From NCBI GenBank assembly GCA_021108275.1, contig JAIORD010000027.1, positions 1 to 64,000 of the forward strand: DNA of 64,000 bases, read 5' to 3'. Below the pieces are notes generated by a model. It worked only from the letters and a program-made list of their open reading frames with translations, searched no databases and was not told the origin of the DNA. Below are positions 1-64,000 of the stretch, piece after piece. Position numbers and translations under genes: made by a program. This DNA is from Methanococcoides sp. (lineage in GTDB: Archaea > Halobacteriota > Methanosarcinia > Methanosarcinales > Methanosarcinaceae). The stretch's first letter is position 1; each line of letters opens with the position of its first letter.

Positions 1-253
1 TACTGTACTGAAGTACGAGAGTCTTCGGGAAATCTGCATCGCTGCTATGCTCACTATTATTAATTTGCTTTTTTGTTGCTGGATTTATTATCAATAGCTT
101 TAGCTATATTTTTGCATATTTAAGCAGAATACTTAGTCTAAATGATCTATTTTTGTCTTGAAATAAGCTCGAAGGTCGCACCTTCCAGAAGCGCTGATAT
201 GGAACTTCAATCGTAGCTTATATCTACTTTAATGTATATATTTACTCTTTGCA
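1..253. other. non-coding leader region upstream of the amidohydrolase gene
   Basis: I see no convincing coding sequence here. A perfect 6-bp hairpin (GAAGGT at 171-176, loop CGC, ACCTTC at 180-185) could be the end signal of an upstream transcript or a regulatory stem. TATA-like sequences lie at 217-224 and about 234-241, placing the expected transcription start within a few bases of the ATG at 254. No Shine-Dalgarno precedes that ATG, so the downstream mRNA is probably leaderless or nearly so. Confidence 0.5.
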
Positions 254-1363
254 ATGTCTTGTGAACAGGTCATTTATGGCACCATAATATATGGGGATGC
301 GTTTGAAGCAATTGATGGGTATGTTTGCATAGATGATGGTATAATAACCGAAATAGGCGAAGAACCCACAAAAAGCAAGAACATAATAGCTCCATGTTTT
401 GTCAATTCCCATACGCATATCGGAGATTCCATATGCAAGGACCCTGTACTCGGGAAATGTGAGAACTTCAAAGTATCTAAGGACCTCGATGCTCTTGTAC
501 GACCACCGGACGGTCTAAAACATAGGATACTTGAAAACACTCCTTACTCCGATCTGGTCAGTTCTATGAGAACTACCATAAAAGATATGCTGATGACGGG
601 TACCTCCGCATTTGCAGATTTCAGGGAAGGCGGTGTTCTTGGGGCCCTTGCACTAAAAGAAGCTGTTTCCGATCAGGATATAGACCATATCATCCTTGGA
701 AGGCCAAAATGCACCGACCGACCACTTGAAGAAATTCTCTCTGAGCTCGGCAGGGTGCTGCAACAAGCTGACGGTCTTGGTATGAGTGGTACAAATGATC
801 TTGATATGGACCTTCTTCGCAGCTCCAAACAAAAAGCAAAAGACTGTAATAAGTTGTTTGCGATCCATGCAGGAGAAAAGAACAACACTGATATTGACAA
901 AGCAATTTCACTGGATCCGGACTTCCTGATACACATGACAAAAGCAATGCGTTCTGATCTGCAGACAATATCTGACGCAAATATTCCTGTAGTTGTCTGT
1001 CCACGTTCCAACTTCATAACCGATGTTGGTATGGCCCCGATCTGTGAAATGCTTGAAGCAGGAGTGAATGTAGGCGTTGGAACTGATAATGTAATGCTCA
1101 ATTCCGTCAATATGTTCTCTGAAATGGAGTTCTTATCCAAGGTTTTCGGTCTTGATGATAGGCAAGTATTTAAGATGTGTACGCTAAATGGAGCATCAAT
1201 TCTGGGACTTGAGAATACAGGTTCCATCAAGAAAGGTAACAAAGCCGATCTTATGATATTGAATGGCAATTCCAACAATCTGGTTGGTATAAGCGATCCA
1301 ATAAGCGGAATGGTCAGAAGGGGTAGACCAGACGATATTTTATCCATAATCTATACTAACTAA
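254..1363 (+). CDS. amidohydrolase family protein (cytosine deaminase/SsnA-like)
   Basis: Metal-dependent hydrolase of the amidohydrolase superfamily, 369 residues. The metal-binding signature NSHTHIGDS lies near residue 50, a later histidine motif FAIHAGE near 205 and the catalytic aspartate region GVGTDNVM near 275; a short beta-sandwich domain formed by both termini (VIYGTIIYGD, ADLMILNG) flanks the barrel. This is the layout of cytosine, guanine or S-adenosylhomocysteine deaminases, but the substrate cannot be told from sequence. The ATG at 254 lacks a Shine-Dalgarno and sits close to a TATA box, suggesting a leaderless message. The universal stress gene follows after 16 nt and may be cotranscribed. 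Confidence 0.75.
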   Translation: MSCEQVIYGTIIYGDAFEAIDGYVCIDDGIITEIGEEPTKSKNIIAPCFVNSHTHIGDSICKDPVLGKCENFKVSKDLDALVRPPDGLKHRILENTPYSDLVSSMRTTIKDMLMTGTSAFADFREGGVLGALALKEAVSDQDIDHIILGRPKCTDRPLEEILSELGRVLQQADGLGMSGTNDLDMDLLRSSKQKAKDCNKLFAIHAGEKNNTDIDKAISLDPDFLIHMTKAMRSDLQTISDANIPVVVCPRSNFITDVGMAPICEMLEAGVNVGVGTDNVMLNSVNMFSEMEFLSKVFGLDDRQVFKMCTLNGASILGLENTGSIKKGNKADLMILNGNSNNLVGISDPISGMVRRGRPDDILSIIYTN

Positions 1364-1379
1364 TGATGGTGAGGGTAAC

Positions 1380-1832
1380 ATGACTAGCGAACTGTATAAG
1401 AAAGTAATGGTAGCAACCGATGGTTCTGAACAGAACAAAAAAGCAATATCATATGGTATTGAATTTGCAAAATTGAGTGGGGCAAAGTTGTATGTGGTAT
1501 ATGTTGTGGATACAGCTGCGTTTGCTTCCATTCCAATGGATGCCGGATGGGAAATGATGTATGAACTTCTGGAAACTGAAGGCAAAGATGCATCTAATCA
1601 GGTTGTAGAATTGGGTGAAGCTCAGGGACTGGAAATTGAGTCTGCTGTTCTGGAAGGTCATCCAAGCAATGAGATCATCGAATTTGCAGAAGGAAATAAC
1701 ATTGATATGATAGTGATCGGTACACTCGGTAAAAGTGGAATTGACAGGTTCCTTCTTGGAAGTGTTGCTGAAAAGGTCACTCGTAATTCTAAAGTGCCCG
1801 TACTCGTTGTACGCGGTGAAGTAAACAAATGA
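1380..1832 (+). CDS. universal stress protein, UspA family
   Basis: A 150-residue single-domain Usp protein. It begins with the typical strand KVMVATDGSEQNKKAI and ends with the ATP-binding signature GTLGKSGIDRFLLGSVAEKV followed by the last strand VPVLVVRG. The G-2X-G-9X-G(S/T) pattern of ATP-binding Usp proteins is present, so it probably binds ATP. It is cytosolic; its cellular role is not defined for this branch. It lies between the amidohydrolase and a CBS-domain protein on the same strand with gaps of about 20 nt, so a small operon is likely. Usp and CBS proteins are both adenine-nucleotide sensors. Confidence 0.9.
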   Translation: MTSELYKKVMVATDGSEQNKKAISYGIEFAKLSGAKLYVVYVVDTAAFASIPMDAGWEMMYELLETEGKDASNQVVELGEAQGLEIESAVLEGHPSNEIIEFAEGNNIDMIVIGTLGKSGIDRFLLGSVAEKVTRNSKVPVLVVRGEVNK

Positions 1833-1853
1833 ATTTATTGAGGTTAATTGAAC

Positions 1854-2705
1854 ATGCCTAAGGAAACACTGGTCAGAGACATTATGGTGAAGGACGTTGC
1901 ATGCGTTTCCCTTCCCGGATCAAGAGATGAAGTTCTTTCCATTTTGAAAGACAAGAAGGTCTCAGGACTTCCAGTTATCAAAGATAACAAATTGGTCGGA
2001 ATTGTGAGTCGTTCCAATCTTTTAAAGAAACCTACAGAGGAACAATTAGCCCTGTTAATGGTACGTGATCCTGTCTCAATAGGACCTGAAGAGGATATTA
2101 CTATAGCAGCACGTCTTCTTTTGAAGCATGGTATCAGAAGGTTACCTGTTGTAGAAGGCGAAAAGCTTGTGGGGCTTATCACTGTTGCTGATGTAGTGGG
2201 CAGTCTGGTGGATTTGAATATCACCACTCCTATAAGTGAATATCTCAATTCCGGTGTAGGTCCGGTCTGGTATGAGACCCCACTTCCCGTTGTGGCAAGG
2301 AACATGGAGCTGGCACATGTAAAAGCAGTTCCTGTTATTGACACCAATCTCGATATTGTAGGTCTTATCACTGATCGTGATATCATAAGTGCAAGTGTCA
2401 TTGAAGACTCTGTGGAAGTGTCCAACATGTCTGCAGGTGCAGATGATGATGAATGGACCTGGGAAAGTATGAGGGATACCATGAGCATTTATTACAGTGT
2501 CTCAAGGATAAAGGTTCCTTCAGTGCCTGTTAAAGATGTCATGGTCAAGGAGCTGATCTCAGCATCAAGTAATATGGGTGTCAGCGAATGTGCACTTAAG
2601 ATGAAAAGGAATAGAATCGATCAGGTTCCAGTGGTCAATGCAAACCAGAAATTCATAGGTCTTTTGAGGGATCGCTATCTTTTAAAAGCCATCCTTAGCG
2701 CTTGA
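1854..2705 (+). CDS. four-CBS-domain protein
   Basis: Contains four CBS motifs in two Bateman modules: residues about 6-60 (VRDIMVKDVACVSL), 65-120 (MVRDPVSIGPEED), 130-185 (YLNSGVGPVWYETPLPV) and 225-280 (VKDVMVKELISAS). No catalytic domain is attached, so it is probably a stand-alone adenosine-nucleotide or S-adenosylmethionine sensor. An in-frame TTG lies at 1848, but the Shine-Dalgarno GAGGT at 1840-1844 is nine bases before the ATG at 1854, which I chose. The partner regulated by this sensor is unknown. A strong hairpin and T-run follow the stop. Confidence 0.85.
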   Translation: MPKETLVRDIMVKDVACVSLPGSRDEVLSILKDKKVSGLPVIKDNKLVGIVSRSNLLKKPTEEQLALLMVRDPVSIGPEEDITIAARLLLKHGIRRLPVVEGEKLVGLITVADVVGSLVDLNITTPISEYLNSGVGPVWYETPLPVVARNMELAHVKAVPVIDTNLDIVGLITDRDIISASVIEDSVEVSNMSAGADDDEWTWESMRDTMSIYYSVSRIKVPSVPVKDVMVKELISASSNMGVSECALKMKRNRIDQVPVVNANQKFIGLLRDRYLLKAILSA

Positions 2706-2718
2706 TCCTAGATATTTT

Positions 2719-2750
2719 GAAAGGAGGTTTTCTCCTTTCGATACTTTTTT
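2719..2750 (+). terminator. hairpin with T-run after the CBS gene
   Basis: GAAAGGAG (2719-2726), loop GTTTT, CTCCTTTC (2732-2739) make a perfect 8-bp stem, followed shortly by six Ts. It separates the CBS gene from the pyrimidine reductase gene. Confidence 0.7.
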
Positions 2751-2775
2751 AATTTATTAACCGGATGTAATTCAC

Positions 2776-3456
2776 ATGAACAGACCATTTACCTTCATAA
2801 ATTCTGCAATGTCTGCTGATGGTAAAATCTCGACCAAAGAGAGGAAACAGGTACGTATCTCTGGAGATCTCGACTTTGATAGAATGGATGAGCTTCGTGC
2901 ATCATCAGATGCGATAATGGTGGGGGTAGGTACGGTTCTCGCAGACGATCCCAGCCTGACTGTAAAATCTAAGTCCCGTCGTGATGTTCGCAAGAGTGCA
3001 GGAGTTGACGAAGACCCTATACGTATAGTCGTGGATAGTAAAGCCCGAACGCCTCTGGATGCGGACATTTTTAAAAAGGGAACTGGTATGCGCATTGTTG
3101 CCGTCTCAAGCTCTGCTCCGAAAGAAAAGGTGGATGTCCTTTCAGAAAAAGCAACAATTATCACCGCAGGTGATGAAAAGGTCGATCTTGTCCTGCTTAT
3201 GCATAAGCTAAGTTCAATGGGCATTCAGAGATTGATGGTCGAGGGCGGTGCAACCCTCAACTGGGGTTTGCTTTCCAATGGTCTTGTGGATGAGGTATTC
3301 TCTTTTATAGGTAATATCTTCATAGGTGGTAATAGCTCTCCCACTCTTATTGATGGGGAAGGGTTCCTCAAAGGTGATCTCCTGTCTCTGGAATTGATAA
3401 GTTCCGAAACCATGGAAGAAGGCGTATTGCTCAAATGGAAAGTACTTAATAAATGA
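2776..3456 (+). CDS. 2,5-diamino-6-ribosylamino-4(3H)-pyrimidinone 5'-phosphate reductase
   Basis: RibD C-terminal (dihydrofolate reductase-like) family protein of 226 residues, the length of the stand-alone archaeal enzyme. It reduces the ribose of the pyrimidine intermediate to ribitol with NAD(P)H in riboflavin synthesis, which also feeds deazaflavin F420. Visible motifs are PFTFINSAMSADGKIST at the N-terminus, the GVGTVLADDPSLTV loop near residue 50 and the cofactor-binding LMVEGGATLNWGLL near residue 155. ATG at 2776 follows a TATA-rich gap and has no strong Shine-Dalgarno. No other riboflavin gene is in the window. Confidence 0.85.
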   Translation: MNRPFTFINSAMSADGKISTKERKQVRISGDLDFDRMDELRASSDAIMVGVGTVLADDPSLTVKSKSRRDVRKSAGVDEDPIRIVVDSKARTPLDADIFKKGTGMRIVAVSSSAPKEKVDVLSEKATIITAGDEKVDLVLLMHKLSSMGIQRLMVEGGATLNWGLLSNGLVDEVFSFIGNIFIGGNSSPTLIDGEGFLKGDLLSLELISSETMEEGVLLKWKVLNK

Positions 3457-3606
3457 CTCTCTTGAGCCTAACTGCTCTTTTTTTATTCACTCGGTTTTGG
3501 GGGCACGTGTGTGAACTATGCATAACCTTTAAATGAAAAAATGTTCATAATTATTGCATTCAATAAAAACGTTCTACTAAATAATTGATCCTGGGTGGTG
3601 GTATCT

Positions 3607-4104
3607 ATGAAATTAGAGATTCTCGTTATTAGTTTATTTGCTCTGTCAATCCTTCTTGCAGGATGTGTTTCAGATGTTACTCCTGTTGATGTGGAATATG
3701 ATTCAAATGAACGCGATGCTATTCTTGTGACAGAACGGCAACAAATAGATGATGCACTGGTAAATGGACCTGTGCTCTTAAAGATAGGGGCTGAATGGTG
3801 TCCTCCATGCACTCAACTTGACCCTGTTCTCGATGAGCTTGCAAGGGACTATGAAGGTAGAGCGACCGTAATGTACATTGATTCAGAGATCTCACCTGGT
3901 CTTGCTGCACAGTTCAAATATTATTCCATACCTGACACTACGGTGATAGCAGGTGTCGAAGATGGAAATTCTCTGTTCATGAGGCGTGATGGTGTAACCG
4001 ATACTTCCCGTAACAAAGCAAGAGTAATAGGTTATGTCGATGGATACGTTCTTGAATCCATACTTGATTATGCTATCGATTACCGTGCAAATACGAGTGA
4101 ATAA
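3607..4104 (+). CDS. thioredoxin-like lipoprotein
   Basis: Secreted, membrane-anchored thioredoxin-fold protein of about 165 residues. The N-terminus is a lipoprotein signal (hydrophobic stretch ending in LLAGC); the active site WCPPC lies near residue 63 inside a thioredoxin fold (ILLKIGAEW-type strand, then a cis-Pro region SIPDTT). It would act as an extracytoplasmic disulfide reductase. In-frame GTGs lie at 3595 and 3598, but GGTGG at 3594-3598 is a good Shine-Dalgarno for the ATG at 3607. The next gene encodes a CcdA-like electron carrier, the standard membrane partner for such proteins. Confidence 0.85.
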   Translation: MKLEILVISLFALSILLAGCVSDVTPVDVEYDSNERDAILVTERQQIDDALVNGPVLLKIGAEWCPPCTQLDPVLDELARDYEGRATVMYIDSEISPGLAAQFKYYSIPDTTVIAGVEDGNSLFMRRDGVTDTSRNKARVIGYVDGYVLESILDYAIDYRANTSE

Positions 4105-4152
4105 GCAAAAATATTTCACAGAATCTATCTTTTACATGCAAGGATGATCTTT

Positions 4153-4797
4153 ATGGATATTGGAAGTGCGACACCGTTAGCAGCATTCATCGCAGGAGTT
4201 ATCAGCATATTATCTCCCTGCGTTCTTCCTTTATTACCTGTTATCTTTGCTTACTCTACTTCAAAAGGTAAACTAAGGCCTCTTGCCATAGTGTCCGGTC
4301 TATCCTTATCATTCGTGTTCATGGGGATAATAACATCTGCCTTTGGTTCGCTTTTTCAGCAATATCTCATGTACCTTACTGCATTTGCAGGCATAATTGT
4401 CATATTGATGGGTTTGACCTTGCTTTTTGATCTTGGGACTTTCAACTCTATTGGCAGACTTTCGGGAAAACAGTTCAAAGAGAACGGCTTAATGGGTGGT
4501 CTGCTCCTTGGTATCTCCTTAGGTATCATATGGATCCCCTGTGTAGGCCCTATACTTGCTTCTATCTTATCCTTGGTAGCAATTGAAGGTGACCTTCTCT
4601 ACGGTGCCTTCCTGTTGTTCGTATATTCAATGGGTCTTGGCATTCCTATGCTTGTAATTGCTTACTCTGCGAATATTTCCTCATCAAAGCTCAGCCTGAT
4701 CGCAAAGTACGATATGTATCTTAAAAAAGTGGTTGGTTTCGTCCTGGTAATAGTCGGTATATGGATGCTTTACACTAATGTGCTCATAAGACTATGA
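4153..4797 (+). CDS. ccdA: CcdA-like thiol-disulfide transport membrane protein
   Basis: Polytopic membrane protein of about 214 residues with six hydrophobic segments, of the CcdA/DsbD-beta family. It moves reducing equivalents from cytoplasmic thioredoxin to extracytoplasmic thiol proteins. The two conserved cysteines of the family are seen in ISILSPCVLPLLPV (TM1) and GIIWIPCVGPILAS (TM4). An ATG at 4144 is also in frame, but AAGGATGAT just before the ATG at 4153 looks like the ribosome site, so I prefer 4153. The upstream thioredoxin-like lipoprotein is its probable redox partner. Confidence 0.85.
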   Translation: MDIGSATPLAAFIAGVISILSPCVLPLLPVIFAYSTSKGKLRPLAIVSGLSLSFVFMGIITSAFGSLFQQYLMYLTAFAGIIVILMGLTLLFDLGTFNSIGRLSGKQFKENGLMGGLLLGISLGIIWIPCVGPILASILSLVAIEGDLLYGAFLLFVYSMGLGIPMLVIAYSANISSSKLSLIAKYDMYLKKVVGFVLVIVGIWMLYTNVLIRL

Positions 4798-4904
4798 ATC
4801 TGGATCGATCTGATCATACAATTGCTATAAAATAGAATGTAGAAAGGCCAATGTGCTAATTGACCAATAATAAATTTTAAAATTAATAAGAGATGTGAGT
4901 AGTT

Positions 4905-5654
4905 TTACTCACACTCGCAACAGCACTTGCACTCATCCTTTTCCTTTGCAAGAGCTACAAGTTCATTGACACAAGCAACAGCCATGGGCGTTCCGCCGCG
5001 TGTACCAACACATGTGATGGATGGAACATCCATTTTACGGATCTCTTCCTTGGATTCTGCAGCGTTGACGAAACCAACAGGGGTTCCCACTATAAGTGCC
5101 GGTTTGATTCCGTGCTCGATCATCCTGCACACTGCAAGTGCTGCAGATGGTGCATTTCCGATAGCCACAATAGAACCTTCAAGCCTGTCCCTTGCTAAAA
5201 GGAATCCGGCAGCGGTCCTTGTAATCCCATACTTTTTAGCAACTTCTGTGTTCTGGTCCTCATCAAGGACGCAAAGCACTTCACAATCATGCCCTTTCTT
5301 TGTAACTCCGGCTTTGACCATATTGATATCTACAAAGATCGGAGCACCGTTCTTGATGGCTTTAACACCAGCTTCTATTGCATCGTCGGTATAGTGCATG
5401 ATATCGGCAATGGATGGGTCGCCGGTGGAGATCACACAACGCTGGGTGACACGTTCTTCAGGTGTTTCTTTTTCACCTTTCACGATCAAGTCATGAGCAA
5501 TGCGGCGACTGGTCATGTAGATGGTCTTTGCTTCATCGGTGCGAGCGCCTGAATCTGAACATCCTTCTATGAGCTCTGGGTCGATCTTGACCGTCATCTC
5601 TACCAGATCTTCAAGTTCAGGTATGTCCTTCTTACTGCTAGTTTCAGTAGTCAT
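4905..5654 (-). CDS. cbiC: cobalt-precorrin-8 methylmutase
   Basis: CbiC/CobH family, 249 residues. It moves the C11 methyl group to C12, turning (cobalt-)precorrin-8 into (hydrogeno)cobyrinic acid. Family motifs include RCVISTGDPSIAD near residue 75, FVDINMVKAG near 110 and the glycine-rich VGTPVGFVNAAESKE near 190. It is the last gene of the minus-strand corrinoid operon and overlaps cbiH by 11 nt. Unusually, the C-terminus is a lysine/glutamate tail with five cysteines (ECKCCCECE), reading straight into the stop; this is beyond the normal catalytic fold and may bind metal. Confidence 0.9.
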   Translation of the reverse strand: MTTETSSKKDIPELEDLVEMTVKIDPELIEGCSDSGARTDEAKTIYMTSRRIAHDLIVKGEKETPEERVTQRCVISTGDPSIADIMHYTDDAIEAGVKAIKNGAPIFVDINMVKAGVTKKGHDCEVLCVLDEDQNTEVAKKYGITRTAAGFLLARDRLEGSIVAIGNAPSAALAVCRMIEHGIKPALIVGTPVGFVNAAESKEEIRKMDVPSITCVGTRGGTPMAVACVNELVALAKEKDECKCCCECE

Positions 5655-6447
5655 ATTTCCTCTGATACCCCCTGGGTGTGATTATCTTTTCGCCGTTCTT
5701 GCTCTTCCAGATGCGTGAGTCTGCATTACAGACGATTATCATTGTGCTCATATCGACCCAGTCGTTGTGGTCAAGCACATCTTCAAGAGTTGTAACTATG
5801 TAGTCCTGACTTTCTCCGCGAAGTGCGTTCTTGACAAGTCCTACTGGTACGCTTCCGTCCTTGTGCTGCTTGATGATATCGATAGCTCTGGAGAAATTGG
5901 AATGTCTTTGCCTGCTCTTTGGGTTGTATAGTGAGATCACGAAATCTGCTGCTGCTGCTGCATTCAGGCGTTTCTCGATAACTTCCCAGGGTGTTAACAG
6001 GTCACTGAGACTGATGACGGCAAAGTCATTTACAATAGGTGCGCCAAGAACACTTGCTCCAGCTGTAATTGCTGTGACTCCCGGAAGGACCTCCACATCA
6101 ACTTCCAGATCAGCATGCTCAGCAACTTCCATTACGAGACCTGCCATGCCGTAAACATTAGCATCGCCGCCGCTTATCATGGAAACGACCTTGTTCTCTT
6201 TTGCAAGCTCCACTGCTTTCTTAGCACGGTCTACTTCCTTTCCCATTGCACTGCGGATTATCTCCTGTTTGTCCAGAAGTTCTGCCATCTGGTCAAGATA
6301 GGTGCCGTTACCGACAATATAATCTGAATTCAGTATAACATCTCTGGCGCGGACGGTAAGCTGTTCTACAGAGCCTGGTCCGATGCCGATGATGAATAAT
6401 TTCCCGTTCTCATTTTCATTCTGCGATTGCAATTGTGATCCTTCCAT
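5644..6447 (-). CDS. cbiH: cobalt-precorrin-3 C17-methyltransferase
   Basis: SAM-dependent tetrapyrrole methylase that methylates C17 and drives ring contraction in the anaerobic corrin route. After a polar leader it shows the family start LFIIGIGPGSVEQLT, the substrate loop GNGTYLDQM and the SAM-binding MISGGDANVYGMAG near residue 100. The ATG at 6447 lies 32 nt inside cbiG-C. A downstream TTG behind GGAAGGATCAC is an alternative start that would trim the non-conserved N-terminal residues. Sits between the split cbiG and cbiC. Confidence 0.9.
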   Translation of the reverse strand: MEGSQLQSQNENENGKLFIIGIGPGSVEQLTVRARDVILNSDYIVGNGTYLDQMAELLDKQEIIRSAMGKEVDRAKKAVELAKENKVVSMISGGDANVYGMAGLVMEVAEHADLEVDVEVLPGVTAITAGASVLGAPIVNDFAVISLSDLLTPWEVIEKRLNAAAAADFVISLYNPKSRQRHSNFSRAIDIIKQHKDGSVPVGLVKNALRGESQDYIVTTLEDVLDHNDWVDMSTMIIVCNADSRIWKSKNGEKIITPRGYQRKYDY

Positions 6448-6769
6448 ATACTTTCTTTTCCAGTATCAATTTCTTATTATCAGATAATGCTAACGCTGCC
6501 GGTTCGGCAACACCTTTGAGCCCAAAGCGGCTCGCCTGTGAATCAGACGGTACATCAAAACCGTTCAGAACATCATCAGGCAGGAACTTGATCTCAAATC
6601 CCATTTCTTTGATGGCTTCTATCAGTCCGGTCTCGTTCTCCTTAAGTGTGGATGAAGCGAACATCTCTATTTCGCTCATGTCCCCTTTCACTTCTTCCAA
6701 TGCGCAATTCACAGCATTGATGACCTCTTTGGACGACACTCCTCTTCGGGCGCCTATGCCTATATACAT
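6416..6769 (-). CDS. cbiG: CbiG C-terminal domain protein (cobalt-precorrin-5A hydrolase, split subunit)
   Basis: 117 residues matching only the C-terminal domain of CbiG: start YIGIGARRGVSSKEV, central MFASSTLKENETGL, end with ASRFGLKGVAEPAALAL. CbiG opens the delta-lactone of cobalt-precorrin-5A and releases acetaldehyde. In many organisms the N- and C-domains are one polypeptide; here a stop separates them and this piece restarts in a TAATG overlap with the N-domain gene (1 nt). The coupled arrangement implies two subunits made in equal amounts rather than a broken gene. Confidence 0.85.
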   Translation of the reverse strand: MYIGIGARRGVSSKEVINAVNCALEEVKGDMSEIEMFASSTLKENETGLIEAIKEMGFEIKFLPDDVLNGFDVPSDSQASRFGLKGVAEPAALALSDNKKLILEKKVYGRITIAIAE

Positions 6770-7305
6770 TAATGCTCCGCCTTTTCTTTTTTCAGGACAG
6801 ATACATCATTATCCACAATAACGATCTTTGGTCCCCTTATCTCCAGGACTTCCACATCCTGGTCGAGCAGGGCACAATTCACATCCCTTGTGGATTCCTT
6901 GTTGACTATGTCATATCCGAGCTTTGCCGCAATACCTTCGACCGAATTGCGGTTGTGTACTTCAGTAGCTGTCGTGATAACAGGTATCACTCCTATCTCG
7001 GAGATCTTTCTCACAAGCTCATTGGCACCGTGGTGTCCTCCGAGCAGTGGAATGGCAAAGTTCAGGTTAGAATCGACTACCACTATGGCAGGATCTTCCC
7101 ACTTATCTACTATAAGTGGTGCTATCTCCCGCACAACGATACCTGTTGCAAACACAGCTACTATTGCCTGATAATCTTCAAATATGTCTTTGAAGATATC
7201 CTTCTTGTAAATTATCACATCTGCCTCGATGTGGTCTGCAAGTTTGTTTGCCACATCGAGGTTACGTTCAAATGTGATTACAGCGGTTCTTGCGCCACTC
7301 CGTAT
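6769..7305 (-). CDS. cbiG: CbiG N-terminal domain protein (split subunit), non-standard start likely
   Basis: The N-terminal and central domains of CbiG, with [18 protein letters not shown] and the glycine/histidine motif [12 protein letters not shown]-like [16 protein letters not shown]. The first ATG/GTG/TTG in frame is a GTG at 7254, but conserved coding ([17 protein letters not shown]) continues upstream of it, starting just after an AUA at 7303-7305. That AUA is seven bases after a perfect Shine-Dalgarno GGAGGT (7313-7318 on the opposite strand). No canonical start exists further upstream in this frame. I therefore place the start at AUA, overlapping cbiF by 28 nt; GTG at 7254 would delete the first beta strand. 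Confidence 0.7.
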
Positions 7306-8009
7306 AGGTGTGACCTCCTGTAATCGATAGGGTCTACTACACCGCCAATAAGGATCATAGCAGAGCGTATGATGCCTTCGTCCTTGACCTTCTGTGCGAT
7401 ATCGGAAACAGTTCCGTAAATGATCTTCTGATCAGGCCATGATGCGTGGAAGACAACAGCCACTGGAGTATCATCTGAATACTCTACCTTTTCCATGATC
7501 TCCTCTATCTTCTGGGTACCAAGGAAGACCGCCATTGTTGCGTTGTGCCTTGAAAGTTCCTTGAGTTTATCCTCTTCAAGGGTCTTTCCTGCAGGACGTG
7601 TAATAATAAGTGTGTCAGAAACACCATTGAGGGTAAGCTGTGTATTGAGCGCTGCAGCAGTTGCGAATACGGAAGAAACTCCCGGAACACGTTCAACTGT
7701 AACACCGTACTTCTTCAGCTCTCCCATCTGTTCAACGACGTTACCGTAAAGGGATGGATCACCACTGTGAAGGCGAACTACTTTCTTTCCTTCTTCCAGG
7801 GCATCTGCTATCCTCTTGGATATGTCTTCAAGGGTAAGGCCATAGCTGTCAACCTTTTCTCCCTTGCAGTAGTCCACTACAACAGGGTTCACAAGTGAAC
7901 CTGCATATATCACAAGGTCTGCCTCTTCCAGCTTTTCCTTGCCGAGTAATGTGATAAGTTTTGGGTTACCCGGTCCGGCACCCACAAAAGTAACAACTTT
8001 ATCTGTCAT
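7278..8009 (-). CDS. cbiF: cobalt-precorrin-4 C11-methyltransferase
   Basis: SAM-dependent tetrapyrrole methylase of about 243 residues acting on C11. Motifs: [15 protein letters not shown] at the start, YAGSLVNP near residue 38, and the SAM loop [17 protein letters not shown] near 80. A GTG at 8018 is in frame, but AGGTG overlaps it and serves as ribosome site for the ATG at 8009, six bases further on. The gene overlaps the N-domain of cbiG and follows cbiL by about 14 nt, so translation is probably coupled along the operon. Confidence 0.92.
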
Positions 8010-8023
8010 TGAAAACACCTGTT

Positions 8024-8635
8024 TTAATCCTTCTTAGCATAAACAATGCTGAAATAGTTTCCTTTTTCGGGGATATCTTCGCGGTTCTTGATGATGACCT
8101 CTTTGTCGGAGAATAGTCTCTCTGCAAAGATGAAATCTGTATATCCTTCCTTGCTGAACTCCTCGATCAATTGCCTTGGACGGTTTGCTTTAAGCCTGAT
8201 CTTGTGCTTTGTTTCAGAACCATCGCTGACCTCGAACGAAGTGTCAACTTCAGCATCTGCTCTTGCTGCAAAAGATGTGATCGAGCTGATCCCTGGTACT
8301 GTAGAGGTCTCTACATCAGGATAATGTTTGTTCATGACACGTTTTAAATGTGTGAACGTAGAAAAGAAATTAGGGTCTCCAATAAGACCGAATACAACAG
8401 TACCGTTCCTTGCTTCATCCGCAATAAGGTCTGCATTCTTCTTCCACACTTCGTTCAGCACATCATAATCCCTTAACATTGGGAAATCCAATATCTCTGG
8501 GGTCGCATATGGCTCTACAAGTTTTGCAGCCATGTTCCCTGGCACATACACCTTATCGCTGTTCTTGAGAATATTCACGGCTTTAAGTGTAAGAAGCTCC
8601 GGGTCACCTGGTCCAAGTCCTACTCCTATCAACAT
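8024..8635 (-). CDS. cbiL: cobalt-precorrin-2 C20-methyltransferase
   Basis: A 203-residue SAM-dependent methylase of the tetrapyrrole methylase fold. It starts with [20 protein letters not shown], typical for CbiL/CobI, and has the second loop [14 protein letters not shown] near residue 82 and the [13 protein letters not shown] segment near 118. It adds the C20 methyl of cobalt-precorrin-2, the first methylation after sirohydrochlorin. GGAG lies before the ATG. It is second in the operon after cbiT. Confidence 0.92.
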
Positions 8636-8682
8636 ATTTCTATCTCCATAATTTTAATCGAACGTATCTAATGTAAACCTTA

Positions 8683-9240
8683 TTAAGCGTTAGAAAGTTT
8701 TCCTACTACTATATATACAGGATTTTCGGGCTTGAACATGGTCTCTCCGGTAAGCTCGTATCCTCTTGTAATGGTCACATGAACAACTTCGGAAAAAATG
8801 CCAAGCTCTTTCATCTTGTTCATTGTAGTGACAACGGTTTCGATCCTTACAGCATTGACAACAATATTTCTTGCCTTTTTCTCATAGAGCACATCCAATA
8901 CTTTGGATATGTTCTTGGTGCCGCCAACAAATGCACAGTCAATAGACCCAATATCAGCGTTCTTGTCTATGGCTTCTGAAGATTCCCCATGTATCAATGT
9001 GACATCTTCAATGCCGAAATTCCTGAAGTTTGTCCTTGCAACCTCAATAGCTTCTTCCCTTGCATCGATCGCAACCACTTTGAAATTGCGTGCAGTCTTT
9101 GAAGCTTCGATGGATACAGCGCCTGTTCCACAACCAACATCATAGAACGTGATTCCATCTTTCAGGTCAAGTTTTAACAATGAGATCGCAATGACCTCTG
9201 GCTTTGTAGGGCCCCCGCTTATGTGCAATAGTTCTGACAT
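8683..9240 (-). CDS. cbiT: cobalt-precorrin-6B C15-methyltransferase (decarboxylating)
   Basis: A 185-residue Rossmann-fold methyltransferase. It shows the CbiT start ISGGPTKPEVIAISLLKL, SAM motif I FYDVGCGTGAVSIEA near residue 36 and the acidic motif VAIDAREEAIEVA near 57. CbiT methylates C15 and decarboxylates the C12 acetate. It is the first gene of the minus-strand corrinoid operon (cbiTLFGGHC); AGGTG precedes its ATG. The C5-methyltransferase partner CbiE, often fused or adjacent, is not in the window. Confidence 0.92.
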   Translation of the reverse strand: MSELLHISGGPTKPEVIAISLLKLDLKDGITFYDVGCGTGAVSIEASKTARNFKVVAIDAREEAIEVARTNFRNFGIEDVTLIHGESSEAIDKNADIGSIDCAFVGGTKNISKVLDVLYEKKARNIVVNAVRIETVVTTMNKMKELGIFSEVVHVTITRGYELTGETMFKPENPVYIVVGKLSNA

Positions 9241-9316
9241 TTTTCACCTAACTAAAGTAAATTGGAGTTAATTAGATATAGCATAATAAACGTTGTCACA
9301 TAAAAGGTTGTTGTGA
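9241..9316. promoter_or_regulatory. divergent promoter region between cbiT and cbiP
   Basis: The 76-nt A/T-rich gap must hold promoters for both the cbi operon (minus) and cbiP (plus). TATA-like sequences are seen around 9270-9290. There is no room for, and no sign of, a cobalamin riboswitch. Confidence 0.5.
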
Positions 9317-10804
9317 ATGATTGCAAATAACGTTAATAAAAAACATTTGTTAGTATTGGGTACAGCCTCACATGTTGGCAAAAGTGCAATAGTGACAGCC
9401 CTATGTCGCATATTCTCTGCTGAACACAAGGTGGCTCCCTTTAAAGCACAGAACATGAGCCTCAACTCATGGATAACGGTAGATGGTAAAGAGATCGGTA
9501 TCGCACAGGCAATCCAGGCAAAGGCTGCTGGGGTGGAACCTACAGCGGACATGAATCCTGTTCTTCTCAAACCGAAAGGGGATCGTGTCTCACAGGTCAT
9601 ACTTCTGGGTGAACCCTATGCTGATAAGAGCGCGGGTGCTTATTATGATTCCATAGAAGAGACCCACGATGTATTAAGGGGTGCTCTTAAAAGGCTCGAG
9701 GATGAATACGATCTCATCGTGATGGAGGGTGCAGGCGGTGCTGCCGAGATCAACCTCTATGAGCGTGACATCGTCAACATAGGGACTGCAAGGATAACCG
9801 ATGCTCCGATCATTCTTGTTGGGGATATCGAACGAGGTGGTGTTTTCGCAAGTCTGTATGGAACGATCAAGTTATTGCCAGAGGATGTTCGCAAGAATGT
9901 ACGTGGCCTGATCATAAACAAGTTCAGGGGCGATCCAGCTATACTTGAGTCAGGATTGACTGAACTCGAAGAGCTCACAGGGATTCCGGTCCTTGGCGTA
10001 ATGCCTCATTTCAAACTTCGTATCCCTTCAGAAGATTCGGTGTCCATCGGTGACAAATCTGCAGATGACGGTGAAAACTATGATGTTGAGATCGCAGTAA
10101 TAAGGCTGACAAGGATATCGAATTTCACAGATTTTGAACCTCTTGAGCACATGGCAAAGGTAAGGTATGTCGACCTTTCCGATGACCTTGGCAACCCCGA
10201 TGCTATCATCATCCCGGGTACAAAGAACACTACCAGTGATCTGAATGACCTCGTGGAAAGTGGCATGGCTGACAAGATCAAGTCCTTTTATGGCAAAGTC
10301 CCAATACTTGGCATCTGCGGTGGTTACCAGATGTTGGGTAATTCTATCGTTGATTCCGGTATAGAAGGGGGCGAATCTGCTCGTTTAGATGGACTTGGAC
10401 TTTTGGACATCGAGACAGTTTTTGATGCCTATGAAAAGCGCACGGTTCAGGTGACCAAGACCGTTAAAGAAAGTGGTCCTATCTTTGACAGCATCAAAGG
10501 TGAGGATGTAACGGGATATGAGATACACATGGGTCTTTCCTCCTCGAAAAAACCGGTGTTTGGCGATGATGGTTGTGCAGATGATAGTGGTCTTGTTATA
10601 GGCACCTATCTGCATGGTCTCTTTGATAATGTCAACATAAGGCGTGCTCTTATCAGTTATCTTCTTGAAAAGAAGGGTATCGAGTTCAAGGAAGAGGAGA
10701 TTCCTGATAAGGATCCCTATGATGAACTTGCAGACGTTGCTCGTGAAAATCTTGACATGAATAAAATATATGATATGATCGGATTGGAACCTGAAAAGGT
10801 CTGA
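9317..10804 (+). CDS. cbiP: adenosylcobyric acid synthase (glutamine-hydrolysing)
   Basis: CbiP/CobQ, 495 residues, the usual length. It amidates the b, d, e and g side chains of adenosylcobyrinic a,c-diamide using ATP and glutamine. The N-terminal dethiobiotin-synthetase-like ATPase domain has the P-loop VLGTASHVGKSAIVTALCR and the cobinamide signature APFKAQNMSLNSW; the C-terminal class I amidotransferase domain has the nucleophile cysteine in ILGICGGYQMLG near residue 335 and a late histidine in GTYLHGLFDN. It diverges from the cbi operon and so completes the local corrinoid cluster. Confidence 0.95.
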   Translation: MIANNVNKKHLLVLGTASHVGKSAIVTALCRIFSAEHKVAPFKAQNMSLNSWITVDGKEIGIAQAIQAKAAGVEPTADMNPVLLKPKGDRVSQVILLGEPYADKSAGAYYDSIEETHDVLRGALKRLEDEYDLIVMEGAGGAAEINLYERDIVNIGTARITDAPIILVGDIERGGVFASLYGTIKLLPEDVRKNVRGLIINKFRGDPAILESGLTELEELTGIPVLGVMPHFKLRIPSEDSVSIGDKSADDGENYDVEIAVIRLTRISNFTDFEPLEHMAKVRYVDLSDDLGNPDAIIIPGTKNTTSDLNDLVESGMADKIKSFYGKVPILGICGGYQMLGNSIVDSGIEGGESARLDGLGLLDIETVFDAYEKRTVQVTKTVKESGPIFDSIKGEDVTGYEIHMGLSSSKKPVFGDDGCADDSGLVIGTYLHGLFDNVNIRRALISYLLEKKGIEFKEEEIPDKDPYDELADVARENLDMNKIYDMIGLEPEKV

Positions 10805-10843
10805 TCCGGTCATTTCCTTCCTTTAATTCTTTATTCTCTTTAT

Positions 10844-13240
10844 TTATCCTTCATGGGAATTTTCAGTTTTTATTGGTAATGTGAATGTGAACCTTGACCC
10901 TTGTCCCAGTTCACTTTCCACCAGGATCGTCCCGTCCAGCATATCAAGGTATTTCTTCACAAGAATAAGGCCGATGCCTGTTCCTCCAAATTTCCTTGTG
11001 CTTGATGAATCGAGTTGTCCAAAAGGCTTGAAAAGGTTTTTAATGTCCTCTTCAGCAATACCTATTCCTGTATCGGTCAATGAAACCTGTAATCTGTCAT
11101 CGACAACTTTTTCTTCAATAATGATCCTGCCGCTTTCGGGGGTGAACTTGATGGCATTGTTCAGAAGGTTATACAAAATAGTATTGAATTTTCTAAGATC
11201 GGACTCTATATATACATCTGAACTGGTTTTGATGGTCACATCAATATATTTCTTTTTAGAGAGTCCTCTGGTCATTAATTCAATTTCTTCGATGATCTTT
11301 TTTGTTGCAAAGGTCGTATGATGAATGTCCATTTCCCCAGTTTCGATCTTTGATAAGGTGAGGATATTATTGATAATGGCTAACAGATTTTTTCCATTTT
11401 TGTGGATATGATTTGCATATTTCCTTTGTACGGGGTTCATACTGCCGGATGTTTGTCTCATCAGCACTTCTGAAAAACCGATAACTGAATTTAGTGGAGT
11501 CCTTAGTTCATGGCTCATATTAGCTAAAAATTCGCTCTTTGTACGATTTGCTGCTTCTGCTGCAAGCTTGGCTGTGAGCATAGCTTCCTTTGCACGTTTA
11601 CTCTTTGAAATGTCATGTGACAGTTCAAGAATTATCTGTTTTCCTGCAAATGAGATCGGTGTGATCCTTACTTCAACTGGATATGCAGTACCATCCTTTT
11701 TTCTATGTTTAGTCTCAAAAACAGCATCCTTGTATTCTATGATCTTTCCACTGTTTCCACATTGTTTTAAAAGACAAATGTCAGCTATGTTCATGGCAAG
11801 AAGCTCTTCCTTCGTGTAACCGGTATTCTTTGATGCAAGATCGTTCACAAGAATGATCTTTCCTTCAATGTCATATGCAAATATTTCTTCGGTTGCCTGC
11901 TCCACAATAGTCCTGAACCGTTCATTACTCTCTTTTAGAGCATTCTCCATCCTCTTTCGACCAGTAATATCAAGTGCAGTAAATGTAATTCCTTTTGTAT
12001 GATCATTTGGATCAATGGGTGAAGAACTCAAAAGGATATCTAAAACACTTCCATCCTTCCGTTGCCATTTTGTTTCGACTGTTCCACTTCCATATTTCCG
12101 CATCTGGTCATATTTCTCAGTGCCTACATATTTGTAGTCTTCATCACTGGTGTATAACATCTGTGCTTTGGCACCTATCAGTTCTTCCTTTGTGTAACCG
12201 GTAATTTTACAAATTTTTTCATTAACCTCTTTAATTACCCTGCCTCTGGTCATTCCAATTCCTGTCGGAGCTGCTCGAAATATGCTTTGGAGTCTATCAT
12301 CCCTTTCTTTAAGATCCTGTTTTATTTTCTTCTTTTCAGTAATATCTTCAACAAGTGCATGACAGTGTGTCACTATCCCATTTTCATCTATTATGGGGAC
12401 AATGCTAATGTGCATGTACAGTTCTTTTCCCCACGCGGATCTATAAGGGTTTTCGGAAACAATAATTTCTCCGGATTCCATGCATTTATGCATAAGGTCT
12501 GAGATGCCATTTTCTATAAGTGGCGTGTGTTCAAGGATATTGAATTTTCGGGTCGCTTCTTCTGAAGGTGATCCCAGAATATTTAATAGAAAAGGATTTG
12601 CTGATGTAATTTCTCCATTTTTCTTAACGGTGATCATGCCAAGAGGGAGGCTTGATATCACTTCTTTTGAAAATATCTCTCTTTTTTGGAGATCTTCTAT
12701 CTCTTGTACTCGCGCAATCAGCTCGCCAAGATTTGATGTGACTGTCTCCATTACATCTTTTTTATGGTCGCTTATTTTTTCATGGCCATACTTTGATATG
12801 TACAATACTGCAATTACATTTTCATTTTGTTTAACGGGAATGACTGCAATATCATATCCTTTTTCTAGGTTTGGATATGTTGGTAATGGCTTTTTAAGAT
12901 CGCTGTTTTTGATGTGTATTCTGTCTCCTCTTTGAATACTTTCAAAAATAGCATCTTTACTGTTGATGAAGTCTTTTTCAATAATGTCCTTTCCTTTACT
13001 GGAGTCTGATGTCAAGTAAAACTCATTTACATCTTTATCAAAAAGATATGCTTTGACAGAATCTATTCCTTCGATTGTACTAATATGGTTGACAAGATGC
13101 CACATTGCTTCTTCAGTATCTTTTGCCAAAGCAAAAGCTATTGCAATGTCCTTCTGAACCTCTAACAATTTCATCCCTTTAGTATTCTCATTGGGTTTCA
13201 GTAGATTATCTCCTGTGGAATTCACATTTTTTACTATCAA
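10844..13240 (-). CDS. GAF/multi-PAS sensor histidine kinase
   Basis: A 798-residue cytosolic sensor kinase with no membrane segment. Order: GAF-like domain about 25-180, three PAS domains about 190-310, 315-435 and 440-560, HisKA with phospho-acceptor histidine in MSHELRTPLNSVIGF near 590, and HATPase_c with N box NLLNNAIKFTPESGR and G boxes DTGIGIAEED and GGTGIGL. No receiver domain and no response regulator is adjacent, as is common for methanogen orphan kinases. The start is uncertain: TTG at 13240 is the first start, with no Shine-Dalgarno; a downstream ATG would remove about 22 residues. It diverges from the trp operon. Confidence 0.85.
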   Translation of the reverse strand: MIVKNVNSTGDNLLKPNENTKGMKLLEVQKDIAIAFALAKDTEEAMWHLVNHISTIEGIDSVKAYLFDKDVNEFYLTSDSSKGKDIIEKDFINSKDAIFESIQRGDRIHIKNSDLKKPLPTYPNLEKGYDIAVIPVKQNENVIAVLYISKYGHEKISDHKKDVMETVTSNLGELIARVQEIEDLQKREIFSKEVISSLPLGMITVKKNGEITSANPFLLNILGSPSEEATRKFNILEHTPLIENGISDLMHKCMESGEIIVSENPYRSAWGKELYMHISIVPIIDENGIVTHCHALVEDITEKKKIKQDLKERDDRLQSIFRAAPTGIGMTRGRVIKEVNEKICKITGYTKEELIGAKAQMLYTSDEDYKYVGTEKYDQMRKYGSGTVETKWQRKDGSVLDILLSSSPIDPNDHTKGITFTALDITGRKRMENALKESNERFRTIVEQATEEIFAYDIEGKIILVNDLASKNTGYTKEELLAMNIADICLLKQCGNSGKIIEYKDAVFETKHRKKDGTAYPVEVRITPISFAGKQIILELSHDISKSKRAKEAMLTAKLAAEAANRTKSEFLANMSHELRTPLNSVIGFSEVLMRQTSGSMNPVQRKYANHIHKNGKNLLAIINNILTLSKIETGEMDIHHTTFATKKIIEEIELMTRGLSKKKYIDVTIKTSSDVYIESDLRKFNTILYNLLNNAIKFTPESGRIIIEEKVVDDRLQVSLTDTGIGIAEEDIKNLFKPFGQLDSSSTRKFGGTGIGLILVKKYLDMLDGTILVESELGQGSRFTFTLPIKTENSHEG

Positions 13241-13330
13241 GCGAATTGGTACATTTGTATATATATCTTCATATTATTAAATTCCTAATATATTATATAC
13301 TGTGTTTGTTTTTTGACTTTTTTGTTAAGT

Positions 13331-13386
13331 CCAGAAAGGTTTATATAGAAGTCGCACAATTATACATTAATGTACATACTTGTACA
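13331..13386 (+). promoter_or_regulatory. trp operon promoter with two TGTACA boxes (TrpY-type operator)
   Basis: A strong BRE/TATA (GAAAGG then TTTATATA at 13340-13347) predicts transcription start near 13370. Directly there are two copies of TGTACA, at 13371-13376 and 13381-13386, ten base pairs apart (one helix turn). In Methanothermobacter the repressor TrpY binds TRP boxes with consensus TGTACA at the trp promoter. Placement here over the first transcribed bases fits repression. No TrpY gene is in the window. Confidence 0.7.
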
Positions 13387-13405
13387 CAAATGCAAAGGTG
13401 ATTAC

Positions 13406-14467
13406 ATGAAATATTATCTACAACAATTAATTGATGGTCATGATCTTTCAATGGCAGAATCTGAAGCTGCCATGGGACAGATACTCGAAAGTGCTACTGA
13501 TGCACAGGTCGGTGCATTTGTGATGGGTATGAAAATGAAAGGTGAAACTCCTGATGAGGTGGCAGGGTTTGCAAAAGGGATGCTAAAAGTTGCAAACATG
13601 ATCCGCCCTAAGGTTGATGGTATACTCGTTGATACCTGTGGCACGGGAGGGGATCGGCACAATACTATTAATATTTCAACAGCTGCCGCAATCGTTGCTG
13701 CAGGTGCAGGTGTGAACGTTGCAAAACACGGAAACCATTCGTTCACATCACTTTCCGGTAGTGCAGATGTTCTCAAAGAGCTGGGTGTTAAAATCGATCT
13801 GGATCCTGATAATGTTAAAAGGTCAATTGAGGACATTGGTATCGGCTTCATGCTGGCTCCCAAATTCCACCCTGCAATGAAGAGGGTGATAGGTCCAAGA
13901 AAAGAGCTTGCTGTAAGGACAATGTTCAATATTCTCGGTCCTCTGACAAATCCAACTGGTGCAAAGGCACAGGTTATCGGGGTCTTTGACAAAGGTCTTT
14001 GTAATCTTATGGCCGAGGTCCTCAAAAAACTCGGAAAGGAACATGTATTGGTCTTCCACGGGGATGGCATGGATGAGATCTCAACACTTTCTGAAACATT
14101 TGTTGCTGAACTTAAGGATGGTGTCATCTCAAATTATACGATAACTCCTGAAGAACTTGGGGTCGCAAGGGCAAATGCCACTGATATTGTGGGCGGCACT
14201 CCTGAAGAAAATGCCAGGGACCTCCTGTATATTCTCAATGGGGAAAAGGGCGCAAAACGTGATATAGTCGTTGTCAATGCCGCTGCAGCTATATATGTTG
14301 CAGGACTGGCAAACTCGATAAAAGATGCTATTCCTTTAGCGGAATATGCTATTGATAGCAAGAAGGCATTGAATAAGCTTAAAAAATTAGTGGAATTTAC
14401 ATCTGGTAATAAGGTGGATAATGAGGCATTTAACACGGGTCAAAGTCTGCGGAATGAAGTCTGCTGA
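13406..14467 (+). CDS. trpD: anthranilate phosphoribosyltransferase
   Basis: TrpD, about 353 residues, transfers phosphoribose from PRPP to anthranilate. Motifs: the PRPP-binding GTGGD loop in VDTCGTGGDRHNTINIST near residue 78, the anthranilate-side KHGNHSFTSLSGSADVLKE near 108 and the Arg-rich PAMKRVIGPRKEL near 160. An upstream ATG at 13370 is in frame but coincides with the predicted transcription start; AAAGGTGATT at 13394-13403 points to ATG at 13406. First gene of a trpDFEG operon; overlaps trpF by 47 nt. Confidence 0.95.
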   Translation: MKYYLQQLIDGHDLSMAESEAAMGQILESATDAQVGAFVMGMKMKGETPDEVAGFAKGMLKVANMIRPKVDGILVDTCGTGGDRHNTINISTAAAIVAAGAGVNVAKHGNHSFTSLSGSADVLKELGVKIDLDPDNVKRSIEDIGIGFMLAPKFHPAMKRVIGPRKELAVRTMFNILGPLTNPTGAKAQVIGVFDKGLCNLMAEVLKKLGKEHVLVFHGDGMDEISTLSETFVAELKDGVISNYTITPEELGVARANATDIVGGTPEENARDLLYILNGEKGAKRDIVVVNAAAAIYVAGLANSIKDAIPLAEYAIDSKKALNKLKKLVEFTSGNKVDNEAFNTGQSLRNEVC

Positions 14468-15089
14468 AGACGTTGATCTTGCAGTACATTCCGGGGTGGA
14501 TGCGGTTGGTTTTATAACCGATGTACCTGTGGACACTCCTCGCAAGATATGTCTCCAAAAGGCAAGGGAGCTTATAGCTCGTGTTCCTTTTTTTGTGGAT
14601 TCTGTGCTGGTAATAATGCCTGGTTCAGCGCAGGAAGCTATCGATATGATCAGGACCGCTAAACCGGATGTTGTCCAGATCCACAGTCAACTCGATATTG
14701 AGGAAATGGGGATCTTAAGGGATAATACTGATGTCAGTATAATTCGCACTTTCCATGTTCAAGGAGATGTGTCCGCTAACGATCTGAGCAATAATATAAA
14801 TATGTTCACTTCAGAAAACCTTATTGATGGGGTTCTGCTGGATTCATATGTGTCAGGTAAAGTGGGAGGCACCGGTCAGTTGCATGACCTTTCCGTAAGT
14901 AAGCGTATAGTCGATCTTGTGGGTGTTCCTGTCATATTGGCAGGTGGTCTGAATCCTGATAATGTTAAAGCCTGTGTGGAAGAGGTCATGCCTTTTGCAG
15001 TGGATACTGCTTCGGGTGTAGAAACAGATGGACTCAAAGATGTCGATAAGGTCGCTGCTTTTGTGAATGCTGTGAGGTGTGTTAGATGA
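14421..15089 (+). CDS. trpF: phosphoribosylanthranilate isomerase
   Basis: TrpF, 222 residues, TIM barrel carrying out the Amadori rearrangement of phosphoribosylanthranilate. The catalytic cysteine is in RVKVCGMKSAED, the aspartate in LLDSYVSGKVGGTGQLHD near residue 140, and the phosphate-binding end is VILAGGLNPDNVK followed by AVDTASGVE. The start lies inside the end of trpD (47-nt overlap) and the end overlaps trpE by four bases (ATGA), so translation is tightly coupled. Confidence 0.93.
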   Translation: MRHLTRVKVCGMKSAEDVDLAVHSGVDAVGFITDVPVDTPRKICLQKARELIARVPFFVDSVLVIMPGSAQEAIDMIRTAKPDVVQIHSQLDIEEMGILRDNTDVSIIRTFHVQGDVSANDLSNNINMFTSENLIDGVLLDSYVSGKVGGTGQLHDLSVSKRIVDLVGVPVILAGGLNPDNVKACVEEVMPFAVDTASGVETDGLKDVDKVAAFVNAVRCVR

Positions 15090-16657
15090 TTTCGTTCGAT
15101 CTTACAAAAGAGGAATTTACGGATATTGTATATGATGCAGGAAAACCTGCTATTGTTCAGCTTATGGCTAAAGTGAGGTCAGACTGCTCTCCACTTCAGC
15201 TTTACACTACATTACAAAAGGACAGATACTCCTACTTGCTTGAATCAGTGGAAAAGGAAAAACGTCATGCTCGCTTTTCATTTGTAGGTGCTTACCCTGA
15301 TGGTGTTGTGAAGATAAGTGGTCGCACCCTTGTACTGGAATGCACGGCAGATTCACCATTGATCAGTAATGTAAGACAGAATATAGCTTCTGAATGTGAC
15401 ATTATTGAAGATACTGGTGATGTATTAAAAGCGGTCATACGTGATGGTCATGATGTGCTTGATGCATTAAGGACTGTGTTCCCTACTGCGAACGGGACTG
15501 TCTTGCTTAACGGCGAAAGGTTTGACAGACAGACGTTCCTTGGTGGTGCTATTGGTTACAATGGTTACGACATTGTGTATGATTGCTGGTTAGATACTGA
15601 AAGAAGTCATAATTCAGATATTCCTGATATGCAGTTCATTCTCACAACGAAGACATTCGTTTTCGATCATCTCACAGAGGAAACGTACATTGTACTGACT
15701 CCGTTCATGGATATCGGGTGCGATGCTGGTGCTATATATGCTGGTGCTTTGCATGATGCAGGGAGAATGCATAAATGCCTTTGTCTGGCAGGCGATGTCG
15801 AACAAGACCTCTTGCCACCGGTAATGGATGCAGGCGAACCAGTTTGCAATATGGGCAAGGATGTGTTCGAGAAAGCAGTGATGACTGCAAAGCAGCATAT
15901 CATCGATGGTGATATTTTCCAGGTGGTCTTGTCCAGAAGATATTCTGTCAGGCTGCAACAGTCTCCTCTTGAACTTTATCGTACTCTGAGGGAAATCAAT
16001 CCAAGTCCGTATATGTACCTTTTCAGTTTCGATGATCTTAGTATCGTGGGTGCAAGTCCTGAGACACTTATGACTGTACATAAGAGGAATGTTATTACGA
16101 ATCCTATTGCAGGGACATGTCCTCGCGGGAAGGATGAGGCTGAGGATGCTAAATATGCTGCTCATATGATGGCGGATGAGAAAGAGCGTGCAGAACATGT
16201 TATGCTTGTGGACCTTGGGAGGAACGATGTCCGTATAGTCTCTCAGTCCGGGTCGGTAAAAGTAAAGGACCTGATGAGTGTTGTGAAATATTCTCATGTG
16301 CAGCATATCGAAAGTACTGTTTGCGGTGTGTTAAGGGCAGAGTGTGATCAGTTCGATGCGACACGTGCTATCTTTCCGGCAGGTACGCTTTCAGGTGCAC
16401 CTAAGATAAGGGCAATGGAGATCATCGATGAGTTCGAAACATCTGCACGCGGTGTCTATGGTGGCGGAGTCGGTTATTATTCGTGGAATGGCGATGTAGA
16501 TACCGCTATCGTGATCAGGACCGTTGTTATTAATGGTGATACTGCTTATATTCAGGCGGGTGCGGGAATTGTGGCGGATTCCGATCCGACATATGAGTAT
16601 GAGGAAACCGAGCGTAAGATGGCTGCTATGCTGACTGCTATGGGGGTCAAAAGATGA
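15086..16657 (+). CDS. trpE: anthranilate synthase component I
   Basis: TrpE, 523 residues, chorismate-utilising enzyme that makes anthranilate with ammonia from TrpG. The N-terminal domain carries a YSYLLESVEKEKRHARFSF segment, which resembles the tryptophan feedback site (LLES) of TrpE. The catalytic domain has DGDIFQVVLSRRYS near residue 272, the signature NPSPYMYLF near 305, GTCPRGKDEAED near 348, LVDLGRNDVRIV near 375 and the C-terminal FPAGTLSGAPKIRAMEII. Overlaps trpG by four bases. Confidence 0.95.
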   Translation: MISFDLTKEEFTDIVYDAGKPAIVQLMAKVRSDCSPLQLYTTLQKDRYSYLLESVEKEKRHARFSFVGAYPDGVVKISGRTLVLECTADSPLISNVRQNIASECDIIEDTGDVLKAVIRDGHDVLDALRTVFPTANGTVLLNGERFDRQTFLGGAIGYNGYDIVYDCWLDTERSHNSDIPDMQFILTTKTFVFDHLTEETYIVLTPFMDIGCDAGAIYAGALHDAGRMHKCLCLAGDVEQDLLPPVMDAGEPVCNMGKDVFEKAVMTAKQHIIDGDIFQVVLSRRYSVRLQQSPLELYRTLREINPSPYMYLFSFDDLSIVGASPETLMTVHKRNVITNPIAGTCPRGKDEAEDAKYAAHMMADEKERAEHVMLVDLGRNDVRIVSQSGSVKVKDLMSVVKYSHVQHIESTVCGVLRAECDQFDATRAIFPAGTLSGAPKIRAMEIIDEFETSARGVYGGGVGYYSWNGDVDTAIVIRTVVINGDTAYIQAGAGIVADSDPTYEYEETERKMAAMLTAMGVKR

Positions 16658-17244
16658 AAGTGCTTTTCATTAACAATAGGGATTCTTTTGTATGGAATCT
16701 TGTGGACTATGTGTCCATGTATGAATCCGATACATTTGTAGTGCCCAACACTATCTCTGTTGAAGAGGTCCGGGACATCAAACCGGATGCAATAGTGATC
16801 TCACCGGGTCCGGGAAATCCTGGCAATGCACGTGATATTGGAAGTTGTCTTGATATCATCCGTGAGTTTGGTGTTAAGGTGCCTATACTTGGTGTATGTC
16901 TTGGCCACCAGTCTATAAATACTGTTTATGGGGGTACCATCGGTCATTCTCCTGATGGGCCTGTCCATGGCAAGGCCTCGATGATATCGCATGATGGGTC
17001 TGAGCTTTTCGAAGGTATTCCTGGAACATTTGCTGCAGGAAGGTATCATTCCCTTTCAATCCATGAGCTGGCTAAGGATGTCAATGTGATAGCAGAGAAT
17101 GATAATGGTCTCATAATGGGCATCAAACACAGGTCTTATCCTGTTTATGGGGTGCAGTTCCATCCGGAATCCATACTAACACCTGAAGGGTTGAAATTGG
17201 TAGGTAATTTCTTGAAGCTGGCAGGTATGCGAACGAAGGATTAA
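16654..17244 (+). CDS. trpG: anthranilate synthase component II (glutamine amidotransferase)
   Basis: TrpG, 196 residues, class I glutamine amidotransferase that supplies ammonia to TrpE. The nucleophile cysteine is in ILGVCLGHQSIN near residue 78, and the His-Glu of the triad is in GVQFHPESILTPEG near 168. It is the last trp gene here; trpC, trpB and trpA are absent, so the rest of the pathway must lie elsewhere. Stop and the next ATG overlap as TAATG. Confidence 0.95.
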   Translation: MKVLFINNRDSFVWNLVDYVSMYESDTFVVPNTISVEEVRDIKPDAIVISPGPGNPGNARDIGSCLDIIREFGVKVPILGVCLGHQSINTVYGGTIGHSPDGPVHGKASMISHDGSELFEGIPGTFAAGRYHSLSIHELAKDVNVIAENDNGLIMGIKHRSYPVYGVQFHPESILTPEGLKLVGNFLKLAGMRTKD

Positions 17245-17796
17245 TGTCCATTGGTGTTATCTTTTCGAATATGATAATTGGACTGACCGGAACACCGGGT
17301 ACTGGTAAAACGTCTGTTAGTAGGCTTCTTCAGGAGAATGGCTATAATGTGCTTTACCTGACCGACCTGATCAAAGATGAATGCCTCTATTCTGAGGTGG
17401 ATGAGGGTAGGGATACACTGGTTGCGGATATGGACCGCGTGTTCTCCCGTGTCTGTGAGTTGGCCGGTGATGATGAAGGGGTGAACATTATCGATAGTCA
17501 TATGGCCCATCACATTGCTGATGTGGTCATAGTTCTGTAGGGAACGGCTCAAGATGCGCGATTATTCTGATGCCAAGATAGAAGAGAATGTGGAGGCTGA
17601 ATGTCTGGACGTTATACTGGTGGAGTCTGTGGAATGGTGTCGGAAAGTTTATGAGCTTGATACTACCGGAAGAATGGCAGAAGATGTGGTGACTGATGTG
17701 GAGGAAATTATATCGGGTATTCTTTCAGGTGACGATTCCGAGGTTTACCAAAAGTATATGCCCGGTTCCTTTGACTGGAGTGGGGAGATATTCTGA
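17244..17796 (+). pseudogene. adenylate kinase-like NTPase (AK6/Fap7 family), frameshifted
   Basis: Two reading frames together encode one AK6-type nucleotide kinase. The first (17271-17540) has the P-loop IIGLTGTPGTGKTSVSRLL and SHMAHHIADVVIVL, then hits TAG at 17538. The second frame, from about 17551, resumes with ERLKMRDYSDAKIEENVEAE, the family's lid region, and continues to the normal end. The expected linker (Arg-Cys-x-Pro-x-x-Leu type) between the pieces is missing, so this looks like a deletion of about 15-25 nt that also shifts the frame, not a one-base error. The ATG at 17271 fits the family start; the ATG at 17244 overlaps trpG. Archaeal AK6 relatives act in ribosome maturation. 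Confidence 0.75.
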
Positions 17797-18010
17797 TCTC
17801 TCATCTTATTTTTTTGTTGGGTGTAGCACTATAATATTCTGTTCTATCAACTCTTCATCTTTTTTTGTTCTAGACAACATCATAAATTGTTAATTGGCAC
17901 CATATTTCATTTACATACGATCTCTATAAATTTTATACCTGTTCTTTGGTTAAATGTAAATATGCTTACTACCTATTTATTTTAATTATATTTTCATAAG
18001 GGAGTATAGT

Positions 18011-18466
18011 ATGAGATTCATAAAAATAGGAATTGTTCTGTTGTTGATGGCAGTGTTGGTGGTATCCGGATGTTCTGATTCAGGTGATACTGAAGAGGTA
18101 TCAGAGGTCGCAGATGATCTTGGTGTAGATGTTGTGAGTACATCATTTGATGATCTTGGTATTATTTATTGCGATCCTGAAGTTACTCAGGATGAGATTG
18201 CAACTCTGATCGATGAAGAATACAAAGGTAATTTTGTTCAGTGGACAGGGACCGTATTTGCTATCACTAATAATGGTAACTCATATACAGTTCAGGTTCA
18301 GCACTGTCCCAGTTCCTTTTCTGATGCAGGTGTGACCTTCAGCCAGAATCAGAATGAGGCTGTTTCACAGGTCATAAAAGGTCAGGAGATCACTTATGTT
18401 GGAAGGATAACACGCTACCAGAATAATGTTGGTCTCTGGATAGAAGAAGCTTCCCTTGTTGTTTAA
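18011..18466 (+). CDS. lipoprotein with OB-fold-like (tRNA_anti-like) domain
   Basis: A 151-residue exported lipoprotein: signal with lipobox VVSGC near residue 20, an acidic serine/glutamate-rich spacer, then a beta-rich domain with YKGNFVQWTGTVFAI, YTVQVQHCPSSF and GQEITYVGRITRY. That strand pattern resembles the tRNA_anti-like OB-fold family; the substrate is unknown. GGGAG lies nine bases before the ATG, and a TATA box (CTATAAATTTTA) is at about 17925-17936, giving a leader near 50 nt. It is followed by a strong terminator, so it is monocistronic. Confidence 0.65.
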   Translation: MRFIKIGIVLLLMAVLVVSGCSDSGDTEEVSEVADDLGVDVVSTSFDDLGIIYCDPEVTQDEIATLIDEEYKGNFVQWTGTVFAITNNGNSYTVQVQHCPSSFSDAGVTFSQNQNEAVSQVIKGQEITYVGRITRYQNNVGLWIEEASLVV

Positions 18467-18515
18467 GGGCGTAATATCAATTATTTCAAAACAGAACTCA
18501 GGAATACAATTATTT

Positions 18516-18544
18516 GATGGTGTTCTTCACCATCCCTTTTTTTT
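18516..18544. terminator. hairpin terminator between lipoprotein gene and nadM
   Basis: GATGGTG (18516-18522), loop TTCTT, CACCATC (18528-18534), then a run of eight Ts from 18537. It ends the plus-strand lipoprotein transcript just before the convergent nadM. Confidence 0.8.
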
Positions 18545-18558
18545 AAAAATATTAAATT

Positions 18559-21100
<2,542 letters not shown>

Positions 21101-21597
21101 TTAATTCCTCCAATTTAATAATGCTATTCAGGATTACGTGCATATATTAAAACCTTATTGGTTTATCCCGAATGGGCAACATTACCCCTGCTATTCTTAT
21201 ATTCTGTTTCTGATGTTCCTTTAAGATATGTGGGATTTTCTCTTTATTCCTATATGTTTCATCGCTCTCTCATACCAATGCTCTTCTGTCACTTTTGAAA
21301 TACCGATATGCATAAATATTCATCTAACCTATTTTTAAGAGTAGTAATGGATTCATCTATGGAATTCAAGGGGACTTCCCGGGGGTTATCATTCAATTAA
21401 GTGGGAATTCAGGGCTACCTGATGCATTTTTCAGGCAACTCTTAAAATATTCCTCACTGCACATTCCCGATAGCAATAGTGATCGAAGATGATGCTGTAA
21501 GCATGTGCAAATTGATGTTCTCTGGCTCTTGTCCCATATGTCCGTTGAAACGATTTACAGACAAACACCTTTTCGAAAGAATACGTTGGGTGATCGA
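21101..21597. other. intergenic region, divergent promoters of mer and the DUF2180 genes
   Basis: No convincing gene. On the minus strand the sequence opposite 21140-21153 reads as a BRE/TATA (AAGGTTTTAATATA) and fits the mer promoter. On the plus strand CCTATTTTTAAGAG near 21329 could start the DUF2180 transcript, with a leader of over 200 nt. A short hairpin, CCTGA (21418-21422) with TCAGG (21430-21434), lies in that leader. A 17-codon ORF at 21347-21400 has no supporting sign. Confidence 0.45.
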
Positions 21598-21834
21598 ATG
21601 AAATGTTATGAATGTGCAAAGAACGGAAAAGAATCGGATGTTTTAGGCATCTGCATAGTATGTGGTAGAGGGGTCTGTAAAGACCATCTAATGCGTGAAA
21701 GGATCCCTAAGTGGGATGGGGAATATGACATCAAGCTAAGCTGCATGGGCGATTCCTGTAAGCTGAAGGACATGGAGCCAATGCTCAAGATAGTGTGCAC
21801 GCCATGCCATGATGCTCTAATAGGGAACCAGTGA
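21598..21834 (+). CDS. DUF2180 cysteine-rich protein, copy 1
   Basis: A 78-residue protein with paired cysteines (CYECAKNGKES, CIVCGRGVCKDH, later CMGDSCK and CTPCHD), consistent with B-box-like zinc binding as in archaeal DUF2180. Start chosen at ATG 21598, which follows GGTGATC and begins the shared MKCY sequence; an earlier in-frame start at 21505 would add an unconserved extension. It is followed by a paralogue 10 nt later. Function unknown. Confidence 0.7.
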   Translation: MKCYECAKNGKESDVLGICIVCGRGVCKDHLMRERIPKWDGEYDIKLSCMGDSCKLKDMEPMLKIVCTPCHDALIGNQ

Positions 21835-21844
21835 GGTGGATACC

Positions 21845-22063
21845 ATGATGAAATGTTATGATTGTATGGAAGAGGACAAAGACACTGAAGCTGCAGCTGT
21901 CTGTATATTATGTGGAAAAGGACTTTGTGTGGACCATTCAAAAGAACTGCTTCTCTCGGTCTCAGCAGGGGTACCACCACATACCAAGCGTATGCACAAC
22001 GGCCTTACAAAGATTCTGTGCAAGTATTGCCTGAGCAACACCATTGTTGATGCCTTTGACTGA
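21845..22063 (+). CDS. DUF2180 cysteine-rich protein, copy 2
   Basis: A 72-residue paralogue of the preceding gene: MKCYDCMEEDKDTEAAAVC, CILCGKGLCVDHSKEL and a final CKYCL. The same CxxC...CxxC...CxxH spacing suggests a small zinc protein. GAGGTGG precedes the ATG at 21845; a GTG at 21836 is inside that site. Tandem duplication with divergence is evident. Together with copy 1 it precedes redox genes, but a link is only positional. Confidence 0.7.
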   Translation: MMKCYDCMEEDKDTEAAAVCILCGKGLCVDHSKELLLSVSAGVPPHTKRMHNGLTKILCKYCLSNTIVDAFD

Positions 22064-22114
22064 TCGCATTGATGCTTATAAATTTATAAATTATTAATTA
22101 GAGAGTGGTATAAT

Positions 22115-22449
22115 ATGAGCGAAGAAAGCAGAAAAGTAATAGATGACATTGGGGACAAGATGGGGTTCACGCCTCAGATACTTGAGACCTTACATGAACT
22201 GAGAAGTACACCCGATGCGATCATAAGATCCTGACAGACGGTGCCCTTCCAGCAAAAATGAAAATATTGATGGCACTTGCCGTTGTAGCTTCCAAGCAGT
22301 GTGAATCCTGTACGGTGGCACAGATGAAAAGTGCATTGAAGAATGGTGCGACAAAAGAGGAGATAATGGAAACTATGGAAGTTATCTCCGTAACATCCGG
22401 TGCACCTGCTGTGGCAGCATGCCGTGATGCGCTAAAACTGTTGAAATAA
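22115..22449 (+). pseudogene. AhpD/carboxymuconolactone decarboxylase-like gene, frameshifted
   Basis: The first frame starts at ATG 22115 and runs through a normal AhpD-like N-terminus ([19 protein letters not shown]) to a TGA at 22232. The conserved remainder, [20 protein letters not shown] and the active-site segment [10 protein letters not shown], is in another frame and runs to TAA 22447. The C-x-x-C redox pair and its proton-relay context are intact in the second part, so the break is short and recent, or a sequence error. An ATG at 22258 could allow a truncated 63-residue product. AhpD-like proteins are thiol peroxidase or disulfide reductase partners, in keeping with the neighbours. 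Confidence 0.7.
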
Positions 22450-22592
22450 CTCAACCATTCGGTCGAAATAAGGGCACAATGCCATATGGGTCGAATGATT
22501 CTCATCGACCCCCTTTTTTAGGGCTTGTTCCCTTGTTTATTCATTTTAAATGATCTCGCGGGGGTTCTATTATAAAGTCCATTCATTTAGGG

Positions 22593-23966
22593 TTGACCTT
22601 TTTATTGTTAGTAGCTGCGATCCTGTTTGTCACATGTAATGCCTCAGCCGTTGATCCTACAGGATTTGATGAGTTGAGCTCTGAAGATTTCGTGACCAAT
22701 TCAAAATGTGCGAATTGCCATGCTATATTGCATAGTCAGCATGATGATAGTATGCATGCGTATGCTTATACCGATCCTCTATATCAGAAAGAGGTCCTGC
22801 TTGCAAGTGAAGATACCAATGGTCAGACCGATGAATTCTGTTCACGCTGCCACACCCCCATCGGTGTCGTCAGTGGTGAAGTACCTCCCATCGATGGCTC
22901 TATGATAAGTGATGTGGCCGCGGAAGGTGTTCAATGTGATTTCTGTCACACAGTATCCGAAAGTGCAGGTATTGGTGACGGTGGATTCGTTTCAAGTCCT
23001 GGTGATGTTAAATGGGGCCCACGTGATGATGCACCTTCGGCATTCCATGAGTCCGAGTTCAATGGCCTTTATATGGAAGCTGAATATTGCGGTATGTGCC
23101 ATAATGTGAACAGTCCTTTCAATGGCCTGCCTCTTGATGATACTTACACTTCCTGGTCCGAGAGCTCTTATGCAGAAGAAGATGTGGTATGCCAGGATTG
23201 CCACATGAGTCCGGGAATTACATATTTTGAAGCAGCTCCGGGAAGATCCGCTTCCAGTTCTCCTAAGAGGGACCATATTCCTGTACATGAGATCGTTGGT
23301 GGGAATTACTTTATGCTTGATCTCCTATCTGATGGAAAAGCCGGTGATGCTGCTGTGGAAAGGCTACAAAAAGCTGCAACCCTTAAAGTGGACGCACCAG
23401 AAGATGCAAGTTCCGGTGAAGACGTTTCGATCAAAGTCTCTGTTACCAATTCCGGTGCCGGTCATAAACTGCCTACAGGGATCTCTGAAATAAGGCAGAT
23501 GTGGGTATCTGTCTCAATAACTGACGCCGATGGAGTACTATTATACAGTTCCGGAACGCTTGATGGTGAAGGCAATGTCGAAGATGGCACTATCTATCAT
23601 ACGGTCCTTTCCGATGCTGATGGGGATGTGACAACTAAACTATGGCAAGCTGAGGCTATCGTTTCCGATAATCGGATCCTTCCGGGTGATACGGCTGTCG
23701 AATCCCATTCGTTCGTTATGCCGGATGATGCTGTTGACCCCATTCTCGTTGAAGCAAAACTATTATACCGCTCCGCACCTCAGAGTATTGTTGATGAACT
23801 ATTCGGGAAGGGTACTTATGAAGTTCCTGTGATCGATATGGCAGAAGCCTATGGTTCTATCAATGGGGAGGCTGAAGTGCCTTCAGGGTCAACACCGGGA
23901 TTTGGTGCAATATTGCTTATATTTTCACTGATCGCAGCTGGCTGTGTTGGCAGGATCCTAAAATGA
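22593..23966 (+). CDS. pentaheme c-type cytochrome with PGF-CTERM-like anchor
   Basis: Exported multiheme cytochrome of about 457 residues. Five CxxCH heme motifs are visible: CANCH, CSRCH, CDFCH, CGMCH and CQDCH, all in the first half, followed by a beta-rich domain and a serine/proline linker. The end, TPGFGAILLIFSLIAAG, with a basic tail, resembles the archaeal PGF-CTERM surface-anchoring signal. It likely moves electrons at the outer face of the membrane, as proposed for the heptaheme MmcA of Methanosarcina acetivorans. The start is doubtful: TTG at 22593 gives a signal peptide without a basic N-terminus; in-frame codons upstream (ATT/ATA-AAG) would supply one. Heads an apparent operon with two flavoproteins. 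Confidence 0.85.
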   Translation: MTFLLLVAAILFVTCNASAVDPTGFDELSSEDFVTNSKCANCHAILHSQHDDSMHAYAYTDPLYQKEVLLASEDTNGQTDEFCSRCHTPIGVVSGEVPPIDGSMISDVAAEGVQCDFCHTVSESAGIGDGGFVSSPGDVKWGPRDDAPSAFHESEFNGLYMEAEYCGMCHNVNSPFNGLPLDDTYTSWSESSYAEEDVVCQDCHMSPGITYFEAAPGRSASSSPKRDHIPVHEIVGGNYFMLDLLSDGKAGDAAVERLQKAATLKVDAPEDASSGEDVSIKVSVTNSGAGHKLPTGISEIRQMWVSVSITDADGVLLYSSGTLDGEGNVEDGTIYHTVLSDADGDVTTKLWQAEAIVSDNRILPGDTAVESHSFVMPDDAVDPILVEAKLLYRSAPQSIVDELFGKGTYEVPVIDMAEAYGSINGEAEVPSGSTPGFGAILLIFSLIAAGCVGRILK

Positions 23967-23981
23967 TATTGGAGAAATGAT

Positions 23982-24611
23982 ATGTCTGATAATGCGATAA
24001 AGCTGCTTGGGATCTCGGGCAGCCCTCGAAAAAAAGCCACTGATCGAATGGTCAGGGAGGCTTTGAGGTATGCTGAGGAGAAATATGATGTGGAGGTCGA
24101 ATATTTCTCTGCCAAAGGTAAGGATCTGAAATTCTGTATCCACTGTGACCATTGCGTAAGGACAAAACAGGGATGTATCCACAAGGACGATATTGTGGAA
24201 CTTTATGATAAAATGGAGTGGGCAGATGCCTGGATCATAGGCACTCCTGTCTATCAGGGTACTGTTAGTGGACAGACCAAGACCATAATGGATAGGTGTC
24301 GTGCAGTCGTTGCCCGCGACCCTAAGGTCTTTATGAACAAGGTGGGCGCTGGACTGGCCGATGGCGGCGACCGTGTGGGCGGGCAGGAACCGGCTTTGCA
24401 GGTCATACATAATTTCTATATCATCAGCGAAATGATCCCTGTGTCCGGTGGCTCCTTCGGTTCTAATCTCGGAGGTACGTTCTGGTCACAGGATAAAGGT
24501 GCAGAGGGCATTGAAGTGGATGATGAAGGATTAAGAGGTATGCGAAAGACGGTTCGAAGACTTATTCAGACGGCTCAAATGTTAAAAAAAGTACCATCGG
24601 AGGATATTTAA
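23982..24611 (+). CDS. iron-sulfur flavoprotein (Isf-like, FMN and 4Fe-4S)
   Basis: A 209-residue flavodoxin-fold protein of the NADPH-dependent FMN reductase/Isf family. It has the FMN phosphate loop GISGSPRKKATDRMV, the compact cysteine motif CIHCDHCVRTKQGC near residue 47 that holds a 4Fe-4S cluster in Isf, and the GTPVYQGTVSGQTKTIMDR segment. Isf of Methanosarcina accepts electrons from ferredoxin and can reduce oxygen and peroxide. It lies between the multiheme cytochrome and a flavin reductase with 15-nt and zero gaps, implying one electron-transfer module. Confidence 0.85.
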   Translation: MSDNAIKLLGISGSPRKKATDRMVREALRYAEEKYDVEVEYFSAKGKDLKFCIHCDHCVRTKQGCIHKDDIVELYDKMEWADAWIIGTPVYQGTVSGQTKTIMDRCRAVVARDPKVFMNKVGAGLADGGDRVGGQEPALQVIHNFYIISEMIPVSGGSFGSNLGGTFWSQDKGAEGIEVDDEGLRGMRKTVRRLIQTAQMLKKVPSEDI

Positions 24612-25310
24612 GTGGAATTCGAAGCTCCTATCACTGAAATTATAGAACAGACGCACGATGTGAAAAGTTTCCGTTTCAAAAGACCTGAAGATTTTGAATA
24701 CAAGGCCGGACAGTATTTGTTTGTTAGTATTCCCGTAAATGGTGAAATGCAGCGTAAGCCCTTCACAATATCCAGCAGTCCTACTGAAAAAGGTTATCTT
24801 GAGTTCACTAAAAAACTTACTGGCCATGAATACTCTGATGCACTTGATGCAATGGCTCCCGGTGATGTTCTTATTGTCAACGGACCCAATGGCAGGTTCA
24901 CTTTTGAAGGGGAATCTGAAAAGATCGCCCTCATAAGCGGTGGTATTGGAATCACTCCTATGATCAGTATGTGCAGGTATTGCAGCGATAGCAAGACTGG
25001 TACGGATATCGTGTTCCTTGATAGTAATAAGGTAGAAGATGATATTGCGTTCAGGGATGAGATGGATGAAATGGCTAGTAAACATCCTAATCTGAAGGTC
25101 GTACATACGCTGACACGTGCTGATACTGATTGGCTGGGTTGTACTGGGTGTATATGTGAACCAATTATATTGGACTATATTTCTGATATCATGGAACGTA
25201 CTGTCTATGTCTGTGGCCCTCCTCCAATGATGAAGTCCGTTGAAGAACTCCTTCTCAATATGGGAATTCCTAAGGAACAGATCAAGAAAGAGGCACTTTT
25301 TGGATTCTAA
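24612..25310 (+). CDS. ferredoxin-NADP reductase-like flavoprotein
   Basis: A 232-residue FNR-family protein with an N-terminal FAD domain (signature QRKPFTISSSP, the R-x-x-[ST] flavin motif, near residue 40) and a C-terminal NAD(P)-binding domain (ALISGGIGITPMISM near 98, VYVCGPPPMMKSVEE near 200). No ferredoxin domain is fused. A CTGC motif near 178 might hold a metal or disulfide. The GTG start directly follows the upstream stop (TAAGTG). It could pass electrons from NAD(P)H or ferredoxin to the Isf-like protein or toward the cytochrome; direction is unknown. Confidence 0.85.
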   Translation: MEFEAPITEIIEQTHDVKSFRFKRPEDFEYKAGQYLFVSIPVNGEMQRKPFTISSSPTEKGYLEFTKKLTGHEYSDALDAMAPGDVLIVNGPNGRFTFEGESEKIALISGGIGITPMISMCRYCSDSKTGTDIVFLDSNKVEDDIAFRDEMDEMASKHPNLKVVHTLTRADTDWLGCTGCICEPIILDYISDIMERTVYVCGPPPMMKSVEELLLNMGIPKEQIKKEALFGF

Positions 25311-25361
25311 GCAGTATTTATTAATGATGTTTTTCGAAATGTAACAAAACGAGGTATGTTA

Positions 25362-25937
25362 ATGAGTTGTATCAAAGGAACTGAAACTGAAAAGAATCTA
25401 TTGAAAGCCTTTGCAGGCGAATCACAGGCAAGGAATCGGTATACGTACTTTGCTTCTGTTGCCAGAAAAGCAGGTTATCATCAGATCTCTGCTATCTTTG
25501 CTGAGACTGCAGATAATGAGAAGGAACATGCAGAGAGGCTTTTCAAGTTCCTCGAGGGTGGGGACGTTGAGGTCACAGCTTCTTTTCCTGCAGGCATGAT
25601 CTCAAGTACAAGGGATAACCTTGAAGCTGCGGCTGCTGGTGAGAATTACGAATATACTACTATGTATCCGGAATTTGCTGATGTCGCTGAAAGTGAAGGT
25701 TTCCTGGAGATCGCTTCTGTGTTCAGGCATATCGCTGTTGCAGAAAAAGGGCATGAAGAACGTTATCTAAAACTTGCTGCCAATCTGGATCACGAGATGG
25801 TATTCAGAAAGGATGGTACTGTTGTATGGAGATGTCGTAACTGTGGTTATATTCATGAAGGTCCTGCAGCTCCTGATAAATGTCCTGCATGTGATCACCC
25901 AATGGGATATTTCGAGGTTAAGGCAGAAAACTACTGA
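25362..25937 (+). CDS. rbr: rubrerythrin
   Basis: Full-length rubrerythrin, about 191 residues: an N-terminal diiron four-helix bundle ([19 protein letters not shown], then [13 protein letters not shown] and the second [14 protein letters not shown] half) and a C-terminal rubredoxin-like domain ([22 protein letters not shown]). It reduces hydrogen peroxide. Two ATGs are six bases apart; GAGGT directly abuts the first, so ATG 25362 is preferred. The next gene, an AfpA-like flavoprotein, overlaps or follows closely and may be its electron donor system. Confidence 0.93.
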
Positions 25938-25951
25938 TGGGGGTTTATGAT

Positions 25952-26494
25952 ATGAAACGTATTGCATGGGGTATTACAGGGTCCGGTGACCAGATCGTTG
26001 AGACGTATCAGGTCATGAAGGACATTCAGGAGCGTACTGATCTTGAGTTCATGGTCTTCCTTTCAAAGGAGGGGGAGACCGTTATGAAATGGTATCGTAT
26101 TTGGGATGATATTCAGAGGGATTTCCCTAATTTCAAGACCGGTGTGGGTCCGAACTCGCCTTTCATTGCAGGCCCTCTTCAGGTGGGTCATTACGATGCT
26201 TTGATAATTTCACCTGCAACTGCTAACAGTGTGGCTAAGATCGTTCACGGAATCGCCGATACGCTTGTTACGAATGTAGTTGCACAGACCGCAAAAGGTG
26301 ATACGCCTATCTATATTCTTGCAGTTGATCAGAAACGTGGAACTGTGGATACTTATGCACCTAGTGGAAAGAAGATGACGTTGAAGATGCGTGAAATCGA
26401 TATTTCCAATTCTGAGAAACTTGCACAGATGGAAAATATAACGCTCATCGAAAAGCCGGAAGATCTTTACAAGATCCTCGGCGTGGAAAAATAA
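25952..26494 (+). CDS. archaeoflavoprotein AfpA-like / dihydromethanopterin reductase-like flavoprotein
   Basis: A 180-residue flavoprotein of the phosphopantothenoylcysteine decarboxylase-like fold: MKRIAWGITGSGDQIVETY, SKEGETVMKWY and the FMN-site ALIISPATANSVAKIVHGIADTL. Close families are AfpA, a ferredoxin-dependent FMN protein of Archaeoglobus and methanogens, and DmrB, which reduces dihydromethanopterin. Context with rubrerythrin favours AfpA; sequence alone does not settle it. GGGGGTT precedes ATG 25952; the upstream ATG 25937 overlaps the rubrerythrin stop. Confidence 0.75.
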   Translation: MKRIAWGITGSGDQIVETYQVMKDIQERTDLEFMVFLSKEGETVMKWYRIWDDIQRDFPNFKTGVGPNSPFIAGPLQVGHYDALIISPATANSVAKIVHGIADTLVTNVVAQTAKGDTPIYILAVDQKRGTVDTYAPSGKKMTLKMREIDISNSEKLAQMENITLIEKPEDLYKILGVEK

Positions 26495-26496
26495 GT

Positions 26497-26529
26497 GATG
26501 GTTTCCGGCTAGTTCCGGAAATACCCATC
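26497..26529. terminator. stem-loop between the flavoprotein and ino1 genes
   Basis: A two-part stem: GATGG/CCATC outside and TTTCCGG/CCGGAAA inside with a four-base loop AGTT region. It sits between convergent genes and is followed by a T-rich stretch, so it probably ends the plus-strand redox transcript. Confidence 0.65.
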
Positions 26530-26593
26530 ATTTAATTACTTTATTTCTGAAAATGTTCTGTATTTTCTGCTGAGGTATCGATCTTAAAATAGC

Positions 26594-27697
26594 TCAGTTA
26601 TCTCTTTTGCCTTCTATGAACTCATTTGTCATGAGGTGTGCCACATCGTCAGTGAACTGCTGAGGTGGGTGTTTCATGAAGTATGAGGATGGTGAATAGA
26701 GTATTCCGCCTACTCCTCTGACCAGTGCAAGTTTACAGCAGCGTATGGCATCAATGACAACTCCTGCGGAGTTTGGTGAATCTTCGACCGAAAGACGAAG
26801 TTCGATGTTCATTGGTACGTCTCCGAAGAGCTTTCCTTCCATTCTCAGGAAACATAGCTTGTTGTCCTGCTGCCATGGGACGTAATCGCTTGGTCCGACA
26901 TGAATGTTGTGATCATCGAGCCTTTCTGAAAGCACTGACTGGACAGCTTCTGTCTTTGAGGTCTTCTTTGAAGAAAGCCTGTCGCGGTTGAGCATGTTGA
27001 GGAAATCAGTGTTACCGCCGGTGTTGAGCTGGTATGTCCTCTCCAGTTTAACTCCCCTTTTATTGAAAAGGTCTGCAAGTGTACGGTGTGTTATGGTTGC
27101 ACCAAGCTGTGCTTTGATATCATCACCAATTATTGGAATTCCCTTGTCTGCGAACTTTTGTCCCCATTCCGGGTTGCTCGCAATGAATACTGGCATGTTG
27201 TTGACAAATCCGACATTTGCATCGAGTGCGCATTGTGCGTAGAACTTTGTTCCTTCTTCAGACCCTACTGGGAGGAAGTTCAAAAGTACCTCAGCACCGG
27301 AGTCCTTTAGAATGGATATGACATCTTCTTCTGTAGATTCGGGTTCTGTTGCTGGAATGAACCTGTACTGGTCCTCGTAGTTCACCATGTGTTCGGACAC
27401 GCCGTCCTTGATATTTCCCATTGTGACCTTTACTCCGGTCTTTGGTATATCTGGGCAGAATACGGTCGTACAGTTCGGATGTGCAAAAATGGCTTCTGAT
27501 ATGTCCTTTCCGACCTTTCTCTCATCAATGTCAAATGCTGCGACTACTTCAATGTCAAAAGGTCTGTACCCACCTATCTCCCAATGCATAAGTCCTATCG
27601 CATCTTTTTCCTCTTTGTCTTTATAGTACTCAAGGCCCTGGATCAGTGAACTGGCACAGTTGCCAAGTCCTGCGATTGCGATTTTTATCTTGTCCAT
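26594..27697 (-). CDS. ino1: myo-inositol-1-phosphate synthase
   Basis: Inositol-3-phosphate synthase family, 367 residues. It turns glucose 6-phosphate into inositol phosphate using NAD+, for archaetidylinositol lipids. N-terminal Rossmann motif IAGLGNCASSLIQGLEYY, VAAFDIDERKVGKD, the central VGFVNNMPVFIAS and the catalytic region GDDIKAQLGATITHR near residue 205 followed by NTGGNTDFLN. GAGGAAG lies before the ATG. It is divergent from the ferritin-like gene and unrelated in function to its redox neighbours. Confidence 0.92.
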   Translation of the reverse strand: MDKIKIAIAGLGNCASSLIQGLEYYKDKEEKDAIGLMHWEIGGYRPFDIEVVAAFDIDERKVGKDISEAIFAHPNCTTVFCPDIPKTGVKVTMGNIKDGVSEHMVNYEDQYRFIPATEPESTEEDVISILKDSGAEVLLNFLPVGSEEGTKFYAQCALDANVGFVNNMPVFIASNPEWGQKFADKGIPIIGDDIKAQLGATITHRTLADLFNKRGVKLERTYQLNTGGNTDFLNMLNRDRLSSKKTSKTEAVQSVLSERLDDHNIHVGPSDYVPWQQDNKLCFLRMEGKLFGDVPMNIELRLSVEDSPNSAGVVIDAIRCCKLALVRGVGGILYSPSSYFMKHPPQQFTDDVAHLMTNEFIEGKRDN

Positions 27698-27972
27698 AAC
27701 ACTTCCTCTTAACTAAAGTGAACGATTGACTATGTATATTGTATAATCGTTATGCAATGTCCTAATGTTTACCGATAAATAAAAAGGTTTCTAATATAAT
27801 AATTATTAGGATAGGGTATGCTCTTAGGTGGTTGCTTGTTTTAGAAAGGTTTTTAAGTTGTGACAGCTGTTTATTTTTTAGGGTATCTTGCTTCTATATT
27901 GATAGCGAAATCAATTAAGATGTAGCTATTGCGTTTGTTTGTGACTAAGACGAAATAAATGGAGATGATATT
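27698..27972. promoter_or_regulatory. divergent promoter region of ino1 and the ferritin-like gene
   Basis: About 275 nt without a gene. A plus-strand BRE/TATA (GAAAGGTTTTTAAG) lies at about 27844-27857 and would give the ferritin-like/fprA transcript a leader near 100 nt. A/T-rich sequence at about 27780-27810 may contain the ino1 promoter. No other structure stands out. Confidence 0.5.
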
Positions 27973-28461
27973 ATTTCAGACAAATTGAATGAATCCTATA
28001 ACTTGGGGAGTATAGATTCTATTGAAGATGCGGTAAAACTTGGAATCTCTTTTGAGGACCAAGGTAGGGATTTTTACCTTGAGTTTGCAGAAAAGACCTC
28101 TGATCCGGCTTCAAAGGATATCTTCCTTTATCTTGCCGAAGAGGAAAAGAAGCATGCTCAATATCTGCTCAATTATCTTGAGGGGAATGAACTTCTGTTA
28201 AAGGAAGAGTCTGAAGTTCCTGATTTTAAGGGTGCTTTCTCTTCAGAGTTCACGGGAGATGATCTTGGTGAAGTGGGTGTCCTGCTTGCAGCTATGAGGC
28301 TTGAAAGAAAAACTGAGGACCTTTACAAAATGCTTTCTCAGAGGTCCGACAATTCTGAACAGGAGAAGTTTTTCGAGGAGCTTGCTGCGGTCGAAAGGGG
28401 TCATTACGATCTTATAGATGGATTTCTAGAAGTATCCACAGGGTTCAGGATGCAGACCTGA
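27973..28461 (+). CDS. ferritin-like diiron protein (rubrerythrin without rubredoxin domain)
   Basis: About 162 residues: two EExxH-type halves (GISFEDQGRDFYLEFAEK with EEEKKHAQYL, and AMRLERKTEDLY with ERGHYDLIDGF) form a diiron four-helix bundle; the rubredoxin domain is absent. A peroxide- or iron-related role is likely. The only standard start is TTG at 27985, about 20 nt from the Shine-Dalgarno GGAG (27961-27964). An in-frame AUU at 27973 is 8 nt from it and would give the N-terminus M-S-D-K-L-N-E-S. I mark the start there but it needs proof. Confidence 0.75.
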   Translation: MSDKLNESYNLGSIDSIEDAVKLGISFEDQGRDFYLEFAEKTSDPASKDIFLYLAEEEKKHAQYLLNYLEGNELLLKEESEVPDFKGAFSSEFTGDDLGEVGVLLAAMRLERKTEDLYKMLSQRSDNSEQEKFFEELAAVERGHYDLIDGFLEVSTGFRMQT

Positions 28462-28479
28462 GTTGACGGGGTAACTGAT

Positions 28480-29694
28480 ATGAGCATTACGAATGATACT
28501 TTCGAAGTTGCAAAAGGGATCTACTGGGTAGGTGTCATTGATTGGAACCTGCGTGATTTCCATGGGTATGCAACTCCGAAAGGTGGTACTTACAATGCTT
28601 ATTTGATAATCGATGAGAAGATAACTCTCATAGATACTGTTAAGGCCGAGTTTGCACCGGAGATGATCGAAAAGATCCGTAGGTTGGTCAATCCTTCAAA
28701 GATAGATCATGTCATTTGTAACCATGTGGAAATGGACCATTCAAGTGGTCTGCCTGCTATCATGGACCTGGCAAAGGATGCTAAGCTGTTCTGTACTAAG
28801 CGGGGTAAGGCCGGTCTTGATGAATATTATGAAGCTGGTGGGTGCGGGAACTGGGATTTCGAGATAGTGGATACTGGTTATGAACTCGATATTGGTTCAA
28901 GGACGCTTATGTTCCTCGAGACTCCTATGCTACATTGGCCGGACAGTATGCAGACATATTTGAAAGAAGATCGTATATTGTTCTCCAATGATGCTTTTGG
29001 ACAGCATCTTGCCACTTCGGTGAGGTTCGAGGACGAGGTTGAATGCGGGGCTATGGAAGATGCTGCGATATATTATGCCAACATCCTCCTTCCTTTTGGT
29101 TCCAAGGTGCTCAAGTATGCTGATAAGATCAAGGAACTCGGACTCGAATTTGATATGATAGCGCCTTCTCATGGGGTCATATGGCGAAAGGACCCTATGA
29201 AAGTGGTGGATGCTTATATTAAATGGGCTAAAGGGGAAACTGTTCCAAAGGTGTTGGTTATATACGATACTATGTGGAACAGTACTGAGATAATGGCAAA
29301 GGAGATCGTTGAAGGAATATCTGAAGGCGGTGCTGAAGCCAGGTTGTTCCACCTTCGAAAAAATGACTGGAGTATGCTGCTACGTGAGCTCATGTCATCT
29401 CCTGTCATTGCTGTTGGTTCTCCGACCATGCATAGTACCATGTTCTTTACAATATCCGGTTTCCTTACATACCTTAAAGGGCTTCGTCCTAAAGGTAAGG
29501 GTGCTGTTGCTTTCGGTTCATTTGGCTGGGGCGGCGGTGCGGTTAAGCATGTTGAGGAAATGATGGTGTCTGCGGGGCTTGAGATCGTTGAGCCTGGGCT
29601 TCAAGTAAAGTATAGGCCATATGAGGCTGATCTTAAGGCGTGTCGAGAACTCGGTGTCAGGCTTGCAGAACTTGCATTGGAGCGCTCGGACTGA
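28480..29694 (+). CDS. fprA: flavodiiron protein, F420H2 oxidase type
   Basis: FprA, 404 residues. The N-terminal metallo-beta-lactamase-like domain carries the diiron ligands (HVEMDHSSGL near residue 82, TPMLHWPDSM near 148, PSHGVIWR near 230). The C-terminal flavodoxin domain begins at VLVIYDTMWNSTEIMA near residue 258. In methanogens this enzyme reduces O2 to water with F420H2. It follows the ferritin-like gene by 18 nt and precedes a ferredoxin:thioredoxin reductase, making an oxygen-defence operon. Confidence 0.94.
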   Translation: MSITNDTFEVAKGIYWVGVIDWNLRDFHGYATPKGGTYNAYLIIDEKITLIDTVKAEFAPEMIEKIRRLVNPSKIDHVICNHVEMDHSSGLPAIMDLAKDAKLFCTKRGKAGLDEYYEAGGCGNWDFEIVDTGYELDIGSRTLMFLETPMLHWPDSMQTYLKEDRILFSNDAFGQHLATSVRFEDEVECGAMEDAAIYYANILLPFGSKVLKYADKIKELGLEFDMIAPSHGVIWRKDPMKVVDAYIKWAKGETVPKVLVIYDTMWNSTEIMAKEIVEGISEGGAEARLFHLRKNDWSMLLRELMSSPVIAVGSPTMHSTMFFTISGFLTYLKGLRPKGKGAVAFGSFGWGGGAVKHVEEMMVSAGLEIVEPGLQVKYRPYEADLKACRELGVRLAELALERSD

Positions 29695-29730
29695 TATTGA
29701 CTTTAATTGAAAACAAGGAAGTGATGATAA

Positions 29731-30006
29731 ATGAAATTCGAAGGCGATCTTGAAGAAGAATTCTATAATAAATCAAAGAAGAATGCAGAGGCTACTGGTT
29801 ACAGGCTGAACCCTGATTATGATGTCATAACGACTGCAGTCAAGGGTATCTGCAATAATAAACGTGAATATGGGGAATGGTATTGTTTCTGCCAGAAGAG
29901 GACTGGAGATGTGGAAAAGGATAAGAAGGTTATCTGTCCATGTCCTGCTCGAACTCGTGATGTAGAGATGCGTGGTTCCTGTAAGTGTGGACTTTACATT
30001 AAGTAA
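29731..30006 (+). CDS. ferredoxin:thioredoxin reductase catalytic chain-like protein
   Basis: A 91-residue FTR-beta family protein. Cysteine pattern: C in KGICNNKREYG, then YCFCQKR, ICPCPAR and CKCGLY, matching the family's 4Fe-4S and active-site cysteines in the order C..CxC..CxC..CxC. It would use ferredoxin electrons to reduce thioredoxin-type disulfides. No variable chain gene is present, as usual in archaea. It ends an operon with fprA; a T-rich stretch follows at about 30060. Confidence 0.88.
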   Translation: MKFEGDLEEEFYNKSKKNAEATGYRLNPDYDVITTAVKGICNNKREYGEWYCFCQKRTGDVEKDKKVICPCPARTRDVEMRGSCKCGLYIK

Positions 30007-30183
30007 AGGCTGCATATTTAGTAAAATATCTTAATTATAATATCTGAAGGGCATATGTCCTTTCATTTTTCTTTTTACGTCACTTGTGTGTGATGCTGTC
30101 ATGATCGGTTTGTGATGTATCGGTTCTGATTTTCTCTAAGAATAGTTAGTTATATTTAGAAGGATGTGTTTTATGATAGATAA

Positions 30184-30232
30184 ATGACAAAACATGTCAT
30201 TAATGGACACATTTAAACAGTGTTTTGTGTCC
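30184..30232 (+). promoter_or_regulatory. serA promoter with two inverted repeats
   Basis: ATGACA-aaaca-TGTCAT (30184-30200) is a perfect 6-bp inverted repeat. Directly after it, GGACACA (30205-30211) and TGTGTCC (30226-30232) form a 7-bp inverted repeat that encloses a TATA-like ATTTAAAC. The predicted start would be near 30245, about 33 nt before the serA ATG. A regulator bound at either site could block TATA-binding protein. Confidence 0.5.
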
Positions 30233-30277
30233 TATTCATAAGATCACATTTTATTATCACATCCGGAGATTCTAAAT

Positions 30278-31849
30278 ATGAAAGTATTGGTAAGCGATTC
30301 ATTATCAGAGGAAGGAGTTTCAAAGTTAAGTGAGCATTTTGACGTTGATGTTTCAACGGGTCTTTCTGAGGACGAGCTTGTAAAGAAGATCGGTAGTTTC
30401 GATGCTCTTGTTATTCGCAGTGGTACACAGGTCACAAAAAGGGTCATCGATGCTGCTGACAATCTTAAGATCGTAGGCAGGGCTGGTGTAGGTGTCGATA
30501 ATATCGATGTGGATGCAGCTACCGAGAAAGGTATTATTGTTGTTAATGCTCCTGAGGGTAACATGCTCTCCGCAGCAGAACACACTATCGCTATGATGAT
30601 GTCGATGGCAAGGAACATCCCTCAGGCGAATGCTTCTTTAAAGGCCAAGAAATGGGAACGTAAGAACTTCATGGGTGTCGAGGTCAATGGCAAAACACTT
30701 GGTGTCATCGGTCTGGGGCGTATTGGTGCTGAAGTTGCGAAACGTGCACAGGGTCTTGAAATGTCTATTCTGGCCTATGATCCTTTCGTTACTGAAGACC
30801 GTGCCAAGGATATGGGTGTTGAACTTACTACCGTTGACGATATTGCTCAGAGGGCAGATTTCATTACAGTTCATACTCCGCTTATAAAAGAGACTCGTAA
30901 TATCCTCGATAAAGCACAGTTCGATATGATGAAGAGCTCCGCAAGGGTCATCAATTGTGCACGTGGGGGAATTATCAATGAGGAAGCTCTTGCCGATGCT
31001 GCAAGGGATGGGAAGATCGCCGGTGCTGCTATCGATGTATTCACCAGTGAACCTCCATTTGACTGCCCTTTCCTTGGTCTTGATAATGTGATCGTAACAC
31101 CTCATTTGGGTGCATCGACAGAAGAGGCACAGGTCAATGTTGCAGTATCTGTTGCTGAGGAGATCATTTCTGTTCTGAATGGTGGTTCTGCACGTAATAC
31201 CATCAATATTCCTGCTGTGAAGCCAGAAGTAATGGCTACACTTGCTCCTTATATTGGACTTGCTGAGACGTTGGGTAGTGTGGCATCACAGCTTCTTGAT
31301 GCTAATTACAATAAGATTGAGATATCTTACAATGGTGAGATCGCTGATAAGGATACAAGGGCTGTAACTGTTGCAGCTTTAAAGGGCATTCTTGAGGATG
31401 CAGTTGGTTCTGCTGTGAACTATGTGAATGCTCCTTCGTTGGCCAAGTCCCGAAACGTCGAGGTAGTTGAGAGTAAATCCGAAACTTCCGGAGATCATGC
31501 TTCAACCATTAGGATCACTCTTTTCCAAGGTACGAACACAAAGTCCGTTTCCGGTGCAGTGGTCGGTCGTGAGCCAAAGATCGTTATGATCGATGGTCAG
31601 TATGTGGATCTTGTTCCTCATGGTTTTATGATCGTTTCGAACCACATCAATCGTCCGAACGTCATTGGTCCATGCTGCATAGTGCTTGGCGAGAACGAAA
31701 TAAATATTTCCGGTATGCAGGTAGGCCGTGTGGAAGTCGGAGGTAAGACCATCATGGCTCTTAATGTTGACAATGAGGTCTCTGAGACTATACTTGATGA
31801 GATCCGTGCCATCGATGGCATACTTGATGCAAAATTAGTTACACTTTAA
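30278..31849 (+). CDS. serA: D-3-phosphoglycerate dehydrogenase
   Basis: SerA, 523 residues, the long form: substrate- and NAD-binding domains, an intervening allosteric substrate-binding domain and a C-terminal ACT domain (about 450-523, beginning [17 protein letters not shown]). NAD motif [19 protein letters not shown] near 140, catalytic Arg in [14 protein letters not shown] near 230, and His in [13 protein letters not shown] near 280. It makes 3-phosphohydroxypyruvate for serine synthesis and is probably serine-inhibited through ACT. GGAG precedes the ATG. Confidence 0.95.
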
Positions 31850-31920
31850 AATTGTTTTTATGTGTGGGCAGTGATCGCCCACGCATACATTCCGTGTTTG
31901 GATCGGAGGCATGTATCTAT

Positions 31921-32403
31921 ATGATGAGAAAGCGGGTATACCATCGTTTCCCACACAGGGAAGTCCAGTTTGAACAGAAGCATCGCTATTATTCAGACCT
32001 GATCTATTTTGTGAAGGTAATGGCAGGCATGGACGGTAAGTTCGGCATGTTCGTGACCGAATCGACTACTAAGAAAGGACATCGAATTCAGGCAAAGCGG
32101 GGAATACATGTTGAGATCGCTATGAATGGTATGGAGTTTACCTCACTGAACTATGATAATGTGGATTCCGTCCTTGAGACCATTGAACCGGAGGGAATCA
32201 TCGATTTCAGGGTGAATCTTTCCTATAGTTATCTTGATGGGAAGTACAATCGTGTACCTATCAGGGGTGATGCATATCTGGTGCGTGCCATCCTTGAGTC
32301 TGAGGTACTTACTCTGAGGATCAATCATATAGATGGTCCGGAAAGGACTGAATGCGGCAGAGTCGCAGATACTATTATAGATGAGCTTAGACGTGGTGCA
32401 TAA
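31921..32403 (+). CDS. conserved archaeal protein of unknown function
   Basis: 160 residues, not recognised. It has no signal or membrane segment and is rich in charged residues; notable are an N-terminal basic/histidine stretch MRKRVYHRFPHREVQFEQ, GMDGKFGMFVTES near 40 and GRVADTIIDELRRG at the end. GGAGG at 31905-31909 supports ATG 31921; an earlier TTG at 31852 would add unlikely residues. Stop overlaps the next ATG (TAATG), so it is cotranslated with a DUF2240 protein and probably cotranscribed with serA. Confidence 0.7.
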   Translation: MMRKRVYHRFPHREVQFEQKHRYYSDLIYFVKVMAGMDGKFGMFVTESTTKKGHRIQAKRGIHVEIAMNGMEFTSLNYDNVDSVLETIEPEGIIDFRVNLSYSYLDGKYNRVPIRGDAYLVRAILESEVLTLRINHIDGPERTECGRVADTIIDELRRGA

Positions 32404-32870
32404 TGGACGAACTTTCTCTTGTGGTAGCATCGCCTTTTAAGAAGAATGCTACTTCTTCTCTTTCGATAAAGGACTTTGAGTTCTCGTTGTCCTTCGATCT
32501 TAAATGGATGTCTCCGGCCCAAGCTTCAAAGGTGAGGGACCAGGGTATCATGTCTGGTATTTTGAAGTTCGATGAAGGCGAACTTGTCTTGAACCTGGAT
32601 GCATCTTCCTTTGATATACCTGCGGGATTCAAGCCTTCTCCTGATCTTTTTCGTGAGAAAGGGACCATTGAAATGATAATGGACATTATTGTTTCAAATG
32701 GTGAGATCGACAAGAAGGAGGTCGTTTCACGTATCAATCAGAAGCAAGAGTCGTTGGGTGGTCTTCTGGATGCAGAGGTTGCAGCTTTGTTGGTGGCGCA
32801 TGAGCTGGGTTGTGATGTGGGGCCTCTGTTCGATGATGTCTATGGCAGGGTTTCAGGGATGTCTGTCTGA
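32403..32870 (+). CDS. DUF2240 family protein
   Basis: 155 residues resembling the archaeal DUF2240 family: the VVASPFKKNATSSLSIKDFEF start, SLSFDLKWMSPAQASKV, the IPAGFKPSPDLFREKG segment and the helical LDAEVAALLVAHELGCDVG end. The middle looks like a winged-helix-type region followed by a helical bundle, so nucleic-acid binding is possible but unproved. Overlaps the upstream gene by one base. Confidence 0.7.
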   Translation: MDELSLVVASPFKKNATSSLSIKDFEFSLSFDLKWMSPAQASKVRDQGIMSGILKFDEGELVLNLDASSFDIPAGFKPSPDLFREKGTIEMIMDIIVSNGEIDKKEVVSRINQKQESLGGLLDAEVAALLVAHELGCDVGPLFDDVYGRVSGMSV

Positions 32871-33001
32871 GGGGTTAGAGTCCGCACAATCTTTATGTAC
32901 TATTAATATAATTATGGCAACTCCAGTTAATTATCGACTGGAAAGTGTTCAAATGTTCGAACGCATTACTGCGTGAGTAAGAAAACTTGCGGAGGGACAT
33001 T
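32871..33001 (+). promoter_or_regulatory. promoter and leader of the rpl18e ribosomal operon
   Basis: CAATCTTTATGTAC near 32887-32900 is a plausible BRE/TATA, giving a leader of roughly 80 nt before rpl18e. GGAGGG precedes the ATG at 33002. No tRNA is present here, although a leucine tRNA occurs at this place in some archaea. Confidence 0.5.
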
Positions 33002-33382
33002 ATGAGTAAAAAGACACAAATGAAAATTACAAGGAAAACCAATCCCAGGATTCCTGCATTGATCTCTGTGCTTAAGGATACTGCACGTGAGAATGATGCA
33101 CCGATCTGGAGGGATATGGCGAATAGGCTCGAGAAACCTAGCAGGATCTATGCTGAGGTAAATCTGAGCAAGATCAACAGGCATGCAGCCGAGAATGACC
33201 TCGTACTTGTACCTGGAAAGGTATTGGGTGCAGGCGCGCTCGGTCACGCTGTAACTGTCGCAGCACTAACATTCAGTACAACTGCTGTGGACAAGATCAC
33301 AAATGCTGGTGGAAAGTGCATGACCATTGAACAGATTCTGGAAGAGAATCCAGCAGGTTCTGGCATAAGGATCATGCAATGA
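33002..33382 (+). CDS. rpl18e: 50S ribosomal protein L18e (eL18)
   Basis: 126 residues, archaeal/eukaryotic large-subunit protein. It shows [44 protein letters not shown] and a C-terminal [23 protein letters not shown] typical of eL18. GGAGGG lies eight bases before ATG 33002; an earlier GTG-type start at 32987 lies inside that site. First gene of the classic archaeal L18e-L13-S9-RpoN-RpoK-S2 operon. Confidence 0.95.
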
Positions 33383-33392
33383 GGTGTTTCAA

Positions 33393-33812
33393 ATGACAGT
33401 AATCGATGCAAATGGTTTGATTATGGGCAGGCTCGCAAGTAACGTTGCAAAGATGTTGCTTTCAGGAGAAGAAGTCTCCATTGTGAATGCAGAGCAGGCA
33501 GTGATCTCCGGTTCAAAGGTAACTACCTTTGAGGAATATGACGTTATTCGAAATATGGGCACACGTGAATTCGGTCCTTACTTCCCAAGGAGACCAGACA
33601 GGATCCTCAAGAGGACAGTCAGGGGTATGCTTCCTTACAAACGATCAAGGGGCAAGGACGCAATGGGTCGCCTCAAGGTGTATGTAGGTATTCCTTATGA
33701 ATACCAGGATGCCGAATTTGTTAGTGTCGAAAGTGCAGAAATGACGCGTCTTAGTTCTAACAAGTATGTGACCATTGGCGATGTAAGCCGTCAGTTAGGT
33801 TCTAAATTCTAA
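33393..33812 (+). CDS. rpl13: 50S ribosomal protein L13 (uL13)
   Basis: 139 residues, uL13: [21 protein letters not shown] at the start, [24 protein letters not shown]-type core, which I cite by its parts [10 protein letters not shown] and [11 protein letters not shown]. The GTG at 33384 is part of the Shine-Dalgarno GAGGTG; ATG 33393 is the start. Gap to rps9 is 13 nt. Confidence 0.95.
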
Positions 33813-33825
33813 GGGAGATTTATCC

Positions 33826-34230
33826 ATGGCTACTAAAGTTGTTAATACATCCGGTAAAAACAAAACTGCAATTGCACGAGCAACAGTTTCTGCAGGGACA
33901 GGTAAAGCTAGAATCAACAAGAAACCTGTTGAGATCTACGAACCTATGTTCGCAAAACTTAAGATCATCGAACCTCTTATGCTGGCAAGCGAAGCTGTTT
34001 CTGGCCTTGACATTGATGTAAAGGTCAGTGGTGGCGGAATCATGGGCCAGGCAAATGCGATCAGAACTGCTATCGCAAGAGGAATTGTAGAGTGGACCAA
34101 CGACACCGACCTCAGCGATGCTTTCATGGCATACGACAGGAATCTTATGGTTAACGACTCCAGGCAGAAGGAGACCAAGAAGTTCGGTGGACCAGGTGCA
34201 CGTGCTAAATATCAGAAATCTTACAGGTAA
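33826..34230 (+). CDS. rps9: 30S ribosomal protein S9 (uS9)
   Basis: 134 residues, uS9: [37 protein letters not shown] and the basic C-terminus [14 protein letters not shown] that reaches the P-site tRNA. GGGAGA precedes the ATG. Followed by rpoN after 14 nt. Confidence 0.96.
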
Positions 34231-34244
34231 GGCGGGTAGTTACA

Positions 34245-34433
34245 ATGATTCCAGTTCGCTGTTTCACATGTGGAAAGGTTATTGCGGAAAGCTGGGAAGA
34301 GTACAAACGTCGTACAGGTGAAGGAGAAGACCCTGCTACAGTACTCGATGACCTTAAGTTCGTTAGGTATTGTTGCAGGAGAATGTTCCTTGCTCATGTT
34401 GAGCTTGTGGACACAATGGCTCCATATCAGTAA
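34245..34433 (+). CDS. rpoN: DNA-directed RNA polymerase subunit N
   Basis: 62 residues, RpoN/Rpb10. It carries the zinc motif CFTCGKVI near residue 6 and [11 protein letters not shown] near 43 (the C-x-x-C...CCRR pattern), and [20 protein letters not shown] between. Small assembly-platform subunit of the archaeal polymerase. Its stop TAA is directly followed by an in-frame ATG opening a 42-codon frame in the long gap before rpoK. Confidence 0.97.
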
Positions 34434-34753
34434 ATGGGTTGCAAGGTACTCCGGGCATCTTTTGGTGTTCGGGCCACAGCCCTTTATTGGAATCTGTGCG
34501 AAATAAACCGGTACCCGAGGACCAATCTCAGCGGTCCCATTGGCTTATTTTGGGCTAACTGATAATATCAGCCTTCACTAAGATCGATAACCACATTCGG
34601 AGGGATTCCGAATAAAACTTTCATATATCTAATAAGTCAGAACGAAACCAAATGAATACTGTTTCTGGATTTGATTATTTGTTAATATATAATATCGTCT
34701 GACTATGTTTGTTCAAAATATTTCATTAAGGATTTTTTAATAAGGGTGATTAA
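34434..34753. other. 320-nt gap between rpoN and rpoK with palindromes; no recognised gene
   Basis: A 42-codon ORF (34434-34562) starts at the base after the rpoN stop, with no Shine-Dalgarno of its own. Structures seen: GGTAC near 34445 complementary to GTACC near 34510; GGACC/GGTCC and, alternatively, CCAAT/ATTGG between about 34517 and 34545; the palindrome CTGATAATATCAG at 34558-34570; and a 7-bp hairpin ATTCGGA-GGGAT-TCCGAAT at about 34594-34612. A TATA-like AATATATAATATCG near 34684-34697 may drive rpoK. I do not recognise a tRNA, SRP RNA or RNase P RNA. Confidence 0.45.
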
Positions 34754-34933
34754 TTGAGCAATGAGAAATACACTAGGTATGAACGTGCAAGGATCATCGG
34801 GGCAAGATCACTTCAGATTGCAATGGAAGCACCCATATTGGTCGAAGACGATAGCACTGACGCATTATATCTAGCTACAGTTGAATTTGAGAAAGGCGTT
34901 ATACCTATTACAGTCAAGAGAAATTTACGATAA
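34754..34933 (+). CDS. rpoK: DNA-directed RNA polymerase subunit K
   Basis: A 59-residue RpoK/Rpb6 homologue: [20 protein letters not shown], then [26 protein letters not shown] at the end. TTG start behind GGGTGATT (34744-34751). It promotes assembly of the largest subunit. Enolase, which sits between rpoK and rps2 in many archaea, is absent; rps2 follows after 13 nt. Confidence 0.93.
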
Positions 34934-34946
34934 CTGAGGTGAATTT

Positions 34947-35600
34947 ATGGAAAATACGGATCAAAACATTGAGATTACAGCTGAAACAAGCGCAGCAGCA
35001 GAGAACACAGAGTCAACAGAGTCCACATCACTTGTCCCTATAGATGAGTATCTGGCAGCAGGTGTACACATTGGTACCCAGCAGAAGACACAGAACATGA
35101 TGAAGTTCGTTTACCGTGTGAGGACAGATGGACTTTACGTACTCGACATACAGTCAACCGATGACAGGATCAGATATATTGCACATTTCCTTTCAAAGTA
35201 TGACCCATCCAGAATACTTGTCGTATCCGCACGTCAGTATGGTCAGTATCCAGCAACTATGTTCTCAAAGTCAGTTGGAGCAGTTTCAAAGGTCGGTAGG
35301 TTCATTCCAGGCAGTCTTACAAACCCTGTACAGGAAGGTTTCTTTGAGCCGGATGTAGTAATTGTGACCGATCCTGCAGGAGATGCACAGGTCATCAGGG
35401 AAGCTGTAAATGTAGGTATTCCTGTTGTTGCACTTTGTGACACCAACAACATGACCTCCAATGTAGATCTTGTCATTCCAACCAACAACAAGGGTAGAAA
35501 AGCACTTTCCCTCGTATATTGGCTTCTGGCAAGAGAGATCGCAAACGAAAGGGATATTCCTTTCAACTATGAAGCAAGTGAATTTGAAACAGGTCTTTAA
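34947..35600 (+). CDS. rps2: 30S ribosomal protein S2 (uS2)
   Basis: 217 residues, uS2. After an acidic, threonine/glutamate-rich extension of about 30 residues it shows [41 protein letters not shown] and [19 protein letters not shown]. The N-terminal extension is longer than the core needs and looks disordered. GAGGTGAATTT precedes the ATG. Last of the classic translation/transcription block. Confidence 0.95.
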
Positions 35601-35672
35601 TTGACCTGTTCTCATTTTTCTTAACCTCACTCATACATAATATATCCCGTTTGTAACAGGGGGAACCGTAGT

Positions 35673-36467
35673 ATGAGACAACCAACAGTTGCAGGTCAGT
35701 TCTATCCGCTAAGCACAAAGGCACTGCGCAAGGAAATTGTGAAATGTTTTCATGGTCTTGAGATAAAGCCTGAAGACTTGATAGGTGCAGTTGTACCTCA
35801 TGCAGGTTATGTCTATTCCGGTCCAGTCGCAGCACATGTTTTTGCAAGGCTTCCGAAAGCAGACACATATGTGATATTTGGACCAAACCATACAGGATAT
35901 GGTTCTCCGGTCGCAATGTCCCAGGATGTCTGGAATACACCTCTCGGAGATGTCGAGACCGATAGGGAATTGGGCAAACTGCTTGCGGGGTCAATTATCG
36001 ATATGGATGAAGTTGCTCACCGATATGAGCATTCTGTGGAAGTGCAGATACCTTTCCTACAATACTTATTCGGAAGCGATTTTAAGGTCCTGCCTATTTG
36101 TATGGGAATGCAGGATGAAGATACTGCTGTCGAGGTAGGCCTGGAATTAGCTCGTGCTGTAAAGGAATCGGGTAAAAAGGTAGTATTCATTGCATCAAGT
36201 GATCTTTCACATTATGTGCCTCAGGAAAAAGCCGAAAAGTCTGACAATTATCTTATTGATGCCATTCTTGATATGGACGTACCTGAAATTTATCGGAGAA
36301 AGTACGAGAAAGACATCACAGCTTGCGGATACGGTCCAATAACAGCAATGTTGACAGCTGCAAGGGAATGTGGTGCTAAGAACACTGAGCTGGTCAAATA
36401 TGGTACCAGTGGGGATATTACTGGGGATCCGATGGTTGTAGGGTATGCTGCCATCATTGTAAAATGA
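35673..36467 (+). CDS. MEMO1 family protein (AmmeMemoRadiSam system protein B)
   Basis: 264 residues of the Memo family: RQPTVAGQFYPLSTKALRKE start, VVPHAGYVYSGPVAAHVF near 40, IFGPNHTGYGSPVAMS near 70, EHSVEVQIPFLQY near 120 and FIASSDLSHYVP near 172. The histidines at these motifs match those that bind metal in human MEMO1. Bacterial/archaeal role unknown; relatives are coupled to AMMECR1 and a radical SAM enzyme, and such a radical SAM gene lies 5.5 kb downstream at 41921. GGGGG lies before the ATG. Confidence 0.9.
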   Translation: MRQPTVAGQFYPLSTKALRKEIVKCFHGLEIKPEDLIGAVVPHAGYVYSGPVAAHVFARLPKADTYVIFGPNHTGYGSPVAMSQDVWNTPLGDVETDRELGKLLAGSIIDMDEVAHRYEHSVEVQIPFLQYLFGSDFKVLPICMGMQDEDTAVEVGLELARAVKESGKKVVFIASSDLSHYVPQEKAEKSDNYLIDAILDMDVPEIYRRKYEKDITACGYGPITAMLTAARECGAKNTELVKYGTSGDITGDPMVVGYAAIIVK

Positions 36468-36488
36468 TCCTCTAAAGGAGACATTATC

Positions 36489-37400
36489 ATGATCACCTGT
36501 TCTGCACCTGGTAAAGTATATCTGTTCGGTGAACACGCAGTGGTCTATGGGGAGCCTGCCATTTGTTGTGCAGTGGATATTCGTACCAGGGTCACCGTAT
36601 CTCCTGCGGATACTATCACCATAAGTTCATCCCTTGGAACTACGGGCATCGATTTTGAAGTTCATCCTTATGTTTCAGCGGTCATCGAACGCTTTCAGGA
36701 TATCTCATCCTTTGATGGAGTGGACCTGCGCATAAGTTCTGATATTCCGGTAGGATCCGGGCTAGGTTCTTCTGCAGCAGTTACTGTGGCTACGATCAAG
36801 GCAATGGATACTTTGCTGGGCATCGGACTTGAGCTGGATGATATCGCAAAGATGGGGCATGAGGTCGAGCAGAATATACAGGGTGCAGCAAGTCCCACAG
36901 ATACGTATGTGTGCACTATGGGCGGCGTGGTTCTGATACCACAGCGTAAAAAACTTGAACTTATTGATTGTGGGATCCTTATAGGTAACACAAATATATT
37001 CTCATCCACAAAAGAGCTCGTGGGTAATGTGGCTGATCTTAATGAAAGGTTCCCTGATGTTGTGGGACCTGTATTATCATCCATTGGAAAGCTGTCTGTT
37101 ATTGGTGAAGATCTTGTGAACGATGGGGACTATGTTTCTGTTGGCGAACTTATGAATATAGATCAGGGTCTGCTTGATGCTATTGGTGTAAGTTGTGCTG
37201 AACTGTCTTCCCTCATCTATGCTGCACGTGAAAGTGGTGCGTATGGTTCAAAGATAACCGGTGCAGGTGGCGGTGGTTGCATGGTCGCTATATCTCCGCG
37301 TGAGAGTGTGGATTCGGTGGCAGAGGCCATTGGTATGGCCGGCGGGGATGTTGTTGTGACCAATGCGACAGATATAGGTGTCAGGGTGGAATGCCAGTGA
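36489..37400 (+). CDS. mvk: mevalonate kinase
   Basis: GHMP kinase, 303 residues. It phosphorylates mevalonate. Motifs: SAPGKVYLFGEHAVVYGEPA at the start, ATP loop PVGSGLGSSAAVTVATIKA near 92 and the third motif KITGAGGGGCMVAI near 255. AAAGGAG precedes ATG. It overlaps the isopentenyl phosphate kinase gene by 10 nt; with ipk, fni and idsA this forms the archaeal isoprenoid block. Confidence 0.95.
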   Translation: MITCSAPGKVYLFGEHAVVYGEPAICCAVDIRTRVTVSPADTITISSSLGTTGIDFEVHPYVSAVIERFQDISSFDGVDLRISSDIPVGSGLGSSAAVTVATIKAMDTLLGIGLELDDIAKMGHEVEQNIQGAASPTDTYVCTMGGVVLIPQRKKLELIDCGILIGNTNIFSSTKELVGNVADLNERFPDVVGPVLSSIGKLSVIGEDLVNDGDYVSVGELMNIDQGLLDAIGVSCAELSSLIYAARESGAYGSKITGAGGGGCMVAISPRESVDSVAEAIGMAGGDVVVTNATDIGVRVECQ

Positions 37401-38170
37401 ACTCAAATAACGAGATAACTATATTGAAGATAGGCGGCAGCGTAATTACCGATAAGAGATCGGAAGACGGGCTTGCCTGGGAAGAAGAGATAGTCCGGAT
37501 AGCTCGTGAAATATCCGGTTTTGAAGGTAAACTTATCATTGTGCATGGTGCAGGTTCCTACGGTCACCCTCAGGCAAAAAGATATGCTCTTACGGAAGGC
37601 TTCCATGCGGAAGGGGCTGTTGTCACTCATAATGCAGTAAAGGCATTGAACCGTATTGTAGTTGGAATTCTCAATGATGAAGGTGTGAATGCGATATCAG
37701 TACATCCAATGTGTTGTACGGTCGCAAAGAACGGTCGCATCTCGGACATGTATCTCGGAAGTATCAAGTTGATGCTTGAGAAAGGGCTTGTTCCGGTATT
37801 ACACGGTGATGTCGTAATGGATGAGGTGAAAGGCGTATCCATCATTTCCGGTGATCAGGTGATACCCTATCTTGCAACCCAGTTGCAGGCTTCCAGAATT
37901 GGAGTTGGGAGTGCAGCAGATGGTGTGTTAGATGATAAAGGTGAGACCATCCCTGTGATCACTGCAGAGAATTTCGATGAGGTAAAGGCGTATATCGGCG
38001 GTTCGGCTGGAACTGATGTGACCGGTGGAATGCTCGGAAAAGTGCTTGAAATGCTGGAACTTGGCAAAACATCAAGTATAACCTCCTATATATTCAATGC
38101 AACCGTAGTGGGAAGCGTGTCGAGTTTTCTAAATGGTGAGAACATCGGTACTGCAATAAAAGATTCATAA
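37391..38170 (+). CDS. ipk: isopentenyl phosphate kinase
   Basis: Amino-acid kinase family protein of 259 residues. It phosphorylates isopentenyl phosphate to IPP in the modified archaeal mevalonate route. Motifs: ILKIGGSVITDKRSEDGL, IIVHGAGSYGHPQAKRYAL (with the catalytic histidine used by IPK) near 53, LHGDVVMDEVKGVSIISGD near 137 and GSAGTDVTGGMLGKV near 208. Overlaps mvk by 10 nt. Confidence 0.93.
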   Translation: MPVNSNNEITILKIGGSVITDKRSEDGLAWEEEIVRIAREISGFEGKLIIVHGAGSYGHPQAKRYALTEGFHAEGAVVTHNAVKALNRIVVGILNDEGVNAISVHPMCCTVAKNGRISDMYLGSIKLMLEKGLVPVLHGDVVMDEVKGVSIISGDQVIPYLATQLQASRIGVGSAADGVLDDKGETIPVITAENFDEVKAYIGGSAGTDVTGGMLGKVLEMLELGKTSSITSYIFNATVVGSVSSFLNGENIGTAIKDS

Positions 38171-38195
38171 TAATACATTAACAGGTTTGATAGAT

Positions 38196-39284
38196 TTGAG
38201 TACATCCAAGAGAAAGATCGAGCACCTTGAACATTGTGCAAAACGTCCAGTGGAAGCCAAGAACGTAACATCCGGATTCGATGATGTTATGCTTATTCAC
38301 AAGGCATTGCCACAGATACATATGGATGAGATCGATCTGTCCACAGAATTTTTAGGCAAATCATTGAAGGCTCCATTCCTTATAGCATCTATTACAGGTG
38401 GGCATCCAGACACAATTCCGGTAAATGCCGCTCTTGCGGAAGCCGCTGAGGAATTGGGTGTAGGGATCGGTGTGGGAAGTCAAAGGGCTGCGATCGAGGA
38501 CCCTGGACAGGAAAGTTCTTTCAGCGTGGTTCGTGATAAAGCACCAAATGCATTCGTTTATGGAAATGTGGGTGCAGCTCAGATTAAGGAATATGGTATC
38601 GAAGCAATAGAGAAGCTCGTTGATATGCTGGATGCAGATGCTCTGGCAGTACATTTGAATTTCCTTCAGGAGGCGATACAGCCTGAAGGTGATCGAGATG
38701 CGACAGGTGTACTCGAAATGATCGAAGAGGTTTGTTCTCTCAATGTTCCGATAATTGCAAAGGAGACCGGTGCTGGTATCTCAAAGGAAGATGCTGCATT
38801 GTTGAAAGAAGCAGGTGTAAGTGCAATTGATGTGGGCGGTGTCGGAGGTACAAGCTGGTCAGGTGTGGAAGTATATAGGGCACATGATAGCGGTGATACA
38901 ATTTCCGAGGATCTGGGCAATCTCTACTGGGACTTCGGTATACCTACTGTTTCCAGTGTTCTCGAATGCCGAAGCTTTGTTCCTGTGGTTGCAACGGGCG
39001 GTGTGCGAACAGGCCTCGATATTGCAAAATCACTTTCTCTTGGTGCGTATGCTGCAAGTGCAGCCCTTCCTTTTGTGGGGCCAGCGCTCATTGGAGCGGA
39101 TGAGGTTGTCTCAAGCCTGTCAAAGATGCTCAATGAACTAAGGGTTGCAATGTTCCTTTGCGGATGTGGTAATATCAATGAGCTTCGTACAAGTTCAAAG
39201 GTCACTGTAACCGGATGGACAAAAGAATACATCACACAGCGTGGTTTTGATCCAAAGGACCTTGACATAAGGTCTGACCTTTGA
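38196..39284 (+). CDS. fni: type 2 isopentenyl-diphosphate isomerase (FMN)
   Basis: About 362 residues. It interconverts IPP and DMAPP with FMN. Motifs: FDDVMLIHKALPQ near 28, PFLIASITGGHP near 60, GVGSQRAAIEDPG near 92, VHLNFLQEAIQPEGD near 145, KETGAGISKEDA near 188 and GGTSWSGVEVYRA near 215. In-frame TTG at 38187 is close to the Shine-Dalgarno AGGT (38183-38186); the TTG at 38196, nine bases away, is the better start. Confidence 0.93.
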   Translation: MSTSKRKIEHLEHCAKRPVEAKNVTSGFDDVMLIHKALPQIHMDEIDLSTEFLGKSLKAPFLIASITGGHPDTIPVNAALAEAAEELGVGIGVGSQRAAIEDPGQESSFSVVRDKAPNAFVYGNVGAAQIKEYGIEAIEKLVDMLDADALAVHLNFLQEAIQPEGDRDATGVLEMIEEVCSLNVPIIAKETGAGISKEDAALLKEAGVSAIDVGGVGGTSWSGVEVYRAHDSGDTISEDLGNLYWDFGIPTVSSVLECRSFVPVVATGGVRTGLDIAKSLSLGAYAASAALPFVGPALIGADEVVSSLSKMLNELRVAMFLCGCGNINELRTSSKVTVTGWTKEYITQRGFDPKDLDIRSDL

Positions 39285-39316
39285 TAGGTTTACTAAAGCC
39301 GAAATTCACAGTCATT

Positions 39317-39337
39317 TTTTGGTCAAGATGACCAAAA
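39317..39337 (+). promoter_or_regulatory. perfect 9-bp hairpin in the leader of the RNase J gene
   Basis: TTTTGGTCA (39317-39325), loop AGA, TGACCAAAA (39329-39337). It lies between fni and rnj, 44 nt before the rnj ATG. The T-run is mainly on the 5' side, so it is not a classic terminator for fni; it may protect or control the rnj message, or bind a protein as DNA. Confidence 0.5.
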
Positions 39338-39380
39338 GTTATCATTGAATTAGAAAATACAGATAAATTGGAGGAATTAT

Positions 39381-40724
39381 ATGACAGATATTGGAATCAT
39401 AGCAGTAGGCGGCTATAACGAAATGGGTCGTAATATGACTGCTATAAGAGTTGACGAAGACATCATCATCGTTGATATGGGCCTTAGATTAGATAGGGTC
39501 CAGATCCATGAGGATGTGGAAATTGATAAGATGCATTCTCTTGAGCTTATAGAAATGGGTGCAATACCTGATGACACGATCATGAAGCAGGTCAACGGCA
39601 ACGTTGCTGCTATTGTTTGTACACATGGTCACCTTGATCACATAGGTGCAATACCAAAACTTGCTCACAGATACACTGCTCCTATCATCGGTACGCCTTA
39701 TACGGCAGCCCTTATAAAACAGCAGATCGAATCCGAACGTAAGTTCGGTGTCAAGAACAAGATCATTCCGGTAGAGGCTGGTGGAACCTATCAGATAAAT
39801 GATGATGTTTCCATTGAACTTATCCGTGTACAGCACAGTATCATCGATGCAGTGTTCGTTGCAGTACATACACCTGTAGGTGCTGTTCTTTACGCATGTG
39901 ATTTCAAGCTTGACCGCACACCAACACTTGGTGAGGCACCTGACTTTGAAAGGCTCAGGGAGCTTGGAAAGGAAGGTGTCATATGCATGATCGTGGAGAG
40001 TACCAATGCAGACCGCAAAGGTAAGACCCCATCAGAAAAGATCGCTCATGATATGGTGCGCGATGTACTTCTGGGTACTGAGGAATCCGATGCTGGTATG
40101 ATAGTCACTACCTTTGCATCTCACATTGCACGTATCAACTCTATCATTAAGGTTGCAGGAGAGATGGGCCGTATCCCTGTACTCATGGGACGTTCCATGG
40201 ATAAATATGTGGTAACTGCAAAGAACATGGGATATATCGATTTCCCGAAGAATGTTGAGATCTATGGTAAACGTAAGGACATCGACCGGGCTTTCAAGAA
40301 GATCATGGCAGAAGGCAAAGAAAAATACTTGCCTATCGTTACAGGTCATCAGGGAGAACCAGGTGCTATCCTTTCACGTGTTGCAAGTGGAGACACACCA
40401 TTTGAAGTTGAATCCGGTGACCGTATAATATTCTCTGCAAATATTATCCCAAGCCCTATGACGCAAGCAAACCGCTATGCACTCGAGACCAAGCTCAAGA
40501 TGAAGGGCGGCCGTATCTATGATGATGTGCACGTTTCAGGTCACGCTTACCGTGAAGACCACTGGGAACTTCTGAGGATGATCAATCCTGAACATGTGAT
40601 CCCTGCACACGGAAACATCGGTATGCACAGTGCTTATATTGAAATGGCGGAAGATGCAGGCTATATCCTTGGGGATACGGTCCACATGCTTAGAAATGGT
40701 GAAGAACTGTATATTGAAGAATGA
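39381..40724 (+). CDS. rnj: ribonuclease J
   Basis: 447 residues, archaeal RNase J of the beta-CASP metallo-beta-lactamase family; a 5'-3' exonuclease of RNA decay. Metal motif VCTHGHLDHIGAIPKL near 78, later His motifs VQHSIIDAVF near 153 and ACDFKLDRTP near 173, beta-CASP motifs TTFASHIARINS near 240 and HQGEPGAILSR near 320, and final HVIPAHGNIGMH. GGAGGAATTAT precedes the ATG. Within the conserved isoprenoid cluster, a common archaeal arrangement. Confidence 0.94.
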   Translation: MTDIGIIAVGGYNEMGRNMTAIRVDEDIIIVDMGLRLDRVQIHEDVEIDKMHSLELIEMGAIPDDTIMKQVNGNVAAIVCTHGHLDHIGAIPKLAHRYTAPIIGTPYTAALIKQQIESERKFGVKNKIIPVEAGGTYQINDDVSIELIRVQHSIIDAVFVAVHTPVGAVLYACDFKLDRTPTLGEAPDFERLRELGKEGVICMIVESTNADRKGKTPSEKIAHDMVRDVLLGTEESDAGMIVTTFASHIARINSIIKVAGEMGRIPVLMGRSMDKYVVTAKNMGYIDFPKNVEIYGKRKDIDRAFKKIMAEGKEKYLPIVTGHQGEPGAILSRVASGDTPFEVESGDRIIFSANIIPSPMTQANRYALETKLKMKGGRIYDDVHVSGHAYREDHWELLRMINPEHVIPAHGNIGMHSAYIEMAEDAGYILGDTVHMLRNGEELYIEE

Positions 40725-40752
40725 TCATTCAAATTAAATCGGGTGTGAACAT

Positions 40753-41701
40753 ATGGATCTTATGGATGAGATAAAAAAAAGAAGTGTATATGTTGATAAA
40801 GGTATCACATCCGGAAGAGCTCTATAAAGCTTCGAGATATTTGCCGGATGCTGGTGGAAAGCGTCTTCGTCCAGCGGTTCTCATGCTTTCGACTGAAGCA
40901 GTCGGCGGTGACCCTATGTCAGTTATCCCGGCAGCCGTTGCACTGGAACTGGTCCACAATTTCACCCTTGTTCATGATGATATCATGGACAATGACGATG
41001 TAAGGCGTGGAATGCCTGCTGTCCATGTGAAGTGGGGTAGCGAAGGTGCTATCCTTGCAGGTGATACTCTTTATTCAAAAGCCTTTGAGATCCTTTCCGT
41101 AATGGAAAAAGATCCTGAAAGGATTCTGAAATGTGTTGCACTTCTTTCTAGGACCTGCACTGAGATATGTGAAGGTCAGTGGATGGATATCGATTTTGAG
41201 AATCGCGATACAGTTTCAGAAGAAGAGTATCTTGAAATGGTCGAAAAGAAGACCTCGGTGCTTTATGGTGCAGCAGCAAAAGTAGGTGCAATTCTGGGAG
41301 GGGCTTCCGATGAGGTTGCTGATGCTATGTACGAGTTCGGCCGTCTTGTTGGTATCAGTTTCCAGATACAGGACGATGTTATCGATATGATTACTCCTGA
41401 AGATATCCTCGGCAAGGTCAGAGGCAGTGATCTCATTGAAGGAAAGAGGACTCTGATAGCTATCCATGCACTCAATCATGGTGTCGAACTGGAAATATTC
41501 GGCAAGGGTGGTTCAGTTTCTCCAGAACAGATCGATGAAGCGGTTTCTATCCTCAAAGACTCGGGTTCAATAAAATATGCACAGGACCTTTCCACAGAAA
41601 CACTTGAGAGGGGTAAGAGAATGCTCGATATCCTTGGTGATTCCGAAGCAAAGAACATTCTTCTTGCTGTTGCAGACTATATGGTGACCCGAAACTATTG
41701 A
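40753..41701 (+). CDS. idsA: geranylgeranyl/farnesyl diphosphate synthase, N-terminus out of frame
   Basis: Prenyltransferase making C15-C20 diphosphates for ether lipids. The main frame has DAGGKRLRPAVLML, the first aspartate-rich motif LVHDDIMDNDDVRRG near residue 65 of that frame, and the second motif QIQDDVIDMITPED. The natural start ATG 40753 (behind GGTGTG) encodes MDLMDEIKKRSVYVDK, the expected first helix, but in another frame; it would stop at 40825. The change occurs near 40798-40802 and a few residues of the usual linker are missing, so a short deletion is likely. Internal starts GTG 40784 or ATG 40790 would give a protein lacking helix one, without a ribosome site. Confidence 0.8.
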
Positions 41702-41720
41702 TATAATCGACAGTTAGTAT

Positions 41721-41737
41721 CCCCTTAATTAAAGGGG
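41721..41737 (+). terminator. hairpin after idsA
   Basis: CCCCTT (41721-41726), loop AATTA, AAGGGG (41732-41737), then T-rich sequence from about 41746. It marks the end of the long ribosomal/isoprenoid gene run. Confidence 0.7.
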
Positions 41738-41920
41738 AACATCTTATTTTTATTATCTTTTTTATTTGTTCTGATTAATTTTATTGGTTTTATTCATCGT
41801 ATCTCTAAGCTATTGTTTCATTAGTTCTATTTTATTCAGTATGGATGCCGTTGAGCATGAGGTCTAACTCTTCAATAATCCTTTTTAACCATCAACTCTA
41901 ATGTAGTCTTGGGGAATGAG

Positions 41921-42946
41921 ATGATAAAAGAAGCAATGTTCTATGAAAAGCTGGAAGACGGGAAAGTCCGGTGTGGCCTGTGCAATCATCGTTGCAGAAT
42001 CTCTAAGGGCAAGACCGGTATTTGTGGGGTGCGCGAGAATCGTGATGGTACTCTTTATTCTTTGATCTATGCTACGGTTTCCAGTGAAGCTGTCGATCCG
42101 ATCGAGAAAAAACCACTGTTCCATTTTAATCCAGGTTCATCCGTTTATTCTTTGGGGACTATCGGATGCAATTTCAGGTGCAAACACTGTCAGAACTGGA
42201 CAATTTCACAGGTAGGCCTTGATGAGGCTAATTCAATTGAGATAACTCCCGAACAGGCCATAGATCGGGCTCTTGCTACGGGATGTAGGTCGATAGCATG
42301 GACTTATAATGAGCCTACTATATGGTATGAATATACCTATGATTCTGCAAAGCTTGCAAAAGAGGCTGGGCTGGATACGGTCTATGTGACCAACGGTTAC
42401 ATCACACCTGAAGCACTGAAACACATATCGCCTTATCTTGATGCTTTCAGGGTGGATATCAAGGCCTTTTCAGAAAAATTCTATAAGGAAGTCGTGGGTG
42501 CCCGGCTCGCACCTGTTCTGGAGTCTGCAAAACTTGCGAGGGAACTTGGGATGCACGTTGAGGTAGTAAACCTTGTCATTCCCACGTTGAATGATTCTGA
42601 GGATGAGTTGCGTGAGCTGTCCGAATGGGTGTTTGACAATCTGGGTGAGGATACGCCTGTTCATTTCACAAGGTTTCAGCCACACTATAAAATGAAAGAT
42701 CTTCCTCCAACTCCCGTTGAGACCCTCGAGACGGCACACAGGATCGCATTGGAGGCGGGATTGAAGTATGTATATATCGGTAATGTGTTCGGTCATGAGT
42801 ATGAGAATACCTTCTGCCCCTCCTGTGGTGAGCCTGTCATTGTGCGGGGTGTCTTCGATGTGCGGGATAATAATCTTACTCCTGAGCATAAATGCCGCAA
42901 TTGTGGGGCACCTATATTCATATATGGCGAATATTGTGGAGCTTGA
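41921..42946 (+). CDS. AmmeMemoRadiSam system radical SAM enzyme
   Basis: About 341 residues of the pyruvate-formate-lyase-activase-like radical SAM family that accompanies Memo and AMMECR1 proteins. N-terminal KVRCGLCNHRCRISKGKTGICGVRE resembles a zinc/Fe-S knuckle; the radical SAM motif is GCNFRCKHCQNW near residue 83 (CxxxCxxC); SAM-binding TYNEPTIWYEY near 130. The C-terminus has two more CxxC pairs (CPSCGEP, CRNCGAP). TTG at 41909 is also in frame; GGGGA favours ATG 41921. Substrate unknown. Confidence 0.88.
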   Translation: MIKEAMFYEKLEDGKVRCGLCNHRCRISKGKTGICGVRENRDGTLYSLIYATVSSEAVDPIEKKPLFHFNPGSSVYSLGTIGCNFRCKHCQNWTISQVGLDEANSIEITPEQAIDRALATGCRSIAWTYNEPTIWYEYTYDSAKLAKEAGLDTVYVTNGYITPEALKHISPYLDAFRVDIKAFSEKFYKEVVGARLAPVLESAKLARELGMHVEVVNLVIPTLNDSEDELRELSEWVFDNLGEDTPVHFTRFQPHYKMKDLPPTPVETLETAHRIALEAGLKYVYIGNVFGHEYENTFCPSCGEPVIVRGVFDVRDNNLTPEHKCRNCGAPIFIYGEYCGA

Positions 42947-43081
42947 ATATACTGTTTGCATACGTTTGCCGCATATTTGGGCAAAATTCAAGCCTGTTGC
43001 AGTCCATTTGACGCTCTCAAACAAAAGGTTTAAATCCGATAGGTGCATTATGAGGAATCGTGCGTTGAAGCGCCATCAAGT

Positions 43082-43154
43082 GCCGCCATAACTCAGTTGG
43101 TAGAGTGTCTGGCTGTTAACCAGAATGTCACAGGTTCGAGCCCTGTTGGCGGCG
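43082..43154 (+). tRNA. tRNA-Asn (GTT)
   Basis: Complete cloverleaf: acceptor GCCGCCA pairs with TGGCGGC (43147-43153), discriminator G; D arm with GCTC-like ACTCAGTTGGTAGAGT; anticodon stem CTGGC/ACCAG type with GTT in the loop; T arm CAGGTTCGAGCCCTG. No intron and no encoded CCA. Confidence 0.95.
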
Positions 43155-43176
43155 CTCATTCGTATCTTTTTTGCGC

Positions 43177-43251
43177 GGGCCTATAGCTTAGTCAGGTTAG
43201 AGCGCCCGGCTCATAACCGGGCGATCACCGGTTCAAATCCGGTTAGGCCCA
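43177..43251 (+). tRNA. tRNA with CAT anticodon (elongator Met, or Ile decoded after agmatidine modification)
   Basis: Acceptor GGGCCTA pairs with TAGGCCC (43244-43250), discriminator A. Anticodon stem CCCGG/CCGGG with loop CTCATAA; T arm ACCGGTTCAAATCCGGT. It lacks the three consecutive G:C pairs at 29-31/39-41 of the initiator. CAT can serve as Met elongator or, when C34 is modified to agmatidine, Ile(AUA); sequence alone does not decide. Lies 22 nt after tRNA-Asn, probably cotranscribed. Confidence 0.9.
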
Positions 43252-43435
43252 TTCAGCTTATCCATCATCTACTTTTTAGGTTTTGTTATGGCACAGCCTA
43301 TTCGAATTGCTATTCTAATATCTGTGATTAAAATTTTACTTATTGATCAAAAAATACGGGATACCATGTAAAAAAGGAAATCGGGTCTATGGCTTGACCT
43401 CCTAGTTCCATTTTATATTTCAACTTCATATTTCC

Positions 43436-43768
43436 TTATACTTCGACCCTATACTTTTCCGCTTTTTCGGTCGGGTGGTAGATTATCCAGTTCCCTTTCT
43501 TTTCTCTTCTAATGAGTCCGCTGGCAACAAGGGTCGAAAGGTGGTATGATAATTTAGAATCTGACATCTTCATTATCTCTTTGATGAGGCATACACAAAG
43601 AGGCTGTACAAGAATAAGGCTAAGGATTTTCAATCGTATGGTGGAAGATAGTGCATGATGGATGGCGCTTTGCTCTGCAAGTTTATCCTCGTTCGCTATT
43701 CTAAGGGCTATACCTTCTGTGCCTCCAAGCAACTTTACTTCATTCTCGATCGGTTCTGGGATCATCAT
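43436..43768 (-). CDS. ArsR-family transcriptional regulator with CVC motif
   Basis: 110 residues: winged helix-turn-helix with HHALSSTIRLKILSLIL, the alpha-3 segment PLCVCLIKEIMKM, recognition helix DSKLSYHLSTLVASGLIRRE and wing KGNWIIYHPTEKA. The C-V-C pair at alpha-3 is the place where ArsR/SmtB sensors bind arsenite or other soft metals. No metal transporter is adjacent. A direct repeat flanks its promoter and may be its own operator. Confidence 0.88.
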   Translation of the reverse strand: MMIPEPIENEVKLLGGTEGIALRIANEDKLAEQSAIHHALSSTIRLKILSLILVQPLCVCLIKEIMKMSDSKLSYHLSTLVASGLIRREKKGNWIIYHPTEKAEKYRVEV

Positions 43769-43797
43769 TCAATACACCACTGAAAACATGGAATGTA

Positions 43798-43851
43798 AAA
43801 GCTTGGTCTAATATGTTGTAATACTTATAATCTCTTTTGTGAAAGCTTGGT
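43798..43851 (-). repeat. direct repeat AAAGCTTGGT flanking the ArsR promoter
   Basis: AAAGCTTGGT occurs at 43798-43807 and 43842-43851, starts 44 bp apart. Between them, on the minus strand, GATTATAAG (opposite about 43823-43833) looks like the TATA box of the ArsR gene. The spacing and position suit a regulator that binds on both sides of the promoter. Confidence 0.5.
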
Positions 43852-43916
43852 TCATATTTTTTGATATTAAACAAATTACTTTATTTTATTGTATTTCAGG
43901 CTATACATTGATCTCG

Positions 43917-44516
43917 TCATAATGAAGAGTATGCTATTAAAACAAGATGACCAGCAAGACCTGAAAATAGTGGTATAATTAAATTATCATCTAATTTGTA
44001 TATCAAAGTTTCAACTATTGTAGCTACCAAAGCCATTGTTAAAGCCACTATCCAATTTGAAAGGAATAAATAACCAATGACCAGGTTCACAAAGAATTCA
44101 GAGAACACACCTTCCCATGCCCTATCAGGAAGGCCTTTTATCCACCGCTTGCCGTAACTTATTCCTACCAAAGCTGCTGCGCTATCTCCAAAAGTTGTCA
44201 TTAATATTGCTGCAGATGCAACTTCCTTTGAGAAAATACTTATGGCGATTATACTCCCAATCAAGAAATAGGAAGTTCCACTCAGTTTGTCTTTTTCCTT
44301 TGATCTATAAAGCTTCCATACAATCGGGACCTTTACTCCTTTTTCTACTCGGAAAAAATCGATTAGTAAGACGAAGCAGAGGACCAGTGTCAAAAAATCA
44401 AGTGTGAAATCTTTTCCCAAATAATAATAGATAAGAACAATAGCTACTGATACAATATGCACACTTTTTCTGAAGAATTCTTTTAAAATAACAGATCTTT
44501 GGTTATTTGATTGCAT
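43917..44516 (-). CDS. diacylglycerol/polyprenol (dolichol) kinase-like membrane protein
   Basis: 199 residues with about six hydrophobic segments, of the Sec59/phytol kinase and CDP-diglyceride synthase-like family. Typical features are RKSVHIVSVAIVLIYYYLG at the start, the motif TTFGDSAAALVGISYGK near 117 and GLPDRAWEGVFSEFFVNL near 136. A CTP-dependent kinase for a lipid alcohol such as dolichol or an archaeol precursor is likely. It follows a glycosyltransferase gene on the same strand, which suggests a role in glycolipid or glycoprotein carrier metabolism. Confidence 0.78.
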   Translation of the reverse strand: MQSNNQRSVILKEFFRKSVHIVSVAIVLIYYYLGKDFTLDFLTLVLCFVLLIDFFRVEKGVKVPIVWKLYRSKEKDKLSGTSYFLIGSIIAISIFSKEVASAAILMTTFGDSAAALVGISYGKRWIKGLPDRAWEGVFSEFFVNLVIGYLFLSNWIVALTMALVATIVETLIYKLDDNLIIPLFSGLAGHLVLIAYSSL

Positions 44517-44585
44517 TTCCTGTCCCTCAAACTGTATTAGTTTATCCCAATTTTTCCACTCAAAGATATCGAAATGGGTTTATGA

Positions 44586-45731
44586 TCACTTTTGTGAGTC
44601 TTGGTTCTGATATTTTGATCCTATCATTTCTGTAATGGCTTCAGGTCCATTAAGAGCATGGGAAAGACTGCATAAATACTGTGCCTTTTCTTTGTAAGCA
44701 TCATCCTCTATTAACTGATGGATATGGTCAAGAAGCTTTTTGGGAGAGATGGAATAATCAAGGCGTTTTCCGCATCCTTCCTCTTCAAGGGAAATTGCAT
44801 TTTTCTCCTGCTCACTGTGTCCCATATCCGGAAATGACAGTATGGGTACGCCAAAAGATAATGCTTCCATCATCATACTATGCCCTCCCGGTGCGATAAC
44901 AAGATCGGAACCTTTCAGGTGTGGGAACTGATCATTGATGAATTTCATTATGGTGACGTTTTCCGGCAGATCTGTAAATTTATCGGGATCGATACTTGGT
45001 CCGGACAGGAGGGTATAATTGATATTTCTGTCAAGTCTGGCGGTTTCGATTACCTTGTGGAATAATGGCTCCCTGTATCCGAATCCTCCTATTGTCGAGA
45101 GTACGTGTGGTCTTGTAAGCTCTGCTTCACGTACTTCCTTGTACTTCTTTCCGACAAGAGGTCCACTATAGAATACAGAGTCGAGAACTCTTTCTTCAAG
45201 ATCAAGATTATACTTGCAGATGGTATTCGGCATTGGAAAGTCCGGAATGATAATTCCATCTACTTTCCTGAATACCATGGTGTAAAACCTCTTTGTTATT
45301 TTTCCAAGGGATCTCATGAAAAAGCTTTTTCCCATGAAGAACTCTTCCATGTTGGATTGGTTGACCATCAGATATACCGGTTTTTTTCTCATCCATGCCG
45401 AAAAGATGCCTGTGTAGTAACTGTCAGAAACCACAATGTCCGGGTCGAAATCCTTTAGCATTCGGTGTACTTTTCCTATTCCTAGAAATTGTCCGCTTTT
45501 AATGGTCGCTATCACCGAGCTTTTAATATCGATACTCCCCGAGTCTCCGACCAGTTGTATCTCAGGGACCATCTCTGCTGTTCGGAGTCCTTTTGCTTTA
45601 ATATGGTCCTTTGAATATCCATATGCTCCCATGAGCACTTCATGACCGGAAGCTTTCATTTGTTGTGCAAGGGATATGCATCGGCTGGTGTGTCCCAGTC
45701 CTTCTCCGCAGACAAAAAGCATTATCTTCAT
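44586..45731 (-). CDS. MurG/GT28-like glycosyltransferase
   Basis: 381 residues with a GT-B fold: N-terminal VCGEGLGHTSRCISLAQQM, inter-domain VFYSGPLVGKKYKE near 190, and donor-site region LVIAPGGHSMMMEALSFGVPI near 280 followed by PDMGHSEQEKNA. This matches the MJ1255-like family related to MurG. Donor and acceptor sugars unknown; a cell-surface glycan or glycolipid is likely. The ATG overlaps the stop of the PAP2 remnant by 4 nt, so the genes once formed an operon. Confidence 0.82.
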   Translation of the reverse strand: MKIMLFVCGEGLGHTSRCISLAQQMKASGHEVLMGAYGYSKDHIKAKGLRTAEMVPEIQLVGDSGSIDIKSSVIATIKSGQFLGIGKVHRMLKDFDPDIVVSDSYYTGIFSAWMRKKPVYLMVNQSNMEEFFMGKSFFMRSLGKITKRFYTMVFRKVDGIIIPDFPMPNTICKYNLDLEERVLDSVFYSGPLVGKKYKEVREAELTRPHVLSTIGGFGYREPLFHKVIETARLDRNINYTLLSGPSIDPDKFTDLPENVTIMKFINDQFPHLKGSDLVIAPGGHSMMMEALSFGVPILSFPDMGHSEQEKNAISLEEEGCGKRLDYSISPKKLLDHIHQLIEDDAYKEKAQYLCSLSHALNGPEAITEMIGSKYQNQDSQK

Positions 45732-46010
45732 GATCGTTTCCCCTCTTCATTTTGGTATCTTCCAGCAATCAATTTTTCAGATCTTGTGACAATAAGTTCC
45801 CGATACCTTGTTGCAACATAATAACTTGTGAATTCCAGCATTATACCCCCTATTAAATCTGTTATCCAGTGGATGCCAAGATAAAGTATGGTGAATTGGA
45901 CGCTTATGGTCGTAAAGACCGCTAATGCTTTCAATCCTAAATTCTTTGTCCTCGTCAGAATAATAAGCATTGCCATAAGGGAGAGTGCAGCATGCAGGCT
46001 GGGGAAGCAG
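45728..46010 (-). pseudogene. PAP2-family phosphatase remnant, C-terminal part only
   Basis: The frame ending at 45728 holds only the C-terminal third of a PAP2 phosphatase: the SLHAALSLMAMLIIL motif (with the catalytic histidine), and TILYLGIHWITDLIGG (second conserved histidine/aspartate). Upstream the frame reads through N-C-F-P-S-L-H but meets TAG after a few codons; the N-terminal transmembrane part and the KxxxxxxRP motif are absent, and the next 200 bases are A/T-rich and non-coding. An ATG at 45976 could still make an 82-residue fragment. It is probably a 5'-truncated gene. Confidence 0.65.
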
Positions 46011-46258
46011 TTCTATCGGGGATGCTGTTCTCTTCATTTTTGGAATCCATTGACATTCCTCAGAAATTAAGACAAAACAGATATTTTATCATTTAAACAT
46101 CTCTTTTAGTTGGCCAGTATTCGCACGTATTGTATTTATATATTTCTAATATCGAAATACTAGTCGATATATCGGAACAAATTCCTTATATGGGACTACT
46201 AATATATGGAATAATAGTTTTGTGTTAAGCTGATCCATAATTGTAGGGATGATCGAAC

Positions 46259-47287
46259 TTGAACAATATGAAAAAATGGTTAATAGTTTCTCTTTTTATT
46301 AGCATTATCTCTATTATTGCTGTCATGTTCTACACTTTGGATCCTCAAACACTGGAAAGTATTCGCAATATAAGACCGGAGTTCCTTTTACTTGCATTGT
46401 GCCTGCACTTGTTGTCCTATCTCCTATGGGGATTGCGTACAAGGTCAATGTGCAAATTCCTTGGGTTCGATGTTTCTATTCCAAGAGCCGTTGAGATCGT
46501 GATCTCAAGCACTTTCCTTGCATCGGTCACGCCTTCATCTATTGGCGGTGAGCCACTGAGGGTACATCTGCTCGGTCAGGAAAATGTGCCTGTGGGGTCT
46601 GCAACAGCTGTGGTCCTTGGAGAAAGATTGCTTGATGGTGTACTGATACTGGTCTCTGCTCCGATAGCACTGCATTTGTTTCGTGGTGTGATCTCGATCT
46701 CCGGGCTGAACACTCTGGTAGTGATGGGTGAATTGTTACTGTCCCTTACCTTCCTGGTCGTGATATATGCGGTCTGGCATCCCCATCATACAAAGAAAGC
46801 ATTTAATTATTTGATCCATCGTGTTGCTGTATTTACTGGGAAGGCGGACAGTTCACGTCTTGAAAGGCTCACAAATAAATTGGATATGGTCATTGATGAT
46901 TTTCATAGCAGCATGGCCTTCTTTGTTACAAAAGGTCGTAAAGGGCTGTTCTTTGGAAGTGTCTATACTATCCTTTTCTGGATAGTTGAATTTGCAATGG
47001 TCCCTGTTATACTCATGGGATTGAACCTGCCACCTGCTATTGTTATTTCTTTTGCTGCACAGGTGCTTCTCATGATCCTACTTGTGCTACCTATAACTCC
47101 AGGTTCAAGCGGAATCGCCGAACTTGGTGCAACCTCGCTATTTTCTTTATTCGTACCTGTTTATCTAGTAGGTATTGTTGTAGTGGCATGGCGTGCTTTC
47201 ACTCTTTATCTGAACTTGATCGTGGGTGGTTTTGTTAGTTTTAAGATACTCAAGGATGCAGAGTACCTGAAGGATATCATGAAATAA
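46259..47287 (+). CDS. UPF0104/flippase-like integral membrane protein (AglD/LPG synthase-like)
   Basis: 342 residues with about eight hydrophobic segments. It contains the SFLASVTPSSIGGEPLR-type motif, visible as LASVTPSSIGGEPLRVHLL near residue 80, GERLLDGVLI near 120, and LPITPGSSGIAELGATSLF near 275, typical of lysylphosphatidylglycerol synthase TM-region proteins. Many archaeal members are linked to lipid-linked sugars. TTG 46259 follows GGATGATC; ATG 46268 is a close alternative. Plus strand, facing away from the glycosyltransferase. Confidence 0.82.
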   Translation: MNNMKKWLIVSLFISIISIIAVMFYTLDPQTLESIRNIRPEFLLLALCLHLLSYLLWGLRTRSMCKFLGFDVSIPRAVEIVISSTFLASVTPSSIGGEPLRVHLLGQENVPVGSATAVVLGERLLDGVLILVSAPIALHLFRGVISISGLNTLVVMGELLLSLTFLVVIYAVWHPHHTKKAFNYLIHRVAVFTGKADSSRLERLTNKLDMVIDDFHSSMAFFVTKGRKGLFFGSVYTILFWIVEFAMVPVILMGLNLPPAIVISFAAQVLLMILLVLPITPGSSGIAELGATSLFSLFVPVYLVGIVVVAWRAFTLYLNLIVGGFVSFKILKDAEYLKDIMK

Positions 47288-47440
47288 TGTCCTGGAAACA
47301 ACATATTTGCTCTCAAAGGGGTAATATATCCTTAAAACAATAGTTATGGGTAGGTTGTTATCGATCAAATTGAAATTAAATCGAATTGATTGGAATTGAT
47401 TGGATCAAAACGTATTATATTGTAAATTGTGAGTGGCAGA

Positions 47441-47833
47441 ATGTTCTCTATTATAGCGGTCGATATCTCTGGAAGACATAAGATAAAAGATGGATATTAT
47501 ATGGTCTGTGCTGCGGTTGCTCTGGAGGTTTCAGCTAGTCATATCGAATCAATTTCACAGACAGCCATTAAGCCGTTTTTAAGCCCTGGTCCTCCCGATG
47601 TACTCGCTATCGTAAATATTATCGAGGCAACTGTTTCAGAGATCGAGTCTTCTGGGCCTATTATTGTTGAGAAGGGCGATCTATACAATAGGCCTGAATG
47701 GATATCTAAGAAAATGTTCTCGCGGGATATGAAATATCAGGAATCTTTGAGTGAAAGGCTTGCAATAGAGTTTGCCCATCATATTTCCTTAAGCTCCAGA
47801 AAACTTCTTATGAAAGAGCTCGATATCGAGTGA
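47441..47833 (+). CDS. DUF2209 family archaeal protein
   Basis: About 130 residues similar to the archaeal DUF2209 family: FSIIAVDISGRHKIKDGYYMV start, AIKPFLSPGPPDV and IIVEKGDLYNRPEWI. The early aspartate strand (AVDISGRH) is reminiscent of RNase H-like folds, but that is only suggestive. A GTG at 47429 is in frame; ATG 47441 starts the conserved part. hflX follows 38 nt later on the same strand. Confidence 0.7.
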   Translation: MFSIIAVDISGRHKIKDGYYMVCAAVALEVSASHIESISQTAIKPFLSPGPPDVLAIVNIIEATVSEIESSGPIIVEKGDLYNRPEWISKKMFSRDMKYQESLSERLAIEFAHHISLSSRKLLMKELDIE

Positions 47834-47870
47834 GTTTGAATATCAGTCTGAAAATGGTAAAAGGTCGATT

Positions 47871-49133
47871 ATGAAAAAAGTAATCCTTGTACAGAGAAAT
47901 GAGCCTGGTTCTGACAATGGTGTAAATGAGGGAAAGCTTGCCGAGCTTAAGGAACTGGCAAGAGCTGCCCATTACCAGGTAGTGGGTGTGCTGACTCAGA
48001 CGCGTTATCCTGACCGCAAGTATCAGGTAGGTAGGGGGAAGGTCGATGAACTGGCGGTGTTTGTGGAGGTCTCAGGTGCTGATAAAGTGATTTTCAATCA
48101 TCAATTGTCAACTACGCAGATCTATAATATCTCTGAGACCTGTAAATGTGAGGTAATTGACAGGTTCAATCTGATCCTTGAGATATTTGCGTCAAGAGCT
48201 ACTACAAGGCGTGCAAAATTACAGGTGGAACTTGCAAGGTTGCAGTATGAGTTGCCAAAAGCAAGGTCAATAGTTTCTTTGCTTAAAAAGGATGAACGTC
48301 CTGGTTTTATGGGTCTGGGCGGTTATGAGGATTCCTACGAGCAGGATGTTAAGAAAAGGATAGTCAGGATAAGGAACGAAATTCATAGTTCCTGTAAGAG
48401 CAGTGAGTCACTTCGCTCTTTCAGACATGAAAGGGGCTTTTCCCTCGTTGCCCTGGCAGGTTATACGAACGCAGGTAAAAGCACTCTTTTCCAGTCGCTT
48501 GTGAAGGAAGGGACTGAAGTTGAAGACATGCTTTTCACGACATTGTCCCCTACTACACGTTCCCTTTCGATAAATCAGAGGCGTGTGCTTCTTACCGATA
48601 CAGTTGGTTTTATCGAGGACCTTCCTCATTGGATGGTCGATGCATTTCGGTCCACCCTTGATGAGATATTTCTTGCGGACGTTATCCTCCTTGTGGTGGA
48701 TATGAGTGATCCTGTAGAGGTAATAAGGCAAAAACTTGTGGTAAGTCATGACATTTTCTGGAAGCGCATCGAAGGCGTGGAAATTGTTACTGTTTTGAAT
48801 AAGGTCGATATGGTGGAACCGGATGATCTCAAAAGGAAAGTTGATGAGATAAGCTATCTTGCACCCCATCCTGTGCTCATCTCTGCAAGTTCGGGTGACG
48901 GCTTTGAAGCGCTTGTGGATAAGATCTATGAGAATCTGCCTCAGTGGGATCGTTCCCGGATCGCTTTGGATATGTCCGAAGAGAGTCTTTCTATGGTGTC
49001 ATGGCTTTATGATGAAGGTATAGTCCATAGCATCGATTACGGTGAACAGATCGTTCTGGATATCGAGGCCCGGGAAGAGATATTACAAAAAGTCAGTAAA
49101 TTCAATATTGATGATCATAGGGTTCTGAGCTAA
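47871..49133 (+). CDS. hflX: GTPase HflX
   Basis: 420 residues. N-terminal HflX domain with TRYPDRKYQVGRGKVDELA near 45 and the family glycine-rich linker region, then the G domain: G1 GYTNAGKSTLFQSL near 197, G3 DTVGFIEDLPHWMVDAF near 243, G4 TVLNKVDMV near 305 and G5 ISASSGDG near 340. It associates with the large ribosomal subunit and can split stalled ribosomes. AAGGTCGATT precedes the ATG. Confidence 0.94.
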   Translation: MKKVILVQRNEPGSDNGVNEGKLAELKELARAAHYQVVGVLTQTRYPDRKYQVGRGKVDELAVFVEVSGADKVIFNHQLSTTQIYNISETCKCEVIDRFNLILEIFASRATTRRAKLQVELARLQYELPKARSIVSLLKKDERPGFMGLGGYEDSYEQDVKKRIVRIRNEIHSSCKSSESLRSFRHERGFSLVALAGYTNAGKSTLFQSLVKEGTEVEDMLFTTLSPTTRSLSINQRRVLLTDTVGFIEDLPHWMVDAFRSTLDEIFLADVILLVVDMSDPVEVIRQKLVVSHDIFWKRIEGVEIVTVLNKVDMVEPDDLKRKVDEISYLAPHPVLISASSGDGFEALVDKIYENLPQWDRSRIALDMSEESLSMVSWLYDEGIVHSIDYGEQIVLDIEAREEILQKVSKFNIDDHRVLS

Positions 49134-49144
49134 TTGCCAATTCG

Positions 49145-49191
49145 TTCGTGTTCACACGAAACGTTTATATTATAAGAGATCGTTCTATTAA
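49145..49191 (+). promoter_or_regulatory. promoter of the candidate small RNA, with an upstream inverted repeat
   Basis: TTCGTG-TTCA-CACGAA (49145-49160) is a perfect 6-bp inverted repeat that could end hflX or act as an operator. It runs into BRE/TATA (GAAACG then TTTATATT at 49164-49171). With archaeal spacing the start is at about 49192-49195. Confidence 0.6.
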
Positions 49192-49278
49192 ATGCGAACG
49201 GGTTTCCTCCAAACCCCCAAAGTACCACCACAAACTATGATTTAATTGAATCTTTCGTCCCGTTCGCTTTCTTTTCTT
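49192..49278 (+). ncRNA. candidate small RNA with a CCUCC hairpin loop (or leaderless 17-codon ORF)
   Basis: A closed unit with its own promoter. GCGAACGGG (49194-49202) is complementary to CCCGTTCGC (49259-49267), closing an RNA of about 75 nt, followed by a T-rich tail (49268-49278). Inside, GGGTTT (49200-49205) and AAACCC (49211-49216) pair around the loop CCTCC (49206-49210), the anti-Shine-Dalgarno core. The two foldings share GGG and are alternatives. The same DNA contains ATG 49192 to TAA 49245, a 17-codon frame starting at the predicted +1, so a leaderless peptide is the competing reading. Confidence 0.6.
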
Positions 49279-49315
49279 CAAAAAGTTTATAAGTTTAGAG
49301 AACAGCCTTCTATAC

Positions 49316-49987
49316 ATGCGTTTTGATCTTCACGTGCATTCCTGTTTTTCAAAGGACAGTAATTCCGATCCTGCTTCTATTCTTGAATATGCGAAAATTA
49401 ACGGGCTTGATGGTGTGGCGATCTGCGACCATGATACCCGTGAGGGGGGTCTTGTTTGTTCTCGTCTGGCAAAGGAGACCAATTCGGATATAATTGTTAT
49501 TCCTGGTATAGAGGTAACTTCTTCTAAGGGCCATATCCTTGTCCTTGACCCGAAAGGGGACATTGAATCAGGCATGACCCCTGAGGAAACTATTGAGCGT
49601 GCAAGGGAACTTGGTGCTGTTGTGATAATCCCGCATCCTTTTAAGGTAACCTCGCATGGAATTGGTTATGTGGATGGGTTGGATGCTGATGCAGTGGAAG
49701 TACTGAATTCCAGATGTGTGACCGGTTTTGCCAACAACAAGGCCAGGAAGGTCACAGGAGTTTTAGGGTTTCCGCAGGTAGGGGGAAGTGATTCACATGA
49801 GGCGAAGATGGTTGGTTGTTCATATACTGAGATCGATGCTAAGGATAGGACGCTTGAGTCGGTGCTTGAGGCCATACGTAGCGGTAAGGTCAGACCGGGC
49901 GGAAAAAGAACACCGGTATCACATGTTTTGAAACAGGTAGTTGTTGGAAGAATTAAAAAAGCTAAAAAGGCTTTAGGTAAAGCCTGA
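49316..49987 (+). CDS. PHP-domain metal-dependent phosphoesterase
   Basis: 223 residues of the PHP family. Metal motifs: FDLHVHSCFSKDS at the start, AICDHDTREGG near 37, IPGIEVTSSKGH near 62, IPHPFK near 104 and GGSDSHEAKM near 161, together the full histidine/aspartate set. The basic C-terminus (RIKKAKKALGKA) is unusual. Substrate unknown; small phosphoesters or nucleotides are possible. A TATA box (TTTATAAG, 49286-49293) is 30 bp before the ATG and no Shine-Dalgarno is seen, so the mRNA is probably leaderless. Confidence 0.85.
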   Translation: MRFDLHVHSCFSKDSNSDPASILEYAKINGLDGVAICDHDTREGGLVCSRLAKETNSDIIVIPGIEVTSSKGHILVLDPKGDIESGMTPEETIERARELGAVVIIPHPFKVTSHGIGYVDGLDADAVEVLNSRCVTGFANNKARKVTGVLGFPQVGGSDSHEAKMVGCSYTEIDAKDRTLESVLEAIRSGKVRPGGKRTPVSHVLKQVVVGRIKKAKKALGKA

Positions 49988-50004
49988 CATTCAAATTTTC
50001 AGTT

Positions 50005-51042
50005 TCAATCCTGAACATATTCTTCATTGAACATTTTCAGTATCAATAGGAATGCTGATATTAGCAGTGGTCCCACCACGATACCTACTAGTCCGAAGAG
50101 GTAGATACCGACAAAGATACCAAGCAATGATACAAATGGATGCATTGCACCTACTTTTTTCTGTATGTAAGGTCTTAACACATTGTCAATGTTGCTGAGG
50201 ATAATTCCTGCTATAAGGATCACTAAGGCTGCAACATAATCCTGTGTCACGAGCTTGAACAGGACTGCTGGCACCCAGACAAGAGGTGCTCCTACGACTG
50301 GTAGGAATGACAGTACTGTGGTGACAGCTGCCCAGAGGGCTACTCCGCTTATACCAACAGCATAGAATGTGATCCCTATGATTGTTCCTTGAAGAACGGC
50401 TATCAAAAGTGTGGCAATGAGTGTGGACTGGATGATATTTTTCATCTCGGTCAGAAGTTTATTTGTATTTCTTTTGCTAAAGGGTATGAGATCCTGTAGT
50501 TGTTTGCTAACATCAGTATTGGTGGATGTGAACAGATAATATAGCAAGAAAAACATGATGGTGCTTGATATTAGAAGCCCGCTAATATTCTGTACTGCTC
50601 CTATGAGATACTTGCTAAGGTATGAACCTATGGTGGATACAAGGCTGACTATCTTGCCCTGAACATCAATGTCGGGTGCAATTTCATTTATGTAACTAAT
50701 ATTCTGTATGATGTCAAAATTATTCGTGATATCCACATAACTTATATTTGTGGTAATGCTGTTTATTACTACTTCTATTTCCCCTATTATCAGGGTGAAC
50801 ACGTAGTATATAGGTAATACTACCAGTATCATTGAAAGTATCATTACCAAGATGGCTGATACATTTTTCTTCAGTTTAAGACGCTCTGTCAGTAAACAGT
50901 AGGCTGGCTTGAATATAACATATAGGATGAATGCTGCCAGAAATGCATTGATATAAGGTAATAATGCATAACTCAATACAGCTGCGAGAATGATGATGCT
51001 GAGAAGGGCCAGGGCCAACTTTACTGTTCTTTCCTTTTTCAT
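50005..51042 (-). CDS. AI-2E family transporter (UPF0118/PerM) membrane protein
   Basis: About 345 residues with seven or eight hydrophobic segments, a long extracytoplasmic loop (about 70-150) and the family signature AVTTVLSFLPVVGAPLVWVPAVL followed by RPYIQKKVGAMHPFVSLLGIF, cited here only by the parts FLPVVGAPLVW and HPFVSLLGIFVG. The solute is unknown; relatives export small molecules or ions. TTG at 51081 is upstream in frame, but ATG 51042 begins MKKERTVKLAL and lies about 28 nt after a TATA, suggesting a leaderless transcript. Confidence 0.82.
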   Translation of the reverse strand: MKKERTVKLALALLSIIILAAVLSYALLPYINAFLAAFILYVIFKPAYCLLTERLKLKKNVSAILVMILSMILVVLPIYYVFTLIIGEIEVVINSITTNISYVDITNNFDIIQNISYINEIAPDIDVQGKIVSLVSTIGSYLSKYLIGAVQNISGLLISSTIMFFLLYYLFTSTNTDVSKQLQDLIPFSKRNTNKLLTEMKNIIQSTLIATLLIAVLQGTIIGITFYAVGISGVALWAAVTTVLSFLPVVGAPLVWVPAVLFKLVTQDYVAALVILIAGIILSNIDNVLRPYIQKKVGAMHPFVSLLGIFVGIYLFGLVGIVVGPLLISAFLLILKMFNEEYVQD

Positions 51043-51124
51043 CAGAATCAGTCCGATTATATTTATAATGTTTGCAGGCAATGGATTGCTATTTTATTAT
51101 TAATTCAAAGGATGAACTGTCTCT

Positions 51125-52642
51125 TCATATTGGCAGCTTCACTCTTAATATAGTGCCTTCTTCAATTTTGCTTGATACGCATATTGAACCATTGTGGGCT
51201 TCAATTATCTTTTTACATATGTGTAGTCCCACTCCGGTCCCTCCATACTTTCTTCTTGTGGAGCCGTCTACCTGATAAAATCGGCTGAAAATGTTCGATA
51301 GAAGTTCTTTAGGGATGCCAATTCCGGTATCTTCAATAGTTACAATTACCGATTCACTGTCACTGAATGCAGAAACTGTTATCTTTCCACCTTCAGGGGT
51401 GAATTTGCTAGCATTGTCCAGAATGTGGTTGATCATCCTTTTGAGACGGTCTATATCTCCCATTATCATGGGTAAGTTATTTTGTATGTTTGTTTCGATA
51501 GTAAGTCCTTTATTCTTTATTGCAACGCTAAGGTCTTCAATTATCTCTTCGATGATCACCGTGGGGCAAAGCGGAACCATATTGTATCTTATATTCTTTG
51601 TGTGTTCTCCGCTTACATAGAGTAGTGATTCTACCAGGTTCCTTAATCGTTCTGAATTTCTTAGAACAGCATCAATAGCATTTTTTTGAGCATCATTTAT
51701 AGGTCCCATATCTTCTTTCAACATAAGTTCGGTGAATCCTTTTATTGAAATGAGGGGCGTTCTAAGTTCATGGTTCAGGTTCGTGAGGAACTGGTCCTTT
51801 ATGGTGTCAAGAAGTTCTAATTCCCGATTTGCTTCTTCCATTGCCTTTTCTGCGATCTTCCTTTCGGTTATATCATCGCCAGAACTAATGGTGCCGACTA
51901 TATTGTTGTCCGCATCCCTTAGAACTACATCATGCCAGAATATCAGTCTCTCCTCATTTGTTTTGGTGAGAATTGGCTTTTCTGAGTATTCTGGTGGTAC
52001 CAGTTCGCCTTCAAGAACTCCCATATATCCTTCTTTTACCCTTTCTCTGATATATGCTGGAAGGAATGCATCGAACCAGTTCTTTCCGATGATCTCATCT
52101 TTATCATATCCGAGAACATCACATGCTTTCTGGTTTACAAGTGTGACTTTCAGGTCCTTGCCTATAACTCCGATGATCGAACCGGCAACATCTACGTATT
52201 TTTGTGCCTGGTCTCTTTCTTTGATGAGTTGTCCGTGAAGTCCCTTCATGCGGAGCAGGGATCGTACTCTTGTTGTAAGTTCAAGGACGTCCAATGGCCT
52301 TACGAGAAGATCATCAGCCTTCGATTCGATGGCTTTTGTTTTTTCGTTATCGTCCATTATAGAAGTTATCATTATGACCGGTAAAATATTGTTGCTTTCT
52401 TCTCCTTTGAGAACTCTGCATACTTCATGGCCATCTATTTCGGGTAAGTTGCTGTTCAAAAGTACAAGGTCGGGAAGTTGCTCTTTTGTTATCATGACCG
52501 CTTCACTTCCATTTACGGCCCTTATGATGTCATAATTTGGGGGTAGGTGTGAGATCAATGCTTCTGCTTCCCTTTCGTCAGCTTCCGCTATCAATATCTT
52601 TGGCTTCTTCTCAATACGATTATCGTTTTCCCCTATTTTCAT
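51125..52642 (-). CDS. histidine kinase with degenerate receiver and PAS domain
   Basis: 505 residues. N-terminal receiver-like domain about 12-130: acidic pocket EADE is present, but the phospho-acceptor aspartate position reads LLNSNLPEIDG (Asn instead of Asp) and the conserved lysine is RPLD (Arg). A PAS domain follows (about 145-270), then HisKA with histidine in NLNHELRTPLISIKGF near 293 and HATPase_c with HILDNASKFTPEGG, EDTGIGIPKE and GGTGVGL. The kinase core looks active, the receiver probably cannot be phosphorylated. Orphan; divergently placed to no regulator. Confidence 0.85.
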   Translation of the reverse strand: MKIGENDNRIEKKPKILIAEADEREAEALISHLPPNYDIIRAVNGSEAVMITKEQLPDLVLLNSNLPEIDGHEVCRVLKGEESNNILPVIMITSIMDDNEKTKAIESKADDLLVRPLDVLELTTRVRSLLRMKGLHGQLIKERDQAQKYVDVAGSIIGVIGKDLKVTLVNQKACDVLGYDKDEIIGKNWFDAFLPAYIRERVKEGYMGVLEGELVPPEYSEKPILTKTNEERLIFWHDVVLRDADNNIVGTISSGDDITERKIAEKAMEEANRELELLDTIKDQFLTNLNHELRTPLISIKGFTELMLKEDMGPINDAQKNAIDAVLRNSERLRNLVESLLYVSGEHTKNIRYNMVPLCPTVIIEEIIEDLSVAIKNKGLTIETNIQNNLPMIMGDIDRLKRMINHILDNASKFTPEGGKITVSAFSDSESVIVTIEDTGIGIPKELLSNIFSRFYQVDGSTRRKYGGTGVGLHICKKIIEAHNGSICVSSKIEEGTILRVKLPI

Positions 52643-52770
52643 TACTGCACCTTTGGTTTTTGTCTCTATGGGTGCTTACAATAAAATAAAAATTATAATA
52701 AGTTTATGGTCGTTCAATTACCTGACATTATTGTTGTTTGCAACAATTCATATTTATTTAAAATGAAAGT

Positions 52771-53898
52771 TCATTTGAACAGGCCAATATTGTCTTTTTG
52801 AACCACATGATCATAATTCTTGTATCCGAGTATATCTGCTATCTCGTTGGTCTGTTTTCCTTTGATAGCTTTCAGTTCTTCGGATGTGTAATCCGTTATC
52901 CCTTTACCGAAAACAAAACCGTCACATTCAAGTTTTACAATGTCACCTCGGTCAAAAGTACCCGCAATATCGAGAACTCCTGAGGGAAGTAGACTCATTC
53001 TCTTTGTCAATGCTTCCTTTGCACCGTCATCTACTACGATGGTTCCCGATGATCTGGCAAGGATTATCCAACGTATGCGATTCTTGAGTACGAACTGATT
53101 GGTGAGGAACAGTGTTCCTACCTCTTCGCCATCCAATATTCTTCGGATACCTTCATCGACATTACTGTTTGCGATGACCATGTAGCAGCCTGACATATTG
53201 CAGATCTTGGCAGCCTCTATCTTTGTCCTCATACCTCCGACACCTTTCATGCTGGTCGGGTTTCCACCATAGCTTTCGATTGTGGGGGTTATCTCTTCAA
53301 CGGTCCTCAGTAGAACTGCATCATCGTGTCTTTTTGGATTCTTGTCATAAAGGCCATCGATATCTGTAAAGAGTATTAGCAGGTCTGCTTCCATCTTGCT
53401 GGCGACCATCGCTGAAAGTTTATCGTTATCCCCAAGGGTTGCTTCTATCTCATGTACGCAGATGGGATCGTTCTCATTGATTATGGGGATGACTCCATAG
53501 CTCAAAAGAGTGGAAATACTGTTCCTGAGGTTGAGGTAGGTCAGGCGGTTGGTGAATGAATCGTATGTTAGCAGGATCTGTGCTACATTCAAACCATATT
53601 TTTGGAATGCTTCTGTCCAGTGCTGCATGAGGACTCCCTGCCCCACAGCAGCGGCAGCCTGGCGTAAGGGTATCTCTTTCGGGCGACATCCAAGGTCGAG
53701 TATTTCAATACCTATTCCTATGGAACCGGAACTTACCAGTATTATCTGTTTTCCGGCTCTATGCAGCTCAGATACCTGTGATGCTATCGTATCCATGAAC
53801 TCGTTATTAAGACTGCCATCTTCCCTGCTTATGGAAGTTGTGCCTATCTTAATAACGATCTTTTCGGCATCACCGAATATCTCTTTTCTATTGGTCAA
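52771..53898 (-). CDS. proB: glutamate 5-kinase
   Basis: 375 residues: amino-acid kinase domain (VIKIGTTSISREDGS, LVSSGSIGIGIEIL, INENDPICVHE, FTDIDGLYDKNPKRH, KGVGGMRTKIEAA) and a C-terminal PUA domain from about 285 (GVLDIAGTFDRGDIVKL). It makes glutamyl phosphate for proline. TTG start behind GAGGT. Cotranscribed with proA, which lies 26 nt upstream; proC is not in the window. Confidence 0.94.
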   Translation of the reverse strand: MTNRKEIFGDAEKIVIKIGTTSISREDGSLNNEFMDTIASQVSELHRAGKQIILVSSGSIGIGIEILDLGCRPKEIPLRQAAAAVGQGVLMQHWTEAFQKYGLNVAQILLTYDSFTNRLTYLNLRNSISTLLSYGVIPIINENDPICVHEIEATLGDNDKLSAMVASKMEADLLILFTDIDGLYDKNPKRHDDAVLLRTVEEITPTIESYGGNPTSMKGVGGMRTKIEAAKICNMSGCYMVIANSNVDEGIRRILDGEEVGTLFLTNQFVLKNRIRWIILARSSGTIVVDDGAKEALTKRMSLLPSGVLDIAGTFDRGDIVKLECDGFVFGKGITDYTSEELKAIKGKQTNEIADILGYKNYDHVVQKDNIGLFK

Positions 53899-53924
53899 AG
53901 TGCTACCTCACATGCTTTTTATCA

Positions 53925-55274
53925 TCATTCGTTGATAATGTCGGAGAGCTTGCGGTCAAGTTCTTTGTGTGTAAATGGTCTTGGAGTATCTCCTGCATAG
54001 GTTGCGACCTTATCACCATTTCCGAGAAGCACATATTTATAAATGACAAGTCCTTCCATTCCCACGGGGCCGCGGGCGTGTATCTTGTTGGTGCTGATCC
54101 CGACCTCTGCTCCCTTTCCATATCGGAATCCGTCTGCGAATCTTGTGGATGCGTTCACCATTACACTGGATGAGTCGATAAGGGCGATGAACTGTTTTCT
54201 CTTTGGTTTGTTCTCGGTGATGATCGCATCTGTATGGTGTGAACCGTACTTGTTGATGTGGTCGATAGCCTCTTCAATTGAATCCACGAGTTTGATGGAG
54301 AGGATAAAGTCGTTGTATTCGGTCTTCCAGTCATCTTCGGTTGCTTTTACAATGTTCGCGCTGCCAAGTTTTTCTGCTATGGCGTATGATCCTTCATCAA
54401 AACGAAGCTCAACTCCTGCTTCCTCATATCTTTTTATCATCTCGGGCAGGAAATCTTCGGCTATTTCCCTGTTTATGAGCAGGGTTTCCATTGCGTTGCA
54501 TACTGCAGGATACTGTACCTTTGAGTCAATACAGACATCATAGGCTTTGTTCAGGTCAGCGTCAGTATCAACATATACATGGCATATACCATCTGCATGT
54601 CCAAGTACTGATATCTTGGTATTGTCCTGTATGAACTTTACGAAGTCGTTAGAGCCACGTGGGATAAGAAGGTCGATGTATTCGTCAAGAGCAAGGATGT
54701 CCATTACTTCTTCTCTTGTTTCCATGAGCTGGAATGCACCTTTTGGTATTCCCTGAGTGTTTTCCAGAGCTTCTACAAGTATGTTGAATATGACACGGTT
54801 GGAGTTAAGTGCTTCACTTCCGCCTTTGAACACTGTTGCATTACCACTTTTAAGGCAAAGGGACATGACCTGTGGTACCACATCAGGTCTGGATTCAAAA
54901 ATAACCCCAATGAGGCCTATCGGGGAGCTGACCTGATAGAGATCAAGTCCTTTATCGAGTTCAAGGGTCCTTATTGTCCTGCCGGACGGGTCTTCTAGCT
55001 TTATGACATCCCGTATGCCACTGATCATACCATCGATCTTGGGGTCGGTCACTTTCAAGCGATCGACAAGTGCTTGTGAAAGCTTGCCTTCGCTTTTCAT
55101 CCTTTCAGCTTCTTCAAGGTCAGCTTTGTTTGCTTCCAGTATCTTGTTACGGTTGGCATCAAGTGCTTTTGCCATAGCTTCCAGAGCGTTATCCTTTGTC
55201 TGAGTGTCTACACTTGCAAGTACGATGGATGCCATTTTTGCTTCCATTACTTTTTGTTCTATGTCTGTGGCCAT
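53925..55274 (-). CDS. proA: glutamate-5-semialdehyde dehydrogenase
   Basis: ProA, about 449 residues, NADPH-dependent reductase of glutamyl phosphate. Motifs: GRTIRTLELDKGLDLYQVSSPIG-type start, cited by QVSSPIGLIGVIFESRPDV near 125, KGGSEALNSNRV near 165, IPRGSNDFVKFI near 215, catalytic cysteine in YPAVCNAMETLLI near 265 and the late MVNASTRFADGFRYG. The true start is ATG 55274 behind GGGTGATC; an in-frame start at 55334 adds unrelated residues. First gene of proAB. Confidence 0.94.
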   Translation of the reverse strand: MATDIEQKVMEAKMASIVLASVDTQTKDNALEAMAKALDANRNKILEANKADLEEAERMKSEGKLSQALVDRLKVTDPKIDGMISGIRDVIKLEDPSGRTIRTLELDKGLDLYQVSSPIGLIGVIFESRPDVVPQVMSLCLKSGNATVFKGGSEALNSNRVIFNILVEALENTQGIPKGAFQLMETREEVMDILALDEYIDLLIPRGSNDFVKFIQDNTKISVLGHADGICHVYVDTDADLNKAYDVCIDSKVQYPAVCNAMETLLINREIAEDFLPEMIKRYEEAGVELRFDEGSYAIAEKLGSANIVKATEDDWKTEYNDFILSIKLVDSIEEAIDHINKYGSHHTDAIITENKPKRKQFIALIDSSSVMVNASTRFADGFRYGKGAEVGISTNKIHARGPVGMEGLVIYKYVLLGNGDKVATYAGDTPRPFTHKELDRKLSDIINE

Positions 55275-55469
55275 GAAGTGATCACCCTTGTGTGAATTAT
55301 GATGTTCGAATATCAAATAATTACATTTATCCAATGCTGTTTGAATGCTTTGGATGATGATTACTTTACTGATATAATTAACGATTTATTCAGGGATTTT
55401 TACTGTTTGATGCTATTCAGGAGAAAAGCTTCCGCTATTCAAAATGATAATTTACAGGTATAAATTTCC

Positions 55470-55509
55470 TAAAAATAAAAAAAGAAGAAAAAAGCAGGCA
55501 ATGCCTGCT
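55470..55509 (-). terminator. terminator of the mcr operon
   Basis: On the minus strand AGCAGGCA-T-TGCCTGCT (opposite 55493-55509) is followed by a long T-rich run (opposite 55470-55492). It lies 17 nt after the mcrA stop and ends the mcrBDCGA transcript. Confidence 0.85.
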
Positions 55510-55525
55510 TTTTAAGTTGTTGAAA

Positions 55526-57244
<1,719 letters not shown>

Positions 57245-57258
57245 TTTTCTCACCTCGC

Positions 57259-58005
57259 TTACTCTGGCTTGAATCCATATGCGGTTCGCTTCTCAAATAT
57301 TGTGTGGACCCATTCGATGACTTCTGCGTCATCTCTGAATGCAACATTGTCTACACGGTAGATTGTGGTTCTCTTTGCAGCTTCTTCTTCGGACATTGGT
57401 TTTCCGAAGTCGACCTTTTTGTCGATAGCTCTTCCGACCTGGTCCTTGTGCATAATTACTACACCGTTCTCAAGGCGGCATCTGTCGAGCATATCGAACA
57501 TGATACCGTCTTCTGGGAGACGGAGTGAGTGACCGTGCACTGTTGCGCCACGAAGACTTGCAAGTGCCGGGCAGCTCATTTCTGTCTCGAGCTGGAACTT
57601 TGCAACCTCTTCCATGTCTCTTTCACGAGCTTCTACGACCTGACGACCGGAAAGTGTACCTGGGTCGACACCTCTGAAGTTGATAGCTGCTGCGTAGGTC
57701 CTGAAGTATGGGGTTGATGGTGCGTTGTACATTGAGTCAACGAACTGAACGTACCTTACCCTGTCACCGGCTTTAGCGCCTGGTGTTGCTTCGACCATTT
57801 CTCTGACTGAACATTCTGGTTCACCCATCTCAGCGAGTGGAGGGTGTGTGCTTGGGTAATCGCTACCTGGTGCACGGTGTCCGAGTACTAAGGTCAGATC
57901 ATCATCAGAGACTTCCCTGAGTTTCTCGACCTTACCGGACATATGTTTTCTTCTGTTCTCTGCAACGGATGTTGCACCTGGATAATACTGTGCTTCGTAT
58001 GCCAT
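57259..58005 (-). CDS. mcrG: methyl-coenzyme M reductase subunit gamma
   Basis: McrG, 248 residues, third subunit of the hexameric reductase and part of the active-site channel. Typical segments are [40 protein letters not shown] and the middle [21 protein letters not shown], cited here by [23 protein letters not shown] precedes the ATG. Lies 5 nt from the in-frame GTG of mcrA and 14 nt from the mcrA ATG. Confidence 0.97.
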
Positions 58006-58018
58006 GTTATAACACTCC

Positions 58019-58630
58019 TTAATTATCGATCGATCTCATTGTAGTTTTAACGGCCTTCACAAGTTCGTTTAGTTTATCCCTTGAACAGGATTCACCTCTT
58101 GTGACGCCTGAAACGATATCCATGACTTTACCTTTCGCCTGGATCTCGCTACTTTTTGGCTTTACAATCCTAGTCTTTATTCCCACCCTTGCAAGATCCT
58201 CAAAATCAATATTTGCTTGACAGACGATTATTGCCGGGGTATCTGCTTCTTTTAGAATTTCCCTTACTTTCTTAACTACGTGATCCCGTATGTTTCCGGT
58301 ATGGATAACGGCCAATTTATGTCTGGATATCTGGGCGATCTCTTCAGGTGTTATCCCGAATGAACCTGATCTCATTGGAGTGTCAGGAATGCCGGATCCA
58401 GAATTCAATACCAGTACACTGACCTGTATTTCCTCCCTGCGCATACCGTATGTGAGTTCACATATCGGCTTTGTGATATGTCGTCTTCCGGGGCTCATTG
58501 CAACTGCGATCACGTCGGGACGTCCTGTCTCGGAGAGTGTGCCGCGCTGTGCGAGTCCTCCTCCTCGACCAAGGCCCATTCCGTGCCTACAATCTACAAC
58601 TTGTGTTTCCCGGTCGAACAGATCGATCAC
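58019..58630 (-). CDS. mcrC: methyl-coenzyme M reductase accessory protein C
   Basis: McrC, 203 residues, part of the ATP-dependent complex that activates the reductase by reducing nickel. It shows QVVDCRHGMGLGRGGGLAQRG and AVAMSPGRRHITKPICELTYG. GTG start overlapping the mcrD stop (GTGA). The gene sits in the methanosarcinal order mcrBDCGA. Not a catalytic subunit. Confidence 0.94.
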   Translation of the reverse strand: MIDLFDRETQVVDCRHGMGLGRGGGLAQRGTLSETGRPDVIAVAMSPGRRHITKPICELTYGMRREEIQVSVLVLNSGSGIPDTPMRSGSFGITPEEIAQISRHKLAVIHTGNIRDHVVKKVREILKEADTPAIIVCQANIDFEDLARVGIKTRIVKPKSSEIQAKGKVMDIVSGVTRGESCSRDKLNELVKAVKTTMRSIDN

Positions 58631-59115
58631 TCCGCTGGATTTAACATACAGACACGATTTCCGACCTTTCCTTTCGGATCAGCTAGCCCTAAAGTAGTTG
58701 GGTCAGCATTAGGTCCGCGTTTTGCATAGTCTGAAACGGTTTGCCTCTTTTGTATGAAAAGTCCTTGTCGGAACTCATAGCCCATCGGTAGTGTTCGCTC
58801 GCACACTTCTCTGATGTTCTCTCTGACTTCTTCGTTAAGGATCTCCAGCCTTATGCGGCCAAAAATAACAGCAAGGTCCAATTCCGTTTCACCGATCTTG
58901 ATAGTTTTACTGAATTTATGATCAACATCGTGTCCAGTTGCCGGTCCGTATGGTACGGTCGTTGGCAACCTCGGGCCATGTATGAATGCCCTTGTGATAC
59001 CTTCGATATTGGTCAGTTCATTGAGTAGTTCCTGTGCAGTCTCTGGACTCAGAAACCGTGCTGGACATATCTCGATCTGAATGAGATCTTCTAAATTCGT
59101 AGTAGGGTCGACCAT
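58627..59115 (-). CDS. mcrD: methyl-coenzyme M reductase operon protein D
   Basis: McrD, 162 residues; a chaperone-like protein implicated in reductase assembly or F430 insertion. Segments: IQIEICPARFLSPETAQELL, FIHGPRLPTTVPYGPATG and MGYEFRQGLFIQKRQTVSDYA. AGGTAATACATA precedes the ATG. Small and not part of the purified enzyme. Confidence 0.94.
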   Translation of the reverse strand: MVDPTTNLEDLIQIEICPARFLSPETAQELLNELTNIEGITRAFIHGPRLPTTVPYGPATGHDVDHKFSKTIKIGETELDLAVIFGRIRLEILNEEVRENIREVCERTLPMGYEFRQGLFIQKRQTVSDYAKRGPNADPTTLGLADPKGKVGNRVCMLNPAE

Positions 59116-59145
59116 TATGTATTACCTTTGAGATCTGTTAGTGTA

Positions 59146-60450
59146 TTAGAGCGCCCCTGCAACTGCTTTGATTGGCTCTCTGAACTCTTCGATTGAACCG
59201 AACACATTTCCGACAAGTGCAGATGTCTTTTCGATAGTTATCATCTGAGTACCTGCGTCAATTGAACATGCAGCGGATACACAAGGAATTGCGAATCCTC
59301 TGGAGTGTCTTGTTACAACGTGGTTACCGTTGAAGATACCTGGACCTCCACCGCCGTAGATTGAGTGGCTGAAGAAAGAGAATCCGACTCCAGTACCCTG
59401 TGCTCTACCCATGTCACAGCCAGGAAGACCTGTTTCCTTCTCAATTATATCGTTGAAGTACAGGATGGTTGATGACACGTTCTGTGCTGCTCTGCCTGCT
59501 CCACAGTTTACGAGTGTAGCTGCGAGCTGACCAGCTGCTGTACATGCGTTCCACATGGATACGTCATTTGCTTTGTAGAAATTGTATCCGGATGGTGCTA
59601 CGTGGTCAACTTCGATGACGCCGAGATCGAGTGCTTTCTCGATAACTGTATCGATAACTGTACCAACTGTACCGCTCTTTCCGTTCTCTTTGACTATGTC
59701 GTAGACAACGTTGTTAGCGTTAAGACCCTGATATGCGAATCCGAGTAACTGGTGTCTCTTGAATGAGCCTACTGCGTTACCCATCTCGAACATACCTGCC
59801 TGCTCATAGATCGAGGAGAGTGCAGCAGCGTTCATTGCCTTTCTGCCTGTGATAGCAGCGACGTGGTTGGTCATGATGTTCCTCAAGGAGAAACCGAGAC
59901 CTTCATTCTGCTGTGGTATGCTGAGAATTGATGCAACGTTACCGCCGCTCATGTCCATGGTCTGTGGGTAGCTACCCCAGACAGCACCCTTTACGAGTGG
60001 AGCATCGAACATGTCGGTGTTGAACGTATCGATGATGGTCTCTACAACAGCTGCGGCACTTACTGTACTTCCTGAAACGAAGTCAGCACCAGCGTCTGTT
60101 CTTGCGCTTGGGACCTGCACAAGAAGCTGTTTTCCGCCACCGATCACTTTTACAAGTGTGTCGTCATCATCGCTTACCTTTACAAGGTTTGCAACAGACT
60201 CTGCGATAGCATCTGCGTTCCCTACGATATCATACTCAAGACCGCGTCCGAGAATCTGACGTCCTTTACCACCATACTTGCCGGTTGCGAGACCTTTCTC
60301 GATACCTGCAAGATTGATAGCAACAGTTCTCTTTGTGTCTTTGATGATCTTTCCAATTGCTGCATTAGATGTTGGGGCGAGGTCGTTTATATCTACATCG
60401 CTTTCCAACAGTGTACCTCTGTCGTCATATATGTCTATTTTGTCAGACAC
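59146..60450 (-). CDS. mcrB: methyl-coenzyme M reductase subunit beta
   Basis: McrB, 434 residues, first gene of mcrBDCGA. Typical features are IDIYDDRGTLLESDVDINDL at the start, KYGGKGRQILGRGLEYDIVGNA near 58 (cited by GGKGRQILGRGL), the central GLGFSLRNIMTNHVAAITGRK and GGGGPGIFNGNHVVTRHSRG near 365. It starts with GTG behind GGAGGA on the minus strand. The upstream 420 nt contain its promoter and a long leader. Confidence 0.97.
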   Translation of the reverse strand: MSDKIDIYDDRGTLLESDVDINDLAPTSNAAIGKIIKDTKRTVAINLAGIEKGLATGKYGGKGRQILGRGLEYDIVGNADAIAESVANLVKVSDDDDTLVKVIGGGKQLLVQVPSARTDAGADFVSGSTVSAAAVVETIIDTFNTDMFDAPLVKGAVWGSYPQTMDMSGGNVASILSIPQQNEGLGFSLRNIMTNHVAAITGRKAMNAAALSSIYEQAGMFEMGNAVGSFKRHQLLGFAYQGLNANNVVYDIVKENGKSGTVGTVIDTVIEKALDLGVIEVDHVAPSGYNFYKANDVSMWNACTAAGQLAATLVNCGAGRAAQNVSSTILYFNDIIEKETGLPGCDMGRAQGTGVGFSFFSHSIYGGGGPGIFNGNHVVTRHSRGFAIPCVSAACSIDAGTQMITIEKTSALVGNVFGSIEEFREPIKAVAGAL

Positions 60451-60871
60451 GTATATTTCCTCCTAATTTTATTACGGGAACTCTTCCTGGAAATCACATA
60501 ATTGAACTAATGGCTCGGAACTTCTTCTTCGATTACCATTAATGTGTTTTTTTCATTTCCAATTGTAGTCCCTTTTAGTCAATTCAAAATTGAAATGCTG
60601 TTTTTACGTTTAAGCTTTTGCATTTGGATTATGGAGGCACATCTCAATCTCGATAAATCATGGACAATTCTAATGGGGAATGGTATGGTTCTGAATAATT
60701 ACCTGCAAACACGCATACAAAATACATACGTTTTGAACAATTTGTAATAACGAATGTGTATTTTGGCACTATATATTTTAATTTATTAGGTTATAATAAT
60801 CACAATGTGACTTACCCGTTTTTACACCACAAATGATTTGTATCACATAACTCAAGGTATCTCCGATCGAT
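60451..60871. promoter_or_regulatory. divergent promoter region of mcr and mmp10, long mcr leader
   Basis: On the minus strand a TATA-like AAAATATATAG lies opposite about 60766-60780, which puts the mcr start near 60740 and gives a leader of about 290 nt. On the plus strand AGGTTATAATAA near 60788-60800 could drive mmp10. The two promoters almost overlap. The leader holds a short hairpin (TCAATT-TTG-AATTGA near 60580) and no credible gene; a 67-codon plus-strand ORF at 60544-60747 looks fortuitous. Confidence 0.55.
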
Positions 60872-62101
60872 ATGGAAATTGTAGCGGATGTTGGAGGTAA
60901 CCCTGGTGTGGATTGCCGTGGGTTTTGCAGTTATTGCTATTTCAAAAAAGTGAAAGATGTACCTGCGTTTGGTTGTAAACATTGTTTCCCTTTTTCAAAA
61001 GGATGTGACTATTGCACACGTGGTGTAAAAGAGCTCTACTCCGGTTTCAAACCTGCTCAATATGTCATGGGGGAGGTCTCACAAGCTATACATTTTAGCA
61101 GTGGAGAGCTTGATAAGATCACAATAAGTGGCGGTGGTGATGTCAGCTGTTACCCTGAGCTTAAGGAACTGGTACATTTCCTCTCACAGTTCCGCAAACC
61201 CATCCATCTTGGATATACAAGCGGGAAAGGATTCACTTCTGAAGATGATGCCGCGTTCTTTATAGAGAACGGCGTAACCGAAGTATCATTTACAGTATTT
61301 GCCACCGATCCTGTGATCCGTGGAAAGTACATGAACGACCCTGAACCAGAGATCTCATTGGCCGTGCTTCGTGAGTTCTGTGCAAATTGTGAGGTTTATG
61401 CTGCTATCGTAGTAATACCGGGCATTAACGATGGTGCCGTACTTGAAAAGACCTTGAGTGACCTTGAAGAGATGGGTGCCACAGGTGCTATTCTAATGCG
61501 ATTTGCAAATTCAAGGGAAGAAGGCCTAATTCTTGAGAACGCACCAATAATGGACAACATCAAGACCCACACGGTGGATGAGTTCACTCAAATAGTTCGC
61601 GAAGCCGCATCCAAACACGATCTCAGGATCACAGGCACTCCTCTGGAAGATCCTCTTATAGGTTCCCCGTTCGCCATACGTTTGCATAATGACCTGCTGG
61701 CACAACTTCCTGAGGTCCGGAAAAAGGCCACGATCCTTACAAGTAAGGTCGCTGCAGGCAGGCTGTCCGAAATATTCGACAAGCTCGGAGGCACTGTTAA
61801 TGTGATTGGACTTAACAAGGACATTGGCTGTCTGATAACCATTGATGACCTCAATGTTCTCGATCTTTCTGAAGTCACAGAAACAGTGCTGATCCCAGGG
61901 CGTGCCTTTGTTCACGATCCCGAAGCAAAGGCTGTACTTTCTGCTGATGGTGTCGATAGGCTGGTAAGGCGTGGTCCTGAATCCTTAACCGTTGATGGTG
62001 AAATGTCGATAGGCATGACTGAAAAAGAGGTTCTTGAACTTGAATTTGAGAATTTCAAAGAACTTGTCGAACACATCAATGCGATTGGTATGCCTGTATA
62101 A
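60872..62101 (+). CDS. mmp10: methanogenesis marker protein 10, McrA arginine methyltransferase (radical SAM)
   Basis: 409 residues of the Mmp10 family. It is a cobalamin-dependent radical SAM enzyme that installs the C5-methyl group on an arginine of McrA (about residue 285 in Methanosarcina). The radical SAM motif is [10 protein letters not shown] near residue 15, followed by extra cysteines [15 protein letters not shown] that are typical of the family, and [11 protein letters not shown] near 90. It is transcribed away from mcr and so sits beside its target. The corrinoid genes at 4.9-10.8 kb make the cofactor family it needs. Confidence 0.95.
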
Positions 62102-62147
62102 ATGAAAATTTCACAGTAATATATGGGACACTTTACGATATGGTGTC

Positions 62148-62196
62148 TTGCAACATATTGAAGTTACAATATAGTGCAATTCACAATATATTGCAA
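62148..62196. repeat. imperfect inverted repeat between mmp10 and polC
   Basis: TTGCAACATATTG (62148-62160) and CAATATATTGCAA (62184-62196) pair with one mismatch around a 23-nt spacer that contains a further ACAATATA-like copy. It lies between two convergent genes, so transcription termination is the simplest role. Confidence 0.55.
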
Positions 62197-62253
62197 CATG
62201 CTACACGGGGCTTGCATCGCCCCATATCTTTTAGTATCCCGGATCTTCCTGCC

Positions 62254-64000
62254 TCACATGAAGTCGGAAAGTCCCATCTGTTTTGACTTATCATTTTCGA
62301 AAAGGGATTTCATATCATACCCTATCAGTTCGATACGTTGTTTTGTATAGCTGGAAACATTATACTCTTCCGCTACTTTTATGGAAACCTGCAGGTATTT
62401 CTTAACAGATCCTTCGTGTACTGTCAGTATCACACGCCCGCCGCATTTCGGACAACTTCCGGTAAGAGGTGGCCTGCGGAACTTGGCAGCACATTTGACA
62501 CATCTGGTCCCCTGTCTTGAAAATGCCCTCAGGTTGCCGAACATATCCGGCAGAAAATGTGATGTCAATACCCTTTCCGCAACATCGGGTGCATCCACTG
62601 CGCGTATCTTCTTAGCAAGCTCAAGTTGAGCGTCCATTTTCTCCACCATGGTCCCCAGGGTCTTGTATGCACTTTTGAGCGGTCCGGCAGCAATATTGGA
62701 TGTGTCGTGGGTGAACATGAACTCCTCATATTGCAGTGTCGTACCCAATCTGCCACTTACAAGGTCCATGGTATCTTCAAAGTCCTTTGGATTTGCGATT
62801 GTTTGGGTCGCTTCATAGAATTCCAGCGGGTAGGATGCACACATATCTATATTGTGTGCTTCCTTGTCGACCTCACTTGGATCGAGGCGGGTGGTCAGAA
62901 CAAGCGGTGCATCCATCTGTCCTCCCCTCTTGTCGGGAAGATAATCACGGGAAAAATTAAGAAGGCCATCCATAAGAAGCATAACGCAGTCTTCATCCCC
63001 GTCACAGTTCCTCCTTTTTGCTGCATGGAAGTACGGATGTGCATAACCCACTGAAGCAGTGGTGAATCCGAGAAGTCTTCCAAGAACTCCTGCGGATGTG
63101 TGGGGTGCAAGTCCCATAAGAAGCACGCCAACAATATCGTCGATGTGTTTTGTATTGTAGTATGGGGCGACCTTATAATATTTCACTAGCAGATCATCTA
63201 TATACTGTGTGATCCTCAAAATATAGTCGGCGGCATCATATGAGATCACCAGGTCCTGTACCTTGAGGCAAAGTACCTGCTCACTATCGGTTAGGGGTTT
63301 GCCATAGATGTCTTTCAAATAGCCCAGTTCTATCATCCTTTCACAACTGACGCCTATCTCTGATGGTCGTATGTGGGTAAGGGGGATGTCCGACATATCA
63401 TATCGTACAGTACCATCTTTGAATGTGAACAGATCATGTTTAGCTCGGAGAATACCTTTCTCAAGAGGCTCCGGTGTCATGTGCTTTGACATCATCTTCT
63501 TGACACCTTTGAAAGAATCGAGGTGATCCCTTTCTCCTATATTCGCATAAGCTTTCTGATAAATGCTTTTGAAATCGATCTTACGCATGCTGGTACAGGT
63601 GGTCTTGGAATCGCACTTCGGACATTTTGCCTTGTTAACCGAAATCCCACATCTTGGGCAGAACAATTTCGGTAATGTGTATTCTCCACAGTCACATCTG
63701 AATTCAAAGCCTTCCACTCCACACGCAGGGCAGATCCGATTTCCTATCTCTACCGGGATAGTGCCTGCCTTTGAATTCGTGCTGACCTTAAAATTTGCTG
63801 CCTTCTCTAGATTTCGGGTGTTCCCGCCTGCCTCTGCAATGGGGAAAAGCGCATGTGGTGCCGGTGTCATTTTTCGTTTGTCTGATTTTTCCGGTCGCCC
63901 CATTCTGGCACCAATTCTGGTTGGGGCGCGAGGTCTGACTACAAACCAAGCTATCTCATTGATGTTCTCGAGCAGCTCTTCATGTCCGAGTGCCCCCCAT
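62254..64000 (-). CDS. polC: DNA polymerase D large subunit DP2, C-terminal part (partial)
   Basis: PolD large subunit, open at the window edge; about 582 residues visible. It begins within [10 protein letters not shown] and continues through the conserved [19 protein letters not shown], then zinc-binding CPACG, CRCG-like RCDCG, CPRCG and CPKC, the catalytic-site segments [20 protein letters not shown] near 320 of the visible part (the D-x-D acidic pair) and [17 protein letters not shown], and the C-terminal zinc pair [16 protein letters not shown]. No intein is seen in this part. The start is beyond 64000. Confidence 0.95.

Follow-up and report, generated by a model that had tools for sequence, protein, structure and literature searches.

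Introduction

Methanosarcinales are major methane makers, and the means by which the strict anaerobes behind most biological methane detect oxygen and survive it are an open question. MsvR is a main candidate for the oxygen sensor, and its targets are poorly known. In bacteria, stress small RNAs such as OxyS, a member of the OxyR regulon, and those of the RyhB type stand under a redox- or metal-responsive factor. MsvR has been described as a redox-sensitive repressor of methanogens, with the published box TTCGTAN4TACGAA; the M. acetivorans protein binds its box only when reduced, box B, located next to the BRE, likely blocks that element, and since one copy of the motif inside a gene was not bound by MaMsvR in vitro, the motif by itself is insufficient (PMC3729527). 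As for small RNAs, sRNA154 of M. mazei is described as having two stem-loops and being induced by nitrogen limitation, and parts of sRNA154 and sRNA41 mask ribosome binding sites (PMC5867862). For Methanolobus psychrophilus, nine sRNAs are reported that are conserved, induced by cold and preceded by a common motif, the “cold box” (PMC5378194), and sRNA catalogues exist for both organisms (PMC5867862, PMC5378194).

The locus discussed here belongs to a Methanococcoides sp. genome, in a window (the whole stretch of DNA that was analysed) of 64,000 nucleotides. Like the autoregulated msvR promoter (PMC3729527), the promoter at this locus has, immediately 5' of BRE/TATA, a box that agrees in sequence and spacing, and the same genome contains an msvR gene whose promoter is similar. 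Unlike in the MsvR regulon as described, however, the gene downstream would be a small RNA, and a small RNA under MsvR is not reported in the literature that we searched; the box here is a candidate, recognised from sequence. With OxyS and RyhB the window RNA would share its working principle, a small RNA that acts in trans under the control of a redox- or metal-responsive factor, but it is unrelated to them, archaeal, and built from just one stem and a long loop poor in G, and the factor would here be a repressor released by oxidation, whereas there it is an activator. sRNA154 and sRNA41 are also intergenic small RNAs of the same archaeal family, but sRNA154 is described with two stem-loops in place of the one closing stem and MsvR box seen here; sRNA41 could be identical with a paralog of the window RNA. 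The “cold box” sRNAs are likewise several highly conserved intergenic sRNAs with a common motif ahead of their promoters, and they come from a genus in which this RNA family occurs, but their reported inducer is cold.

Results

The element and its closing stem

The element lies within the 182 bp that separate hflX from a PHP-domain gene, with both flanking genes on the same strand (Table 1). A sequence-only reading had noticed here a BRE/TATA, a terminal complementarity of 9 bp, a T-rich tail, and an inner hairpin with a CCTCC loop that shares its GGG with the outer stem, all of which are present in the sequence, and had proposed either a small RNA with its own promoter or a leaderless 17-codon gene. 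Absent from it was the 16-bp dyad TTCGTGTTCACACGAA, located directly 5' of the TATA box. The 5' end of the RNA is predicted at about 49190-49193 and its 3' end within the T-rich tail.

Table 1. Features of the small RNA locus and its surroundings in the window.
Feature	Position	Strand	Basis or remark
hflX, ribosome-associated GTPase HflX	47871-49133	+	NCBIfam TIGR03156, 306 bits; conserved upstream neighbour
Candidate MsvR box, 16-bp palindrome TTCGTG-TTCA-CACGAA (TTCGTGTTCACACGAA)	49145-49160	+	direct sequence
BRE/TATA of small RNA gene, ACGTTTATATTATAAG	49161-49176	+	direct sequence
TATA of small RNA gene, TTTATATT	49164-49171	+	
Small RNA gene (predicted)	~49190-49280	+	covariance-model match 49189-49279, E 5e-15, own genome
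ORF, 17 codons	49192-49245	+	direct sequence
5' arm of closing stem, GCGAACGGG	49194-49202	+	covariation
Inner hairpin GGGTTT-CCTCC-AAACCC	49200-49216	+	GGG common to inner and outer stem
Single-stranded loop, C/A/U-rich, G-poor; contains CCTCC, ACCCCC, GTACCACCACA	49203-49258	+	folds, composition
3' arm of closing stem, CCCGTTCGC	49259-49267	+	covariation
T-rich tail TTTCTTTTCTTC, likely termination region	49268-49279	+	downstream T content of members
TATA of PHP gene, GTTTATAA	49285-49292	+	
PHP-domain metallohydrolase gene	49316-49987	+	Pfam PHP, PHP_C; conserved downstream neighbour

The 79-nt fold has an energy of -16.0 kcal/mol (z = -2.9), equalled by 2 of 200 shuffles, and is dominated by the outer 9-bp stem, which is ahead by about 9 kcal/mol of the inner hairpin in the 5' third of the RNA (-6.5 kcal/mol). 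In a set of 25 different arm pairs, 99.1% of the cells are paired and five of the nine base pairs have changes on both sides, a pairing and covariation score that none of 500 shuffles reached and that must be read knowing that members were found by a model containing the closing stem, which favours pairing. The same result was obtained with 41 full-length members, and controls in which the arms were slid were 24-46% paired, against 99% for the true closing stem. Compensatory changes from C-G to U-A and from A-U to G-C nevertheless extend through entire subfamilies. When run unconstrained on the 41 members, RNAalifold predicts the closing stem alone, with no conserved pairs inside the loop, and of ten members folded one by one all kept the stem, eight of them with z < -4. 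The loop, which is strand-biased and carries U- and C-tracts, contains 5% G across the family. Judging from sequence, the window element is a structured non-coding RNA in which one 9-bp closing stem holds open a large, unstructured and G-poor loop.

Relatives, copies and genomic loci

A DNA search found homologs of the element in nine other genomes of Methanococcoides, and the hflX-PHP gaps of Methanolobus have identical arms with differing C-rich loops. The exact pattern of both arms occurs in 37 of 112 genomes of the family, in four genera, and a reversed control gave 0. A covariance model built from 34 copies (R1) matched 92 of the 112 genomes and 13 of the 14 genera, including copies with other arms (GTGAGCGGG/CCCGCTCAC, GCTAGCGGG/CCCGCTAGC and GGGACCGGG). 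At a threshold of E <= 0.01, a second model (R2) matched 173/186 Methanosarcinales genomes (117 of the 118 good ones) and 26/27 genera, as well as, in a sample of the phylum, at least 22 genomes of one further family within the same class; outside the class its matches, in 7 of about 280 genomes, are at background level. Copies per genome are upper limits, as the palindromic arms also yield weak mirror matches, and five were found in the window's own genome: the window copy, three in tandem on contig C9 and one on C20. The simplest members are about 50 nt long (e.g. GUGAGCGGGUAACAACGUUUUUUAACUAACCCCCACUCCCCUACCCGCUCAC). A loop core of 12-13 nt, ACCCCCACUCCCC, recurs in 45 of 129 distinct elements when up to two mismatches are allowed, and it does so across orders; within Methanolobus some loops are kept base by base (GUACCACCAAUCCUAUCCAACCACCC).

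The element has no match in Rfam 15 at the gathering score, and the best match at a loose threshold is a chance one (E 4.1, opposite strand). These RNAs form a previously unnamed family, near-universal in Methanosarcinales, multi-copy and missing from Rfam; neither its definition nor a link to MsvR was found in the literature searched, and some copies may already be unnamed transcripts in the sRNA catalogues of M. mazei and M. psychrophilus. The small RNA of the sequence-only reading is supported by homologs throughout the order, by a covarying stem and by the z score of its fold. One genome of another class of the phylum (G487) has, at C15:4521-4570, a truncated copy whose stem is GTGAACGGG/CCCGTTCAC; it is accompanied by an MsvR box and preceded by hflX (67% identity), and we attribute this copy to gene transfer or contamination.

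The copy 3' of hflX is kept in Methanococcoides, Methanolobus, a genus that we take to be of the Methanosarcina type, and further Methanosarcinaceae genera; most of the Methanosarcinaceae genera examined have the gene in the hflX-PHP gap. Two other loci are separate and stable: one holds three clustered copies, with rfcL on one side and a winged-helix gene on the other, and the second holds a copy adjoining a MacB-like permease. As these paralogs have no common neighbour, they are independent units and not leaders of one gene. In the own genome, the three tandem copies (C9:39169-40625) are flanked by a MacB-like permease on one side and a CofD-like gene on the other, and a diverged CofD-like fragment (~56% identity) found between the RNA copies points to local duplication of the RNA plus its neighbour. 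Two other genomes (G020 and G123) have two MsvR-box RNA genes in tandem within a single hflX-PHP gap, the second gene of this type having GCGGACGGA as its 5' arm and CCAATACCCCCATTAACTATCCCC in its loop. A match to PYLIS_5 (L163 3985-4084; Rfam RF02512, a transposase with in-frame pyrrolysine) was also observed near the three-copy RNA cluster.

The promoter and its candidate MsvR box

In the 41 members, positions -30 to -26 from the stem are 98% T/A, with an A-rich BRE at -35 to -31, and the location of this TATA box places the start 1-5 nt ahead of the stem. The 30 nt downstream of the members are 46-51% T. In silico, the RNA has its own promoter, at a fixed distance and separate from the mRNA of its neighbour.

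In 17 of the 41 members, a palindrome of the form TTCGY-N6-RCGAA directly adjoins the BRE, always in the same position, and the copy in the window, one of the 17, fits the published MsvR site (TTCGTAN4TACGAA / TTCGN7-9CGAA). Of the 112 family genomes, 76, from 9 of the 14 genera, have a pattern combining the box with an RNA arm, and its spacing to the RNA is nearly always 33 nt; the reversed control gave 5 matches in all, and a few of the true-pattern matches are due to chance. With a stricter pattern of box plus TATA, all 13 matches in 74 genomes were upstream of a family RNA, and the reversed control gave 0. One V4R protein is encoded in the own genome, and it is the MsvR equivalog (NF053755, 283 bits); its promoter carries the box TTCGTTACATAGCGAA before TTTATATA, and TTCGTTACATAGCGAA-CGTTTATATA closely resembles TTCGTGTTCACACGAA-ACGTTTATAT, the promoter of the RNA. 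Copies without the box include the three tandem ones on C9 and those at hflX in Methanolobus, a genus in which it is the paralog beside the permease that has a box, and such boxless paralogs must be controlled some other way. A second exact MsvR-like box, TTCGTATGTGTGCGAA, was seen in the own genome (C13:5320-5335, minus strand) upstream of a gene resembling an A-type (IscA/HesB-like) iron-sulfur carrier, with a geometry to TATA unlike that of the RNA promoter.

Target search

Across the family, loops show no greater preference for gene starts than shuffled loops do; the loop of the window copy has a weak preference for start regions, a value equally low being reached by 1 of 25 shuffles. A 21-fold enrichment of GGAGGA was seen ahead of gene starts that were themselves chosen partly by SD score. 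Anti-SD words are below expectation in the loops (117 4-mers against 141 expected, 21 5-mers against 36), and the words that exceed dinucleotide shuffles are CCCCA, CCAA, ACCCC and UUUUU. UUUCCUCCA of the window copy is exactly complementary to TGGAGGAAA, which two relatives have at their S-layer start. The complement of the loop core has nine matches in the own genome, four of which are the sRNA genes themselves; the other five are near chance (reversed control 4), although two of them fall on the starts of genes for secreted proteins, and comparison of the true S-layer gene starts in two relatives did not make this a conserved target.

Discussion

Our results make it probable that the window holds an MsvR-repressed small RNA, released on oxidation, that acts in trans through its loop. 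The family and its stem, the synteny, the box with its conservation and the msvR gene with a like promoter are all observed, and we infer from them transcription, binding by MsvR and induction by oxidants. How the RNA would act is the weakest part of the proposal. In the reduced cell, MsvR would sit on the BRE and repress the hflX-PHP copy as it represses its own gene; based on what is published for the protein, oxidised MsvR would let go of the promoter and an RNA of about 75-90 nt would be made. With an MsvR recognition site in its promoter, the RNA is probably switched on when cells meet an oxidant, and it would then act in trans through the exposed loop, most likely by pairing of its C-tracts with G-rich start regions of mRNAs, whose translation or stability would be affected. 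Such trans action on mRNAs ranks first in our view, with protein binding close behind, as a loop core so deeply conserved, even between orders, is explained equally well by a constant partner and by mRNA pairing. It is conceivable, and we say so tentatively, that these loop-presenting RNAs act throughout the order on one constant partner (either a stable RNA or a protein that binds RNA or serves in translation), and that one copy has been wired to MsvR. CsrB and 6S RNA act on protein partners, and a reading modelled on them would make the RNA a decoy whose U- and C-tracts (CCCCA, CCACC, UUUUU) hold a conserved single-strand-binding protein. The enrichment of CCCCA, CCAA, ACCCC and UUUUU in loops where anti-SD words show none, the recurrence of the core, and the fact that paralog loops differ in sequence yet keep the same word grammar all speak for a decoy; no partner is known, however, and the base-by-base loop conservation within Methanolobus goes beyond the needs of a loose protein site, so that we regard this explanation as possible but somewhat doubtful.

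The sequence-only reading had suggested pairing with GGAGG sites by a CCUCC that two alternative hairpins would hide or free. The complementarity at the S-layer start, the enrichment of GGAGGA and the slight preference of the window loop for start regions agree with pairing, but many orthologs lack CCUCC and the corresponding words are unenriched in the family; the inner hairpin, moreover, is found in the closest relatives only, and the outer stem is both the stronger of the two and the only one that RNAalifold keeps. We therefore abandon the switch and consider an anti-SD RNA of this kind unlikely; as a family function anti-SD pairing is not supported, and what stands is the CCUCC of the window copy, for which a member-specific effect on GGAGG sites is possible. 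The 17-codon gene has an ATG at the predicted start, and a precedent in the leaderless small ORFs on small RNAs of Methanosarcina mazei (PMC11456600), but we deem it extremely improbable: the frame is broken by 1-nt indels in relatives 92-97% identical over the element (single-base insertions in the two nearest ones), start codon (ATG or TTG) and length (5 to over 30 codons) vary among members, and it is the stem pairs that are conserved, the MRTG stub being simply the stem. A cis-acting leader of the PHP gene, either riboswitch or attenuator, would explain an element on the same strand and 48 nt upstream of the PHP start; the PHP gene, however, has its own TATA behind the T-rich tail, and paralogs occur at other loci, often facing away from their neighbours (rfcL, wHTH, permease), which makes a leader very unlikely. 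That the element is a MITE-like inverted repeat of mobile DNA without RNA function, as its perfect inverted ends and multiple, sometimes tandem, copies might suggest, is hardly tenable in view of loci conserved over genera, conserved promoter spacing, a strand-biased loop with so little G, and viral contigs that have no genuine copies. A viral or mobile origin was in fact looked for, and none of 56 viral-contig stretches that matched the stem pattern was of the family type, those with C/G-skewed loops being GC-rich, coding-like chance matches.

If the tentative reading with one constant partner and a copy wired to MsvR is true, Methanosarcinales would have an RNA-based first response to oxygen, and this would be the first such circuit known in methanogens. 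A conserved small RNA with an MsvR box in most genomes offers a concrete target in the genetically tractable Methanosarcina, and the family would add to the few clade-wide regulatory RNA families in archaea.

Two further observations concern possible contacts of these RNAs. In several Methanosarcina-type and Methanococcoides copies (L147, L148, L162), CCTCCT follows the stem (e.g. CGC-TATTCCTCCTTT), and this could be an anti-SD word placed outside the loop, on the 3' tail. Near-complements of the loop core, TGGGAGTGGGGG and GGGGAGTGGGAG, lie exactly on the starts of two genes for secreted proteins (C3:75397 and C6:106224), an S-layer-domain/PKD protein and a subtilisin-like protease, and it is possible, going by complementarity, that these starts are targets of the C9 and C20 copies.
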